NCBI GenBank assembly: GCA_020091685.1
Contig: CM034593.1
Span: forward strand, 46,473,388-46,537,387
Reading direction: 5' to 3'
From: Lutjanus erythropterus
Lineage: Eukaryota; Chordata; Actinopteri; Lutjaniformes; Lutjanidae
DNA length: 64,000 nucleotides
Within the stretch, counting starts at the first letter, position 1, and the number at the start of each line of letters is the position of its first letter. This document shows positions 1 through 64,000 of this stretch, piece after piece. A program made the position numbers and the translations under genes. The notes beneath the pieces were generated by a model. It was not told where the DNA came from and did not search any database. It saw only the letters and a list, made by a program, of their open reading frames with translations.

Positions 1-600
1 TAGCACAACAAAGATTTCCCACCCTACTCATCTGACACACACGCACACACACACGCAGAGTAACCAGTATTTTCTCATCGAGAGCTCAGCATGGTTTCTA
101 CCTCCTGACAGGTGAGGAGGTGAAATTAGAGAGGCTAAAAAGCTCCGGCTCGTGTATCTGTGCTGTGTTTCTACATGCACTACGTGAGTGTTTGTGTATG
201 CGTGTCAGTCATGTCATTTTCTTACTATACATCAATGAAAAGTTGGCAGAAAAACCTTCAGTTGTTGTTGTGGCTGCTTGTTGCATATTTATAAGAGCAT
301 GTGCGCGTACTGTAAGTGTGTGAATGTGAAGCAGTAAGACTGAAGGACAGATACTGCTGACAGTGAAAAGCTCCTGTCATTCAGTGAGCTGTGCTGTTGT
401 TACAGAGGAGTTGATGAGTGACTGTTGGTCTACACAAAAGTGTATGATGTGGATTATTAAAGGACTGATGTGACGCGTTAGACTGAAACTGTTGTTTGTG
501 ATCAACAGAACACTTATTTATGTCAGGATGGAAAAGCCTCTAAAACAGGTTAAAACTGATGACCATCAAAGTGCAATAAAAACCAACCACATTATGTGTA
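1..600. other. Non-coding DNA, no recognised feature
   Basis: A short impure CA tract lies near 39-57. The rest is AT-rich sequence with no long open frame, no splice-bounded frame that looks coding, and no repeat I can pair with another part of the window. Confidence 0.6.
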
Positions 601-614
601 TTAAACTGCATCAT

Positions 615-960
615 ATGGTAAAAAAGTAATATTGCAAGTACTTTGACTGGAATAGTAATTGTGATATGCGATGCTATTACTGAGAATGATAATTTTTGCA
701 CTACAGTTTTCATTTTTAGTGAAAGAAAAGACAGAGATAATATTTATTGAGGTCTGTACCAAACAAACATGTTTTCTTTCATCTGGAGGACAAGATGTTT
801 TGGCCAGAACATCTCTGCAGTGCTTTATCATAATACTTTTTCTGAGTTTTCTCACACTTTTTCAACAAAAATAGCAATTTGGTTCTGGGTCTGGAATTTG
901 GATACTACACTTGGCCATATTGTGATTTCAATAATATTGCGATTAGTTGTGCAGCCTAAT
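615..960 (+). mobile_element. Decayed hAT-like non-autonomous element, truncated
   Basis: The sequence is alignable by eye to the better-preserved element at 27057-27409. Both share a left part with 'tttgactgg', a central part with 'cattttcactga'-type sequence, and a right part reading 'ggccatattg' and ending in 'cagccta'. The left terminal repeat is not recognisable and no target duplication is visible, so this is an older, eroded copy. It has no coding capacity. Confidence 0.5.
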
Positions 961-1144
961 TTGTATAAAATATATCTGTGATCTGTCCAGTTCACTGACA
1001 TACCAGGTAAATGTCATTAGATTTACATGCATTGAATGCAAGATCCATGTGCCATGAGTCTCATCCTTCAGTTAAAACAAACAAACAAAGAAACAAACAA
1101 ACAAACATATCCATATGGTGCAAATGACAGTTGGAAAAATGTAA

Positions 1145-1535
1145 CTAGGGATGCACTAGGGATGTGTCTCCTCAAAGATTTTCTCATCCAGACTCGTTTA
1201 ACTTCTGCTTCTGTTTTTCTCGCTACAACTTTGGTTTGTTTACATCTGCTTCCACACAAGACCACATAAAATCACATCCAATGAGATTCTGCAAAATCTT
1301 GCAAGAGCATGTTCCCTCTGGTACATAATCTAAATATATTAATATAACAATATAATAAGGTCTGGCTGTAATCTGGAGCACTTTTGAAGAAAATATATAA
1401 GTTATTTAATAGTCAGTGTTTTATTATGAACATCCAATTTAATTTTACAAGAAAAGCTGTAAAAACGTTTGTGTACTCTGTTAATTCTCTCTTACTAGAC
1501 ACTCTGAAAAAGTTCAGGCGAGTTAAAAAACAGAA
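1145..1535 (+). repeat. Dispersed repeat, copy 1 (pair of 57240-57742)
   Basis: This stretch and 57240-57742 share a long colinear similarity. Common landmarks are 'gtttgtttacatctgcttcc', a CT-rich 'acttctg' block, 'ataataagg' and 'tccaatttaatt'. The left end 'tagggatgcac' resembles termini of teleost hAT-like elements, and the other copy ends in 'catctcta'. It is probably a non-autonomous DNA transposon. No transposase is visible. Confidence 0.55.
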
Positions 1536-1730
1536 TAAGTTATGTAGACAGGCTGCATGTCTATATGCATTTTTTTTTCATGACCAGCCCAAATAGACCT
1601 CACAGGCAGGAAACCACTCGTCATCCTGTTGGTGAGTCAGTCCGTCCCATGTAGTTTCACACAACACGTCCTCACACCTCAGTGATTGCCAGTGACTTCC
1701 AAAACAACATATTGCTGGTGAAGAGTACCA

Positions 1731-1759
1731 GCAACACACACACACACACACACACACAT
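1731..1759. repeat. (CA)n microsatellite
   Basis: An uninterrupted CA dinucleotide run of about 28 bases. Confidence 0.95.
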
Positions 1760-3270
1760 AACATATGTATGCTATGAAAGTCACATGTTGCAACATGCAA
1801 TCAATGCTGTGGAACAGTTGCAGTTTGGTTTATGCTACATGTAGAGGTCTACCTGTCGATGGCCTTTCCTTTTTAGTGAGGTGAAGGCTCTCCTCAGATG
1901 AAGATGACTGATCAGGTGAAAATGACAGGTCAGTCATCATCGATATCTCTCTCTCATCAGATTCTCCGTCCTGAAGCTGCCTGTGTCTTTGACATTTATG
2001 TTTCTTTTAATATGGCCTGAATCTTATTTTTTCTGTCTTTTAGTAAAATAGATATATCCTACAGCAAGCATAGGCTGCTGTGCAGTCTCATAATGATTAG
2101 ATGTGTTGAGTAAACCATGGGTGTTGGTAAGCAACCTTATGTAGCAGGAAAGTAGAGCACAGTGTTATACAGATGTTTCTACACGAAGTAAACATGACCC
2201 CTCGGTGGTTCTAGGTATAAATGGTCTTTTTTTCTTCTTTTTTCCTTCATAATTCACTACATGATAAATAAATCCATGCATTGGTTACAAGCATTTGAAA
2301 GGTCCACCAGGTGAGTAAAAATGACCTAGTGTAAACTTAAAACTTAAAAAAGTCAGCTCTTCACACAGCTCCTGGCATATGGTCCATATGCTTGTACAGA
2401 CCACTGATAGACACAGTTTTTCTGGTGAAGACGAGGTGGCAAGACTGCAATGATTGACTGATCACACTGAGAAATATGTCTAACAAACAAACATTCTTAT
2501 ATATCTTTAGGGACCAGCATCTTGTTTTCAGCACTTCCCAGAGAGCAGAGAGGGTCTGTGGTGTTTTTTTCAGAAAGGCAGTGGTGTCCCTACTGGTGCT
2601 TTTTCCCAGGTACTCAATCATCCTTTCGTCACCTTGGTAACCAAGAAAATGGAGGAGAGTTTACGTTTACGCATGTCTGTGCAGCAGCCAGAGGGAAAGA
2701 CTTTTTTAAGTGTCAGCTCTCAGTTCATTTGTAGTTTCTAAAGGCCTGTGTGTGAATATCTGTGTTTTGAAGTTTCTCTCTTCACTCACTGTTTTCACTC
2801 TGAAGTATCCCATTTATTTCAGTTTCATGTTTGCTCTCAGTTGATAGTAGTCAACGTATTGCTGGTGAAAACATTTCCTGATTTTCTACTTCATAATAAA
2901 AGCTTTTAGATAACAAAATGTCAAGGGACCTTTATTGTGAAGAATTTATAGGAAGTGGCGTGTGGTTAAGCAGTGTTTTATAGCCACTCGAATCAAGACG
3001 AGTCCGTAACAAGACACACACCAAGCAGGTGCAGATGCAGATCCCTGCAGTGCTGGCCTGATGAGCCGGGTCAAACTGAGGAAGCACATTTTCAGGTTGG
3101 TGCTCACAGTGAAATGATTGTCAAAGACAAAGAAATAGATGCGAATAGAAAGTGGCAATGCTGGACTGTGAAACAATGGCGGCCATAGGAGCATGCAAGA
3201 TGTTGTTGTCATAGAAACAAAGTCTCACATGGTGTTTTTTTTTTTTTTTTAACAGCACAGGTGCTTCAGC
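1760..3270. other. Non-coding DNA, no recognised feature
   Basis: AT-rich single-copy-looking sequence with poly-T near 3231-3251. Short open frames on both strands have no recognisable domain or splice context. Confidence 0.55.
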
Positions 3271-3275
3271 CCAGT

Positions 3276-3412
3276 GGTCACAGGCTCTTAAAAAAACACT
3301 ATGTGGACACAGGCCTTTAAAAAAAAAAAAACATTACCTGGACACAAACCCTTAAAAAAATACTCTGTGGACACAGGCCCTTAAACAAACACGGAGTGGA
3401 CACAGGCCCAAA
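3276..3412 (+). repeat. Short minisatellite, ~29-36-bp unit
   Basis: Five imperfect units begin near 3276, 3305, 3340, 3369 and 3398. Each opens with a form of 'ggacacaggccc' followed by 'ttaaaaaaa' and a spacer. Unit length varies mainly because the A-run differs. No coding frame runs through it. Confidence 0.8.
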
Positions 3413-3959
3413 ATACTTCTGTAGTGGAACAATTCCTCAACGTGTCCAAGACTCACATTAGCAGCATCTAGTAATCATTGGAGCAACTACAGCTTATATG
3501 TGCATTCACTGCTTTTTTTTGTCCTTGGAGGACTGTGGAGCAAGCTGAAAACACAACATGTATTTTATTACATATATCACATTATAAAGTCATTATAGTG
3601 AGCGAGGACACAACATGAGCATTCACTCGAAATCTTGTTTGTGTCCACCTGATGATAGTAAATCCAATATTAATTCTGCTTTTGGTCAACTACTGAGAAA
3701 AATATGTGGCTCTCCACTGCTGTTTGGTGCTGGGCAGGTATCGAGTGGTCTGTCTATCAGAGCTTTCTTACTGAAAACAACTGTGAACCAAGGAAATGAA
3801 GGCATAGCTAGAGATGTGGAAAACAAAAACAAAGGGCAAGAACCCTTTATACGAACAGATTTGTTCTTATGTGATTTAGGAGAAATTGCCGCATCTGAGT
3901 TTGTTTTCATGAACACAATCTTCGAGTGGTCCAGACCTGTCGTACGAGTCATGTGCAGC

Positions 3960-4230
3960 TAGTCTGCCATGTCAATTACCTGCTGTCAGGCCACATCTGA
4001 CAGCAGGTTTATGAAAGTCACTGGCCAGGTGAACATCCTCAGTTGCAACATCATCTGTATAACTGTTATGGCAGTTATTTTTCATCCATATTTGTGAAAG
4101 AGACTTCCCCTTGACCTCCTCCTCCTGTTGCGGTCACTGATCACCTTGCTGTGGCGAGGCGTTTTTATTCTTTCTCTTAGCCATTCCATCTTTATTTCAT
4201 TGACAGTCCAGCCTCAGGTAACATGACATT
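3960..4230. promoter_or_regulatory. Candidate conserved non-coding element with perfect inverted repeat
   Basis: This block is repeat-free and mixed in composition. It carries a perfect 12-bp inverted repeat, 3978-3989 and 3997-4008, around a 7-base centre. The arms contain TGACAG on opposite strands, the core bound by MEIS/TGIF homeodomain proteins (known motif). A further TGACAG lies near 4201. The composition resembles vertebrate developmental enhancers. That reading is inference, since no alignment could be run. A small hairpin RNA is possible but less likely. Confidence 0.35.
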
Positions 4231-4234
4231 AACA

Positions 4235-5490
4235 GCACTCGTTTTTCCTGTTTCTTGGCTTTAGCAGGTCCCTTAATTTCACTGCTTTATGCCGTTAAAA
4301 TGACTTTCCTTTATGATTCTCTGAAAGCATGACTCCTAGTTCATAGTTCCTCTTTTCACTTTTTGATTTCATGAATGAACACCTCCACAGGTGGATCATT
4401 TAGACAGTTACCTCAAGTTAGAAGCTTTTGCTGAATCTGACGTGGCTAATTTGTGAGAATTGTAAGAAAAAAGTGCAACAAATTTAAGATAAGAATAGGA
4501 AAAAGCTCTTACATGAGGTATAATGAGCTTAAGGATGCTAACAAGCTCCATAAAAATCCTCTGTGGGTTCTGCACTGCAAGCAACACCTTTCACATTACA
4601 CTTTGATCTACTGTTGATATAAAAAATAGACTGTGGCGCCTGCTGCTTAGTTGGTCCCAAAAAAATCATGAAATGTAATTGAACACATGCTAATGCAGGA
4701 CCTGACAATAAAACTTGGATCAGCTTGACTGCCATGTTGCTTTTAGTTCAGATAAACATAAACTGCAGCATTCAATTTGTCAGTAATATTTCAAATTCTT
4801 GAAAATATGTGTCTGACAGAATAATCTTCAGATAATGATTGCTCGTTCTCATTTGTATTCTCTTTATCTCCTGCCGTCTTTCTTCCTCTCCTCCCACCTG
4901 TTTCCCTCTCTCTTCTCATCTTTATCTTTGAGTGTTTTAGTGTCTCACCTGTCGTGTGTCCTTGCTGTTTGTTCCTACATCTTACATGTCTGCATGACCA
5001 AAAAAAAAAAAAAAAAAGAAAAAAAAGAAAGAAAGAACGAGAGAGAGGACACACAAGGACAAGTTGTCACGGCAACAAAATGATGTGAGAAATGAGCGAA
5101 CACGTCAAAGAAGAAGAAGCGTTAGCACAGAGAGGGCAGTTAAAGAAGGGGACAACACGTGGGAAGGAGACCAAAGAAAGGAGGATTTACTCAAAAAAAA
5201 AAGTCAATACTTTAACAAAGTATTATTGTGTTAAGTATGATGGTGGAATATGGAGGTGGTTGTGTGGAGAAGCAAAACAAACACAAGATGGCAGGAAAAT
5301 GAGGGACATACTGAAGCATAATGAGGAAGAGAAACAGACATCAAGGAATGACATGGAGATAAGTTCAAGGATAACTCAACATTCTATATTTTCTTTGTTG
5401 TTGACAGAAATACCTAAACCAACAATGAATTCATCTGCTAACAAGTATTGTGTGTGTGTGTCACAGCATGATATCTTCTTCCTCTGAGCC
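4235..5490. other. Non-coding DNA with A-rich low-complexity tract
   Basis: It holds a C/T-rich stretch (about 4860-4935) and an A/G-rich tract (about 4998-5060). The 131-codon open frame at 5092-5487 runs through A/G-rich sequence, is lysine/glutamate-rich and ends in a GT repeat. I do not regard it as a gene. Confidence 0.55.
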
Positions 5491-5499
5491 ACGAAGCAC

Positions 5500-6560
5500 C
5501 ATTATTGTCCAAAATCTCATAAAAACACATCAGAGAGCCACTAGCTGACCCATTACTTACACACTAAAAGTAAATGCTGAGACAAATCCTTAAACTTTAA
5601 TAACTATACCTTAAACAAAAGCACCAAAAGTACAAACACACTTTCTGCTTTGCAACTGACCCCCTGCTAAGCCCCACCTCCAAACAGCAACTGTCCAATC
5701 AAAGCTTAACAGCCGTAACTAGAACTGTGAAGCTCCAAAACATGAAACACAAGAGCACACGTGTGTGGAACAGACTAAAATCTTCATCTGCTCTAATGTA
5801 AACTGCAAATGTTAGCATGTCCGGCTAACTAACACTATCTTACTAGCTGCAGTAACTTTACCTACAGACAAACTTGTTAGATCCTACTGCATCTGCATTT
5901 GTTCTGTGGGGGGTTGAGGAGGAGGATGTGTGCTGATGTTGAATCAAAGTGGATTGATGATGATGCATCGCGCTCTGACTCACTGTCTCAGGTCTAGGCT
6001 GGGTTAGTTTAGTTCTTATCCTGGCTGTCTTCTGCAACTGGTCTGGCTGAGTGACCCGCTGTACTAATCGAGTCCCTGTGCTTCCTTTTCCCACATAAAT
6101 GAGTGTATTTCTCTCATCTATCATGTAAATATACCTGCTGTGTTTCACCATCCGACCAATGTTTGCTGAGATGTAAGCTAGCTTTAGCCTCAGTCCTTTA
6201 GCATTAACATTATATCATGCACACAGCTGTCGGGTAACTTTACATTTACACTTTCACAGGGTTAAAACATGTCAGATGGAAACATTAAAACGTCAGCTGG
6301 AGACGGACTCCTCGGCCGACTCAAGGAGTTAGCATTAGCTTACATCACCTATAAAATCTACTTGTGAGTCATTATTTTAGCCGACAAATTCCACCGTCGT
6401 CAGTCAGAAATGAGAAGCTGCTTTTTTTTACTTCTCTAAGGATTCAAAGACCTGTTTCAAAAACAAATGCAGTGCAAGAATGTAAAGTTTGGCAGGCTTA
6501 GTAACAGTAACTGAGGAGGGCGGGGCTTGGTGAACACTTCTTGCAAAACCATGCACATTG
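5500..6560. other. Unassigned sequence, possibly an old DNA-transposon copy
   Basis: The ends near 5670 ('aagccccacc') and 6520 ('ggcggggctt') are inverted relative to each other, as in some fish DNA transposons, but the match is short. The 97-codon frame on the minus strand (5858-6151) shows no domain I recognise. No second copy was found in the window. Confidence 0.25.
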
Positions 6561-7680
6561 TTCCTGACATTATGCACTTCATTCAAGAATGAAACATCTT
6601 GCAGTCATTGGACAAACACTTCTATTTAAAATGCAAAACACACCTGAAAATAGGGAACACGCACACACAGATGAAAACATCCATACGCTAATGCACCAAT
6701 CAGTGTGGGTCTGACAAACAGACAAATAGAGCTCAGGTAATTGAGAAAAGGAAAACTGAGAGGAGGATGAAGACAATAACAAATAAAAAGGACCAGGCAA
6801 CAGAAAAAGACATATTTCTCTTTGTGGAACATGTCACATCCATATTGTACTACTGACATTTAGACTGGAGAACAGGTATGTGTGCAGCTCTTTTCACTGG
6901 TGCCTAAACCTAACCAAACCTACGTATTTATTTATTGGGGGCCTTTTGTGCCTTTAATCTGTAGGACAGGTGAAGAAATGACAGGAGAGTTGGGGAATGA
7001 GAAAGCAAAGGACCGTAGGTGGGAGTTGAACAAGAGTGGATAATACACTAGTTTGAAAGTTCACAGCCCGCTGTGAGTATGTGTTGTAATATGAGGTTTC
7101 AGCAGTCTGAGTTAAGTGTATTTTCCAAAGTTACAGTCTTTTTCACTTTTTGTGAAAGTATGTAGAAATAGTAGAAAAGATTACAGCAACCAATCCTCTG
7201 TCAGCGTAGTGCAAGTGCAGAAAATCCGAGCCTACACTTCAAGGAACCCATTCACCGCGCAATAACTGTGATCCTGCAGGTTCACTGCAAGTCATACTGT
7301 GTGAGACGGGTCTGGGTTAAAACGTGTGGTGTCAGATTGCGTGATGAACGCCTGGTAAATTTAGCAGTACGCAGGGACATGTCATTAACCCAGGTCGTCA
7401 GCAAAAGCAAGTCCTGGTGAAAGCACATGCCCTTTTAAAGAAACAGTCAAAAATGGTGCTGAGAGTGTGGAGTTGGCCAGTGTACTCTGTGTCATCTCAT
7501 GCCATAGTCCTGTTGGTTGGTCTGTAGTTGTGGGTCATAGCAGCAGTTGCTTGATAGAATTTTTGACACTGTAAGTTTTGACAGCTTTTCCTCCTTAGTG
7601 CTTAAAGTCACCTGTTAGTTGACACGTCTCACAGTATGATCGAATTTTGCCTGAACCAGCCTAAAATGTTACATTTAGAA
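6560..7680. other. Non-coding DNA, no recognised feature
   Basis: Mixed-composition sequence without a repeat partner in this window and without a plausible coding frame. Confidence 0.5.
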
Positions 7681-7995
7681 AAACAAAATAACAGAGGACA
7701 GGAGAGACTGGTGAGACGGAACATAAGAGAAAGAGGTGAACATTAAACTAAATAAAGGAGGGAGACAAGAAGGTTGAGATGATGGAAGTAATCAAAAAAG
7801 AGAGAGCAGACAAAGAAGAGGACGGGAAAGGTGAGTGGGAGCGAAACAAGGCAAGATGAAAAGAAAACAGGTGAAGAAGTGAGGAAAGGATGAGACCGAG
7901 GAGAAGAGGAGAGGTGGACAGAAGAAAAGAAGAGAGAATTGTGGGAAAAGAGAATAGGAGGTGTGGAGGTGCAGAGCCGTCAAAAGAGGAGCGAT
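7680..7995 (+). repeat. Purine-rich strand-asymmetric tract
   Basis: About 300 bases on the plus strand are predominantly A and G (many 'agaagagga'-like words). Open frames here translate as low-complexity Ser/Leu/Phe on the minus strand and are artefacts of the composition. Confidence 0.6.
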
Positions 7996-8092
7996 AGGGA
8001 GATGCCGTTAATTCGGAGTTCAGAGAGATTTTTTAGTTTGACACACTCGGCAGGAGGCCTTTGACTGCCGCTGCCTTTGAACTACAGTACAT

Positions 8093-8128
8093 GCACACAC
8101 ACACACACACACAGACACACACACACTC
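8093..8128. repeat. (CA)n microsatellite, interrupted
   Basis: A CA run with one 'ga' interruption near 8114. Confidence 0.95.
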
Positions 8129-8374
8129 ACGGTTGGCCAAGGATAATGTTCGCTTGGAGGTAAAACAACACAGAGAAAAAGACAGAGGGAGCAGCAGAAA
8201 TGGAGAGCGCCACAGATCTAGTGAATTCAATTCTATTGGTTCATCTTGTCTGTAAATGTCACATGCAATCAAAGTCCCACTGCTTTCTACATACACACAT
8301 ATCATTGCTTCAGTGGAGTGAAACATGACTGTGTGTCTGTTAAGGTTCTTGTGACTGTCTGACATTGAACAAGG

Positions 8375-8565
8375 CCACAGACTGTATAAAACATGGACGT
8401 CAGCCGTAGGTTTCTGAATAGCTGATTGTGAGGCTCAGTGTCGCGCCTCTGGTTTTCACCATCTTGGCAGAGCCTGCCTCCGCTTAACTCCCAGCTAATC
8501 CAAAAATGGGCATAGAGGTGGAGCATGGGCGGAGCTAAGGCAGTTGAATGAAAGCCAAAACAAAA
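8375..8565 (+). repeat. Fragment of a teleost dispersed repeat, left part
   Basis: Words such as 'gactgtataaaacatggacg' and 'caccatcttgg' are typical of a common fish interspersed repeat (from memory). The matching right part, with 'gaggaactgcagtttttgg', appears at about 10330-10450. The two halves may be one old element split by later insertions between them. Confidence 0.35.
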
Positions 8566-8904
8566 TTCACGGGACAAAACCACCATCAACTGATTCCAAT
8601 TTTTGTTCCAAGGGCAGGTGCCTTGTTAATGTTATTTAATGAGATACGGCATCATGTACTTAGCACCTGTGCTAACTACAGACACAAAACAACAAGTTTT
8701 AGAAAGCCGTATGTTCCCCCTCATTATGCCTCACATTGGTTTGGTCCACTGCCTACCTGCAACTATTGAATTTCTTTTTATTGCCAAAGTATTAAATATA
8801 TTAATTAAGTGACTACAAATCTATTATTTTGTAATTTATCCCTATACATGCTGTAATCTTAGTCAACACTCCTCTGGCAGCACCACTGCTCCTCCTCTGA
8901 CCAC

Positions 8905-9060
8905 AGTGTGAGGCAAGTTACTGAGATTTAGTAATTAGTTACAGTTACTACTTACTTCTCTCTCAAAAGTTGCTGAATAATGTTACCAATTACTGTATAT
9001 AAAAGTAATTACTTACTGGGGAAAGTAACTTTTGTGTTTCTTTTAAATGCCTTCAATTCT
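8905..9060 (+). mobile_element. Fragment of hAT non-autonomous element (family of 11251-12156)
   Basis: The string of 'gttact/agtaac' words ('agtaattagttacagttact', 'ggggaaagtaac') matches the left 150 bases of the complete element at 11251. Terminal repeats are missing, so this is a truncated relative. Confidence 0.55.
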
Positions 9061-9153
9061 CTTATTTGTGCTAACAGAGCTACATTATTTATTGTAATTT
9101 ATTTTATGTTAATTCATTGTAGCTATACTATTTAGTACAGCTATAATGTAGTG

Positions 9154-9636
9154 CAGTCATTTCCAAAGGCTGGGTCGGGACCCACAGGTGGGTCACAGAA
9201 GATTTTACTTGGGTCCCCAAAAAATAAGACTGCAGAGGAAAATCAGCAAATTTAAGATTACACCTTTAAGAAAGCATTTAAAACTATTGTATCTATTGTT
9301 TTAATGAGGAAAAAATAATGAATTCCATCTAAATACACATATTGTCTCATTTATGAAACAGGCTACAGTGTCTTGTGTTGTATTCCTGATAAGAAGAAAT
9401 AAAACCAATAACTACTACTAATAAAAACAATAACTACTCAGCCAAAATTAATTTATTTGTCATTTCTAAAGTTTTAACTTGTGTATAAGTTTTCAATAAA
9501 GCATCAAGATAATATAGGATGATGTGGAAATGGCAGTAAAAGTGGTCAGGAATGTTCATTTATGCACAAACTCGGGTCACAATGGCTTGTGTTTTTTAAA
9601 AAGTGGGTCCTCAGGAAAGAAGTCTGGGAAACACTG
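9154..9636 (+). mobile_element. hAT non-autonomous element, 483 bp
   Basis: The left end reads 'cagtcatttccaaaggctgg' and the right end 'gtctgggaaacactg'. These form imperfect terminal inverted repeats of the CAGTGTTTCCCAAAC type. The flanks are 'atgtagtg' and 'atgtagcg', a 7/8 match to the 8-bp target duplication expected for hAT elements. The interior has a GGGTCAC motif near both ends, shared with the related element at 29057-29841. There is no transposase. Confidence 0.8.
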
Positions 9637-10070
9637 ATGTAGCGCACCGACTCATGAAACCCCCCCTCCCCAGCGTAGCTCCAGCTTGGACTTGTTTATT
9701 GCCCCCACCAACCGTGGCATAAAATATCCATTTGTTTCCAATGCACTATGTCTGTCTGGTTGGGCTACAATCAGAATGATATCATGTATATTAAGAACTG
9801 CAGATCAAATCTACAGTCCTCAGTCCAGGACTGCAAATATTTTCTAAAGAACGGCTCGGGTTAGTATGCAGCTCAGTATCACAAACTAGTCATAAAAGAC
9901 TGGGGGTTGATTCCAGTGTGAGATCAAAAGTCAGTGTGGCAAACCATGATTTTTTTTCCCAAAATCTACCAGAAACTTTAATTGTAAAGTGTTACCCAAT
10001 GTTGCATATTTATTATTCCTAACTTGACCATGGAATGAGAATTATGGATAATAATACATTTGTTTGAAAA
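9637..10070. other. Non-coding DNA, no clear feature
   Basis: About 9990-10050 resembles 20110-20170 ('ttgcatatttattattcc' versus 'ttgcatgtttatcattgc'), so part of this is dispersed repeat. No coding frame. Confidence 0.4.
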
Positions 10071-10074
10071 CTGC

Positions 10075-10470
10075 GCTGACTCAAATTTCGGGACTATTTC
10101 ACAAACTGCCATGAGACTGTTGTGTAATTTGAAGTGGTGAGTCAACTATGACAGCACCCACCTGTCACTCAAAGTGGGTACGCCCTTGATTGTCATATCA
10201 TGAAACCTTAACACAATTTAAAGGTGTTTAAAGAATTATATACATAAAAATTCAGCTCTGCATAAGTTTTCATGAGCTGGGAAATTAACTATAGAGACCA
10301 AAACACGTTTACTTCTGCTGCAAAGTTGGACATTTTTATGTGGGAGTCTATGGGGGACTGACTCACTTTTGGAGGCAGCCTCAAGTGGTCATTTGAGGAA
10401 CTGCAGTTTTTGGTCTCAGAGGCTGCCGCTTGAACAAAGCTCCTGATGGTCACATTGTACAGAGATCCTT
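10075..10470 (+). repeat. Teleost dispersed repeat, right part
   Basis: Contains 'gtgggagtctatggggga' and 'gaggaactgcagtttttgg', characteristic of the repeat whose left part appears at 8375-8565. Family identity is from memory and should be checked against a repeat library. Confidence 0.4.
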
Positions 10471-10717
10471 GATATATGGATTCTCAACCCCACACAAGGA
10501 CGCCTATGTCACCTCCTCTTCCTCCCTTTGATCCCCTTATATTAAATAGCGGATCTGGCTTGCTGGTCTGAAAAAGTGAAACTAATGTGGAAGTATGTTA
10601 AACCTCCATTCTTTCTAATGACCAGCAGGAAGCCACTGGTTTTAGCCAGTGAGCCCAAACGAAACCCAGCTCAACTCACCAGCACCACATTCTTGTCAGT
10701 AGTATGCATGTTATAGT

Positions 10718-10747
10718 CCCCCCCCCCCCCCGCCCAAAAAAAAAAAA
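10718..10747 (+). repeat. Homopolymer pair: C14, G, C3, A12
   Basis: A run of 14 C is followed by G, three C and 12 A. On the minus strand this is a T12-G3-C-G14 block able in principle to form a G-quadruplex. It is also a typical place for sequencing length error. Confidence 0.9.
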
Positions 10748-11242
10748 CAAGATGGGTTTGGGGTGAAAATTTGGTATTTCATCCAGTGATGGTGGCTTAC
10801 ATCTTGTGCGTCTGATACCAGATTTTGTCAGCTCGCTCCAGTCACTTCCTGCAAAGTTATATATTAACCAAATCTTTGCCTTAACCCCAGAATTAAACCT
10901 ACAGGACACCTCACACCTGATTTTTTTATATTAATGTGATCATCAATAAACGAAGATACACTCAGATTTTAGCTCTGTACTGCTGCACAGCTGCAACGGC
11001 AACTAAGATCAGACTTCCCTGATTTTCTGATGACTTTTACCTGCCAGTTGATAAATTTTCTAGTAAATACAATACTTCTTTTCCCTCATTGATTGATGCA
11101 GTTGATTTAAAATAGATGAATGAACTAAGTTTACTTGGATTCACCCCCCACAATGCCCCTGAACTAAATAGTGCTAAAATATATTGACAAAATGGACTAA
11201 ATTATGTCCAACAATGTAAATAAACTAAGATATGGGGTCTAT
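10748..11242. other. Non-coding DNA, no recognised feature
   Basis: AT-rich sequence between the homopolymer block and the hAT element. No repeat pairing or coding frame was seen. Confidence 0.5.
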
Positions 11243-11250
11243 AATATGAT

Positions 11251-12156
11251 CAGTGTTGGGCACGTTACTTTAAAAAAGTAATTAGTTATAGTTACTCACT
11301 ACTTCTTCCAAAAAGTAACTGAGTTAGTAACTGAATTACTCTATAGTAAAAGTAACTAGTTACCAGGGAAAGTAACTATTTCCGTTACTTTAAAAAGAAG
11401 TTGTTGTATGTCAAAGAATTTGAAATTTTCTGAGCAGTATTCGAGTCAGTTGAATAGAGAAGAACAGACAGGTAGTTGTGTTATAGAACCTTGTAATATT
11501 TATTGCACCTCACCAGCAACAGATTTATCCTACACTTGTACTACATACTACACTCCCTCTGCATCTGTTTTGCGTGTGTGTTTGCCGCACGCGCTGTTCC
11601 GGTTTGTGTGTGAAAACACCGGCTCTGATTGGCTTACCATGACACATGACTCTAACCCTCAGCCAATCACAATCACTTCTATCGCATCTATCCAGGGGGT
11701 GCATTCAGGTAGCCTCGTCCCCCTCCTCCTCCTGTCAGCCTCAAAGCGTCTGCCGTCCTCAAGATGGAAGCAGCATTCTTGCTGGCTGACAGTGGGGGAT
11801 GGGAACGAGGCTAGCATTCAGGTGTAGCAAACACAGAAACGTTAGCAAGCTTTGGAAAGCATTGTCTAATTGAATGAGCAGGGACAAACAGCCTGGAGTC
11901 ATAAGAAGTACGTGCGCTATTCTCGAACCTGAACGCACCCCAAGTCTTGGATGACAAATAAACAGAGCAGAGTAGACTCGCTACGGCTGGTAGTTTCTTC
12001 AATTTATTCAGAGTAAGTAACGCACCGCTTTTGACCGTCAGTAACGGTAACGGCGTTGTAACGGTGGAAAAAATAATTAGTTAGATTACCCCGTTAGTGA
12101 AAAAATAACGCCATTACGTAACGGCGTTATTTATAACGGCGTTATTCCCAACACTG
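11251..12156 (+). mobile_element. Complete hAT non-autonomous element, 906 bp, perfect TSD
   Basis: The ends are CAGTGTTGGG and CCCAACACTG, a perfect 10-bp terminal inverted repeat. It is flanked by a perfect 8-bp target duplication, 'aatatgat' (11243-11250 and 12157-12164), as hAT transposases produce. Subterminal regions are dense in 'agtaac/gttact' words on the left and 'aacgg/ccgtt' words on the right, probable transposase-binding repeats. The 139-codon frame at 11408-11827 shows no hAT or BED-finger signature, so the element depends on a transposase made elsewhere. The perfect duplication implies fairly recent insertion. Confidence 0.93.
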
Positions 12157-12164
12157 AATATGAT

Positions 12165-14975
12165 GTCAGTGTAGTATTTTGCCCAAATGGTCTGACAAGA
12201 CTTAAAAACATCAAATGAACTTGTCTCATATTGTATAAGTCTACTTTGCCTAATTTTTCAAGCTTTAGAAATAAAATCAGCCAATACTTTGACATTCAGT
12301 CCAACTTTTTTTTGTGTACTCAGAGCACGTGCTGAGGCAGTCACAGAGGTCCGCCATGAGCTCGCTGAAGTGTGCACTGCTACGTTCTGCAAAACCACGT
12401 CCATCTGGGCGATACACCAAGTTTTAAAGTAGTCCCCTATCTCTCCTATCTCCCCTCTCTCCCTCTGCACTTTTTAATACCAACAACTTTCCCTCTTTCC
12501 TCTGCCAGATCACCAATGCTGTGTCACTGTCATTATGTTCCAGTCTCTCCTGTATGTGCCTGTATGTGTGTGTTACCGTTCCTGTTCCTGCTTGCATGTG
12601 GTCTGTTCCTGTTACCCAACGTGCAATCAGTGCCTATGTTTAGACCAGCTGTCTGCCTCCGACATGCCGGCCTGCCTTCACCCTCTGGATTTGTCCGCCT
12701 GCTCAGACCGTCTTTTTTACTGATGAATGGAACTTAAAAGCGAGGTGTTTGCAAAATCCTATACACTGGTCCTTTGAATGAAGCACACCCATTTTGTGCT
12801 CTAACAGAGGAGCTATAGAATATAACAGTGACACACAGCTAATACAGCCTGATGTCTTCCTCCGTTTTGGACACTCAAGGTCTCTCCATTCTCTCAAAAC
12901 TTACTACTATTGACAAGATGTTTTTCAGTCCTTAAAGTGCCAGCCTTGATGGCTGACACCCCGGAAAAGCAAGGTGTGGACAACAGTATTTTTATGGCCA
13001 AACATGAGGTTTGTCTTTACAGAAGGTGGGTCTAAAGAGCTCATTCCACTTGGCACAACTGATCACGGAGGTAGTGTCCATTCTAGAAAATGCTTGTGAT
13101 TCCACCAGACACGCTGCAGCCTGTTTCACAAGTTATCTAATTTTATCCCATAATCACGAAGGCCAGAGGAGGAGGAAAGGAATAAAACATCAATTAAGAA
13201 GAATATGAAATCGATGAACAATGGAAGATAAATAAGCCACGACAGTCCACTTCCATGTGGATGGACAGTATTCAAGGGGGAACAACTTTGCGATTGCCCC
13301 GTGTGTGGCCCAGACCATTTTCGGAGCAGTGCACAGCCTCGTAGTGGAAGAGACAGCTAACAGCACCGGTGCAGAGCGAGAGGCTGGCGGTGGACCTGTG
13401 CAGGTGGAGAAGTCAACAAAAACACAGAGGCAGCCGGTAGGACGGCAGGACTGAGGGTTACAGACTGTTGCTGCTTGGTGTCATTGTTCGCTATCGCTAG
13501 CTTAGCTACAGGGTCGGTCACCTGGAAACACATGGCTCCCTAATTAACCCTTTAATAACCATGTGGCTAGTTTACTTACATTGCCAAATGTCTGAAAGTT
13601 TATCAATGTGATGGGTTATTAAATGCATTTAAATGCATTTAAAGTTCTTCAGTTGATTGTACTGTGTTTTAGTGGTGAGTGCAGTTCATGATTGGATGCT
13701 GAAAAACATTTCATATTTAAAAACTTTGCATATTTAAAAATATTGTGTTTTTAAAACATTGCTTAATTGAAAATTACTGCATTGCTAAGAAAACCCCAGC
13801 CTGCATAATTTAAAAACATTGTCTATTTTAATTTGATATTAATGTAAATAAATGAGAAATAATAAAATAAACAAGTATGATCTAAAATGTTATAGTTAGT
13901 ATTTACGATTATAAATGTTAAAATACAAAAATTGTTAAAACACATTAAATGTTAAGATGCAGTAAAATTCATACAGCAACTGAGCGGCTAAAAGTCACTT
14001 GATTTGCCTCCAATATAATTTAAGGTAAAACAAGGCACTTTAATGGGTTCAAATATTTAGAAAGGTGTTAAAAAGGTATTTTTGGCACTTGCTTACATTT
14101 TTTTTAATGTAACATTTATTTGCAGCAACATACAACATGTATCATATTTAACATTTTTCTTTTTCTGTCTTTCTTTGATTTTTTGTAGGTTTTTCACCTA
14201 ATGGCTGAACTGAAACTATTGAATTCAAGTGTTCAACTAAAATACCGCACCTTCAAAATAAAAGAAAGAAGACAAGGAAAAGTTGCTTGATGATTTGAGT
14301 GGAATCCAGTTACAACTCTGAGTAGATGACTCCTTCCTTTCAAGCTGGGAAATTGCGCAGGATTTTAAACCAGCACTTGACATCTAATATGAGGGGAAAA
14401 AAAGAAAGTTGGCATGCCAGAGAGTAGAGCGAAACTCCCTTTTTTCATGAAATGGACAACAAATAATAACCCTTGTCCCTGTCGGCTTTCGCTTTAGTCT
14501 GCACTTATACGTTGATGTAAATGAACTCATATGAATGCAGAGCTGAGAGCCATCTGTGTACGGTTGACGACCCACCAGAGAACACCAGGTCCAACTCCCA
14601 CCGCCCAGCTGAGAAAAGCAAAACAGCAGGATTCAGCATTCCTCTCTTTGGAGTGTACCCCAGCAGACACCACAGTCCACATTCCACATTCATTAGATAG
14701 TGGTACTTAAAGTAATAAGTAACAGTAGAGTTGGACAGAAATATAATGTTCTAGTACGGCACTGGTGGCTTATTTCAAGCACTGGAAACCACCGACCATT
14801 AAAACCCATGCAGGACAAACCTTTGAACTGATGAGAAGAGAAAACATACAGTGATATAACCGCAGCTTTAAAAGCCAACACTAGCAAAGTAACATACTGG
14901 ACTAATTCCAGGGCGAAAATGAATCAGAAAATGATTCTCCTAATGAACCGCTAATGAAGAAAATCCAGTTTAACA
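12165..14975. other. Non-coding DNA, no recognised gene
   Basis: It contains a pyrimidine-rich stretch (12430-12510), a moderately GC-rich 13250-13510 that may be old repeat, and a very AT-rich stretch (13540-14190). Open frames are short and lack domains. Confidence 0.5.
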
Positions 14976-14979
14976 CTGA

Positions 14980-15125
14980 CTCACATCAAATCACTCCTGC
15001 AGCCCAAAGGTCAAAGTTTGTCTTAAAAAGATTTACAGCTTATGCAGAGTGCAGCGTTTTATTAGGGAATGAAGGCGAACCAAGCCACAGCTTAATATTT
15101 TTCTGAGACTGTTGCCAGTAAGGCA
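14980..15125. promoter_or_regulatory. Weak candidate regulatory block
   Basis: Repeat-free sequence with 'aaaggtcaaagt' (about 15005-15016), which resembles a nuclear-receptor DR1 (HNF4/COUP-type) half-site arrangement, although the second half-site is poor. Conservation is unknown. Confidence 0.15.
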
Positions 15126-15507
15126 GAGTGGAACAGCACTTTGGACTGAAGATGAAAGAAGCAGATCTTTTTAGTAAATGCCAACTCTTCCCCTCTCTCT
15201 CTCAACACAAACTAAGAACACTGGTTCTTTATCAGTCTTTTCATATCCTGTTTCTTGTCCTCAGATCTGTTGTTGAGCAAGAGATCTTCTGTCATGGGTG
15301 TTCAATAAGGTGTTAAAGGGATAGTTGAAGTGGGGTTGTATGGGGCACTTATTCATAGTCGGTGTATTACCGACGGAAGATGGGAGCTGACACCCTCCCA
15401 GTTTGGAGAAGCAGCTGGAGTAGGAAGCTGAACAACGTCCAAGCTCACCGGACCTTAACTACTTTATGCAGATATGACTCACGTGAAATAACACGTGCGG
15501 TTCACCT

Positions 15508-15960
15508 TGTAAAATGGTCACTTTGGTGAGGTTTTAGCAATAAAAGTAATTGGTTGGGGCTTGGAAAAAAATGTGGGTTTGATTAAAATAACTATGGTTC
15601 ATATGTCATGTGACAGAAGTGACGTGACTCATGCGACAACATAACTCACGTGACATGTGAGGTTAGGTTTTAGCTATAAAACTCCTTGGTTTGGGTTAGG
15701 AAAGGATCATAGTCTCGGTTAAAATAAGTTATGTAAGTATAAGTATGTTGCATATGTCACGTGATGGAAGTGATGTCACTGGCATGACAAAACTCACGTA
15801 ACACACATACTTTATGTTGTAAAATGGTCGCAGTCTGGTTAGGCTTAGGCATGAAAAAATACTTGGTTAGGTTTTGGAAAAGATCGAGATTTGGGTTAAA
15901 GTGTGTCATAACAGAAGTAACGTCACTTGCATGACGTGACGCAGCAGACATTGTAAGTTG
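15508..15960 (+). repeat. Threefold tandem repeat, ~150-bp unit, with TCACGTGA sites
   Basis: Units lie at about 15508-15659, 15660-15812 and 15813-15960. Each has forms of 'ggttaggttttagc', 'ttggttagg', 'gaaaagatc', 'ttgggttaaa' and a 'gtgacagaagtgacgt' segment. Perfect TCACGTGA palindromes occur at 15646-15653 and 15757-15764, with another just upstream at 15479-15486. The unit is degenerate (roughly 70-80% by eye). Confidence 0.7.
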
Positions 15961-16004
15961 TTCAAAACTTTCAGTTACTCTTTGTTTGCCTTTTGTTTCA
16001 CACA

Positions 16005-16015
16005 GGACTTGAACC
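16005..16015 (-). other. tRNA-like B-box match inside repeat
   Basis: On the minus strand the sequence reads GGTTCAAGTCC, fitting the RNA polymerase III B-box consensus GGTTCRANYCC. I see no A-box at the usual distance upstream and no cloverleaf, so it is not a tRNA gene. It could be a relic of a tRNA-derived SINE or chance. Confidence 0.25.
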
Positions 16016-16763
16016 CTGGCCTCCTGGGTCAAAGTCCTGTGCCTGTTTGCGCTATATTTAGAATATTTCCATCACGTCACCTTTCCATCAGACAGCCTTG
16101 TGCAACAAGAAAATACTGCTACATAAACAAAATGTTGCCCTTTCCTGCTCAACCAGACTCCATTCGTAAATTCAGTCATTTTACTTCACAGAACATGGGA
16201 GTTGCTGTTCTACCACTGCCTTTGTCTGTGTTATTGTGTAACTTTGTGAAGCCGAACTAACCCTTTAAAACACCAAAGTCACACAATAACACAAATAAAT
16301 TAACTGATCAAAGCAGCGGTAGACCTGCAACTCATGCGTTCTGTGAGGTAAAAATTACTAATTTTGCCAATGGAGTCTGGTTGAGCGAAACAGCAATATT
16401 TGACATTGGTGTCCTACTGGAAAAATCTGTCTCATGGCAAGATAAAATGTAATACAATGCATACAATTTAACTGGTATTGATTTCATTTTGTTGTCTAAA
16501 ATATATTTTGCTGCTGACCCTGTCCACAGCAGTATATTAGCGTCCTACACTGGTACTCCTGCTGCTTCTTCCAACTGAGGTGGGGGCGTGTTGACTGACA
16601 TCTACTGTAGTTAATACACTGACTCTGCATACAGCCACACTTTAAAAAAAATCTGGGCTATCCCTTCAATCTTAATATGCTTGTTTTTTATTTATTCAGA
16701 GCTTCTTTTTTTTTTTTAATGTAAAGCGTGTGGGGCTCAGATGCCTCAAAAATTCCATTTACA

Positions 16764-16789
16764 GTGTGTGTGTGTGTGTGTGTGTGTGT
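16764..16789. repeat. (GT)n microsatellite
   Basis: A clean GT run of about 26 bases. A second impure GT stretch follows near 16832-16858. Confidence 0.95.
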
Positions 16790-16859
16790 ATACAGTATTT
16801 ATGGTGTAAATTAAGACCATAGTGAAAGATAGTGTGTGTGTGAATAAGTGTGTGTGTGG

Positions 16860-17580
16860 ACACCCTGGGGCAGGCAAGGAACGGGCAGATCGAAGGATCA
16901 CACTAGAAAATGAACTGATAAAAAAAAAAGCTGCAGCAGGAAGAGGGAGGATGATGGAAAGAAGGAGATATTTTTTGAAATGCATTAGCGCCTTTGTAAT
17001 GAAAGTGCATTGATCTTTGTTCATCAATATTCTACAGATCAGCAGAGGGCCGGGTGAAGCATAGGTAACACAGTGGGATACACAAACACATTAGTGTAAC
17101 TACACTTCTAAGGGCCCTCCATTGACTGCATGCCTTCCTTAACCCAGTTGGAGCTGGATTAGTGGGAATACATTATCGGTTGCTGAGGCTTTATACATAA
17201 CCAGCCAAATCACCCGCACTCTCTCTCCTTTAAAAGCACCCTTTGCCACAGTGCTCTGATAATTTGGTGGCAAAATGGGAGCATTCTCTTCCATCACCAA
17301 AGCTTCTCCCCTGAGAACACTGCTGTCCATGTGCACAGAACAAGCAAATATACAGCACCTTCCATTAAACGAGCTCAGGAGGAGATAACACATTTGGTTA
17401 ATTTGCTCAGCTCTGGTCTTAGGAGAACAGTTGCAGAGTATAGGAAGCGGCTTAATGATATTAGATGCTTCAATGATATTAGATGAAGAGCCAAATAAGA
17501 GTTGGGGGGGACAGTTTGGCTCCAGGAGGGGAGCCCTCCAGCAGCCACTCGCTGACATCTGTACGAGATGATGCCTGTCT
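16860..17580. other. Non-coding DNA, repeat-poor from 17100
   Basis: The 189-codon minus-strand frame at 17139-17708 is the longest in the window. It has no recognisable domain, and its 5' third lies antisense to a LINE fragment. From 17100 to 17520 the sequence is repeat-free and could hold a conserved element. It includes a direct repeat of 'aatgatattagatg' near 17453 and 17471. Confidence 0.45.
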
Positions 17581-17584
17581 CCAG

Positions 17585-17870
17585 GCATGATGACGCCTCT
17601 TAAGCTCAGCAGGAAAACTGGTTCTGTCCTTGCGATGGACCTGGAGTCTTTAGTGAAAGTGTTAGAGAGGAGGATGCTGAGGAAACTGCTCGGCATCATG
17701 GACAGCACCTCTCACCCCCCCGCATGCCGCACTGGGGTCCTATCACGGTGCCTTCAGCCGTCGACTGAGACCACCGAGGACGCCACAAGATATCTTTTCT
17801 ACCTGTGGCCATCAAACCACGTAACTCCTCCCTCTTCTGCAGGAAGGTAAACTGAAGCATCACAACAATC
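17585..17870 (+). mobile_element. L2-like LINE, C-terminal pol remnant
   Basis: The plus-strand frame from 17587 reads KLLGIMDSTSHP, followed after a frame change near 17770 by SFLPVAIK and NSSL. These are hallmarks of the C-terminal tail of L2/CR1-type LINE polyproteins in fish (from memory: 'MDSTSHPL', then 'RRSFLPVAIKLYNSSL'). A frameshift and substitutions show it is dead. The 3' untranslated tail and a TTA microsatellite follow directly, as expected for a 5'-truncated LINE insertion. Confidence 0.65.
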
Positions 17871-18311
17871 ATACCAAAATTATGTTCACGATTACTTTTT
17901 CAAGATCATATTACTTTTCTGCTATGTTTAATATCATGTTCTATTATGTTCATTATCATTTGCAACATAACATTTAATGTCATGTTTCAATATCACATGT
18001 AATATGTTAATTATCATTCTAATATTATTATTTTCTTTTAGCTTCAATGTCATGTTTTAATATCATGTACAATTTACTTTTCATTACCATGTGCAATATT
18101 ATTTTTTATTATTATCATGTACAATTATCTTTAATATCATACATTCATTAGTTGGTGCAATATAACTTTTTATTACTTCTTAATATCAATGCCAATATTA
18201 CTTTCAATGTAACTGGCAATACCACTTCTTCTATTTTAACTTACTTTTGTACTTTACTTATCATATTTCCAACTCTATTATTATTATTATTATTATTATT
18301 ATTGTTTTGTG

Positions 18312-18375
<64 letters not shown>

Positions 18376-18420
18376 TCTTTTCATACTCCTTATACAATTT
18401 CTACTTTATATTAATTATAT
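17871..18420 (+). repeat. LINE 3' tail: 'aatatcatgt' minisatellite and (TTA)n
   Basis: From about 17890 to 18180 the words 'aatatcatgt' and 'tcatgtacaat' recur at irregular 25-45-base spacing. This passes into TTA/TAT repeats (18276-18302 and 18312-18376). The arrangement continues the LINE fragment upstream. The leucine/isoleucine-run open frame at 18152-18424 is a product of the TTA repeat. Confidence 0.7.
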
Positions 18421-18884
18421 GTGACACTCTTGACACTATTAAATGGGTGTGTATTGCGTGCAGTCGTTAGAGCTAGAGTGGAGAGCAGCTCTAAAATCAT
18501 CCAGAAATTTTCTCTTAAACTGCAGCCATGTACAGTGTTCACTCTACATACACAAATTATACATCTGATTGTAGGAAAAGTCGTGTCAGTCAGAGGTGTG
18601 ACCGCCAAAAGGACAACAAATCCACCAAATGTCCCATTCACTCCCAAGTTAAGTGAGAGCCAACATTTGCGGAAGAAAGCAGATGATCCCAGTTTTTTCC
18701 ATTGCGGTGGTGGCCTCATCTTTCACACCACAGGAATAAAATTTCGGCAACCTGTCCTCTCACTCACTGTATGGTTTTTAGCTGTAGCAGTTATGGTGTT
18801 TCATTAAACAGCTGGAGTTTGAGAGGTACATTGTCTCAATTTCTGCCTCATTTTAGAGTATTCAAAATTGACTGTGCCATTGCT

Positions 18885-19395
18885 CACAGGTGACTGTCAA
18901 TTTCACCAACCTGAGTTCTTTGCAGTTAAAACCTCATACAGAGACAATTACACCTGAAGCAGCTCAAAGTTTGAAATTATTAAGTTTAAAATGACTGTCT
19001 GTCTTTGTCTTTCTGTGTCAGTTTTACATTTTTGTCTGTGGTTTATTTCAACTGTTCATAAATTCAAACCTTGATCTCCTTTAGATTAAGTTCTTTCTTT
19101 CTTTCAGTCCTTTCAGTATTCAAATTTCTCCGTGCTGTAACATACAGGTGATTGGCAGTTTCACCAACCTGAGGCCGGTCCTGTCTTCTGATTGGTGGAT
19201 TGACCTAAAGCTGTTTTTGACAGTTAAAACCTCATACAGAGAAATTACACCTCAAGCAGCTCAAAGTGTGAAATTATTAATAGTTAAAAACACTGCCTGT
19301 CTGTCTGTCTGTCTCTGTCTGTGTCTTTCTGTGTCCAACTTGGACATTTTAGACTGCAGTCTTTTTGACTGTTAATAAATTCAAAGTTTGACCTG
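18885..19395 (+). repeat. Local direct duplication, period ~259 bp
   Basis: Two units start at about 18885 and 19144 with 'acaggtgactg' and 'acaggtgattgg'. Both contain 'tttcaccaacctgag', 'agttaaaacctcatacagag', 'cagctcaaag' and 'ataaattcaaa'. Unit 2 has an extra segment (about 19175-19225) and an expanded 'ctgt' run. The divergence suggests an old event. Confidence 0.8.
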
Positions 19396-19699
19396 GTTAA
19401 TGTTAAATTCATTCATTCATTCATGAAATGTCCATCTTGTCTACACAGTGGATACATGTCCACTCACAGTTGTTGGGCAGAAATTGACAAGGCTGATTGT
19501 GATTGGCAAAATTGATGTCTAGCTCTAAGTCTAATATCCATGGCTGCCTACTGACATTTTTAATGTCAGCCATATTGTTCTTCTGTCCTGGAACTTTTAT
19601 TGACATACACTCTCCATATACATACAAACGTGCATGCTAAAAATGCACATACACAAGACACACACACTCATACATACACATGCGTCCGACAGCGTGCAT

Positions 19700-19724
19700 G
19701 TGCACACACACACACACACACACA
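19700..19724. repeat. (CA)n microsatellite
   Basis: A CA run within a longer CA/TG-rich stretch (about 19640-19724). Confidence 0.9.
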
Positions 19725-19837
19725 GCCTCAATGATACATCTACTGCTATTAATCCTTCTGGCAATATGGTGGGGATACTAGTCGCAGCGAGCATCACTCA
19801 AAATTTCGTTTGAAATTTTCTAGTTATCCTCACATTA

Positions 19838-19900
19838 CTGTAATTTTGGACAATCAAGCAAAGGAATTTCCTTTGGGAATAATAAAGTTCCATCCATATG
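19838..19900 (+). mobile_element. LINE 3'-end scrap
   Basis: 'ggaatttcctttgggaataa' followed by 'taaagttccatccat' matches the usual 3' terminus of teleost LINEs ('aatttcccctcgggattaataaagt...' from memory). Only the tail remains. Confidence 0.45.
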
Positions 19901-19947
19901 TAACATTTCTTTGACTTCTTTTTGTCTTATGTAACAGGTATAATTTG

Positions 19948-20078
19948 GCTGCAACGCTGTTTTCCCGCTGAAGCTCTGGCAGTGTTTTGTGAACTGGAGA
20001 TCTTCACCCATCCTCACATTAGCACAGGGCTGAGTAGATATTGAGTGAAATTTCATTTTGGGTGAACTATCACTTTAA
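19948..20078 (+). mobile_element. Right arm of TTAAAGGG-type fold-back MITE
   Basis: 'gctctggcagtgttttgtga', then 'gatcttcacccatcctcaca' and a terminal 'gggtgaactatcactttaa' match in reverse orientation the left arm of the copy at 49634-50280. Only one arm is present. Confidence 0.7.
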
Positions 20079-20348
20079 ACTATATCCATGTAACCATGTT
20101 TTGCCTTTATTTTGAAAGTCAACCTGGATGTTGCATGTTTATCATTGCTAACTTGACCGCAGAGCCCTGCATATGTAAAACTGAGAGTAGGGGGTATTAC
20201 AATCCGAGATCTCACCGCTGACCGATCGTCTGGGGATTTCTAAATGCAAAGTAGCTGCTTGAACAGTGGCAAGAATGTCCACTTACAAAATGTGCATTGC
20301 TTTGTTTCAAACACACGCCTTACGGTAATGATGCTCTAACATTCTCCT

Positions 20349-22938
20349 CAGTAGAAAGCGCTTGACTTGTTTTAAGTTTCTACAACAAAAAGCTGGGAGA
20401 TTGTTGAAGTATTTAGACCTGTCTTGTGAGTCTAGTGGGGTTTCTACAGCATCACAGTTTGACCAAGCTGCCATGAGTTGGAACTACTGCCTCTGTCTGA
20501 TCAGAGCCACACACTTTAGAGATGATTCAAGCTCTTAAAAACAGACTACATGAACTGCGTTATTCTGGCGCCTGGCAGCTGATGTTCCTGACATGTCAGC
20601 AGAATTTGCCTCGCGTTGACGTTATTAAAATCCTGACCTTTCAGCCTCCAGCCATGAGGTCTCAATCCTGTTGATGACTCCATACAGCTCATCCAGGCCT
20701 TGGTTAGCGTTAGTGTGTGGCAGAATATACAGTCGACTGCAGTGAGAATGACTGATGTAACATTCCTTTTAAAACTGGTCTTTGAATCAGTAAATTAAGA
20801 AATTTATTTAGTAGTACCAACATTTAAACATCATTAAAATGTCTCCCCAAAAGAGAGTGGCTGAGAGCAGACAAAGTTCAGTATAATAATATGTAAAGTT
20901 CTGTCTTCATGTGATCACTTGCATTTTAATCACTGCAGGAGTTAGCATTTGGAGAATAAAGTTGAATTTCAGTCTTAGGACCAGGCATAACAAAACAGCA
21001 CTACTACTGATACTAATAAAATAAAAATAAAACAAAGGAGAAAGATTTTTTTAATTTCGTAATTTTTAGAATAAAGATTAAATGTTGAGAATAAAGTAGA
21101 GTAGAAATGTTTTCAACTCTATTCTTATCAGGAACACTCATAGAAGTGTGACAATTTTTTTATCTAACGCTGCTCTTTAATTCATGGAGCATGGTACTGC
21201 TGCAAGTGTTGATTTTCCACGTTGGTTCTGACTGTCCGGGATTCTTTGTTTCAGTGGTCTCATTTTCAAACAATATGGCACGGCGGATGAGCTCATATTT
21301 GGTCCCTACTATGATTAAAACTCCAGAAATACTGGATCCCACAGTTCCAATAATAAATTATCAAGGCAATAGTGACTTTAAATAGACCCCCTACATGCCC
21401 GTGGTTTGTAAAGCTGTCTGTCTTTAAAGGTTTGAGCTCAATCCAAGAGAACCTTAATGACATCATCAGACTTATTGTGTCAGACTTCAGAGAGCTCCAT
21501 TCAGAGCGGAGAAAACCTCGTACAATGCTTTTCACAGGCTCAGTCGTGAGTCCAGGTGCAAAGTAAACTGATTTTCGCATAAAATTGATGTAGTGCCCCT
21601 TTAAAGAATATTATGGCTCAGACCTTATCTCAAAATAGCAAATGGCTGAACAGGAGGATAAAACGGTCACCCTCTGGAAGTGCTGCTTTGCCAGTTCAAA
21701 GCTTCACCTTGTAACAAGCAGCAGCTTCAATCCAGAGCTTTAATCTGGAGCTAACTTAACCCTGAGACAAAGCTCAGTCACCTGCGTTGTGTCTCCTGGC
21801 TGAGAGACACGGTGAAAGGTTCGATGTCAGGTGTCACTGTCACTTTCAGGTATGATTTCATTTTGTCACAACCGGCGTCTGTCCCTGTCCTTTTCTGTCC
21901 TGTTGTATTTGGCTTTGAAAACTTTTTGATGGACATTTGTTTCTTATTTTCTTAGAAAAATATCTTCAGCATTTTGATAATGAATATTTTAGCACAGCTA
22001 ACAAGAACATGGAATAGGCTGCTTGATGCTTTAGCCTTAATTTTCCTTTTGCATCTGCATGGCAAGTGCTACATCAAAGACACTCAGGGAGAAATCTATT
22101 CATTCTTGAGAACTGGATTTTTACTCAATTATCAGTTATGCTGGAAAATCTATTATAACAAAAACACAAAAAAGGTCACATGCCACATATTGCAAAAGTG
22201 TCAAGCCATTCACGGGACAGAAGACCAAAACAAACACACAAATAACATCTCACTATTTCTGAGAAAGTGCAGCGAATGTCAGCTAATCAGGAAGGAAGCA
22301 ATGGTAAAATAAAAATTCACAAAATTTATGTTTTTATGGTCCCAAATGATTTTCTAGTTTCAGTAATTAACTACACAAAAAATGTCAAAAAAGTAAATGA
22401 ACTTGTTGAATCACGGTGTGAATATTAATGTAGCTGAGCTACTGCAACATATTTAATTCTATGTGAGCATTACTCCCATAGCAAAAATGCACAAATACAA
22501 AGATTTTGTACAGTGACTAAAATCTAATGACTTAAATGTTTTTCAAGGCAGGAAGCACATGTTCATGCACAAGTACAAATACTTTGTTTCTGTGCTTGTG
22601 TAGAGTTTTTAGGTATGTGTACTTTACCTTTATATTTTACTCCCTACATTTGTCGTTCGACTCCTTACATTTTAAAACAGGGTTGTTATTTTAGTTTTAA
22701 TGTATTTGAGAAAAATTACTGTGATGTTACATCAGTGCGGCGCTGTCTTACCAACATCAAGGCTGATTTCAACCTAAATAAATGGAACCAGAACACGGAG
22801 AAAAGATGATCGATTGGTGTATCCATCAGTGCATGTCACACAGCAGACATGAAAAGATGAAGCAGACAGAGAGGAGACTGGAGTGTGGAAAAAAAAGTAA
22901 GGGTTAGTTAGCTTTGCCCTGAAACAGTACATTCTCCT
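20349..22938 (+). repeat. Tandem segmental duplication, copy 1 (2590 bp)
   Basis: Copy 1 is followed directly by a head-to-tail copy starting at 22939. Both begin 'cagtagaaagcgcttgactt', and the same 9-base word 'cagtagaaa' recurs at 25486, immediately after copy 2. Copy 1 contains about 90 bases (around 20866-20957) missing from copy 2. No intact gene lies in the unit: the frame at 21974-22312 is broken in the sister copy and has no domain. The copies agree in essentially every block but differ by dozens of small length changes. Confidence 0.93.
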
Positions 22939-25485
22939 CAGTAGAAAGCGCTTGACTTGTTTTTAAGTTTCTACAACAAAAGCTGGGAGATTGTTGAAGT
23001 ATTTAGACCCTGTCTTGTGAGTCTAGTGGGGTTTCTACAGCATCACAATTTGACCAAGCTGCCATGAGTTGGAACTACTGCCTCTGTCTGATCAGAGCCA
23101 CACACTTTAGAGATGATTCAAGCTCTTAAAAAAACAGACTATATGAACTGCGTTATTCTGGCGCCCACTGGCAGCTGATGTTCCTTTGACATGTCAGCAG
23201 AATTTGCCTCGCGTTGATGTTATTAAAATCCCTGACCTTTCAGCCTCCAGCCATGAGGTCTCAATCCTGTTGATGACTCCATACAGCTCATCCAGGCCTT
23301 GGTTAGCGTTAGTGTGTGGCAGAATATACAGTCGACTGCAGTGAGAATGACTGATGTAACATTCCTTTTAAAACTGGTCTTTGAATCAGTAAATTAAGAA
23401 ATTTATTTAGTAGTACCAACATTTAAACATCATTAAAATGTCTCCCCAAAAAGAGAGTGGCTGTGAGTGAAGTTGAATTTTCAGTCTTAGGACCAGGCAT
23501 AACAAAAACAGCACTACTACTACTGATACTAATAAAATAAAAATAAAACAAAGGAGAAAGATTTTTTTAATTTCGTATTTTTTTAGAATAAAGATTAAAT
23601 GTTGAGAATAAAGTAGAGAGTAGAAATGTTTTCAACTCTATTCTTATCAGGGAACACTCATAGAAGTGTGACAATTTTTTTTTTTCCAACCGCTGCTCTT
23701 TAATTCATGGAGCATGGCACTGCTGCAAGTGTTGATTTTCCACGTTGGTTCTGACTGTCCGGGGATTCTTTGTTTCAGTGGTCTCATTTTTCAAACAATA
23801 TGGCACGGCGGATGAGCTCATATTTGGTCCCTACTATGATTAAAACTCCAGAAATACTGGATCCCACAGTTCCAATAATAAATTATCAAGGCAATAGTGA
23901 CTTTAAATAGACCCCACTACATGCCCGTGGTTTGTAAAGCTGTCTGTCTTTAAAGGTTTGAGCTCAATCCAAGAGAACCTTAATGACATCATCAGACTTA
24001 TTGTGTCAGACTTCAGAGAGCTCCATTCAGAGCCGGAGAAAACCTCGTACGATGCTTTTCACAGGCTCAGTCGTAGTCCAGGTGCAAAGTAAACTGATTT
24101 TCACGCATAAAATTGATGTAGTGCCCCTTTAAAGAATATTATGGCTCAGACCTTATCTCAAAATAGCAAACGGCTGAACAGGAGGATAAAAACGGTCACC
24201 CTCTGGAAGTGCTGCTTTGCCAGTTCAAAGCTTCACCTTGTAACAAGCAGCAGCTTCAATCCAGAGCTTTAATCTGGAGCTAACTTAACCCTGAGACAAA
24301 AGCTCAGTCACCTGCGTTGTGTCTCCTGGCTGAGAGACACTGTGAAAGGTTCGTATGCGGGGTGTCACTGTCACTTTCAGGTATGATTTCATTTTGTCAC
24401 AACCGAGCGTCTGTCCCTGTCCTTTTCTGTCCTGTTGTATTTGGCTTTTGAAAACTTTTTGATGGACATTTGTTTCTTATTTTTCTTAGAAAAATATCTT
24501 CAACATTTTGATAATGAAGATATTTTAGCACAGCCCCAACAAGAACATGGAATAGGCTGCTTGATGCTTTAGCCTTAATTTTCCTTTTTGCATCTGCATG
24601 GCAAGTGCTACATCAAAGACACTCCAGGGAGAAATCTATTCATTCTTGAGAACTGGGATTTTTTTTTACTCAATTATCAGTTATGCTGGAAAATCTATTA
24701 TAACAAAAACACAAAAAAAGGTCACATGCCACATATTGCAAAAAGTGTCTAGCCATTCACAGGACAGAAGACCAAAACAAACACACAAAAAACATCTCAC
24801 TATTTCTGAGAAAGTGCAACGAATGTCAGCTAATCAGGAAGGAAGCAATGGTAAAATAAAAATTCACAAAATTTATGTTTTTATGGTCCCAAATGATTTT
24901 CTAGTTTCAGTAATTAACTACACAAAAAATGTCCAAAAAAGTAAATGAACTTGTTGAATCACGGTGTGAATATTAATGTAGCTGAGCTACTGCAACATAT
25001 TTAATTCTATGTAGAGCATTACTCCCATAGCAAAAATGCACAAATACAAAGATTTTGTACAGTGACTAAAATCTAATGACTTAAATGTTTTTCAAGGCAG
25101 GAAGCACATGTTCATGCACAAGTACAAATACTTTGTTTCTGTGCTTGTATAGAGTTTTTTTTTAGGTATGTGTACTTTACCTTTATATTTTTACTCCCTA
25201 CATTTGTACGTTCGACTCCTTACATTTTAAAACAGGGTTGTTACTTTAGTTTTAATGTATTTGAGAAGAATTACTGTGATGTTACATCAGTGCGCGCTGT
25301 CTTACCAACATCAAGGCTGATTTCAACCTAAATAAATGGAACCAGAACACGGAGAAAAGATGATCGATTGGTGTATCCATCAGTGCATGTCACACAGCAG
25401 ACATGAAAAGATGAAGCAGACAGAGAGGGAGACTGGAGTGTGGAAAAAAAAAGGTAAGGGTTAGTTAGCTTTGCCCGCAAACAGT
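22939..25485 (+). repeat. Tandem segmental duplication, copy 2 (2547 bp)
   Basis: Copy 2 reproduces copy 1 in the same order. Compared with copy 1 it mainly has extra single bases, often in homopolymers ('gaccctgtc' for 'gacctgtc', 'ggggattc' for 'gggattc', 'ggataaaaacgg' for 'ggataaaacgg'). Substitutions are far fewer. Without the ~90-base deletion copy 2 would be about 50 bases longer than copy 1. This looks like noisy long-read sequence or a falsely duplicated haplotype. A real young duplication remains possible. Confidence 0.93.
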
Positions 25486-26600
25486 CAGTAGAAATGTCCT
25501 TCAGACGGTGACTTTTTACTTTTACACTCTCAGAGCCTCGTACTTTTTATTTCTGACTTTAATAAAGAATGATGTGAGTAAAGAATGTGTGCACTTTTAC
25601 CACCTCTCTGTATACGACTGCATGCATAAGAGAGACAATATAGTTTAAAACTTTTATTTATAAAATTATTTAAGAAGGACCGTATGTGCATGTTAGAGCA
25701 TTTTAGATAATCCACATGACTTCTCTGTGAGAGAACACAAGGAGTCAACTGTACATTCATTTAGATTCATATACATTTCCGCTGTCTGTCTTTATACAGA
25801 GCAGCAGAGACACTGCAGTGTGAATGACAGGGTGTGTGTGTGTGTGTGTGTGTGTGTGAGACAAAGAGAGAACACTGTCTGAGTGTGTGCCACACACTCC
25901 TTTCAGGAAACCCCTGCTGTGTATCTAAGAGGTGGGGGAGAGACTTTCCAAAAAGCAGCCAATCGCCGCACTCGATAAAAATACTATAACAGTCCCATTG
26001 GCTGTCCTAACAACCAATCGACCAGTTCAACCGCTTTGCCCAAATATGGACGTGCGGTAACCCGGTCACCATCAGATCACCAGGGGAACACTCTGGTTCT
26101 GTGATGATCTTGGCTGCACTGTTCTCTCCTCTTTTTCTTTCTTTCTGAGAGGAAATAAGGCAAAACTTGCATCATTTAAAAAGATGCGTTCTGTTTTCAG
26201 CTCAGAGCAGTGAGCAGGCCGGCATTTAATACATCAATATGGCAACCAGCAACCATAAATACTGCTTCTATGGTCAACCCTCAGATTTTGAGGTGTTTCT
26301 TTTCTTTTTTTTTTTTTTTTTTTACTCTTCAGTTCTGCTGGAAAATACATTTTGAAAGGCCAAATTCTTGGCTATTAAACCTTAAACAGGCCAGCCTCCT
26401 AGTACCTACATTTTTTAATATGTGCATTTAAATGTACAGAATGTATAAAACATAATTCTTACTTATCTTTGATTTAGAACGGCTACAGAGTCGACATGTT
26501 ATGGTTAAGACACATCTTATTACATTATTATTTAATGAATTTGTCTAAAAATAGAAAGTCCTCCCAGTGCTTGAGCAGTATTCCCATCTCCTTTAAACCA
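25486..26600. other. Non-coding DNA with (GT)n
   Basis: A GT microsatellite lies at 25832-25858 and a poly-T at about 26306-26325. Sequence around 25900-26100 is repeat-free and moderately GC-rich. No coding frame or RNA gene was recognised. Confidence 0.5.
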
Positions 26601-26619
26601 GGAAGTGAGACAGGGGTCC

Positions 26620-26960
26620 TTTGGGTATAGCTAACTCTTTTTATGCCTGATTAAATCATGTTTTTGTAAAAATCTGACAGACTTATCAGAAATCTGGGAC
26701 ACACTTTAATTTAAAAAAATGATTTGAAATTGAAGTTAATTATAACAGCACATTTTTATACTTGCTTATCAGTAGATATTGTTATTTTTTAGATTTTGAA
26801 GGCTTTTAACACATTTTGAAACGGTTTGAGGTTGTGAATTCTTGCCTGGAACAAGGGTGTTTTCTGGCATAGAGCAGGTTTAGAAATAAAGAAAAATTAA
26901 AACAAACCAAAAATGACATATATTTCATATATGTAAATTCTCAAAGAATACATTTTCACT
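26620..26960 (+). repeat. Dispersed repeat, copy 1 (pair of 37081-37330)
   Basis: Shared ordered words with 37081-37330 include 'agcacatttttata', 'tatcagtag' followed by 'tattgtta', 'tagattttgaa', 'gttttctggca' and a 3' part with 'aaaaatt'. Neither copy has an obvious terminal repeat or coding potential. Confidence 0.6.
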
Positions 26961-27056
26961 AAAAAATTAGAGTGTTGGTGTTCAGAATTTTTAAAGTTCT
27001 TTGGTAGGACATGATTCTTCCCAGTTCTCAATACGGAGTGTTTGTTCAATCATATC

Positions 27057-27409
27057 TAGGCCTGAAGGATTTTTTTTTTTTTTTTTTCAAATGTGTCATT
27101 GCAATTATTTTGACTGGTATTGCAATTGTGATATGACTTGCAATATCAGAGGGAAATTTTACATCATTATCCTCATTTTCACTGAAAAACATGAGTGTTT
27201 CTTGCATGATTTCTGTGGGGGATCTGTTTTCTTGAGACTGTAGAATATGACGTGTAGGCCAGGAGATCTCTTCAGCACAACAATATTGAATCTAAAATGG
27301 TAATTTGACTCACATTTTGTCTTTGATAAATATTGCAGCTCCCATGATTGAAAATTGCAGTGGGCCATATTGCAATTTTAATAAAATTTTGATGAATTGT
27401 TCAGCCCTA
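27057..27409 (+). mobile_element. hAT non-autonomous element, 353 bp, perfect TSD
   Basis: The left end is 'taggcctgaaggatt' and the right end, reverse-complemented, 'tagggctgaacaatt', giving a 15-bp imperfect terminal repeat. The flanks are a perfect 8-bp duplication, 'atcatatc' (27049-27056 and 27410-27417). The interior includes a long T-run and a 'cattgcaattattttgac' segment. There is no transposase. A related eroded copy is at 615-960. Confidence 0.88.
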
Positions 27410-28425
27410 ATCATATCACAGGATTCAGCTTTCTGCTTGTAATGATGATAACTGATAACATTGTGTGCATGTGTCAGACTTTTCATCTGTCATTCCCTCC
27501 TGTTGCTTCCTATTAACCAGTTAATAGGAGTTAATGGGAACATTCAGTGACACTCTGTTTCCTTTGAGTCATGTGAATAAACAGAAAGTGATCTTCTATC
27601 TACCCCTATTTCGGGGTCAGCCATTGTTCTATTAGGGTATCATCAGAAAATAAAGGATCAGTGTTGTGTTCTTTGTCATCTGGTACACACAGAACAATAC
27701 TATGGTTTCACTTTGATCACAGCCAGACACACTTTTAGTGTGTACAGTAGAGACAGTCAACTGACGGCGGCCACATCTGGCCAAAACTTTATATCCAGCC
27801 TGCAGAATGGACACTGATGAAAATACTGAAATATTTATATATTTGCGGTCTTACAAACTGTTGAAATTCCTAGAAAATGGTATATTGAGTTAATTTCCTA
27901 CTGCTGCAGTTTTCACATCTGGTTACAATCTTTCTTGTTTGAAGGCCAAATGGCACAATAAGTTATGTTTCTGAAAACATTTGAGGAGAAAAACTGGCAA
28001 ATCTTGATCCATATTTGATCTGGACTGCCTAGTTTACCAGTTTGATCTGAAGCATGCATTTGTTTTGGTCTGAGATGCTGCTCATCCTCTAGTGACAGTG
28101 GATGTCACCTTTAATTATTTAATTATCATTATGGATTCCCCATGTTTTTGTTGATATATGATATTTATTTATAACATAATTTAAATTAAACAATCATAGG
28201 CTAATTAGGTCACAGTGTCTGCTTCAAAAAGTTCTCAAAGGCGTTATTTATTAAAATGGTTTAAGTATTATACTTTGTTTTAATATCAGTTTATAAAGAA
28301 TGCTGAGCACAAAAAAAACCTGCTTTAGAAGGTTCAGCAAAGAAAGATTTGCAACTTAAACACCCATGATCTATAAATCTCAACTTATTGAGGGCTCCTG
28401 CCTTTCAATCAGTGATTTTCCCTTA
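27410..28425. other. Non-coding DNA, possible decayed repeats
   Basis: A segment near 27750-27810 ('ggccacatctggcc') resembles termini of another hAT group, but its partner end was not found. No coding frame. Confidence 0.35.
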
Positions 28426-28429
28426 TATA

Positions 28430-28640
28430 ATAAAAAAGACAAGTCAATATTTCCATTTACAACCATTTAATTTTCAAGGACCCAAATAATAATTAATCAA
28501 GACAGAATTCTTTGGTTTTCTAAAATTCAAAGACTCAACTGTATCTAAAGAAGAAAAGTAGATAGTGAATCAATAAAAGATTATACATCAGCAAAAGACA
28601 GGTGCCTTGAAATTATGACTTTTCTCAACTTTCACTTTTT
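28430..28640 (+). mobile_element. Fragment of long-armed MITE (family of 34828-35228)
   Basis: 'ttctaaaattcaaagactca' and 'gtgccttgaaattatgactt' then 'ttctcaacttt' match the right arm of the MITE nested at 34828-35228. Left-arm sequence is not recognisable. Confidence 0.45.
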
Positions 28641-29056
28641 ATTTTATTTTATTTATTTATTTATTTATTGTTTACGATGAATAGCCATGGACCAAAAGAG
28701 AAAAAGTTTGAAAGATGAGATCATAGCGATGGTAAAGGAGACTGAAGCCAGGCAACATGTATGATTCAGTGGTGTGACAGACAAAGACAAACACTTTTCT
28801 TGTGAGTGTGTCAGTATTAACTCCTCACACCTTTAACTGGTAATTCCTGTCACTTTGTTCGTAAAGATGATGCAAAGGTCATCACAGGCTTGAGCACATT
28901 TTTTCCCAAACTGCAACACCCCAACATAACCAGCAGGAAAATCACGGAAGTCTCGACTTTGCTTAGAGATAAGATCATTTCCACTTTTCTAAAGTAAGGC
29001 TTTTTATTCTTAATTTTCTACTTCAGTCATTCATAAATGAGGCCCCTGATCTACAG

Positions 29057-29841
29057 CAGTCATTCCCAAACACTGGGTCGTGACGCTCAGATGGGTCACA
29101 GGAGATTTTATTTGGGTCACCAAATCGACAAAAGATTATGGAAGACATTCTGCAGAAGATTTATATCTGCAGCACAGCTTTAATAAGTGTTTAAATTGTG
29201 TTTATTATTTTATTACTTTTAATTCAGCCTCAATCCACCTATTTTGTCTCAAGTATGAAGCAGACTAAAATGTCATGCACTGTAAAACAATTTTGAACTG
29301 AAACTTTGAGGTTTTAAAAAGTTTTACCAACTGCAGATCTTTTGTTGAGATAACGTATTTTTCTAGATAAAATTGAATCTCAATCCCAAATAATGTGAAT
29401 AATTTTTAAAAGCAATATTTTTTGAGTTTCTAAACTTTTCTAAAAGTTTATCTAAAGATGGAAAGTAAATTATCTCAAGTAAATTATCTCAACTAGGTGG
29501 GCAAAACTTTTTTAGGTTTGATTCAAAAGTCAAAAATCTATTACAGTAAGTTGCCTTAAAATTCTGAGTTGTCTCCACTTTTTAAAAAAAAAAGATTTGT
29601 GTTCTTGATGAGCGGAAATAAACAATATTTACTCAGCCTAAATGCTTTTATTCCTCATTTAACGTGTATATACATGTGTCCAGATAATATAAGTTGAGAT
29701 GAAAATGGCAGTAAAAATGGTCAGGAATGCTCATGTATGCACAAAATATCTCTCAAGATTCACTGATGAGGTCTGTTGGGTCACAGTGGTTTGTCATTTT
29801 TAAAAAGTGGGTCCCCACACAAATAAGTTTGGGAAACACTG
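29057..29841 (+). mobile_element. hAT non-autonomous element, 785 bp, with nested MITE
   Basis: The left end is 'cagtcattcccaaacactgg' and the right end 'agtttgggaaacactg', matching the element at 9154-9636 at both ends, including the 'tgggtcacaggagatttta' and 'tttttaaaaagtgggtcc' segments. The putative 8-bp flanks ('atctacag', 'acttgtag') agree poorly, so the insertion is older. The extra ~300 bases compared with 9154-9636 are largely a second MITE (29285-29585). Confidence 0.78.
29285..29585 (+). mobile_element. Long-inverted-repeat MITE nested in hAT, copy 1
   Basis: The left arm has 'gatcttttgttgagataa' and the right arm 'ttatctcaac' then 'gggcaaaactttttt' and 'ttgccttaaaattctgagtt'. The arms are mutually inverted and match the MITE nested in a different hAT at 34828-35228. 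Confidence 0.65.
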
Positions 29842-30535
29842 ACTTGTAGTAATAGAACGAGAAAATCCTGAGTGGAGTATGATGTTATTTTGTGACTGAG
29901 GCTGAGAGTATCTGTTTTCCTGCATCAAGACGTGAAATGAAATGAAATGAAATGTGTTTTGAGATGCAGTACGTGTAGCAGTTGTTTGATCTCAGCGACC
30001 TGTTAGTGAGGCTGTGACAGGTCGATGTGCTCATAGCTGCACTTTGCCTATGCAAAGACTCCGCACTCTTGCCTCTTGCCTGTTGTGTAAATAGAAAACG
30101 ACTCCATGGATGTGGAGGCACAGCTGAGGTCTGGAGTTCAGTAACATAAGTTTCCACCTCTGCTGAAGATGTTTTCATCTTTGCCTCATTGAACCATGTC
30201 CTGCTGCATGCTCTGGAGCGTTTCACAGCTGAGTGTGATACAGTTTGACTCAGCACATCTACAGCTGACACATACGGCTGCTCTGAGGAACGTCAGACTG
30301 CTCTGTCTGAGTGGAAGAGTTCAAGTGTGTCAGAGTCAAGAGAGCTGGGAAAAGTGACTGTGAGATGGACTGCTGATGACAAGCACTGGCAGTATAAAGC
30401 AGGCTTTTCATTGGACCTCGCTGGTGATGAAAGACACACCAGAAGAGTGAAGAACTGTCCTGGCTTCATCACACTGTATAATATTATTATGAAAACAATA
30501 ACCAGGAGAACAAGTCCAAACTTCTCTATATAAAC
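29842..30535. other. Non-coding DNA, short (GAAAT)n
   Basis: A pentanucleotide GAAAT repeat lies near 29933-29953. The 128-codon minus-strand frame at 29885-30271 and the plus frame at 30327-30533 have no recognisable domain or splice signals. Confidence 0.45.
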
Positions 30536-30539
30536 ATTT

Positions 30540-30782
30540 TGATCTGTATTTAGAACATTTTGTCCTTTATTTGGACCATTTCATTATTTATTTACAACAT
30601 TTTGTTATTAATTTGCAACATTTTGTTATTTATTTAGAACATTTTGTTATTATTTAGAAAAATCTATTTATTTATTTAGACCATTATTTATTCATGACAT
30701 TTTATTTGCATTTTTTGCTATTTATTTATTTGCAACATTTTGTCATGTGTTTGCAACATTGTTATTTATTTAGAACATTACA
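30540..30782 (+). repeat. Degenerate AT-rich minisatellite, ~21-bp unit
   Basis: About ten imperfect units of the form 'atttatttagaacattttgt' occur in tandem, alternating between 'gaacatt', 'caacatt' and 'gacatt' variants. Confidence 0.75.
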
Positions 30783-31775
30783 AGTAACCAGGCAGCAACA
30801 TGAAAGAAATAGCATTATACATTTTTGAAGAAACTTACAAAAGCTAAAATTCTGAAATTCTGAATAATTGATAGTGCTGACTACTCAGAGGCATGTCTCA
30901 AAAGAAATCCTGTGTATCCAGAAAGTTCATGTTTTGGCACTGAGCTGATTAGATCACCACCAATAACTGAATTTAATTCCAACAAGTAACCATAACCATT
31001 TTCAATTTCTCGTGTTCAGAACAAACCAAATTTAATAAAAATTACTTCAGAATTCAGTGAGATACAGTTGATTTTGTGGTGAAGTATGGATCTTTCAATA
31101 CCCATGTATGTATTTTCTAGCACATTTTGAGCTCACCAATATGGCGACCAACAGGCAGTGAAGTTAAGATGGTGGTGAAGTTAACAAGACACGGATTCAT
31201 TCATCTGGTATGGTAAGACAAGACCAAACTTTTCTGTGGATGTCAGTTTTTGAGCCACGACAAAGACCAAAGACTTGGTAAGCCTTGTTTTTAGTCTAGC
31301 AGTTGTTGATGACTTGTGGCTCCTACTGGCCGGTTAACAGGAGAGAGGAATCAGCAGTTGCTATAAAACAGAGCAATCAATAAAGTCGATTTTTCAAGGT
31401 TTTCATACATTATGAAGCAACGCAGCCATGAGAGGTCCTTGAGCATACATAGCATAAATATGCACAAATAATATCAGGGTGATTGGTCTAGTGGGATATG
31501 AGATTAGCTGCAGACAGGGGTGTGTGTACACGCGAAGAAGTGGTCATGGGAGTGCAGGATGGGGCGATTTTGGGGAGCGAATGTGAGAAAATGGTTGATT
31601 TTCTGGAGCGCTGATGCATGTAGATACTGAGGAATAGGACAGCGGCCATCCAAACATTGGTTCCACGGTATGAAACAAAGCAAAAGCAAAACTTAAACCT
31701 AGTGAGTATGTTCTGGATCAGCTCTGAAATAATCATTTAAAAAATAATAATTAGCAAAGGTTTGAAATTGCACCA
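30783..31775. other. Non-coding DNA, no recognised feature
   Basis: No long repeat pairing, no coding frame and no RNA gene recognised. Confidence 0.5.
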
Positions 31776-31779
31776 AAAT

Positions 31780-32248
31780 CATGCCTATTTATCATGAGAA
31801 AAACGCCATGATGTGGTAATCACCTGTGATGGTGTGAGGCAGCGTACTTTAGTCAGAGTGTAGCCGGCTGCTGCGAGCGGAGGACTGGTGACAGTGTTAA
31901 TCAGTCAACCAGTAGACATGACAGCCTTAATCAAGGCAATGAGCGGGTGGCAGCAGCGCTCGCTGGTTGAAAATCAACACCGAGTCCATTTATACGTCTC
32001 AATTGCTGACTGTGATGCATATAAATAACTTGCATGGCCCATTAGACTCATCAGACATCACACGCTGACAGAAACACACCAGGTTACACGTGTGCGCACA
32101 CACAAACGCTTGGCGAGCGGCTTGCTGCAATGACACTCGCAGTTGTCAGAGTGAATTACCTGCATGTCAGAATGGAACAGATAAATTGTCGGGAGAGCAC
32201 AGCAAATTGACTCGGTCAAGGCTGTTGATCTATTGTTGTAGTGCAGAG
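31780..32248. promoter_or_regulatory. Candidate conserved non-coding block
   Basis: Repeat-free sequence of mixed composition ends abruptly at CA microsatellites. It contains homeodomain-like and E-box-like words ('ttaatcaaggc', 'cagcagcgctcgctgg', 'tgaattacctgcatgtcag', 'acacgtgtgcg'). The texture is that of a teleost developmental enhancer. Conservation could not be tested. Confidence 0.25.
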
Positions 32249-32249
32249 A

Positions 32250-32280
32250 GGACACACACACACACACAGATAAACTCACT

Positions 32281-32326
<46 letters not shown>
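32250..32326. repeat. (CA)n microsatellite, two blocks
   Basis: A short CA block (about 32251-32267) is followed by a pure 43-base CA run (32284-32326). Confidence 0.95.
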
Positions 32327-32328
<2 letters not shown>

Positions 32329-32445
32329 CTGCTATATCGTTCACTTCACCACTTCACTCTGTGTTGCCCAGAATCCATCAGCTCCACTTGGACTACATTC
32401 CAAAGCATTTAAATCAAGAATGGAGCATGAATGTAACGGTTAAAA

Positions 32446-32448
<3 letters not shown>

Positions 32449-32483
<35 letters not shown>
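32449..32483. repeat. (CA)n microsatellite
   Basis: A pure CA run of about 34 bases following an A8 run. Confidence 0.95.
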
Positions 32484-32484
<1 letters not shown>

Positions 32485-33060
32485 CTGCACTGATGAAATG
32501 CCACCTGACAAAAATAAACCGTGCTGGCAGTTAGTAGTACTGTAACATTCATGGCTCATTATGGGAGGTTTGCCTAATAAACTGCTGTTTTTTTATCAGA
32601 TGGGAATGAATCATTTATGTTTCTTATTAAAGTCAGAAATCAGGTTTTGGAATCCATGAATCTTGCAGCAACATAACACCAAATTATAGTTTCTTCGATT
32701 GCTAACATGCGTAGGTCAAAACTCAAGTCACATTATCCGACTTCTTCACACAGTCAGTCTCTGTGGACCAAACTGTGACTCATTTTTCTTTGTTTTCACA
32801 CATAATTCACTCAATGACCACTTTTTCAAAACCCATGAACTTTTTTCTCCTTCACACTCCACCACCTGCAAAACACTTTAACGCTTTAAACTCAAAGCGA
32901 AACAGTTTTTGAAGAGGAATCAGTCATGTACTCATGAATAATCTGGTGCTTCTCTTTCTATTATGCACTGTAGTCTATATCTTGCATTGCTGTGTCTGTA
33001 TTTTCTTGTTGTTTGTACTTTGCACGGTCTCTTGTTTATTTGTTGCTGAGTCTTTTGTAT
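32484..33060. other. Non-coding DNA, no recognised feature
   Basis: AT-rich; no repeat pairing or coding frame seen. Confidence 0.5.
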
Positions 33061-33061
33061 A

Positions 33062-33689
33062 TTAAAGGGATGGTTCACCCAAATTCAGTCATTATCTACT
33101 CACCCTTATGCCAGCTGAAGGTCAGGTTTAGTTTTTTAGTCCACAAAACACAGCTGGAGTTTCACAGGAAAACAGTGTTTCAGAATCTCCCAAACAGTGG
33201 AAGTGAATGGTGACCAGTTTTCAAATGTAACAAAAGAGTAAAAGAGTAAAAACATAAAATGCCTCTATATTGCTCATCTGGCATAATTCAAGTCTCCTAA
33301 AGCCCCAACATACCAAGTTGACAAAAAATGTCATTTACTCCATGTTTTTAGTCTGAATCTTCACTGTAGATCCTCAGCTTGGAGCCACGTTCATGAACAC
33401 ATGCACACTGAACTGTGTGTGTGTTTATTGTGACGGTGTGTAAACAGCATGTCAGGACTTAAGGACACTTGGATTACATCCGACAAGCAGTATGGAGGCA
33501 TTGGTGTTTTTTTTCCAGTTGTTTTTTTCCATTTAAAAACTGGTCACCATTCACTTCAATTGTTTGAGAGATTCCGCAACACTGTCCAGCTTTGTTTTGC
33601 AGACTAACAAAATAAACCCGACCCTCAATCGGCATCTGAGTGAGCAAATTATGACTGAATTTTCATTTCTGGGAGAACTATGCCTTTAA
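33062..33689 (+). mobile_element. TTAAAGGG-type fold-back MITE, copy 1, 628 bp
   Basis: It starts 'ttaaagggatggttcaccc' and ends 'gagaactatgcctttaa', with TTAA at both extremes. The two halves are inverted copies for roughly 250 bases each. For example 'gtgaatggtgaccagttttc' on the left pairs with 'aaaactggtcaccattcact' on the right, and 'cctctatattgctcatctgg' pairs with 'acaagcagtatggaggc'. A transcript would fold into a very long hairpin. It is non-coding and similar to copies at 43991-44641 and 49634-50280. Confidence 0.88.
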
Positions 33690-34670
33690 AGGCCCAGCTA
33701 GGGGTGGGCATTGAAAATTAGCTTAGGCTATAAAAGCATCGTCATCATGCATCATGTGTCGCATTGATTTATGCTACATACATGTCCCTATACAAATAAA
33801 CATGAATAAATAAATAAACAAATATTTACAGACAGTAGGACAGTACACAGTGTTGGGTGATTTTCTTTACATTTTTTTTGTAATTACTTATAATTGGAAT
33901 CCTGGAATGTGTTTGTTCTTTTTTCCCCCAGTTCTTATCTTTTTATTTTTAAAAAGTAAATGACTATATGGAAAGATATTTAAAAATAAAGGATATTGAA
34001 ACAAACTGCTGCATTTCAGATGGATTTATGTGAAAAATCATTCAAACTTTGAAGATGAAAGTTGATTGTTTGTGTAATCCTCCTTGTTTTCAGTGTTTTT
34101 AAGTCAGTTTGTTATCAGTGACAGTGTTTGATCTGAGTTGAAGATGATGCATGTCAGTAATTCAGACTGTATGAGGAGTTTTGAAAAAGTGGCTTCAGAA
34201 AAATCTAGAGATGTAACAATATATCAGATATCACAATGTTGTGGTAAAAAGTGTCCAAATACTGTACCAGACTGTGACACTGTCTATGGTGATATTAAAT
34301 GGGTAATTATTTTATTATTTTGATTTCATTTTATTGAAGGACTTGTTTGTTTTGCAGTTGTACACACATAATTCAAACATTCATTGTCAAAGACTATTCA
34401 TGGTATTTTTTTTTTATTTTATTAACCCTTAAATTTAAGTTTCCTGTTTCCTGGGGGATACGGTAAGTGTGGATCATCAGACGTTTTTCAGTAGCTTATT
34501 CATTGTTTATAAAATATTTTAAAAGTTGGCATATGAACTGTTTTTTAAAAAATGACAAAAAAAAAAGTTTAATTCATACTCTAAATAGGCGATGTGTCTT
34601 GGGACTGTCAGTCGGAAACTAAAGGTCAAATTGTGGAATAAAACCTTAAATTTTGTTGGTTTAGTCTGGA
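33690..34670. other. Non-coding DNA, possible decayed hAT-like start
   Basis: 'gctaggggtgggcattga' near 33700 looks like the left end of a hAT-type element, but no right end or target duplication was found. A second possible terminus, 'tagagatgtaacaatat', lies near 34206. Confidence 0.3.
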
Positions 34671-34671
34671 T

Positions 34672-35505
34672 CAGGGGTCTGCAACCTGTGGCTGTGGAGC
34701 TGCATGTGGCTCTTCAGTCTCCAGAGGCTCTCTGTGACCTCAGCAAAAAATTGTATGGAAATAAATAATAGTTATTTCTTTCACATTTTAATTTTCATTT
34801 ATCATTGTTGTGGGTGTATGAAAAAGTTGAGACAACTCAACATTTCAAAGCAACGTACCACAATAAATTTTTGAGTTTTGAGCTCTTTAAGTTTTCCCAA
34901 CTACAAATCTTTTGTTGAGATAATTTACTTTTCCTCTATACATAAATCTTTGGGTTTAAGAACCCCCCAAATATGTATTTAAAAAAATTCAAATGTTTCA
35001 AGTAAAAGTGAGAAGTTAAAATCTTGAAATACATGAGTTTCTAAAATTCAATGATTCAAGTTTTCCACAGAAAAAAAGTAAATTATCTCAACAAACCATT
35101 ATAGATTGGCAAAACTTTTTGAAGTTTATTTCAAAAGAGAGTTTGAGTTGGGCTCAAAACTCAAATCTATTGTTGTACGCTGCCTTGAAAAACTGAGTTC
35201 TCTCAGCTTTTTTTTTTTTTTTTTACAGCATAATTTGTAAACTGTAAAAAATATGTAGCCTATAAACCACCTATATAAAATGTATGTTATCGTCTAAGTC
35301 TATGGCTCTGTGCCCTTTCCTCTAAATTTTGATGGTGGCTAGTCTTTTTAAGCCACCGTAGGTTAACTTAACTATGAAATAGTTAAATTAAAAAAAAATG
35401 TCTTCAGGAAAAACAGAGAATTTAATAGTTTTGGCTCCAGGCAGATTTCTTTTCTTTTTTTGGGCCAAAAATGGCTCTTTTGATCATAAAGGTTGCAGAC
35501 CCTTG
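34672..35505 (+). mobile_element. hAT non-autonomous element, 834 bp, with nested MITE
   Basis: Ends are 'caggggtctgcaacc' and 'ggttgcagacccttg', a 14/15 terminal inverted repeat of the well-known CAGGGGTCNGCAACC hAT type. The flanks are 'gtctggat' (34664-34671) and 'gtctagat' (35506-35513), a 7/8 target duplication. About half of its length is an unrelated nested fold-back MITE (34828-35228). No transposase is encoded. Confidence 0.9.
34828..35228 (+). mobile_element. Long-inverted-repeat MITE nested in hAT, copy 2
   Basis: The left arm has 'aaaaagttgagacaactcaa', 'gagttttgagctc' and 'ttttgttgagataatttac'. The right arm carries their inverted counterparts 'gtaaattatctcaaca', 'gggctcaaaactcaaa' and 'ctgagttctctcagcttttt'. 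The arms are ~150 bases each, so nearly the whole element folds back. The same MITE sits in another hAT at 29285-29585. Confidence 0.78.
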
Positions 35506-35818
35506 GTCTAGATACATGAGAAAATAGCAATTCATTAATTCTGCAAAATATTTATTTGTGCTCACCCATTTAAGGGTTAAAGAAGAAAGTCAGAAGCACT
35601 TTATGTTAAAAAAAAATACAAATTTCATATGAACAAAAATGCTGCACACATCAGATTTATTATTTAATAAAGGGAATTTTTCAAGTCGTTGTTTTTCTGT
35701 TTTTTATTGTAATAGTTATCATAATGTGGGTTTTGTACTGTGGTGTTATCATACCCAGAGATTTTACGTGCATCAAGCTCTGGCTTGTGCAAATTTCTCT
35801 GCTGCATTTGTGTTACAG

Positions 35819-35929
35819 TTGGAACAGCAGCAGGAAAAACGTGCATGAAGTTCAGTCACAGTTTGATGAGTCTGTGATGTTCAGCCCTGTGAGGACTCAG
35901 GTGTTTTACCTCCACAGGCAGACTGTAGA
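35819..35929 (+). CDS. Candidate internal exon, unknown protein (weak)
   Basis: A good 3' splice site (pyrimidine-rich, ending 'gtgttacag') precedes 111 bases that are open in only one frame. They end at a strong 5' splice site ('aga|gtaagtatg'). The frame begins WNSSRKN and continues to MFSPVRTQVFYLHRQ. The composition is plausibly coding, but I do not recognise the protein. An acceptor 148 bases downstream (36079) would keep the frame and give a stop at 36127. Chance is a real possibility. Confirmation needs RNA-seq or a protein match in related fish. Confidence 0.2.
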
Positions 35930-36078
35930 GTAAGTATGACTGCTGTGCATTTGTCATGTGTAAGCCGGTTACATACACAATGTTTAGAGCCTCCAAGTAA
36001 TCCCATAAAAGTAAAAAGCAGTCTAAATATGCCTGTCAGTCTACCTCTGTTTGTCTGTTGACGTGTTTGCATTGGCAG

Positions 36079-36129
36079 GCGGCCTAAGGTGTGCTGGAAA
36101 ACCTTCCACCTTCCACGGCACGGACGATG
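36079..36129 (+). CDS. Candidate terminal exon paired with 35819-35929 (weak)
   Basis: The acceptor 'gtttgcattggcag' is followed by a frame compatible with the upstream candidate exon. It reads ERPKVCWKTFHLPRHGR across the junction and then TGA (36127-36129). A different frame of the same segment stays open to 36263 but does not join the upstream exon. There is no nearby canonical polyadenylation signal. Confidence 0.15.
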
Positions 36130-37080
36130 AATGGATGATGTCTGAGACACAGCAGAGACCAAAGTGTTTAAGACAGAAAGAAAAGTCTGCCTCTTTCAGG
36201 AGAGCAAGGAAAACAAATTCAATCTCCAGCAGCTCGTGCAGCACATCCAAATCACACTTTTGAACCATAATCACACCCACAAAAGCTCCAAATTTCTCTT
36301 AATGTGAATTTGGAAAAGCTTGAAATAAGTAAAAGCTACAGTATATCAGCTGTCACCACCTTTCTTTTCTTTTATTTCTCCCTTTCTTTTCCTCCCTCTC
36401 ATCTTCCCTTTTACCCCAGCCACAAAAATATTGCGTCCAATGAAGCAGAAATACCACAAAAACAGTCTTCAAAAGAAAGAAGAAATTGTCCTCGTGCTCC
36501 ACTTCTCCCCTCACCATGTTTCTTTGTTGGCCCCATCCCCTGGCGAACGCCCCCGCACGCTTCGAGACCCACTTTTCCAGTTTAATTTGACCAACCTCTG
36601 AATCACCATGTTTAATTTCCACATTACCTGACTTAACTGCCAGCATAACTGCCTGGCTCATGTTAATGTGCTATTGTCTTATTTAAAATCTTTACAAAGC
36701 TTCAGTTTTTGGCCATAACTCAGCCAATAAACTAAGCTGCACAGTGCAAATTAGCATAAAAGATATGAGAGGAAAGCGGGTGGAGTTACTTACTGCATGT
36801 GGCTTGTTCAGCAAGATAAGATAAAATAAAGTAAGGTTGAACTTTACAGTGTAAAGCAGGACGAGTGCAAATATAAAATATGAATAAACAGTGATACAAA
36901 ATCCATCAAATCCAAAATATACACACAGTTAACAGTAAATCCCATTGAAGGTTACTTTTAGAAATATACCTGGAATTGCTCTATATGAATACTGATGGTC
37001 ATTTTACTCGAATTTATTTATTTCTGTTCATGATAGAAATTATACGGTAGAGAAAGATAATGTTTCAATGTTGGAGACAC
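36130..37080. other. Non-coding DNA, no recognised feature
   Basis: A pyrimidine-rich stretch lies at 36360-36420, and AT-rich sequence from 36660. No repeat pairing seen. Confidence 0.45.
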
Positions 37081-37330
37081 AACTTTAAAGGGCCAACATG
37101 TTCATTTAAAAAAGAAATGATTTTAAAACGAGGATTATCATAATAGCACATTTTTATACCAATGTTATCAGTAGGTATTGTTAGTTTTAGATTTTGAACA
37201 CATTTATTTGAAGTTATGACTTCTCAACTGGGACATAAGTATTTTCTGGCACAGAACGATTTTAGACATTTAATCAGTTGCATATTTTATATACATACAC
37301 ATCCATCAAGAATAAATTTTTACCACAAAA
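37081..37330 (+). repeat. Dispersed repeat, copy 2 (pair of 26620-26960)
   Basis: Colinear with 26620-26960 through 'agcacatttttatacc', 'gttatcagtaggtattgtta', 'tagattttgaaca' and 'gtattttctggcac'. No coding capacity. The 163-codon frame starting at 37278 lacks any domain and extends out of it into unique sequence. Confidence 0.6.
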
Positions 37331-37955
37331 TTGGAATTTGAGTATTATTATAAAACAAACGGTGATAAACCTACAGAAAATGAGCATCAAACTCTTCAGC
37401 TCTTTAGCCTCTTTCAGCTGTTGTTTTGGTCTTACAAAGTTTAGTATTTGGTTCACTTTAATTCTTCTCATTAAACTCATTTCCAGCTGTTTTCCGCAAC
37501 AAAGTTTTGACTTATTAGTGACCTGCACAGCACTGTTAGTGGCTGAAAGAGACACGCCACGCTTTTCAAGTGACTTCGCTGTAAACCTGTCCACAGCTTT
37601 TCCAGGCTGTATTCATGGTTTGGGTTTTTCACAGTCACTTCCTGTAGCCTGCATCTTCCCTTGGATCTCCTCTGTTGGATTTTTGGTTCCTTTCCTTGTC
37701 TGTAAGTTTCTTTGTGTTTGGTTTTTCCTCACCTTGTTTGAGGACTCTCCCTGCCTTACATTGATGTAAACATTTTGTATGGTTTTGTATCACTGAATGT
37801 CTCCCCTCTGTCTCCATTGCCTGCAATCAGGTCCAAACCGGTCAACTTTTGAATTGTTACAGGCTGTTGATGTCACATGACTTTTGTTATGTGACTTTCT
37901 GTCTTGTAAGTCTCTTCAGTGCCATCACGTGACCACAGTTGGCAAAAGCACCACA
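37331..37955. other. Non-coding DNA, no recognised feature
   Basis: T-rich sequence. The long frame here is low-complexity Leu/Phe/Ser-rich and unsupported by homology. Confidence 0.45.
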
Positions 37956-37959
37956 TTTT

Positions 37960-38821
37960 TTTACTCCAGTAGAAGTACAGATTCTTGTGTTAAAAAAGAC
38001 TCTGGTAAATGTCGAAGTACTGATTTAACTTTTTTTACTAAAGTAAAAGTGAAAAGGTAGAGGCTATGACATGTACTCATATCTGTTACATCTTGTTATG
38101 TAATTTTTGGTCTTCTTACACCTTTTTCATCTTGTGACATCATCATTTTTTTGTCTTGTTACGTCATTTTCACAGTAACGCTTCAACTTCCAGTTCATGG
38201 TAAATAGGCTGTGATTACATATTTGAAATTTCTCAGAAATTCCCACAAACTACCCAAATATTTCATGGTTAAGTACGCGATAATTAGCAAGAATCATAAA
38301 TAAAATTTCTTATCCCCAATCAAATCCCCAAATTTATTGAAAATTACCCTGACATTATTTAATAATTATATTCTGTGATGTTTAAATAAGCAGTTAATAT
38401 CTCAATTTCTCTTAATACATTTCCAGTTAAGTAATGCAAATGCTTTATTCCCAAGCCTGCTGTTTTCCAAATATGTTACTTGGTAATTACAACCCACTAC
38501 ATGAATAATGGTACTTACTAATTATCATACAAACGACAATGAAATTTGTGGGTAATTTCTGAAAAATTTCACATATTTTACTTGGTAATCATGAAAATGA
38601 AATTATGGGACCTGGAAATGGAAGTGTTACCAGTTTTGCTCTTGTTGCATCTTTTTTCATTTAGTATATCTAAGTTTTAGTAGTATAAGCATAAAGTACA
38701 GATATTTGTGTTCAAATGTAGGGAGTAAAAGTAAAACGTTGTCAGATATTATGAATACTCTACTCTAAATCTACTTAAGTACAGTAATGAAGTATTTGTA
38801 CTTAGTTCCTTCTCATCCCTG
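37960..38821 (-). mobile_element. hAT-like non-autonomous element of the 'aagtact' type, with nested MITE
   Basis: The left part has 'ccagtagaagtacagattct' and 'gtaaaagtgaaaaggta'. The right part has 'cttaagtacagtaatgaagt' then 'atttgtacttagttcc' and ends 'catccct'. Alternating 'agtact/aagtac' words are typical of a very common teleost non-autonomous hAT family that starts 'agggatgggaagtaac' (from memory). The precise left end is uncertain and no clean target duplication was found. Confidence 0.6.
38174..38632 (+). mobile_element. Fold-back MITE nested in hAT-like element, copy 1
   Basis: The left end is 'agtaacgcttcaacttccag' and the right end 'ctggaaatggaagtgttac', an imperfect terminal inverted repeat. 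Inner sequences 'catatttgaaatttctcaga' and 'taatttctgaaaaatttcac' are likewise inverted. A sister copy lies at 53466-53722, again inside an 'aagtact' element. Confidence 0.7.
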
Positions 38822-39369
38822 GATGTGACGTGAGTAATGTAACGTATTTATTACATTGTAACCCCAAACACGGTCATATCCTAAACCGACTGGTAACTGT
38901 GCATTAAAATTACACAGCTTCTAAAAGGTACATTGTGCTTCTGTATCAGACGCTGAGGGCTGCAGCTGTGTGATTTACAAATATTCCTGATGGACAGACA
39001 GCTTTACCTGTTACTAAAATAACCACTAACTTCTGTTAACTGTAGCAGTCATTAGTCAGTTCCTTCAGTTAGCTGTGCTGCTACTCTGGATGCTTGGAGG
39101 ACTGGGAAAAATGATGGCATTCACACGGCTGGCACGGAGCTTTGGAGCGCCAGGAGAAGTGAGAAGTTGTCCAGAGTTCATCAAGTTCATGAGTTTGTGC
39201 TGCGTTAAAGAAACTTTGCCCATCTTTGGACTTTTCTCCACCACTCTCAATTCTAATTCAGCGCGCCTCGGCTTCACGTCGGATGATGAATGCTGGATAA
39301 GTTGTCCCTGTGCTCTACTGTATAACCAGCCTCTCTGCCTCTCCAGACACTTCTCTATAAATGCCGACC
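38822..39369. other. Non-coding DNA, repeat-poor
   Basis: It carries the 101-codon plus frame at 39075-39380, with no recognisable domain or splice context, and 'aataaaagcc' close to its end. It may belong to the conserved block that follows. Confidence 0.4.
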
Positions 39370-41100
39370 CACTGGGCTAATTTAATAAAAGCCTTTTCTA
39401 TGTTACCACAGAGACACACCAGGTAATTACACCCACAGCCTGGCCTGCACGCACATGTTATTATGGGATACAGAATTGATCTGAGCGTGCCCAGGGGTTG
39501 CCAAGGGAGACGGATGGCCACTGCCAAGTGTCCTGTCTCCCGTGGCCATGGAAACGCAAGGCAAACGAGTGCATTAACGAGGCGTCTGCTAACAACACCC
39601 TCCACACGCACAAACACACGGCTGAAAGGACAGTTTGGCTAATTCAGTCTTTAATCGAATAGCCAGATTAACATGAGACAAGACTCCTCTCTGTCCCTGA
39701 CACCTGTTCAAACAGCAGCCACTTCATTTCAATCCACGAGTCAACACACTCATCAATTGTTTGGCCTTTTAGGTGCGCGGAGAAAGAATGAAATAATGGA
39801 AAAGAGCAACGGAGAATGAGAGGGAGAGAAAGAAAGCACGCTGCAACCTTTTAAAGCCTTCATTTAAAGCCCTGGTGTGTTTTTAACTTGTTTCATTATT
39901 AAGACAAGGTGGAGAGAGCCAGAGAGGATCTGTGTGTGTTATTTCATTATTAGTAGGGGAGGAGGGAGCCGAGTGAAGAGCACCAATTGTCCAAAGACTT
40001 TTAATTGGATTGCTAAAGCGCTTTCTTAATTGAGTTCTGTATTCTTGCTAATATAAAAGGCTACATCTTTATGTTGTGTTGTACTAACACACACACAGGC
40101 AGGCGCGCACACGGACCCACACCTAAATTGAACCCAGGGGGTCAAGGGGAGCAAGAGGAGATGAGATTTGATGAGTTTGTACGCCGGACGCTTCAGCAAA
40201 AATTCAATTTAGACACCCTTAGATTGACTGGTTAATTTCTAACAGCTTACCTATAATAGCTTTCCTTACTGTCGCCTTAATTAAGTTCTCACATTAATGC
40301 TTTAGCTGGGGATCGGCGCTCTTTAGAACCTGTTAACGCACATTTCCCTGGTGGTCAGAGCACACACACAACACACAACACACACACACGCCTAGAAGAG
40401 GTGAGGCGAAGTGGAGAAATTAAAAACACAAAACCTTAAGCTCACACATGCACACATGCACACACACAAATTGATAAGGTAAAGGGGCCCTCAGGAGCTG
40501 CACCTGAAAACACAAACGGCCAAACTCATCTAATATCATTCCTCGGAGATTAGGGCCACATGCACATATGTTTTCCAGCCGTGACGAGAAAGGAAATATG
40601 GCCTCTCACAGAGTTGCAATCATAGACCAAATTTATTCCAAATTGTTTTTCATTTATGTTCCGCCTGCTTTTTTTTTTTTTTTTATACTGCTGGAAAGTG
40701 AACAGAGGGAAAGCGCTGACATAGAGAGTTCATTTGTACTTCTCCTACCTGTAGGCTATACAAGGAGCATCTGCCACAGCGTGCTAAAACATGAAATTCA
40801 ATCTTGTAACGTGGCTGGAGTGGTTTCCTCGCTCCACTGCGTAGATCTGAGTCTGGGAAGTAAAAAGAGGAGAGCATCCAGCCGGCTCCGGCAGGTTAAA
40901 ATAAAGTCTGAATGTAAAATAGACTCAATTGAATTCCAATTGGTTTCACTGAAGGAGTTTGCAGATTCCATTTGGAACCTGTTGGTGAGGCGTATTAACT
41001 TTGTATTACCACTTTACACTTAAGTGTATGAATTGATCAAGTGGATTTAATGAGTTTAGCTCTTTTCTCTCCCAGCTGAGAGGCTCTGCTCAGGTTAGTA
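39370..41100. promoter_or_regulatory. Candidate cluster of conserved non-coding elements
   Basis: For about 1.7 kb there are no transposon signatures, only short CA stretches (40346-40391, 40443-40468). The sequence is rich in homeodomain and forkhead-like words ('ggtaattacacc', 'ttaattggattgc', 'cttaattgag', 'cttaattaag'). At 39542-39555 lies GTGGCCATGGAAAC, 12/14 to the RFX X-box consensus GTTGCCATGGCAAC, with a second half-site 'gttgccaagg' at 39497-39506. The 151-codon frame at 40568-41023 crosses a poly-T tract and has no domain. The enhancer reading is inferred from texture and motifs; conservation was not tested. Confidence 0.35.
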
Positions 41101-41449
41101 TCTGTACACACCAGGGGCCCTGTTCCTAGAAAGGCCTGACGATCGAAGGTGATCTTCCCTCAGCTGGATGCCATAATGCTCGTCAGGTTTATAGCTGGCA
41201 TATGCACATTGTCTGCTGGTATTACCGTAACTGCTGGCTGAAAATCACCTCATATCAAACACTTGCGCTAGTTTCTTTGTACAGAGATGATCGAGTTTCC
41301 ATCTGTGAATTTAAAGCCTCCATGAAAAGTCAAAGCATGATATTTCTGTTTTATCCACAAAATATAAAAGTGCTAGTCCTGCAGGATCATGGTCCACATA
41401 TACACAATGTGGTGTGTGAAGGAATTACTTAAAGCCTCTAGAAATGTGG

Positions 41450-42317
41450 CTTCAAATAGTGAAAATGTACATATTATATCAAAGTTGAGTGTATTTGTTC
41501 TTTTGGAAACTCCACTACATTTCTAGGAAGGTTGACATTACTCTTTACTTTTCGGCTAAGCAGAGCTTTCAAGTCAGCTGTTGCTGTTTTTTCTTTTCTA
41601 AAATGCAATTGGTCACACGCTGTGCTCCTCATAGAAGGAGACCAATCACAGTATCCGCTCGCAACTGGAACTGATGTAAAAGCAGAAATACGTCATCTAG
41701 ACGCGCTCTGTAACAAGAACAAGTAAGATCTCCCTCTTTCATTCAAACAAAACTCAGTAACAGTGACAGCAGGAGAAAGACTAAATTAAATCTAAAGATG
41801 TTATTATAATTAGAAGAAGAGAAATAATTCCAGGGAGGCCTTTAATGTTGGGTTGTTTTTATCAAGGTGAAAAATACCACATAATTCATGTATATACTGC
41901 TCCTGAAGACAGAAAGAAATCTCAGTTATTTAACAGACTTAGAGAACTTCTTATAGTTATCTTCAATCTAATTTTATGATGTGATTTTAATACAGTTACA
42001 TCAGAAAATGATGTTTGTTTTTGATTGTATTTCTATGCTGAAGTTTTTATAGGTGTTTCTATAGGTTTTGTGTAGCAGAGAGTTACAAGGTTCTGTAAAT
42101 GCATCGTGAAAACAATACAGCAATTTATTGATATTAGAAAATGTACTTTGTAATTTGTACTTTTGAATACTTAAGTATTTTTAAAAGCAAGTACTAGAGT
42201 ATTTTAAGTCAAGTAAAATTTTGACAGAGCAACTTTCATTTGTAGTTAAGTAATATTTGACCAGGAGTATCTATACTTTGACTCAAGTACTGGGGTTGAG
42301 TACTTTGTCGACCACTG
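41450..42317 (-). mobile_element. hAT-like non-autonomous element of the 'aagtact' type
   Basis: The right end, read on the minus strand, starts 'cagtggtcgacaaagtactc' and continues with 'aagtacttgagtc'-type words. Near the left, 'ctccactacatttctagg' and 'gttgacattactctttac' belong to the same family. The left terminus is eroded, so the left coordinate is approximate. Confidence 0.55.
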
Positions 42318-42439
42318 ATTATAACACATCATCAACCATCAACATAAACACACATCAAAACAAATAACAAGAAGAAAAACCCTGTTAACAAGGACACTAT
42401 AAAAACACCACACATACAAAAAACCCCACAACACAAACA

Positions 42440-42735
42440 ACAAAAAACAAATAAATACTGATATCATAATAATCTTTCTTCTAAACTTGGTCTTACTATA
42501 TTCCATCTTTTTTCATAGTCATTCGTTCTCCCCTGCCTTGCAGCAATAATGTCTTCTAACATAAAGTAATGTTTTAAAAAGGAAAGAAAACAGTGGAAAA
42601 TCAAACTTGATGCAAGCCATCTTTTGATAGTCCTCCAAAAAGGCGCCACATGAGGACAGAACCAAAATAAATGCAGCATGTCTTCAGTTTCAGATTTACA
42701 AAAACAACAGTTTTCATCCTCTTCTCTACTTCAAG
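42440..42735 (-). mobile_element. L1-like LINE, ORF2 C-terminal remnant
   Basis: On the minus strand the translation reads CCFCKSETEDMLHLFWFCPH then VAPFWR. This matches the Cys/His-containing C-terminal segment common to L1/Tx1-group LINE ORF2 proteins ('C..C...E...HLFW.CP....FW'). It lies just past the coding part of the reverse transcriptase, so the insertion is heavily 5'-truncated. The AC-rich stretch 42330-42440 would be its 3' untranslated region. Confidence 0.65.
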
Positions 42736-42739
42736 TCAA

Positions 42740-43985
42740 AAGCATTTTCCTTGTTGGCAGTATTTTGAATAGAAGTTTTAACTGAAAGTATCAGTAATCA
42801 GTTAGTTAGTTTGTATTATTGTGCAACTTTGCTAGTTAGTTAGTTTGGATCTAAACTGATTTAGTTTACTTCCTTGAGGTGGATGGAGGCAGAGACAGAC
42901 CAGCAACTGCAGGGTTAAATGACTGTTTTTGTTAAAGTAGTCTGGAGGGATTTAACAGCTTCACTTCACCCATCTGGTGGGAAAACTGACAGATTATGAT
43001 TGGTCGGTGAAATGGATCACATAACTTTGTGGATTATTATGCCCAGTTCAAAACCAATAAGGAATGTAATTAAAAACTTCTTTTTAGATGCTGACAAATA
43101 TACATAAGGTATTAAATTACATAGTTAACTTTTATTTGATCTCTCTAATATTTTCTCAATTAATCTTAAAATAAATCCTGTCACAATCTTGTTTGGTGGA
43201 AAAAAGGTCCAAACATGTAGAGCACACAAACGTAAGTAGACTATTTTCATTACTGATCCTCTCCTTCACGGCTATTGCAGCAGTTTTAGAGCTATGTGTT
43301 GTTTTGTCTGGTGTTTTTAGAAATGCCAAAAAAACTTGGTTTAAAAAACTACAAACTCTACATATTTGGTTTCAAATTAAAGAGGAAATTGTGTTTTGTC
43401 AAATCAGTCAGTGAACTGCAGCAACTTCCAGAGGGTTAAAAAGAGAAAAAATATACAGACTAAGTTGTATTTTGAAGTACCTTTCCAATACAACATGATA
43501 AACGCCAGGTTTGAATAGTTTTCACTGTGCATTAATGACTCAAATCACAGCCTTTCGATGTCGGCCATGAAATGTTTCTATTCAAAACAGAAACGATAGA
43601 GTGAAAGAGAGATGGCCGATCAGTTCATGGCTGTGGAGCAGCAGATAATAGTGGAGTTACTGAGTAACAACCAAACTAAGCAGGGCTAAACTCACACATG
43701 AAAACATGTCCTATTAGTTTGGACCTTTACATCTTTAACCTTGTAACTGTTTTGTCTTGGGGTCATACGCAGCGCAGAATAATCAGTTTCCATTCTTCCT
43801 GGACCCAGGAAAAGCCTTAATATTAAGCTGAAAGGCTTTTTATGATGAAGAAAAGGTAGTTTATCTTGTGAAGCTTCCTCTGAGTAAAAGTCCACTGTGG
43901 CTGCAGGAGAAGAGTTTTTTTTTTTTTTTAAGGATGTGCAGATAAATGGCTCATGAGCTGCTGTGATGGCAAAATGATACTTACT
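42740..43985. other. Non-coding DNA, no recognised feature
   Basis: AT-rich; a poly-T tract at 43914-43930. No repeat pairing or credible coding frame was found. Confidence 0.45.
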
Positions 43986-43990
43986 TTTAA

Positions 43991-44641
43991 TTAAAGCTAT
44001 AATTTACCAAAAAATGAAAATTCAGTCATCATCTACTCACCCTAATGCTGATGGGGGTTCAGGTTTATTTTGTTAGTCCGCAAAACACTGCTGGAGTTTC
44101 ACAGGAAAACGGTGTTGCAGAATCCCATGGAAGTGAATGGTGACCAGTTTTCAAATGTAAAAACAACAGAATAAAAACATAAAATGGATCAACACTGCTC
44201 GTCTGCTGTAATCCAAGTCTTCTGAAGTCCTGACATGCTGTTTGCATGCCATCACAACACACACACCCAGTTCAGACTGTGACAGTGTGCATGTGCATGT
44301 GAACATGGCTCTAAGCTAAGGTTCTACAGTAAAGATTCAGGCTAAAAACATGGTGGAAATAACTTTTTTTTTTTTGTTAACTTGGCATGTCAGGGCTTTA
44401 GAAGACTTGGATGACACCAGACAAGCAGTATGGAGGCATTTGATGTTTTTATTCTGTTGTTTTTTTACGTTTGAAAACTGGTCACCATTCACTTCCATTG
44501 TTTGGAAGATTCTACAACACTGTTTTCCTGTGAAACTCCAGCAGTGTTTTGTAGACTAAAAAACAAAATCCAACCTTCGATCAGCCTGAGGGTGAGTAGA
44601 TAATGACTGAATTTTCACTTTTAGGTGAACTATCCCTTTAA
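43991..44641 (+). mobile_element. TTAAAGGG-type fold-back MITE, copy 2, 651 bp
   Basis: It starts 'ttaaagctataatttacc' and ends 'ggtgaactatccctttaa'. The arms pair over more than 200 bases each ('tgaatggtgaccagttttc' with 'gaaaactggtcaccattcac') and the element is alignable to 33062-33689 along its full length. Non-coding. Confidence 0.88.
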
Positions 44642-46325
44642 GTCTATTTTTTTCCTCAGGTATATGAGTGTGGGTATCATGTAAAAAAAAAAAAAGAAGA
44701 AGAAAAGATTATGATATTCAGATGTTAATGTTCGCAGTTACAGACCTGTGACACAAACAAATAAATAAATACAGAAATAAATAAATTCTAATGAACAGAA
44801 TCTGCAAAGTTCTTGAAAGTTCAACTGAACTTAAAGTTTGCGGTGTGGTGTGTGTGTGTGTGTGTGTGTGTCTGAGAGAGAAAAAGGACGTGCTTCTATA
44901 TTCATTACACATCGTTAACATATCATATTATCTTAACTATTATCTTACATTACACAAAATATAATTTGATCTTACGTTCATATGGGGAGAAATTAATTAG
45001 AGCCTCAGAGCTCCCTCCAGTTCATCCATACTGTGAGGAGATGGAGATGATTTTTTCTTCTTCTTTTTTTTTTCAACAAGTATTCTCTATTCAAAGCAGA
45101 CGCTCAGTTAAAAATGAGTTCGTGTTCCACATCCCTGTCATCTCACACAGCTCATTTTTTTCATTTATGAACACAAGCGAGTCTCTCTCACAGCTCCGCA
45201 GCTGATCTGTGTTCAGTTATTGATCAGACACCCAAGAGATCACAGGAACAGAGCAGAGATCAGTTCTGTTTCAGGATAATGTTACTAAATTATACCGTAA
45301 AATTCTTGTCCTTTTCCAGGGATATTCTGTAATGTAGAGTTTTTGTGTGATCTTCAAAGAAATTAATGACGACAATAATAATAATAATGTGATATTAATT
45401 TCCTTCTGCAATTATTTAAACAAAATTTAGTTTAAGGCATTTTATGATCACAATCAGGAGGCACAACTTGCAGTTTGTGACCAAAAAAAATAAATAAATA
45501 AATAAATGAGAGAGACAGAGAGAGATATTTGTATTCAGGAGCGCTCGTGCGAGGGCTGGGATATGGTGAAATGTCTAGTTGTAATTTCATGCTCATCTCG
45601 CCCTACAAACACCATGACCGGCGGCTGTTAAAGTCAGGAAACCTGTCCAGACACTGCCAAGACCACGGCAAAATGACTTCTCATCTCAGACAACCTGTCT
45701 AACGTTAAATATACACCATCTGAATGACAGACATTAATTTATAAAATATCACCAGTGAGCTGTGTGCAAATAAAAATGTGTCCATAACAAGTCAAATTCA
45801 TTGTTACCCATCTCCTCTAAAGTACATTTATAAATGGCTCTACTTCGATGATGAGTGCACATTAAAAGAAGAGTGCTGGCCTTCAGTTCTGTACACAGAT
45901 GATTACTGACTGAAGAGGTAGTGGTAATATATTTGTTTCTGAAGGGTTTATATTTGGTCATTTTTTTCTTTGTCATCTGCTGGCTATGAGGAGGGAGATT
46001 TCAGAATAAAAGCCATGTTATTCCCTCAACTTGGTCATACAATTTTTCCCAAACTTGTCTGAATGCTTTGGTTTGGACCCACTGATGTTCCTCTAATATT
46101 TCTGGGTGACGTTAAGTTGCTGTTCAATTCAAAAAATTCAACAAGTGCACTACAAGAACTGTATGAAGTTATCAGTAGTCACATCTGGCAGCCATAAAGA
46201 CCTTCTCTATCCCCATTTTGGTATATGAGATCACATTTTGACAGGACTGTTTTGAATGCAAAGACCAGTACATGTCCAGAGATGCTGCCTCCCAGGACAA
46301 CCACGTCAACTTTTCCACCTTGTCA
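44642..46325. other. Non-coding DNA with microsatellites
   Basis: A GT run lies at 44848-44871 and an (AAAT)n run at about 45486-45509. The stretch 45538-45720 is repeat-free and moderately GC-rich ('catgaccggcggctgttaaa') and could be conserved. No coding frame was identified. Confidence 0.45.
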
Positions 46326-46329
46326 CCTT

Positions 46330-47485
46330 TCGGTCAGACGAGCAGATAGCGCTGCCTGAGCAAGACTGAGAGCTGGTATTAAATGGAAAACATCAGCAGA
46401 GACTGAAAAAAAGACCTCAACCCCAACACACCAAACATATGTGGCAGGCGATCCAGAACATCATAGTCTAGAAAAGCAGAAGCGGCCCCATTATTCATGT
46501 GTGAGGTCACATTACCCGATGAGCAACAAATTTTATGCTGGATTTGATATTCTCAATAAAGAATCAGCTCTAAAGTCTACTCCACATCCAGATGATGTGA
46601 GAAAAATCCTGCTGAGAGTGGATAAAACTGCTGGGCCTGATAACAGTATCATCCTTGTACCTAAAAAGTCTGCCGTGTCTAAAAGACTACCCCCCTGTGG
46701 CACTCACCCCTATTCTCCAGCACATAAGGGAAAACATCCCAGCCAGACTCACCAGTTTGCATTCAGAACCAACAAATCCACAGAGGACTACAACTACATC
46801 AGAATGCTGTTTAAGCTCAGCATTCAACGCAATCTCTGTCATGAAGCCGACTGGCAAACTGAACACTCTGGGCTCAAGACTGGAGCCCCCCCGGGGCCGT
46901 GTGCTCAGCCCACTCCTGTCCACGCTGTACACACATGACTGCAACCCCTCGGCATGGGGAGAACTCTGTTTTGAAGTTTGCAGATGACACCACCATCATC
47001 AGCCAGATTTCACACAACAATGAGACTTCATTGGGAGGAAACTGACAGTCTTGCAGAGTGGTGCACAAAAAAAAACAACCCCTCCGCTCAACACTGATGT
47101 CAGGAAAAAGAGGGCAAAGATGCACACCCTTGTTTATATCAGTGGTTGGTTTATTTCTTAAGGAAAAGCAACTGCAAACATCACAAACTGGCATCATGGG
47201 ATGTGCGATACCCAGGACAGGAGGCCTCTGCATGCAGTGGGTGATCAAAACCGCCCAGAACATAGTTGTTATGCATCTACTAAGCATCAGGCCTCTACAG
47301 GCAACAGGCATCTTCAGCCTATTCATCCTGCTGCCATTTGGTAAGAGATACAGAAGTATCTGCTGCCACACCAACGCAGTACAAGGCAGCTTCATCAGTT
47401 TTTCATGTGTAGCATAAAGGGACTACAACTTGCATTTTGTTGTGCAACTCTGTGTTGTAGAAACAAATAAATGAACCTTGAACCA
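46330..47485 (+). mobile_element. L2/CR1-like LINE, degenerate pol with 3' end
   Basis: Ordered fragments of a LINE reverse transcriptase appear in shifting frames. MWQAIQNI lies near 46439, FYAGFDILN near 46530, and KTAGPDN near 46625. QFAFRTNKSTED is near 46755, VLSPLLSTLYTHDC near 46900, and the catalytic FADD at 46977-46988. The order matches the RT domain of teleost L2/CR1-type elements (known family layout). Internal deletions and frameshifts inactivate it. A 3' region with 'gtaagagatacagaagtatc' and a terminal 'aaataaatgaaccttgaa' follows, typical of such LINEs. It is the longest LINE remnant here. Confidence 0.82.
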
Positions 47486-47844
47486 CAAACTTAACCATAG
47501 TTTATTTGCCATTACCACAATCTTTCCCTTGAACTAAAAAAAAATCTCACATCACAATCTCAAAATCTCTTGCAACCACACTGAACACTTACTTTATACA
47601 ATGCAAATGTGCAAATTTAAATTTGGTTATTATCAACATATTAGCTTTGGTTTGTGAGCTCACAACCATATTGGCTACACTCCCTCCTACCTGCTGGTGT
47701 AAACCTGGTCTGGACATTACACTCCACGGTGTCAGATCCCATAATGCCAGTGACCTTATAAACCAGACGATCTGTGTAGGTGTAAATGCGTGTGTGTATG
47801 GTAATTAGTTTCTTTGTGCGTCTTTGTGTGCATGCCTCCTGGCC

Positions 47845-47877
<33 letters not shown>

Positions 47878-48400
47878 TGTCAAGAAGTAGAGTTTTACAG
47901 GCCAGACCCTGACATAAAGCCTTTAGCAGTCTGTCATGGAGCTTTATAAGGTTAAACTGAACAAAGCCTAATCCACACCAAGAGAACATGAGGTAAGCGA
48001 GAACATGTGTGTGTGTGTGCGTGTGTATGTGTGTGTGTGTGTTTGTTTGAAAGAGAATAAAAGACAGGGAGAGAGAGGAACTGGCATTCAAAAAGAGCCT
48101 GATCTGGACTGGCTGGCTGACATCTTTGTTCATCTTGGCTCTGTAGCAGTCGAGGTCTTGTGTGTGTGAATTTGTGTGTGTGTGTCCATGAAGGGTATAC
48201 TTTTTAAAAAGAGAAAAAAAAAAAAAAAAAAAAAAAACCTGCATAAAGATTATCCAAATTTTCACTCGAGCATTTGCCTGTGCCAAAAAGTGAAGTGCTG
48301 GATGAAGGAGCTGGGTGAATTTCACTCTAATTACACTGATTCTTTCTCTCTGTCTCCTTTTTCCTCGGAATATGTAGAAATAATAATAAAAAACACACTA
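47486..48400. other. Non-coding DNA with (GT)n blocks
   Basis: GT runs lie at 47849-47877 and 48006-48045 (interrupted), with a poly-A at about 48214-48237. Open frames on the minus strand are Thr/His runs from the microsatellites. Confidence 0.6.
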
Positions 48401-48810
48401 CGCTGATATGAAATATACTGCCTGGGAGCTAAAAAAGTGCAGAAGGAAAAAAACTCACAATCTCAAATTTTCTCTGATTGCCCCATTAGCTCAGTTAAAG
48501 GTGTAATTACGGAAACTCCTAATCTTTAATCATCTTTTAATTACCATATCATGTAGTCATTATAGCAGCTCCTGAAGGGAGGAAGTTAAACTTTCTTCTT
48601 TGGTGTTTAAGGGTAATTATTTGGGCCCTGAATACTTGGCTGAGTGCAGACGTTTTCTTAGGTGTGATGATACACATCTCCTGCACCTTCATTCCATTAA
48701 CCAGCTCTTTGATTTCACACCATCATTATCTGCTGGTAATATTGGGCTAATAATCTCCCTCACAGTATTATGGTAATCTTTAATATTAACATTAAAAAGC
48801 CTGAGTTTTT
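48400..48810. promoter_or_regulatory. Strong candidate conserved non-coding element
   Basis: A ~400-base repeat-free block sits between microsatellite-rich and ordinary sequence. It is dense in TAAT homeodomain cores ('gtgtaattacgg', 'ctttaatcatcttttaatta', 'gggtaattattt', 'gctaataatctc', 'ggtaatctttaatatt') and also has 'ccccattagctcagttaaag'. Such spaced TAAT/ATTA clusters in otherwise complex sequence are typical of deeply conserved vertebrate enhancers. The target gene cannot be inferred, and conservation was not tested. Confidence 0.4.
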
Positions 48811-49630
48811 TTCTTTTTTTTTTTTTCTTACAAAGATGTGTTACTTTTATTGGATCATACACTTTGGCTGCAGTCTTTTTTTTCCAGTATTTATATGAAA
48901 CTTTTGGAGCACAACGATTTTATCATTTGTATCATTATCTGGTTGGAGTTTGGCTTTAAGGTCCATTTTGTAAGTATTCATTAGCAGTTATTATTTTAAC
49001 TGTCAACTGTTTAATCCTCCAGTAAGTGAGCAGCCTTGTACTGAGCTTATGCTGACATTTTGAGGACAGAGTCGATGCAGTAAGCTTACCAAGTAAAAGA
49101 AAAAAAGGAACAGAAAAAAAAAACAGTTTTCACTTGACATCCAGGGTCCAGGTTCAGCCGAGCAACATGGGTTCTGAGCCGATGTCTGTGACAGACAGAA
49201 ACAGCTGTCAGAGCAAAGCGGTCCATGTCTCTTAACCTTAGAACATAATTCACATACTAATTCCCCCGATTAAATTCTACATGAGGCTATTTTGGATGTT
49301 TTAAAAATGGAAGGAATTTGCTGCGTTATGGTTAATCAGAGTTCTTTGACTGTAAGTGTTTGTACATTAAGTGAACATGTCCAACCAAGAATATGTACAC
49401 TTATGAAGACTCTGGCATACAGATTATTTGCACATGGAGGTTGACGTTGGTTTAAAAAATATTTATACTTAAAATGACAAAATTAGTTTTTTGTCACTGC
49501 CTTCCAGAATCACCCATCTGAGTGTCTCGCTCCATTGGTTGGATGGAAACACACCAGCAGTTTAGTTTTAGTTTGGGAAACTAAAACCACTCAACTACGT
49601 CACCTAGAAGTTATGTTACTCCTCTGGCAA
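48811..49630. other. Non-coding DNA, no recognised feature
   Basis: T-rich near 48806-48880; otherwise no repeat pairing or coding frame. Confidence 0.45.
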
Positions 49631-49633
49631 CAA

Positions 49634-50280
49634 AAGTGATAGTTCACCCAAAAACAAAATTTCACTCAATATCTCTTCACCCCTGTGCTGATGTGAGGAT
49701 GGGTGAAGATCTCCAGTTCACAAAACACTGCCAGAGCTTCAGCGGAAAACAGTGTTGCAGCCAAATCTAGTACAATTGAAGTGAATGGTGACCAGTTTTA
49801 AAATGTAAAAAAGGACACAAAAAACCCACAAAATGTCTCCATACTGCTTGTGTGGTGTCAGCTGTAGCCTCTCACCCAAGCAGAGCAACACGATGAGATC
49901 TCACGATACCTTCACATCTGTGTTTACATGCTAACTGGAAGCGACTCAGACAACAGAGAGAGATCTGCTCAGAAATAGTGACTTGTTATGCACACAGTTG
50001 ACTTCGCAAACTTTCAACAAAGAAGAAAATGTCTGAGGACTTCAATATAGGAGAGAAACATCATGTCTTTGCTGCAGTCTGAGAGGCTACAGTTGACATT
50101 TAGGCTAAAAACATGGTGTACATGGCATCTTTTGGGGTCAAATTTTAATGTCGCATCTTATGGACACTTATATTACACCACACAAGCAGTATGGAGACAT
50201 TTTGTGTGTTTTTTTGTGTTCTTTTTTTTACATTTTAAAACTGGTCACCATTCACTTCAGTTGTACTGGATTTGGCTGTC
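49634..50280 (+). mobile_element. TTAAAGGG-type fold-back MITE, copy 3, right end truncated
   Basis: The left end 'aagtgatagttcaccca' and the inverted arms ('gaatggtgaccagtttta' with 'taaaactggtcaccattcac'; 'catactgcttgtgtggtg' with 'caccacacaagcagtatgg') identify it. The outer ~100 bases of the right arm are missing: sequence departs from the family after 'ttggctgtc'. The isolated right arm at 19948-20078 belongs to the same subfamily. Confidence 0.8.
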
Positions 50281-51575
50281 AAATGAAATCTGTCATCGGT
50301 GAAAGTTTTACTGATATATTGTAAACATATTTGCGACTTGCCAGGTACATGTCCTTATTATGTTATAGAAAATGTATGACATTTCTCTCCAATCATTCAG
50401 ACATTTCCTGGACAAAAATAGTTTTCAAGTAGACTCCCCTGAAATTACACAGGAAGAAAATAATAATGTTTGTGTCTAGTTGCTGATTTATTTGAGTCTC
50501 CCTGCCTATAGACCATTAATAAAACCGGAGGCCTTGATCAGTCATCACAGATACACAGATTGAAGAACACCTCATGGACATTCCACTTTTCTCTGCAAAG
50601 AAGAAGAAGATAAAAATGAAAGATAATAAGAAGGGGATTGTGCAGTGTGGTGGAGATTGTTACATGTACATTTGTTAAAGTCTGTGTAGTGCTGAACTGT
50701 GTGGTTAGATCTGTCAACGGTTGTTCATGATTTCTGTGTTCAGGATTTTTTGGGGCGGACCTGAAACCACCACCTCCACCTCGCCCTCCCTAACAGAGAG
50801 ATAATGTACCTTCAGCGACTCTTTCAGTCCAAATCAGGCCAGTAGTTCACTTCAGGTCACATTAGTTCCAACAACCTGACACAGAAAAAAAAAATATATA
50901 TATACCATCCTGTCACCGTCCTCTCACTCTGGTGGCTCAAACATGTCTGGACATGTCTAATAAAGCTGCTACACGGAGCGTCCATGTTTCAGGTGGTTTT
51001 CAGGCCGTAGTGGTGTTTGACACAGAGACAGTGGACTCCGCCCCCAGTGTTTCAGATTTTATCATGACTTTGAGGCTTGATCTTTAAGATGGGAACTCTT
51101 CTGACAAGACACGTGGTTTGACCGTGTAAAAAGAACGTCCCACTACTACTAAAATTAGAGTAAATGACTGATTACAATTCACAGCAGCAACCAAACATCT
51201 CTGAAGCTTCATTTACATTATGCTACTATGTCATCACAGTATGTAAATGCTCATTGATTTGGATATCAGCTGAACATTTAAATGATCAAACAGGCTTTGA
51301 CTGCAGTAACAGTGTGCGGTGTTTTACAGCGCTGACCTTAAAGTGGGGTCACATTTTACCGCCTACATCTTCATTCACTGTTTCTCTGATCATTAGGCTG
51401 GAATAGATGTTTTTGTCTTTGGCTTTGATGATTATTTCATCAACTATACGGAACTTCTGCCGACTTTCACTGCAGGATGAAAGAAGGACGTGGAAGTACA
51501 GTTTAAATCAAACAAAATTTGTCTACAATCCCATAATTGCCTTCTGTTTTTTTTTTTTTTCGTGTTGAAATGCTG
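50281..51575. other. Non-coding DNA, no recognised feature
   Basis: No repeat pairing and no credible coding frame; a short (TA)n near 50894-50903. Confidence 0.45.
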
Positions 51576-51576
51576 C

Positions 51577-51579
<3 letters not shown>

Positions 51580-51637
<58 letters not shown>
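51580..51637. repeat. (GT)n microsatellite, ~57 bp
   Basis: A pure GT run, the longest dinucleotide GT/CA tract in the window, preceded by a poly-T (51547-51560). Confidence 0.97.
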
Positions 51638-51641
<4 letters not shown>

Positions 51642-51789
51642 ACCACAAAAGTAGTACATAATTGGAACTGGTTGAGATCAGATTGCTCGCTGTAATGAAG
51701 TTACATTTAATCTGTTTTTTTCCCTGTTAATAAAATAAATTTAATCCCATTCCTGGTGCTGCTTTTCTCAACCTAAAGGTGGATGTACA

Positions 51790-52110
51790 TCTGGGACATA
51801 ATTAACATTGACACTGACAGTATAGGGATATTTTCATTCTCTATACTGCTTCATATTCATATCCATCCTGGTGATTATTTCCTGTGAAGTTTAATTACGG
51901 TCATTTTTAACGAGACTGGTCCAACCCCGCAGTTGTTTTGGCAGCCATTTTAAAAATGTCCACCAGGGAGACATTATGCTAATTCTCTGATAGTACTATT
52001 GCTAAAAGCACTTATAATTAGCACATGTGTATGCCAAATTTCTGTCTGTGAATAATTAACAAATGTGTATGCCAAATTCCCCTCCACAGTGCATGATTGT
52101 GTGGACTGGC
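51790..52110. promoter_or_regulatory. Weak candidate conserved block with CTCF-like word
   Basis: Repeat-free sequence with 'gtttaattacgg', a direct repeat 'tgtgtatgccaaatt' at 52026-52040 and 52064-52078 (38-base period), and 'ccaccagggagac' near 51960, which partly fits the CTCF core CCACCAGGGGGC. Inference only. Confidence 0.2.
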
Positions 52111-53080
52111 TGGTGTTATGAAAGGCAATGCAAAAACTCAAAAACTCAAGTTTTTCACCTACACTGAGGGACCTTCAACATGTTCTACTTTTTAGATTTG
52201 TGACACAGACAGATTTATATAATGAGTTTTTATGGTCTAAATGATTTAGGTTTATGGCCTAAATGATCAGGGGTTCTTCATTTTTTTTGCAGAACTGAAA
52301 AATGCTAAAAATAAAAGGATGATCGGTAAAATGAGAATCTCAAAGAACTTAAAACGGTCTCTGAAGCTGTTTAAAAACACATTTTCATCTTGACGGAGCA
52401 CAAACTCTCATGGATCATGCAGGCCAATTAATTTAATTCAAATAAAAGCATGAGCAACATCACCCAAACTGCCACCATTTTTTTTTTTTTTTAACTCTGA
52501 CAGCATCAAATCTCCTAACTCCCTCCAGGCTCACTACTGCTGCCACATTAGCATTACATTTGCATTAGATTAGTGTTGCAAAAAAGTCGACAAGTCGAAT
52601 CCGCAGCTGTCCTGCCATCATCCAGAACCAATATTGATACAGTAAGACTGCTGCTTTAAAAAACACAGGGAGGAACGCTGACAGGGCTGTGCTGAAAACA
52701 CGGGCGCATGCAGCCAGACACATGGGAGGCCTGCATACGCAATGAAACATGTGTCCCAGGTTTGGTGTAGCATCAGGGCTGAATCAGGAGAAAGGAAACT
52801 TCAGCTGACATTAACACTTGTAAAGAATCGAGAAAGGGAGGAAGACAAGGGGGAGGGAGGAAGAGATAAAGAGATGGAAAAGAGTTTTACAGGGGATGGG
52901 ATTAACGCAAAAGACAAATAAGGTCAAAGAGCCTAAAGATGAGCATGAAGGCAGGGTCAGGAATCTTTCTTTCTGGATTAGTTCCAGCCCGACAGGTTTG
53001 TTCTGACATAAAAAGCAGCCCATTCTCTTCAATCTGCGTACAAATATCACAACTTTAGACTTTGCCAGTTCACCTCCTGG
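52111..53080. other. Non-coding DNA, no recognised feature
   Basis: It contains a perfect octamer ATTTGCAT (about 52557-52564) and a purine-rich stretch (52830-52890). No coding frame or repeat pairing. Confidence 0.45.
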
Positions 53081-53082
53081 GC

Positions 53083-53864
53083 ACTGTCGAAGTAACTAAT
53101 CACAAATACTCAGGCTACAGTAATTAAGTAGTTTTTTGGGGGGTACTTGTACTTTTATAAGTAGATTTACAAGTCAGTACTTTTACTTGTATTTAACTAT
53201 CTATTACACCATGTAATCTACTTTGTTACTTTTAAAATCATAATTGAGTGCTGAGCACAAGTTGAATTAATATCTATTAATTCATTAATCTATTAATATT
53301 AATTGCAAATGGACCAATGAAAACCAGGACGTATGGACGTACTGCACCTTATTCAACATTGTTTTGTCTGGTGGAACCATTTGATGAACAGGGAAACTAC
53401 AACTTAAAATGAGAAAAAAATGACAAAAGAATGTATTCTGTTGTAATTAAAAATCAATGGTTAAAAAGCTTCAATTTCCAGGTCCCATAATTCCATGGTT
53501 AATTTGCAAGTGTCATAGGTGGTAATTACCATTTCATATATTTGAACTTTCTTTGAAATTGACCGAAAATGTAATGTTACTTGGTGATTACCACCCACTA
53601 CATGAAAATGGTACTTGCTAATTATCAAATAAATAAGATTGGGGGTAATTTCTGAGAAATTTCAAATATCTTACTTGGTAATTACCATCTATTTACCATG
53701 AAATTATGGGACCAAAGCTATTAATACTCTGAGTGGTTTTTGAAAGGAGTACTTTGTACTTTTACTCTATATTTGTAACATCGGTACTTGTATTTGAGGA
53801 ATATTTTAGTAATGTAACAGTACTTGTACTTGAGTACAGATTTTCAGTACTCTTCCCACCACTG
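53083..53864 (-). mobile_element. hAT-like non-autonomous element of the 'aagtact' type, with nested MITE
   Basis: The left end 'actgtcgaagtaactaatca' and right end 'cagtactcttcccaccactg' have the family's CAGTGGTGGGAAGAGTACTG-like terminus when read on the minus strand. Internal 'gtacttttac' and 'agtacttttacttgta' words agree. A fold-back MITE (53466-53722) interrupts it. An (AT)n tract abuts its right end. Confidence 0.68.
53466..53722 (+). mobile_element. Fold-back MITE nested in hAT-like element, copy 2
   Basis: The left 'aggtcccataattccatgg' pairs with the right 'ccatgaaattatgggacc'. Inner 'ggtaattaccatttcatata' pairs with 'ttacttggtaattacca'. It matches the MITE at 38174-38632, including 'actacatgaa' and 'ggtacttgctaattatca'. 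Confidence 0.72.
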
Positions 53865-53866
53865 AG

Positions 53867-53870
<4 letters not shown>

Positions 53871-53939
<69 letters not shown>

Positions 53940-53958
53940 ATACTCTTCCCACCACTGA

Positions 53959-54017
<59 letters not shown>
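53871..54017. repeat. Compound (AT)n microsatellite with duplicated hAT terminus
   Basis: Two long AT runs (about 53869-53935 and 53960-54017) are separated by 'actcttcccaccactgagt', a second copy of the terminal sequence of the hAT-like element ending at 53864. The open frame here is an Ile/Tyr run and not a gene. Confidence 0.93.
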
Positions 54018-54018
<1 letters not shown>

Positions 54019-54070
54019 CAACAGAGTGAAAAATGTAATTTCTCTAGAGGATTAATAAAGTATGCCTTTT
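54018..54070 (+). mobile_element. LINE 3'-end scrap
   Basis: 'aatttctctagaggattaat' followed by 'aaagtatgcc' matches the usual LINE 3' terminus of fish, like the scrap at 19838-19900. Its AT-rich flank is probably the expanded microsatellite. Confidence 0.45.
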
Positions 54071-57000
54071 TATTATTATTTTATTCAGATTGAGATCTGT
54101 GGAAAAACAAAAACATTTTCTGAATAAAATTTTAACTGTTGTAGTACAAATTTTTGGGTCCTTTTTGTCATTGTTTCATATTTGTATTCACTTTCAATAG
54201 CTAGTTAATGTCAGTGCTTAGACAGTTATTGTTGTGTATAGTAAGATTAATTTGACAATGGCAGTGGCAAGCTGTGGAACTGGATGTATTGTGTCATGCC
54301 AAGTGTGATGGACAGTTATTATCACCACTGTAACACATAAGAGTTGGATCCACTTGCCACCCAGTCCACTCAGGAACATCCATACCCAGCAAGGAACAGA
54401 CGTCCTCTGGCCAAAATGGTCTAGAAATTGGTTAAATCCAGTTTGCAGCTAGTTGAAAACTGGTTGATATTTGGTATGAATGTCTAAAACTCCTTTTCAT
54501 CATTTTATAATTTCTTTTTGAAGGTATTTCTCTAAAGCCATATTTTATTAGTAATGTAGTCGACATAATGACATATGTGGATAAGTGGGTTTAATGCAGG
54601 ACTTTCATCCAGGGGTGTTTCTAGCTTTTAAGGGGCTCTATGCAAAGGTTTTTGGGGACCCATATTTTGTTTTTGTTTTTTTTGTTTTTTTTTTATGCTA
54701 TAGTGGGGGGATTCCCAACCCTCTAAAGTGGTCCATGGGCATGCATTTAACATTTAGTACATTGCATCTGGTGCACTTTAAGCAAAAAGGAGGCTATAGT
54801 TTTGAAAAACATTTTTTCCGTTTTCCCTTTTCCCTCAAATTCAAAGCAAAAATCTCAAGTTGACGCCAGCAATTTAAACCTATAGATAATTATAATAAAT
54901 GTTAATCACTGGAGCTCCCCAACAAAACAAACTGGGAAAATTAGTGCAGGGTTACAGAATCTGCATCATAACATCTGCCAAAATGAGACAGAGGCTCCAT
55001 TTTTCTTCAAATTATTATTTTAAATGTTAGGAAAGAATTGTAGTAAATAATACAAAACTAATTATAAATATATAAATATCCCAGCTAGCTGCTAGCATTC
55101 TTGCAAAGTGTGCTAATGTAAGTGATGAGTGACATAGTGACGTGATATGTTACTAAGCAAAGTTTCCCAGCCCGGCCTTTTATTGTCTGGCTTTCAACTG
55201 AGAAATCTGGATGTAGTTTCCAAATGTTTTAGAAAAATTGCTCACTGGGTAACGAGTTATATAAATGTCTTATCAACATGCACCATCTACTGGCAGGCAG
55301 AGGAAATGCATTTAATTAGTTCTCTTTGACCAGAAGCACAGATAACATCTATCCCCACTGGGGATAAAAAATAAATGACCACAGGGGATCAATGCTCACC
55401 CAGATTTTATTGCTGTATTTTAACTTCTGCGTGATCTATAAGACTTTGACTTAGATTTGTGTTCACTAATCATTGGCTTTACTTGAGTGATTTTCCTTTG
55501 TATTTTCTTTGAGCATTTTTGGAGGGAGCCTGAGAAGCAGAATTTCATTGCCGAAAACTGCTTCACTGTAATTTCTGTGCATATGTAAAATAAGAGAAAA
55601 AGAGCTCAAACTCAGGTTAGTTCTGTCTCTCTTCAATATGACTGATGGGGCCCAGAACATACTGTATTATATATGCGTCCAGTCCTTTAGTAAAAAAAAA
55701 AAAAGGAAAGCCTCCTAGAAAGTCTTAAAATACTGGTTATTGGTTATCAGAATGACATTTTTGTGAGATGACAGAGCTGAGAAGCAGTAAGTGAGACATG
55801 TAGACCTCTGACCTCCCTTTCAGCTCCAAAGTTTTCTCTAAAGTTGCTGCCATGTTATCTCAGCAGCTTTGAACACGATGATGATGTGAGGGAGGGAGGC
55901 AGAGGTGCTGCTGACTTCATCACATCACTGCTACACTGACATATAGAATATTTGGTCCGTCTCAGTGAATCACACAATGGTATGAATGTTCAATGAACTG
56001 ATTTGGTTAGTCGTATAGAAAATGCATAGTGGAAATTACAAGACGAGACTATGTAACTTTTGTAAAAAGAAATAACATGCCTGACAATGACAGACTGACA
56101 GAGTTAGCTGGTGAGCATTTAGCAACTAAAGACAGATATTTCCCGAAAGAGTTGGTGGAGACCAAACCAGAGCAAAAAACCTTCATTTTTATTGGATAAC
56201 GCAAGTGTTGCCATGTGGCTGCTGGGTGAGTAACCAGGCAACTGTTTGCTAACACGTTTACCATAACAACTGTACAAGATGACGATATGCTATCAAAAAC
56301 TGAACCTATTTACAAGCAGTAAAGTCACTGACAACATTATTCTCACAGTCTTTGAGCCTACCAAACATCTGACTTAGCCTTCAAAATTGTATTGTCCACA
56401 ATTTGGTGGCTAGTTTTGCCTTTCTGTCATCAGTTTTAGCCAGCAGCTACCTTACATCGCCGTCAGATCGAACAGTGACAGCCAGCAGGATGTGTGGTCA
56501 AAGGTTTTCACAACAAAATCCTGCCGGCTGTTCATTTTCATTTCTGATTACTCCAGGAAAAAAACAAATATTGTATTGCATGTATTCTCTTATTGTTCTC
56601 ACCTGCTGCCTGCACAGGGTTAAGGCCACAAATGCACCAAAAGCAATAACTGAAGTTCCTGTGGTGCACTGCAGGCTTCAGCTTTAAAATTTCAACACCA
56701 CAGAACCAGCAGTATTTTAGGAAAAGGTCGCCATTTATTTCTTTAGTAATATTATTTATAATAGTTTACTTTTTTGATATTGATTTTGATTGATGAAATA
56801 TTGTCTTGAAGGGAAAACCCTCATCTTTTTTCAGTTCAATCTGTATGAGTTAATATGCACTTATTCATTCAGACAAACATTTACATCAGTTTCAGTTTGA
56901 CAGTTTGGATCAGTGGGTACGTTGGTTTAAAATAATGCAGTGACATTTCAGGGAGGAGACAGTCTGTCACTATTCCAGTCTGCAGTGCATCAACCACAGA

Positions 57001-57235
57001 ACTGTACAGAAACATCAGGATTTATGTTTTAAAAAAGTGTCATGAAGAAATAAAGTATTCAAAAGTACACAAATAAAAGTAAAAATTCATGCACCACGGA
57101 ACTGTACAGCAGCATTATGATTCATGATCATACAAAGTTTTTATATCATGTCAACACATCTGTCAATATTCACAGGCTTTCTCCTTCTCCCTCCTAGCTG
57201 CGGGTTAGCTTTTTTATCTTCACGTCCATGCATAC
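54071..57235. other. Non-coding DNA, no recognised feature
   Basis: Three kilobases without recognised repeat pairs, microsatellites of note or credible coding frames. An A12 run lies near 55690 and T-rich stretches near 54660-54695. Some of it is probably old repeat that I cannot identify. Confidence 0.45.
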
Positions 57236-57239
57236 CGGC

Positions 57240-57742
57240 CGGTTTTCAGCATGACCAGTCAGCATCACATATCCGATTCTGTGTTTGCCATCCAGAGTTG
57301 TTTAACTTCTGCGTCTCTTTTTCTCATGGCAAAGTTTTACTGCAGCAAACTGTTGCACCGCGTCTGTCTCCAGTTTGTTTACATCTGCTTCCACAGGAGA
57401 TCATGTGAAATCGTGTCCCAGAAAATCCTGCAAGATTCCATGATCTTGCGAGATCACGTTCACCCGATTCATGATTTTAATATAAAACTATAATAAGGCC
57501 TGGTTGTAACCTGAAGTACTTTGGAGAAAATCCAAATAGTATTTAATGAATATTTAATGGTCAGTGTTTTCTCATGAATGTCCAATTTAATTTCTACAAG
57601 AAAAGTTTGTGAATGTTGTCAATTATAGTTCTTAGAAAGACTGAAAATCGGAATCGGCCAAAATTGGAATCTGTAGATCAGACCCTTCAAAAAATCGGAA
57701 ATCAGAATAGGCCAAGAAAATTGAAATCTTCATCATCTCTAT
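57240..57742 (+). repeat. Dispersed repeat, copy 2 (pair of 1145-1535)
   Basis: Shares with 1145-1535 'gtttgtttacatctgcttcc', 'ataataaggcctgg', 'tggtcagtgtttt' and 'tgtccaatttaatt', in the same order and spacing. It extends further right through two 'aatcgg' blocks to a likely terminus 'catctcta'. The frames at 57124-57493 fall in it and are not conserved in the other copy. Confidence 0.6.
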
Positions 57743-58120
57743 TTTTTATTCCATTTAACTCTCCCTAAACCCGTACTGTGGCTAAAGAAAAATAGCTCTG
57801 GTCATCATCTGACGCACCAAAATCAAAACAAGTTCAGAGCAGGAGCGTCAAAGCAGTTTGACGCATGTCAGGATGATTTTAGTGTGCTCTAACATTAAAA
57901 ACATTGAGTGTACATCAAAACACAAGTGTCAGACGCCTTTAGAACGCTTTGGCCTTTAGTGTTAACAGCGCTGATTCTATGTAACTTTTTGAATGAGCAC
58001 TGCTCTAGTTACATGTAAAAATTACCTCTTAAATTTTACAATCAAATTTGAAAGTTTTCTAACAAAATTGTAGCAAGCAAACTTCGTGTTCCTCTTGTCG
58101 AAATAAAGATGTTATACCAG
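57743..58120. other. Non-coding DNA, no recognised feature
   Basis: Unassigned AT-rich sequence preceding the candidate exon. Confidence 0.4.
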
Positions 58121-58303
58121 CCCATCCATTCTGAAATAGGAGCAGGATCTACTGGCTGCCAGTCCCACCCCTCAACATCACGAAGCCAGAATCCAGAGGA
58201 GGATGAAGACATAGGGAGACAATTTGCCTACAGCTGGAGCTCATCAGCCATCACACCTGATGTCAATCCCAGCTCATCAGGAGAGGCAGCCTCAATCACA
58301 GAG
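58121..58303 (+). CDS. Candidate exon, 61 codons, unknown protein (weak)
   Basis: An open frame bounded by a possible acceptor ('gttataccag|ccc', pyrimidines further upstream) and a good donor ('acagag|gtaggt'). It is 183 bases, both phases zero. The translation starts PIHSEIGAGSTG, has an acidic NPEEDEDIG segment and a Ser-rich end. It is hydrophilic and complex, unlike the random frames nearby. No stop occurs before the donor, and the open frame runs on only a few codons into the putative intron. I recognise no family. It could be a disordered exon of a neighbouring gene, a linker exon from a transposase, or chance. Confidence 0.25.
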
Positions 58304-60825
58304 GTAGGTCAGTGAGCACATCTGCATGCATGCTAATAAGTTCATCTCACCATAATTAAAGCAACGCTCCAAACTGCAATTGTCTTCTGAACGCCTTTAT
58401 CAGCTTGTTTCAATCACAGCAGGACGTAATCAGACTAATCAACTGCAATACAGTGGCTACTGCTGCATGTGGACATATAGCAAATGTTAGAAATAATTAC
58501 ATATCTGTAGCTCAGGTATAAATGCACGCCATGTTCATTAATCAGTGCAGCAGCTAAACTTTTACATTCATCCTGTTCCTATTCAGTCCCACTTATTTCA
58601 ACTTGTCACTACCACTGTTTTCATTCAGTCACAAGGTCTGTCTATTACAAGGTTGTTTCTCACTTAATTACTCAAAATACCTAAAACAAAAATAAGCATT
58701 TTGGGTATTGAACAGGTTGTTTTTGTTTTGTTTTTTTGTTTGTTTGTTTGTTTGTTTTTAATCACAGAATTTCTCATATTTTCTCCAAATCTCAATTATG
58801 GCTGTAAAAGCAACACAAGTAGTTTTGTAGTGGAAAAGCACAGCCTAAACAAAAGAATTCAATATTTTTCTAAACACTGCAAAGTGCTTAAAAATGTTTG
58901 TATGATTCAAATATTTCTATTTATTGGAAAAAAAGAATGTTTTGAATTACATTTTGTTTGACTTCTCTTACCCAAGTTTGCCAGATGCAGCAACCAATAT
59001 CCAGAGACTGTCCTCTTGTGCGACACTACTGTTGCCTACTTTGATGCTATTCCATAGCTTGTTCTAATACACAACTATATATCAAATTCTTCACTAAAGA
59101 GGCATGTTTTGCAGTGACGTGTTAGACAGGAGTTCATGGTACAAATCTATAGAAACATTTGATTTATTGTGCCATTATCAACTGAACTAGCTTGCTAAGG
59201 TGGCTAGCCCAGCTAGCCTTGGAGCCCTGAAGTGGCCACATTAAGGCTGATTTTATAATTTAGTCTTTAACTGTCAGTGTACAGTTGGTGCACTCAGTAG
59301 CTCGTTGCATCTATGTGTATGAGGCACACAGAGCTGCTGGGAGCTGGGCAGCTTTGGGGGAGAGAGCCGGGGACAGACTGGAGCTTCTGGAGGAAGAAAC
59401 ATGACAGTCTCACTGATTTTGCTGTGATGCGGACTCCTTTACTAGCAGGAGGAAAGCTCAGAGTTTGTTTCAAACTTTTGGGATTTAAAATTGGATTTAT
59501 CTTCACTCTTGCATCTCAACCTCTCTGCAGTGGCGACCCACGGTGGTGCTGACCTCATTTAACCTTTTATGGTGTGCAAATTAGTCTCTTGTTCATTGCT
59601 GACTCGAAGAGAAATGTTTAGTTATTTCATGAATGTAAAGAGAGGAGGGGAGAAAGAAAAGAGCCAGGAGAGACAAATCTGAAAGAACTGGCTCTTTGGT
59701 GAGTGCTCCCAGAGGCTGACGTGACATAACATGACATGACATGATGCTTGGTAGCTGTTAGCATGCTGCTCAATAGCTTACAGCTGCCTGTTTGGGGTGA
59801 ATAAACGCACTCGTGCAAATAACTACAAAGCTTCCGGTGATCAAGCTCTGGTGAATATTCAGTTCACTTCTGGTGAGAACACAACATGAGAATATGTGGG
59901 TGTGCAAAACATGCCTTGCATAAATCATAAAGCAGGTGCATTGCACTTCATGCTCTGGGAAAAACAAAATTGGCCTGTTGAGCTCTGCATACATTTATAT
60001 CATGCAAAGAAATAAATCGAAACATGGGGATGAATTGTATCTTGTGGGCAAACAGTTGCATTCACTTCATAGTTTTCAGCCCCCTGTCCTGGTGTGAGCA
60101 AGCACTCCTCTATTCTAACATGCTAATGTGAAACTTAATGCTCGGGAAGAAAACAACTCAACCAACCATGTGGCTGAATTTGAGCCTTTTTCTTTGTTCT
60201 TTCAGTACAGAAAAATACAGTGAGGTGGCGCTCACTTTATGCTACTGAGGCTGAACTGAAGTGCAGGAAGAGGTGAGCCGATGCAAACCTCCTGCCTCCA
60301 GTTGCTCTTGTGAAAATCTTTGGTTTTAATTTGCTTCCTAAATTGTGACTAGAACTTAAAGAAAAATGCAGACAGTTAGATCTCAAGTATTCAGAGAACG
60401 AGTGTGGACGAGTTACACCGAAGTACAAAGACAACACTGAGGATGACTGAAAGTGGAGTTTTTTAAAAAGCACAAGACTGGAGGAAGAAAAGAACGGAGG
60501 ACAGAAAGGAAGGAAGTGAACTGAGGTGCTGCTGAGTTGACTGAATATAAGTGATATTGATATGATGAACAGCCACCTCTGTCCTCTACTGTAATCAGTC
60601 ATTCAGCCCTGACAGACTGGAATCAGCCATTTACTTCAGGATGGGGATAAAGGAGCAGTGAATAGAGATAGATGGAGGGATCGGGGAAAGAAAGACAGTC
60701 AGCGATAAAAGTGCAGGAGAGAAGGAGGAGGGCAAACAACGGCGGGGGTGTGATACATATGAGTCAGGTACATAAAGAGAAAGAGGGATTGTTGGAGAGG
60801 TGAGGGAGTGAAAGAGATAAATATA
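58304..60825. other. Non-coding DNA, short (TTTG)n
   Basis: A TTTG repeat lies at about 58732-58757, 'gacataacatgacatgacat' near 59722, and a purine-rich stretch at 60465-60530. Frames such as 60237-60602 (minus) are Ser/Leu/Phe-rich reflections of purine-rich DNA. Confidence 0.45.
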
Positions 60826-60829
60826 GCCT

Positions 60830-60960
60830 GTCTGGACCCACCCAGTCTGTGCTTCATTTTGCCCAGCTAATGACGAGCTGATGATTAAACTCTGATGAGC
60901 AGCCACCTAATTAACATGCTGAAGTACGGAGGTCACTCACTCTTATACAGCAAGTTCATC
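60830..60960. promoter_or_regulatory. Weak candidate conserved block
   Basis: Repeat-free sequence with 'ccagctaatgacgagctgat' and 'cacctaattaacatgctg', homeodomain-like cores in complex sequence. Conservation untested. Confidence 0.2.
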
Positions 60961-61435
60961 TTCAGCAAACTTCTCACACTTTTGGACACGCTGGCTTATA
61001 CATGGGCTGTGTCTACATAAACCGAGATTAGCAAAACGGTCGTACTGTACATGTGCACTTGATTACAAAGCCTGCATAGCGAGGAAGTCCTGGTGGATGA
61101 GTGTGTCAAACATGGATTTATCACTCAGAAGACTGGTATTTGCATCTTGTGCAAATTAAAGAGTCAGTGTTGACTTTTTATTTTTAGACTTACTTTAATT
61201 TTTCATTCACAACTTAGCCAACCAACCAACTTAATATGGTTTAGTCAATGAAACGACTTGGTTGCAGTTAGGAAAAGAGGGTTTTCTGTGCTTTCTTTCT
61301 TGCAGAGGTAGACTTTTATAGACTTTTATGCAAACTACAGTAATTAATAAGTCAAACTACAACTTACTACGACGCATTTCCATCCATCTGCACACATGGA
61401 GAAGAGGCAGAGAGGGTGGAGAACTTCAATCATAT
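60961..61435. other. Non-coding DNA, no recognised feature
   Basis: AT-rich, no repeat pairing or coding frame. Confidence 0.45.
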
Positions 61436-61439
61436 ATTT

Positions 61440-61640
61440 TGCTTACACTGGTACATATTTAGCTTATTTTTGTATATTTCATGCTTGTCTTTGCACCTTT
61501 TTTCTCTTGATCTTTATTTGATTTTGTCTGTTTCTATGTATTGAATTTTTTATGCCACACACTGCTGAAGTTTTGCAGAACGTATTTCCTTAGTATTCTG
61601 AGCACAACGACAGTAAAGATCTATTCCATTGTATTGTAGT
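61440..61640 (+). mobile_element. LINE (L2-like) 3' untranslated end
   Basis: T-rich sequence ends in 'gagcacaacgacagtaaaga' followed by 'tctattccattgtattgta'. This is the characteristic 3' terminus of many fish LINEs ('...cacaatgacaataaagattctattctattct', from memory). No coding part remains. Confidence 0.5.
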
Positions 61641-61699
61641 CTGTTCTGTGTGCAGCGCCCCCCACCTAAAGGCTATGCCTTTGTTGGGCAGCAGATCAG

Positions 61700-62175
61700 C
61701 AGTGTTGCATAACAGGAGTAGTTACACATTTTGTGAAATATGCTCATTGTTGCCAAGAGTTAGATGAGAAAATTGATATCACTCTTATGTTTGTCTCTTA
61801 AAGATGGAGCTCAAGCCTGGAGGTGATTAGCTTAGCTTAGCATACAGACTGAAAGGGAGTTTTTCCGGCTTTGTCTGAAGTTAAAAAAAATCCAGCAACT
61901 CTAAAACTCACAAAGGAATTCCTTGGTTTGAATTTGTTGTTTTACCAGAGATTTGTAGTGTAACTTTTTCTTGATGAACAGTAAGTTATGATTGATCCAC
62001 TGGAGATTTCTCACAAATATTCTAATCTCCATAAGATTCACTTCGTGACTCCTTCAGGCTGCCGTAGAGGGTCACTGTGGTATGCTGAAGCAGCAAAGCA
62101 GCAGTTTAGAGAGTTCAGAACATATATGCCTCTAAGTATGAGTGCAGCTGTTGTTTCATGCCAAGAAGGTTGAGT
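61700..62175 (+). repeat. Teleost dispersed repeat
   Basis: 'ttttgtgaaatatgctcatt', 'gagttagatgagaaaattga' and 'ttagcttagcttagcataca' occur in the order seen in a common fish interspersed repeat (from memory). No second copy lies in this window and the right boundary is uncertain. Confidence 0.4.
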
Positions 62176-62488
62176 AAAACAATTGTTTGTTGAGTTAAAA
62201 TTACCGCAATCATGATGCTAGTTTTTGTTAGCACATCTATGGCATTTCCCATTATGTGAAGGCATCAAGCTAATGGCCTAAGTGTTAGCTGTTTTCCTAT
62301 ATTTGGAGTTGTTTAGACATTATGTCAGATTGTATAGTTGATTGAAGATGCTTTTGTAATTTTAATTGTGTGATATTAATGTTTTTTTCTTGTATGTATT
62401 TTAATTTTACAGCACCTTCATTTGAGTGGTGAGAAATAAACACCATGATCCTGAGAAGCCTTTGTCTCTCATTTAGAGAACTGTTTAT

Positions 62489-63760
62489 GAGGGACGGGTA
62501 CTGAAACCTGGTATTAAACAGGCCCCGGAGCTGAACTATTAAAGACCAGAATATTGATAAGCTCCAATGTTATCGGTCCTTTCATCAATACTTTTTAAGG
62601 TTTTGGTGTAATTAATGATAACGCTTTGCAGCGACAGTGCACACACACACACACACACACGGAGCGAAGTCAGCAAACAGCAGCGCATAGACACTAGTGA
62701 GGCGACTCGAAGATAAGTCTAGTTGACAACACGCTTATTACCGCAAATATGAGCAATAAAATTATGTGGGTAAAAAGCCAATACTTAATACACTTGTTCA
62801 GCAAACACACACACTTAAACACAGATAAGGTTATATTTCAATCTGCTCTGCGTGCAGCCTCTCATACATCTGCTATGTTTTAAGCTCAGCGCACTAACTC
62901 AACAACATCTCCTTTTCTGAAAATAATTTAATCTATTCAAAACGTAGGTTTGTTACTATAGAGATATTATTCAGTTTATATATAGTGGCCTTGCTGTAAA
63001 CATTACTGCTGCACCTCTATAACATTTATTTCAAATATTCAGTCCTACGTATGTTCTGAATTTATTCTTTAACTCTTTCCCCACCAATGTTGAGATATCT
63101 CGTCAGCTGATGTTTTCACTGTGAGGCAGTAGGAAGCCCTGTGACACATCATCTGACAAAAAAAAATTGCCACCTGAAGAAAAAAGGAACCACTGGAAAT
63201 AAGCAGCAGAAGAAGAAGAAAACATCAGTCCTCAGCTGCAGATCCGCGGGTCAGAGAGCATCACGGCCCGTGGGCCCCTGAGAGTCATGCTCTTGGACAG
63301 CGTTTGGGATGGGGGGGCGTACACACCTAATGTTAGCCACACTGGTGACAGTGATGTCTCACACATAAAAAAAAAACCAAAAACCAAAAACCAAAAACGT
63401 GAAGTCGATTCTGCTTAAAAATATCTATTTCACAAAATCAGTTTCCTCCATTTTTTTGTTTGAATTGATTTTTTAATGCAACCAATCAAAATTCAAGTGT
63501 TTTTTTGAGTCTGAAACTTTTGATATATTCCATGTTAACATATTCAAAGAACTGAATATTCTAGAATTTTGTCAAAAATGCTTGCACTGGCTGGAAACTT
63601 TATTAAAGAACACTAGTAGGGAAAGAGTTAAGATATTTCAACAAGTAATTATTTAGTAATGAAAAAAAAAAACAATAACAGTACCATCAAAGTACTGGAT
63701 CGATAAGCAGTATTGGTCAGAGTAGTAGTATCAATAAAATCCTAATCATACCCATCCCTA
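62489..63760 (+). mobile_element. hAT-like non-autonomous element, 1272 bp
   Basis: The left end is 'gagggacgggtac' and the right end, reverse-complemented, 'tagggatgggtat', a near-matching terminal inverted repeat. The flanks are 'ctgtttat' (62481-62488) and 'ctgtttac' (63761-63768), a 7/8 target duplication. Subterminal 'gtactgaaacctggtatt' and 'gataagctccaatgttatcg' are typical of a fish repeat of this kind. The interior holds a (CA)n at 62639-62660 and a short (CCAAAAA)n at about 63373-63398. No transposase frame. Confidence 0.72.
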
Positions 63761-64000
63761 CTGTTTACCTATCTGCCAAACTAAGTACCAATGTTCAAGG
63801 ATGGCAGAATACGTTTATTGCACTGACAGAGGTAATACTGCCGAGCCATTAAAGAAGAGGAAAATATTCAGATTCATATTCAAATGATTAACACCAGTGA
63901 ATGAAAAAAAAAGTCTGAAAAACTAGCCTCTTAAAACAGCTTGATTATAATAACATGAGTTTTATTTTACACGGTGACTGACATGTTTTTGTTCTTGTTT
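63761..64000. other. Non-coding DNA, no recognised feature
   Basis: The final ~240 bases carry no recognised repeat or coding frame. Confidence 0.45.

Follow-up and report, generated by a model that had tools for sequence, protein, structure and literature searches.

A near-identical 2.6-kb tandem pair in a Lutjanus erythropterus assembly: a probable false duplication

False duplications are divided into two types that differ in origin (PMC8081667): (i) heterotype, in which two haplotypes are both kept, and (ii) homotype, which stem from sequencing errors or from contig-boundary overlaps that come to lie in tandem, with a gap. Homotype duplications are described as being about as long as a read (PMC8081667), and CLR reads are given a length of about 17 kb (PMC9516828). 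A gap between the members of a pair is one of several characteristics by which false duplications are recognized, used “in some combination” (PMC9516828). According to the same source, falsely duplicated sequence amounted to 4 to 16% in three earlier vertebrate assemblies. Polishing by alignment of short reads is described as leaving errors in repeats (PMC8812927).

The tandem pair described here lies in a 64,000-base stretch of the Lutjanus erythropterus assembly GCA_020091685.1, hereafter the window, and resembles each of three described kinds of duplication in part (Table 1). Like homotype false duplications, in the terminology of the Vertebrate Genomes Project, it consists of near-identical tandem copies whose differences are mainly error-like indels, in a layout that a contig-boundary overlap would yield; unlike them, it has no N gap between the copies, and its 2.6 kb are short relative to the length of long reads. 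The allele-like level of substitution (15 isolated in 2498 columns, 12 of them transitions) and a block indel recall a heterotype false duplication, that is, a retained second haplotype, but small indels outnumber substitutions, which would be unexpected from haplotypes alone. Head-to-tail order and high identity are shared with recent segmental (tandem) duplications, yet the indel balance is opposite to that of 18 control pairs.

Table 1. Positions of the duplicated unit and associated features, numbered from the first base of the window
Feature	Position	Strand	Remarks
Copy 1 of the duplicated unit	20339-22928	+	2590 bases; blastn
Copy 2 of the duplicated unit	22929-25485	+	2557 bases; blastn
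Copy 1/copy 2 junction	22919-22948	+	...AAACAGT joined blunt to ACATTCTCCTCAGTAGAAA...; no N run
Copy-1 block without copy-2 counterpart	20868-20958	+	about 89 bases (82 + 7)
Interspersed repeat in the unit	22571-22861; copy-2 counterpart about 25120-25415	+	polarized 7 differences; genome search and alignment
Second interspersed repeat in the unit	21014-21128	+	used for polarizing
Third interspersed repeat in the unit	21433-21604	+	used for polarizing
Fourth interspersed repeat in the unit	22277-22447	+	single indel ambiguous
Left-flank interspersed repeat	19943-20078	+	about 260 bases from copy 1; two private single-base indels
10-base direct repeat TCAGTAGAAA bracketing the structure	25485-25494, identical to 20348-20357	+	

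The window belongs to a contig of 47.6 Mb, in an assembly of 937.6 Mb in 444 contigs. Its comparison with itself by blastn yields a single long, near-identical tandem pair, arranged head to tail and 93.3% identical with gaps counted. An initial annotation of this DNA had already recognized the head-to-tail duplication, which blastn confirms, and had set its left boundary at 20349, ten bases too far to the right: ACATTCTCCT, found at 20339-20348 and 22929-22938, is part of both unit starts. Full-length matches to the unit occur at only two places in the assembly, as judged from two genome searches (best 40 of 2250 and best 40 of 104 candidates). The remaining 40 matches from the first search all fall within the last 370 bases of the unit (best 40 of 2250), and the remaining 39 from the second are short stretches of 58-174 bases (best 40 of 104). 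Neither a third copy of the unit nor an alternative haplotig appears among the matches listed in these searches (best 40 of 2250, best 40 of 104). As in false duplications, the copies are near-identical and adjacent on one scaffold, at a locus that is otherwise single among the same best 40 of 2250 and best 40 of 104. The idea that the whole unit is one mobile element is unsupported; among the matches listed, recurrence is limited to parts of the unit.

The junction is blunt, with the AAACAGT that ends copy 1 followed directly by the ACATTCTCCT that begins copy 2, and contains neither microhomology nor N. Overlapping contigs joined end to end would produce a blunt junction of this kind. No N is present in the 264 kb formed by the window and 200 kb around it, hence there is no N gap between the copies; such a gap is among the false-duplication characteristics of PMC9516828, a source that, in its description of them, does not demand every feature, and an earlier gap at the junction could have been closed since. 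As for the direct repeat that brackets the structure, about 2.4% of random 60-mer pairs share at least 9 bases by chance. A crossover between its two occurrences was considered as a simple cause of a real duplication and rejected, because it would not give the observed junction, which carries ten extra left-flank bases.

Global alignment of the two copies comprises 2498 aligned columns with 25 substitutions and 46 gap events, so that the counts initially put forward, at least two dozen length differences and about ten substitutions, were both too low. The extra bases lie in copy 2 in 41 of the 46 gap events and are missing from it in five (two-sided binomial p = 4e-8). Two of these five form one block of about 89 bases (82 + 7) that is absent from copy 2 and had been overlooked. 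MAFFT, run on the coordinates of the initial annotation, gives 36 mismatched columns and places 37 gaps in copy 1; copy 2 has 5, among them the shifted 10-base end.

Many of the differences had been placed in homopolymers, and indeed 31 of the 45 events shorter than 20 bases in the global alignment extend one. Length differences between the copies increase with homopolymer length: among comparable copy-1 runs of 1, 2, and 3 bases, 5/1257, 5/269, and 4/90 are longer in copy 2, followed by 9/42, 3/12, 1/3, and 0/1 for runs of 4, 5, 6, and at least 7 bases, respectively. Only three comparable runs are shorter in copy 2 than in copy 1. With the 89-base block left aside, the gap events, 44 in number, are evenly spread along copy 2 (KS p 0.63). 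The isolated substitutions are those left after removal of 10 that are in contact with an indel or another substitution, or at most about four bases away from one; they amount to 0.6% of columns, and their share of transitions exceeds one third (p 3e-4), as does that among all substitutions (16/25, p 0.002). These substitutions resemble those that arise naturally between haplotypes or between young duplicates, and lie beneath a layer of indels; their pattern seems compatible with a heterotype false duplication. The error-like indel pattern appears to fit residual sequencing errors that distinguish the copies, as in the homotype. The case bears marks of both types; an artefact is supported, not proven.

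The balance of gaps and mismatches was compared with that of other repeat pairs in the 264 kb, which were collected by megablast of this sequence against itself. The controls are 18 pairs of at least 150 bases, exclusive of the duplication itself and of nine of the ten rows of one tandem array. With some members common to several pairs, so that the pairs are not independent, the controls together carry 720 mismatches and 157 gap openings, as opposed to 25 and 45 for the duplication (odds ratio 8.3, p 5e-16). The highest value among the 17 non-array pairs is 0.55 gap openings per mismatch, and the array row, at 94.8% identity, has 28 mismatches and 4 gap openings. Substitutions would outnumber indels in a recent tandem duplication, and here the reverse is found. 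Gap-friendly blastn counts 27 mismatches and 63 gap openings for the duplication, while each of the 14 other distinct rows has fewer gap openings than mismatches (352 mismatches to 141 in all). The contrast weakens when four control pairs are scored as in the global alignment, which is also gap-friendly: they have 70 mismatches and 56 gaps versus 25 and 46 in the duplication (odds ratio 2.3, p 0.007), and in one of them gaps exceed mismatches (6 vs 5). By side, the gaps are divided 24/32 in these four pairs versus 41/5 in the duplication. The indel excess on which the initial annotation had based its argument thus holds against the 18 control pairs, but the ratio alone is weaker than supposed. 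The tandem array lies downstream of the window (L027:2001-2866) and has shifted self-matches of up to 94.8% identity, one row of which is the array control.

Interspersed repeats within the unit were used to assign differences to one copy or the other. Both copies were aligned with 8 relatives of 22571-22861, which are 67-79% identical, and further alignments used 7, 6, and 3 relatives of 22277-22447, 21014-21128, and 21433-21604, respectively. Together these cover 15 differences, in small numbers, with distant relatives and incomplete coverage of the sites. Eight indels could be called. Six of them originated in copy 1, as losses at 21062, 21507, 21576 (two bases), and 22654 and as gains at 21548 and 22739; the other two are copy-2 gains at 22606 and 22635, each in a T run. 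Two indels are ambiguous, one at 21098 and one at 22386, the latter leaning to a copy-1 loss but lying beside a variable A run. The five polarized substitutions are derived in copy 2 at 21062, 21524, and 22600 and in copy 1 at 22713 and, with less certainty, at 22689. The repeat at 22571-22861 (about 290 bases) itself has at least 40 relatives at 69-84% identity in the assembly (best 40 of 2250 candidates).

These assignments bear on which copy is at fault. The differences had been read as uncorrected insertions in copy 2; as a description, extra bases in copy 2 is accurate, but in four of the six such events that were called it is copy 1 that has lost bases. The view that copy 2 is the raw one was accordingly rejected as too strong, and copy 1 appears likelier to be the poorer sequence because six of the eight called indels arose there. 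Homopolymer runs of at least 5 bases point weakly in the opposite direction, being average in copy 1 (z 0.06) and high in copy 2 (z 1.3); as a means of polarizing they are too weak, and they are of no help for the flanks either. Polarization shifts blame between the copies and leaves the balance between an artefact and a real duplication unchanged.

Outside the unit, the left-flank repeat was compared with 8 relatives in the 264 kb, 71-93% identical, of which the nearest is 93.3% identical. It has an extra C seen in none of the 8 and is without a base present in 7, the eighth having that place deleted. This one element hints that poor sequence may take in the left flank as well as copy 1, as in a poorly corrected left contig end.

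The best explanation is a false tandem duplication created by assembly, with a probability of roughly 0.76. One locus of about 2.6 kb would be represented twice: copy 1 would close a left contig and copy 2 would open a right one, and these overlapping contigs would have been joined end to end, unmerged. The left contig end would have been poorly corrected and have lost bases, mainly in single-base runs. The right contig may derive from the other haplotype, and differences between haplotypes may account for the substitutions and perhaps for the 89-base indel. We infer that a contig boundary with low coverage lies here, that haplotypes are involved, and which sequencing technology was used, deletion-rich error being typical of nanopore reads.

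An assembly artefact had been proposed from the outset, and this much is supported because the indels are in excess over the 18 controls, one-sided, and dependent on run length; the choice of copy 2 as the faulty copy is not borne out. The predominance of copy 1 among polarized indels, the two private indels of the single left-flank element, the blunt junction, and the lack of a third copy among the matches listed likewise support a false duplication. Evidence against it includes (i) the lack of an N gap in 264 kb, (ii) derived indels in copy 2 as well (2/8), (iii) the 70 to 56 of the four controls under gap-friendly scoring, (iv) the 10-base direct repeat that brackets the structure, (v) homopolymer statistics that lean weakly toward copy 2 as the faulty copy, and (vi) the size of the unit, which falls short of the roughly 17 kb of a CLR read, homotype duplications being described as about read length (PMC9516828, PMC8081667). 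On the preferred reading, the duplication holds no biological novelty.

The main competitor is that the tandem duplication is real and young but its bases were poorly corrected; though unlikely, this deserves a minor share of belief, because the trouble that short-read polishing is described as having in near-identical repeats (PMC8812927) would account for uncorrected indels whether the duplication is false or real. The transitions among the isolated substitutions (12/15, as in natural variation), the derived changes in both copies, the gapless junction, and the bracketing 10-base repeat all suit it. However, the junction contains ten extra left-flank bases that a crossover at that repeat would not produce, and failed polishing of repeats alone would not put indels in the left-flank element, a single one, outside the unit. 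False duplications were also common in earlier vertebrate assemblies, at the 4 to 16% reported for three of them (PMC9516828).

Far less probable is a real duplication that diverged naturally while some local process added or removed bases in one copy. The even spread of gap events (KS p 0.63) and the concentration of polarized events in one copy would suit such a process, but the 18 control pairs show the opposite balance, including the array row at 94.8% (28 mismatches, 4 gap openings), and we know of no process of this kind. Least credible of all is that the tandem duplication is genuine and very young and that a local mutational process, directed at homopolymers, added and removed dozens of bases in one of its copies.

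A false tandem duplication at this locus would call for caution in counting duplications in the L. erythropterus assembly. Two checks that need no reads are useful here: (i) comparing gap openings and mismatches with those of repeat pairs elsewhere in the region and (ii) using the unit's own interspersed repeats to polarize indels, which overturned the first guess on the faulty copy.

The Pfam scan of all six frames of the window, in 8-kb chunks whose edges could cut a domain, gave no family match above threshold, and Rfam gave 0 matches at gathering thresholds. By these two scans the unit holds no gene or RNA family; with no gene found, there is no reading frame from which the correct copy could be recognized. 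Two patterns were also scanned exactly against IMG/VR, with 0 matches. Elsewhere in the window, a weak zf-RVT match below the Pfam cut-off (42635-42817, minus strand, E 8.6e-5) is probably a LINE remnant. An inverted repeat at 43991-44238/44385-44641 (83.7%) is related to 33081-33689, and these sequences look like mobile elements.
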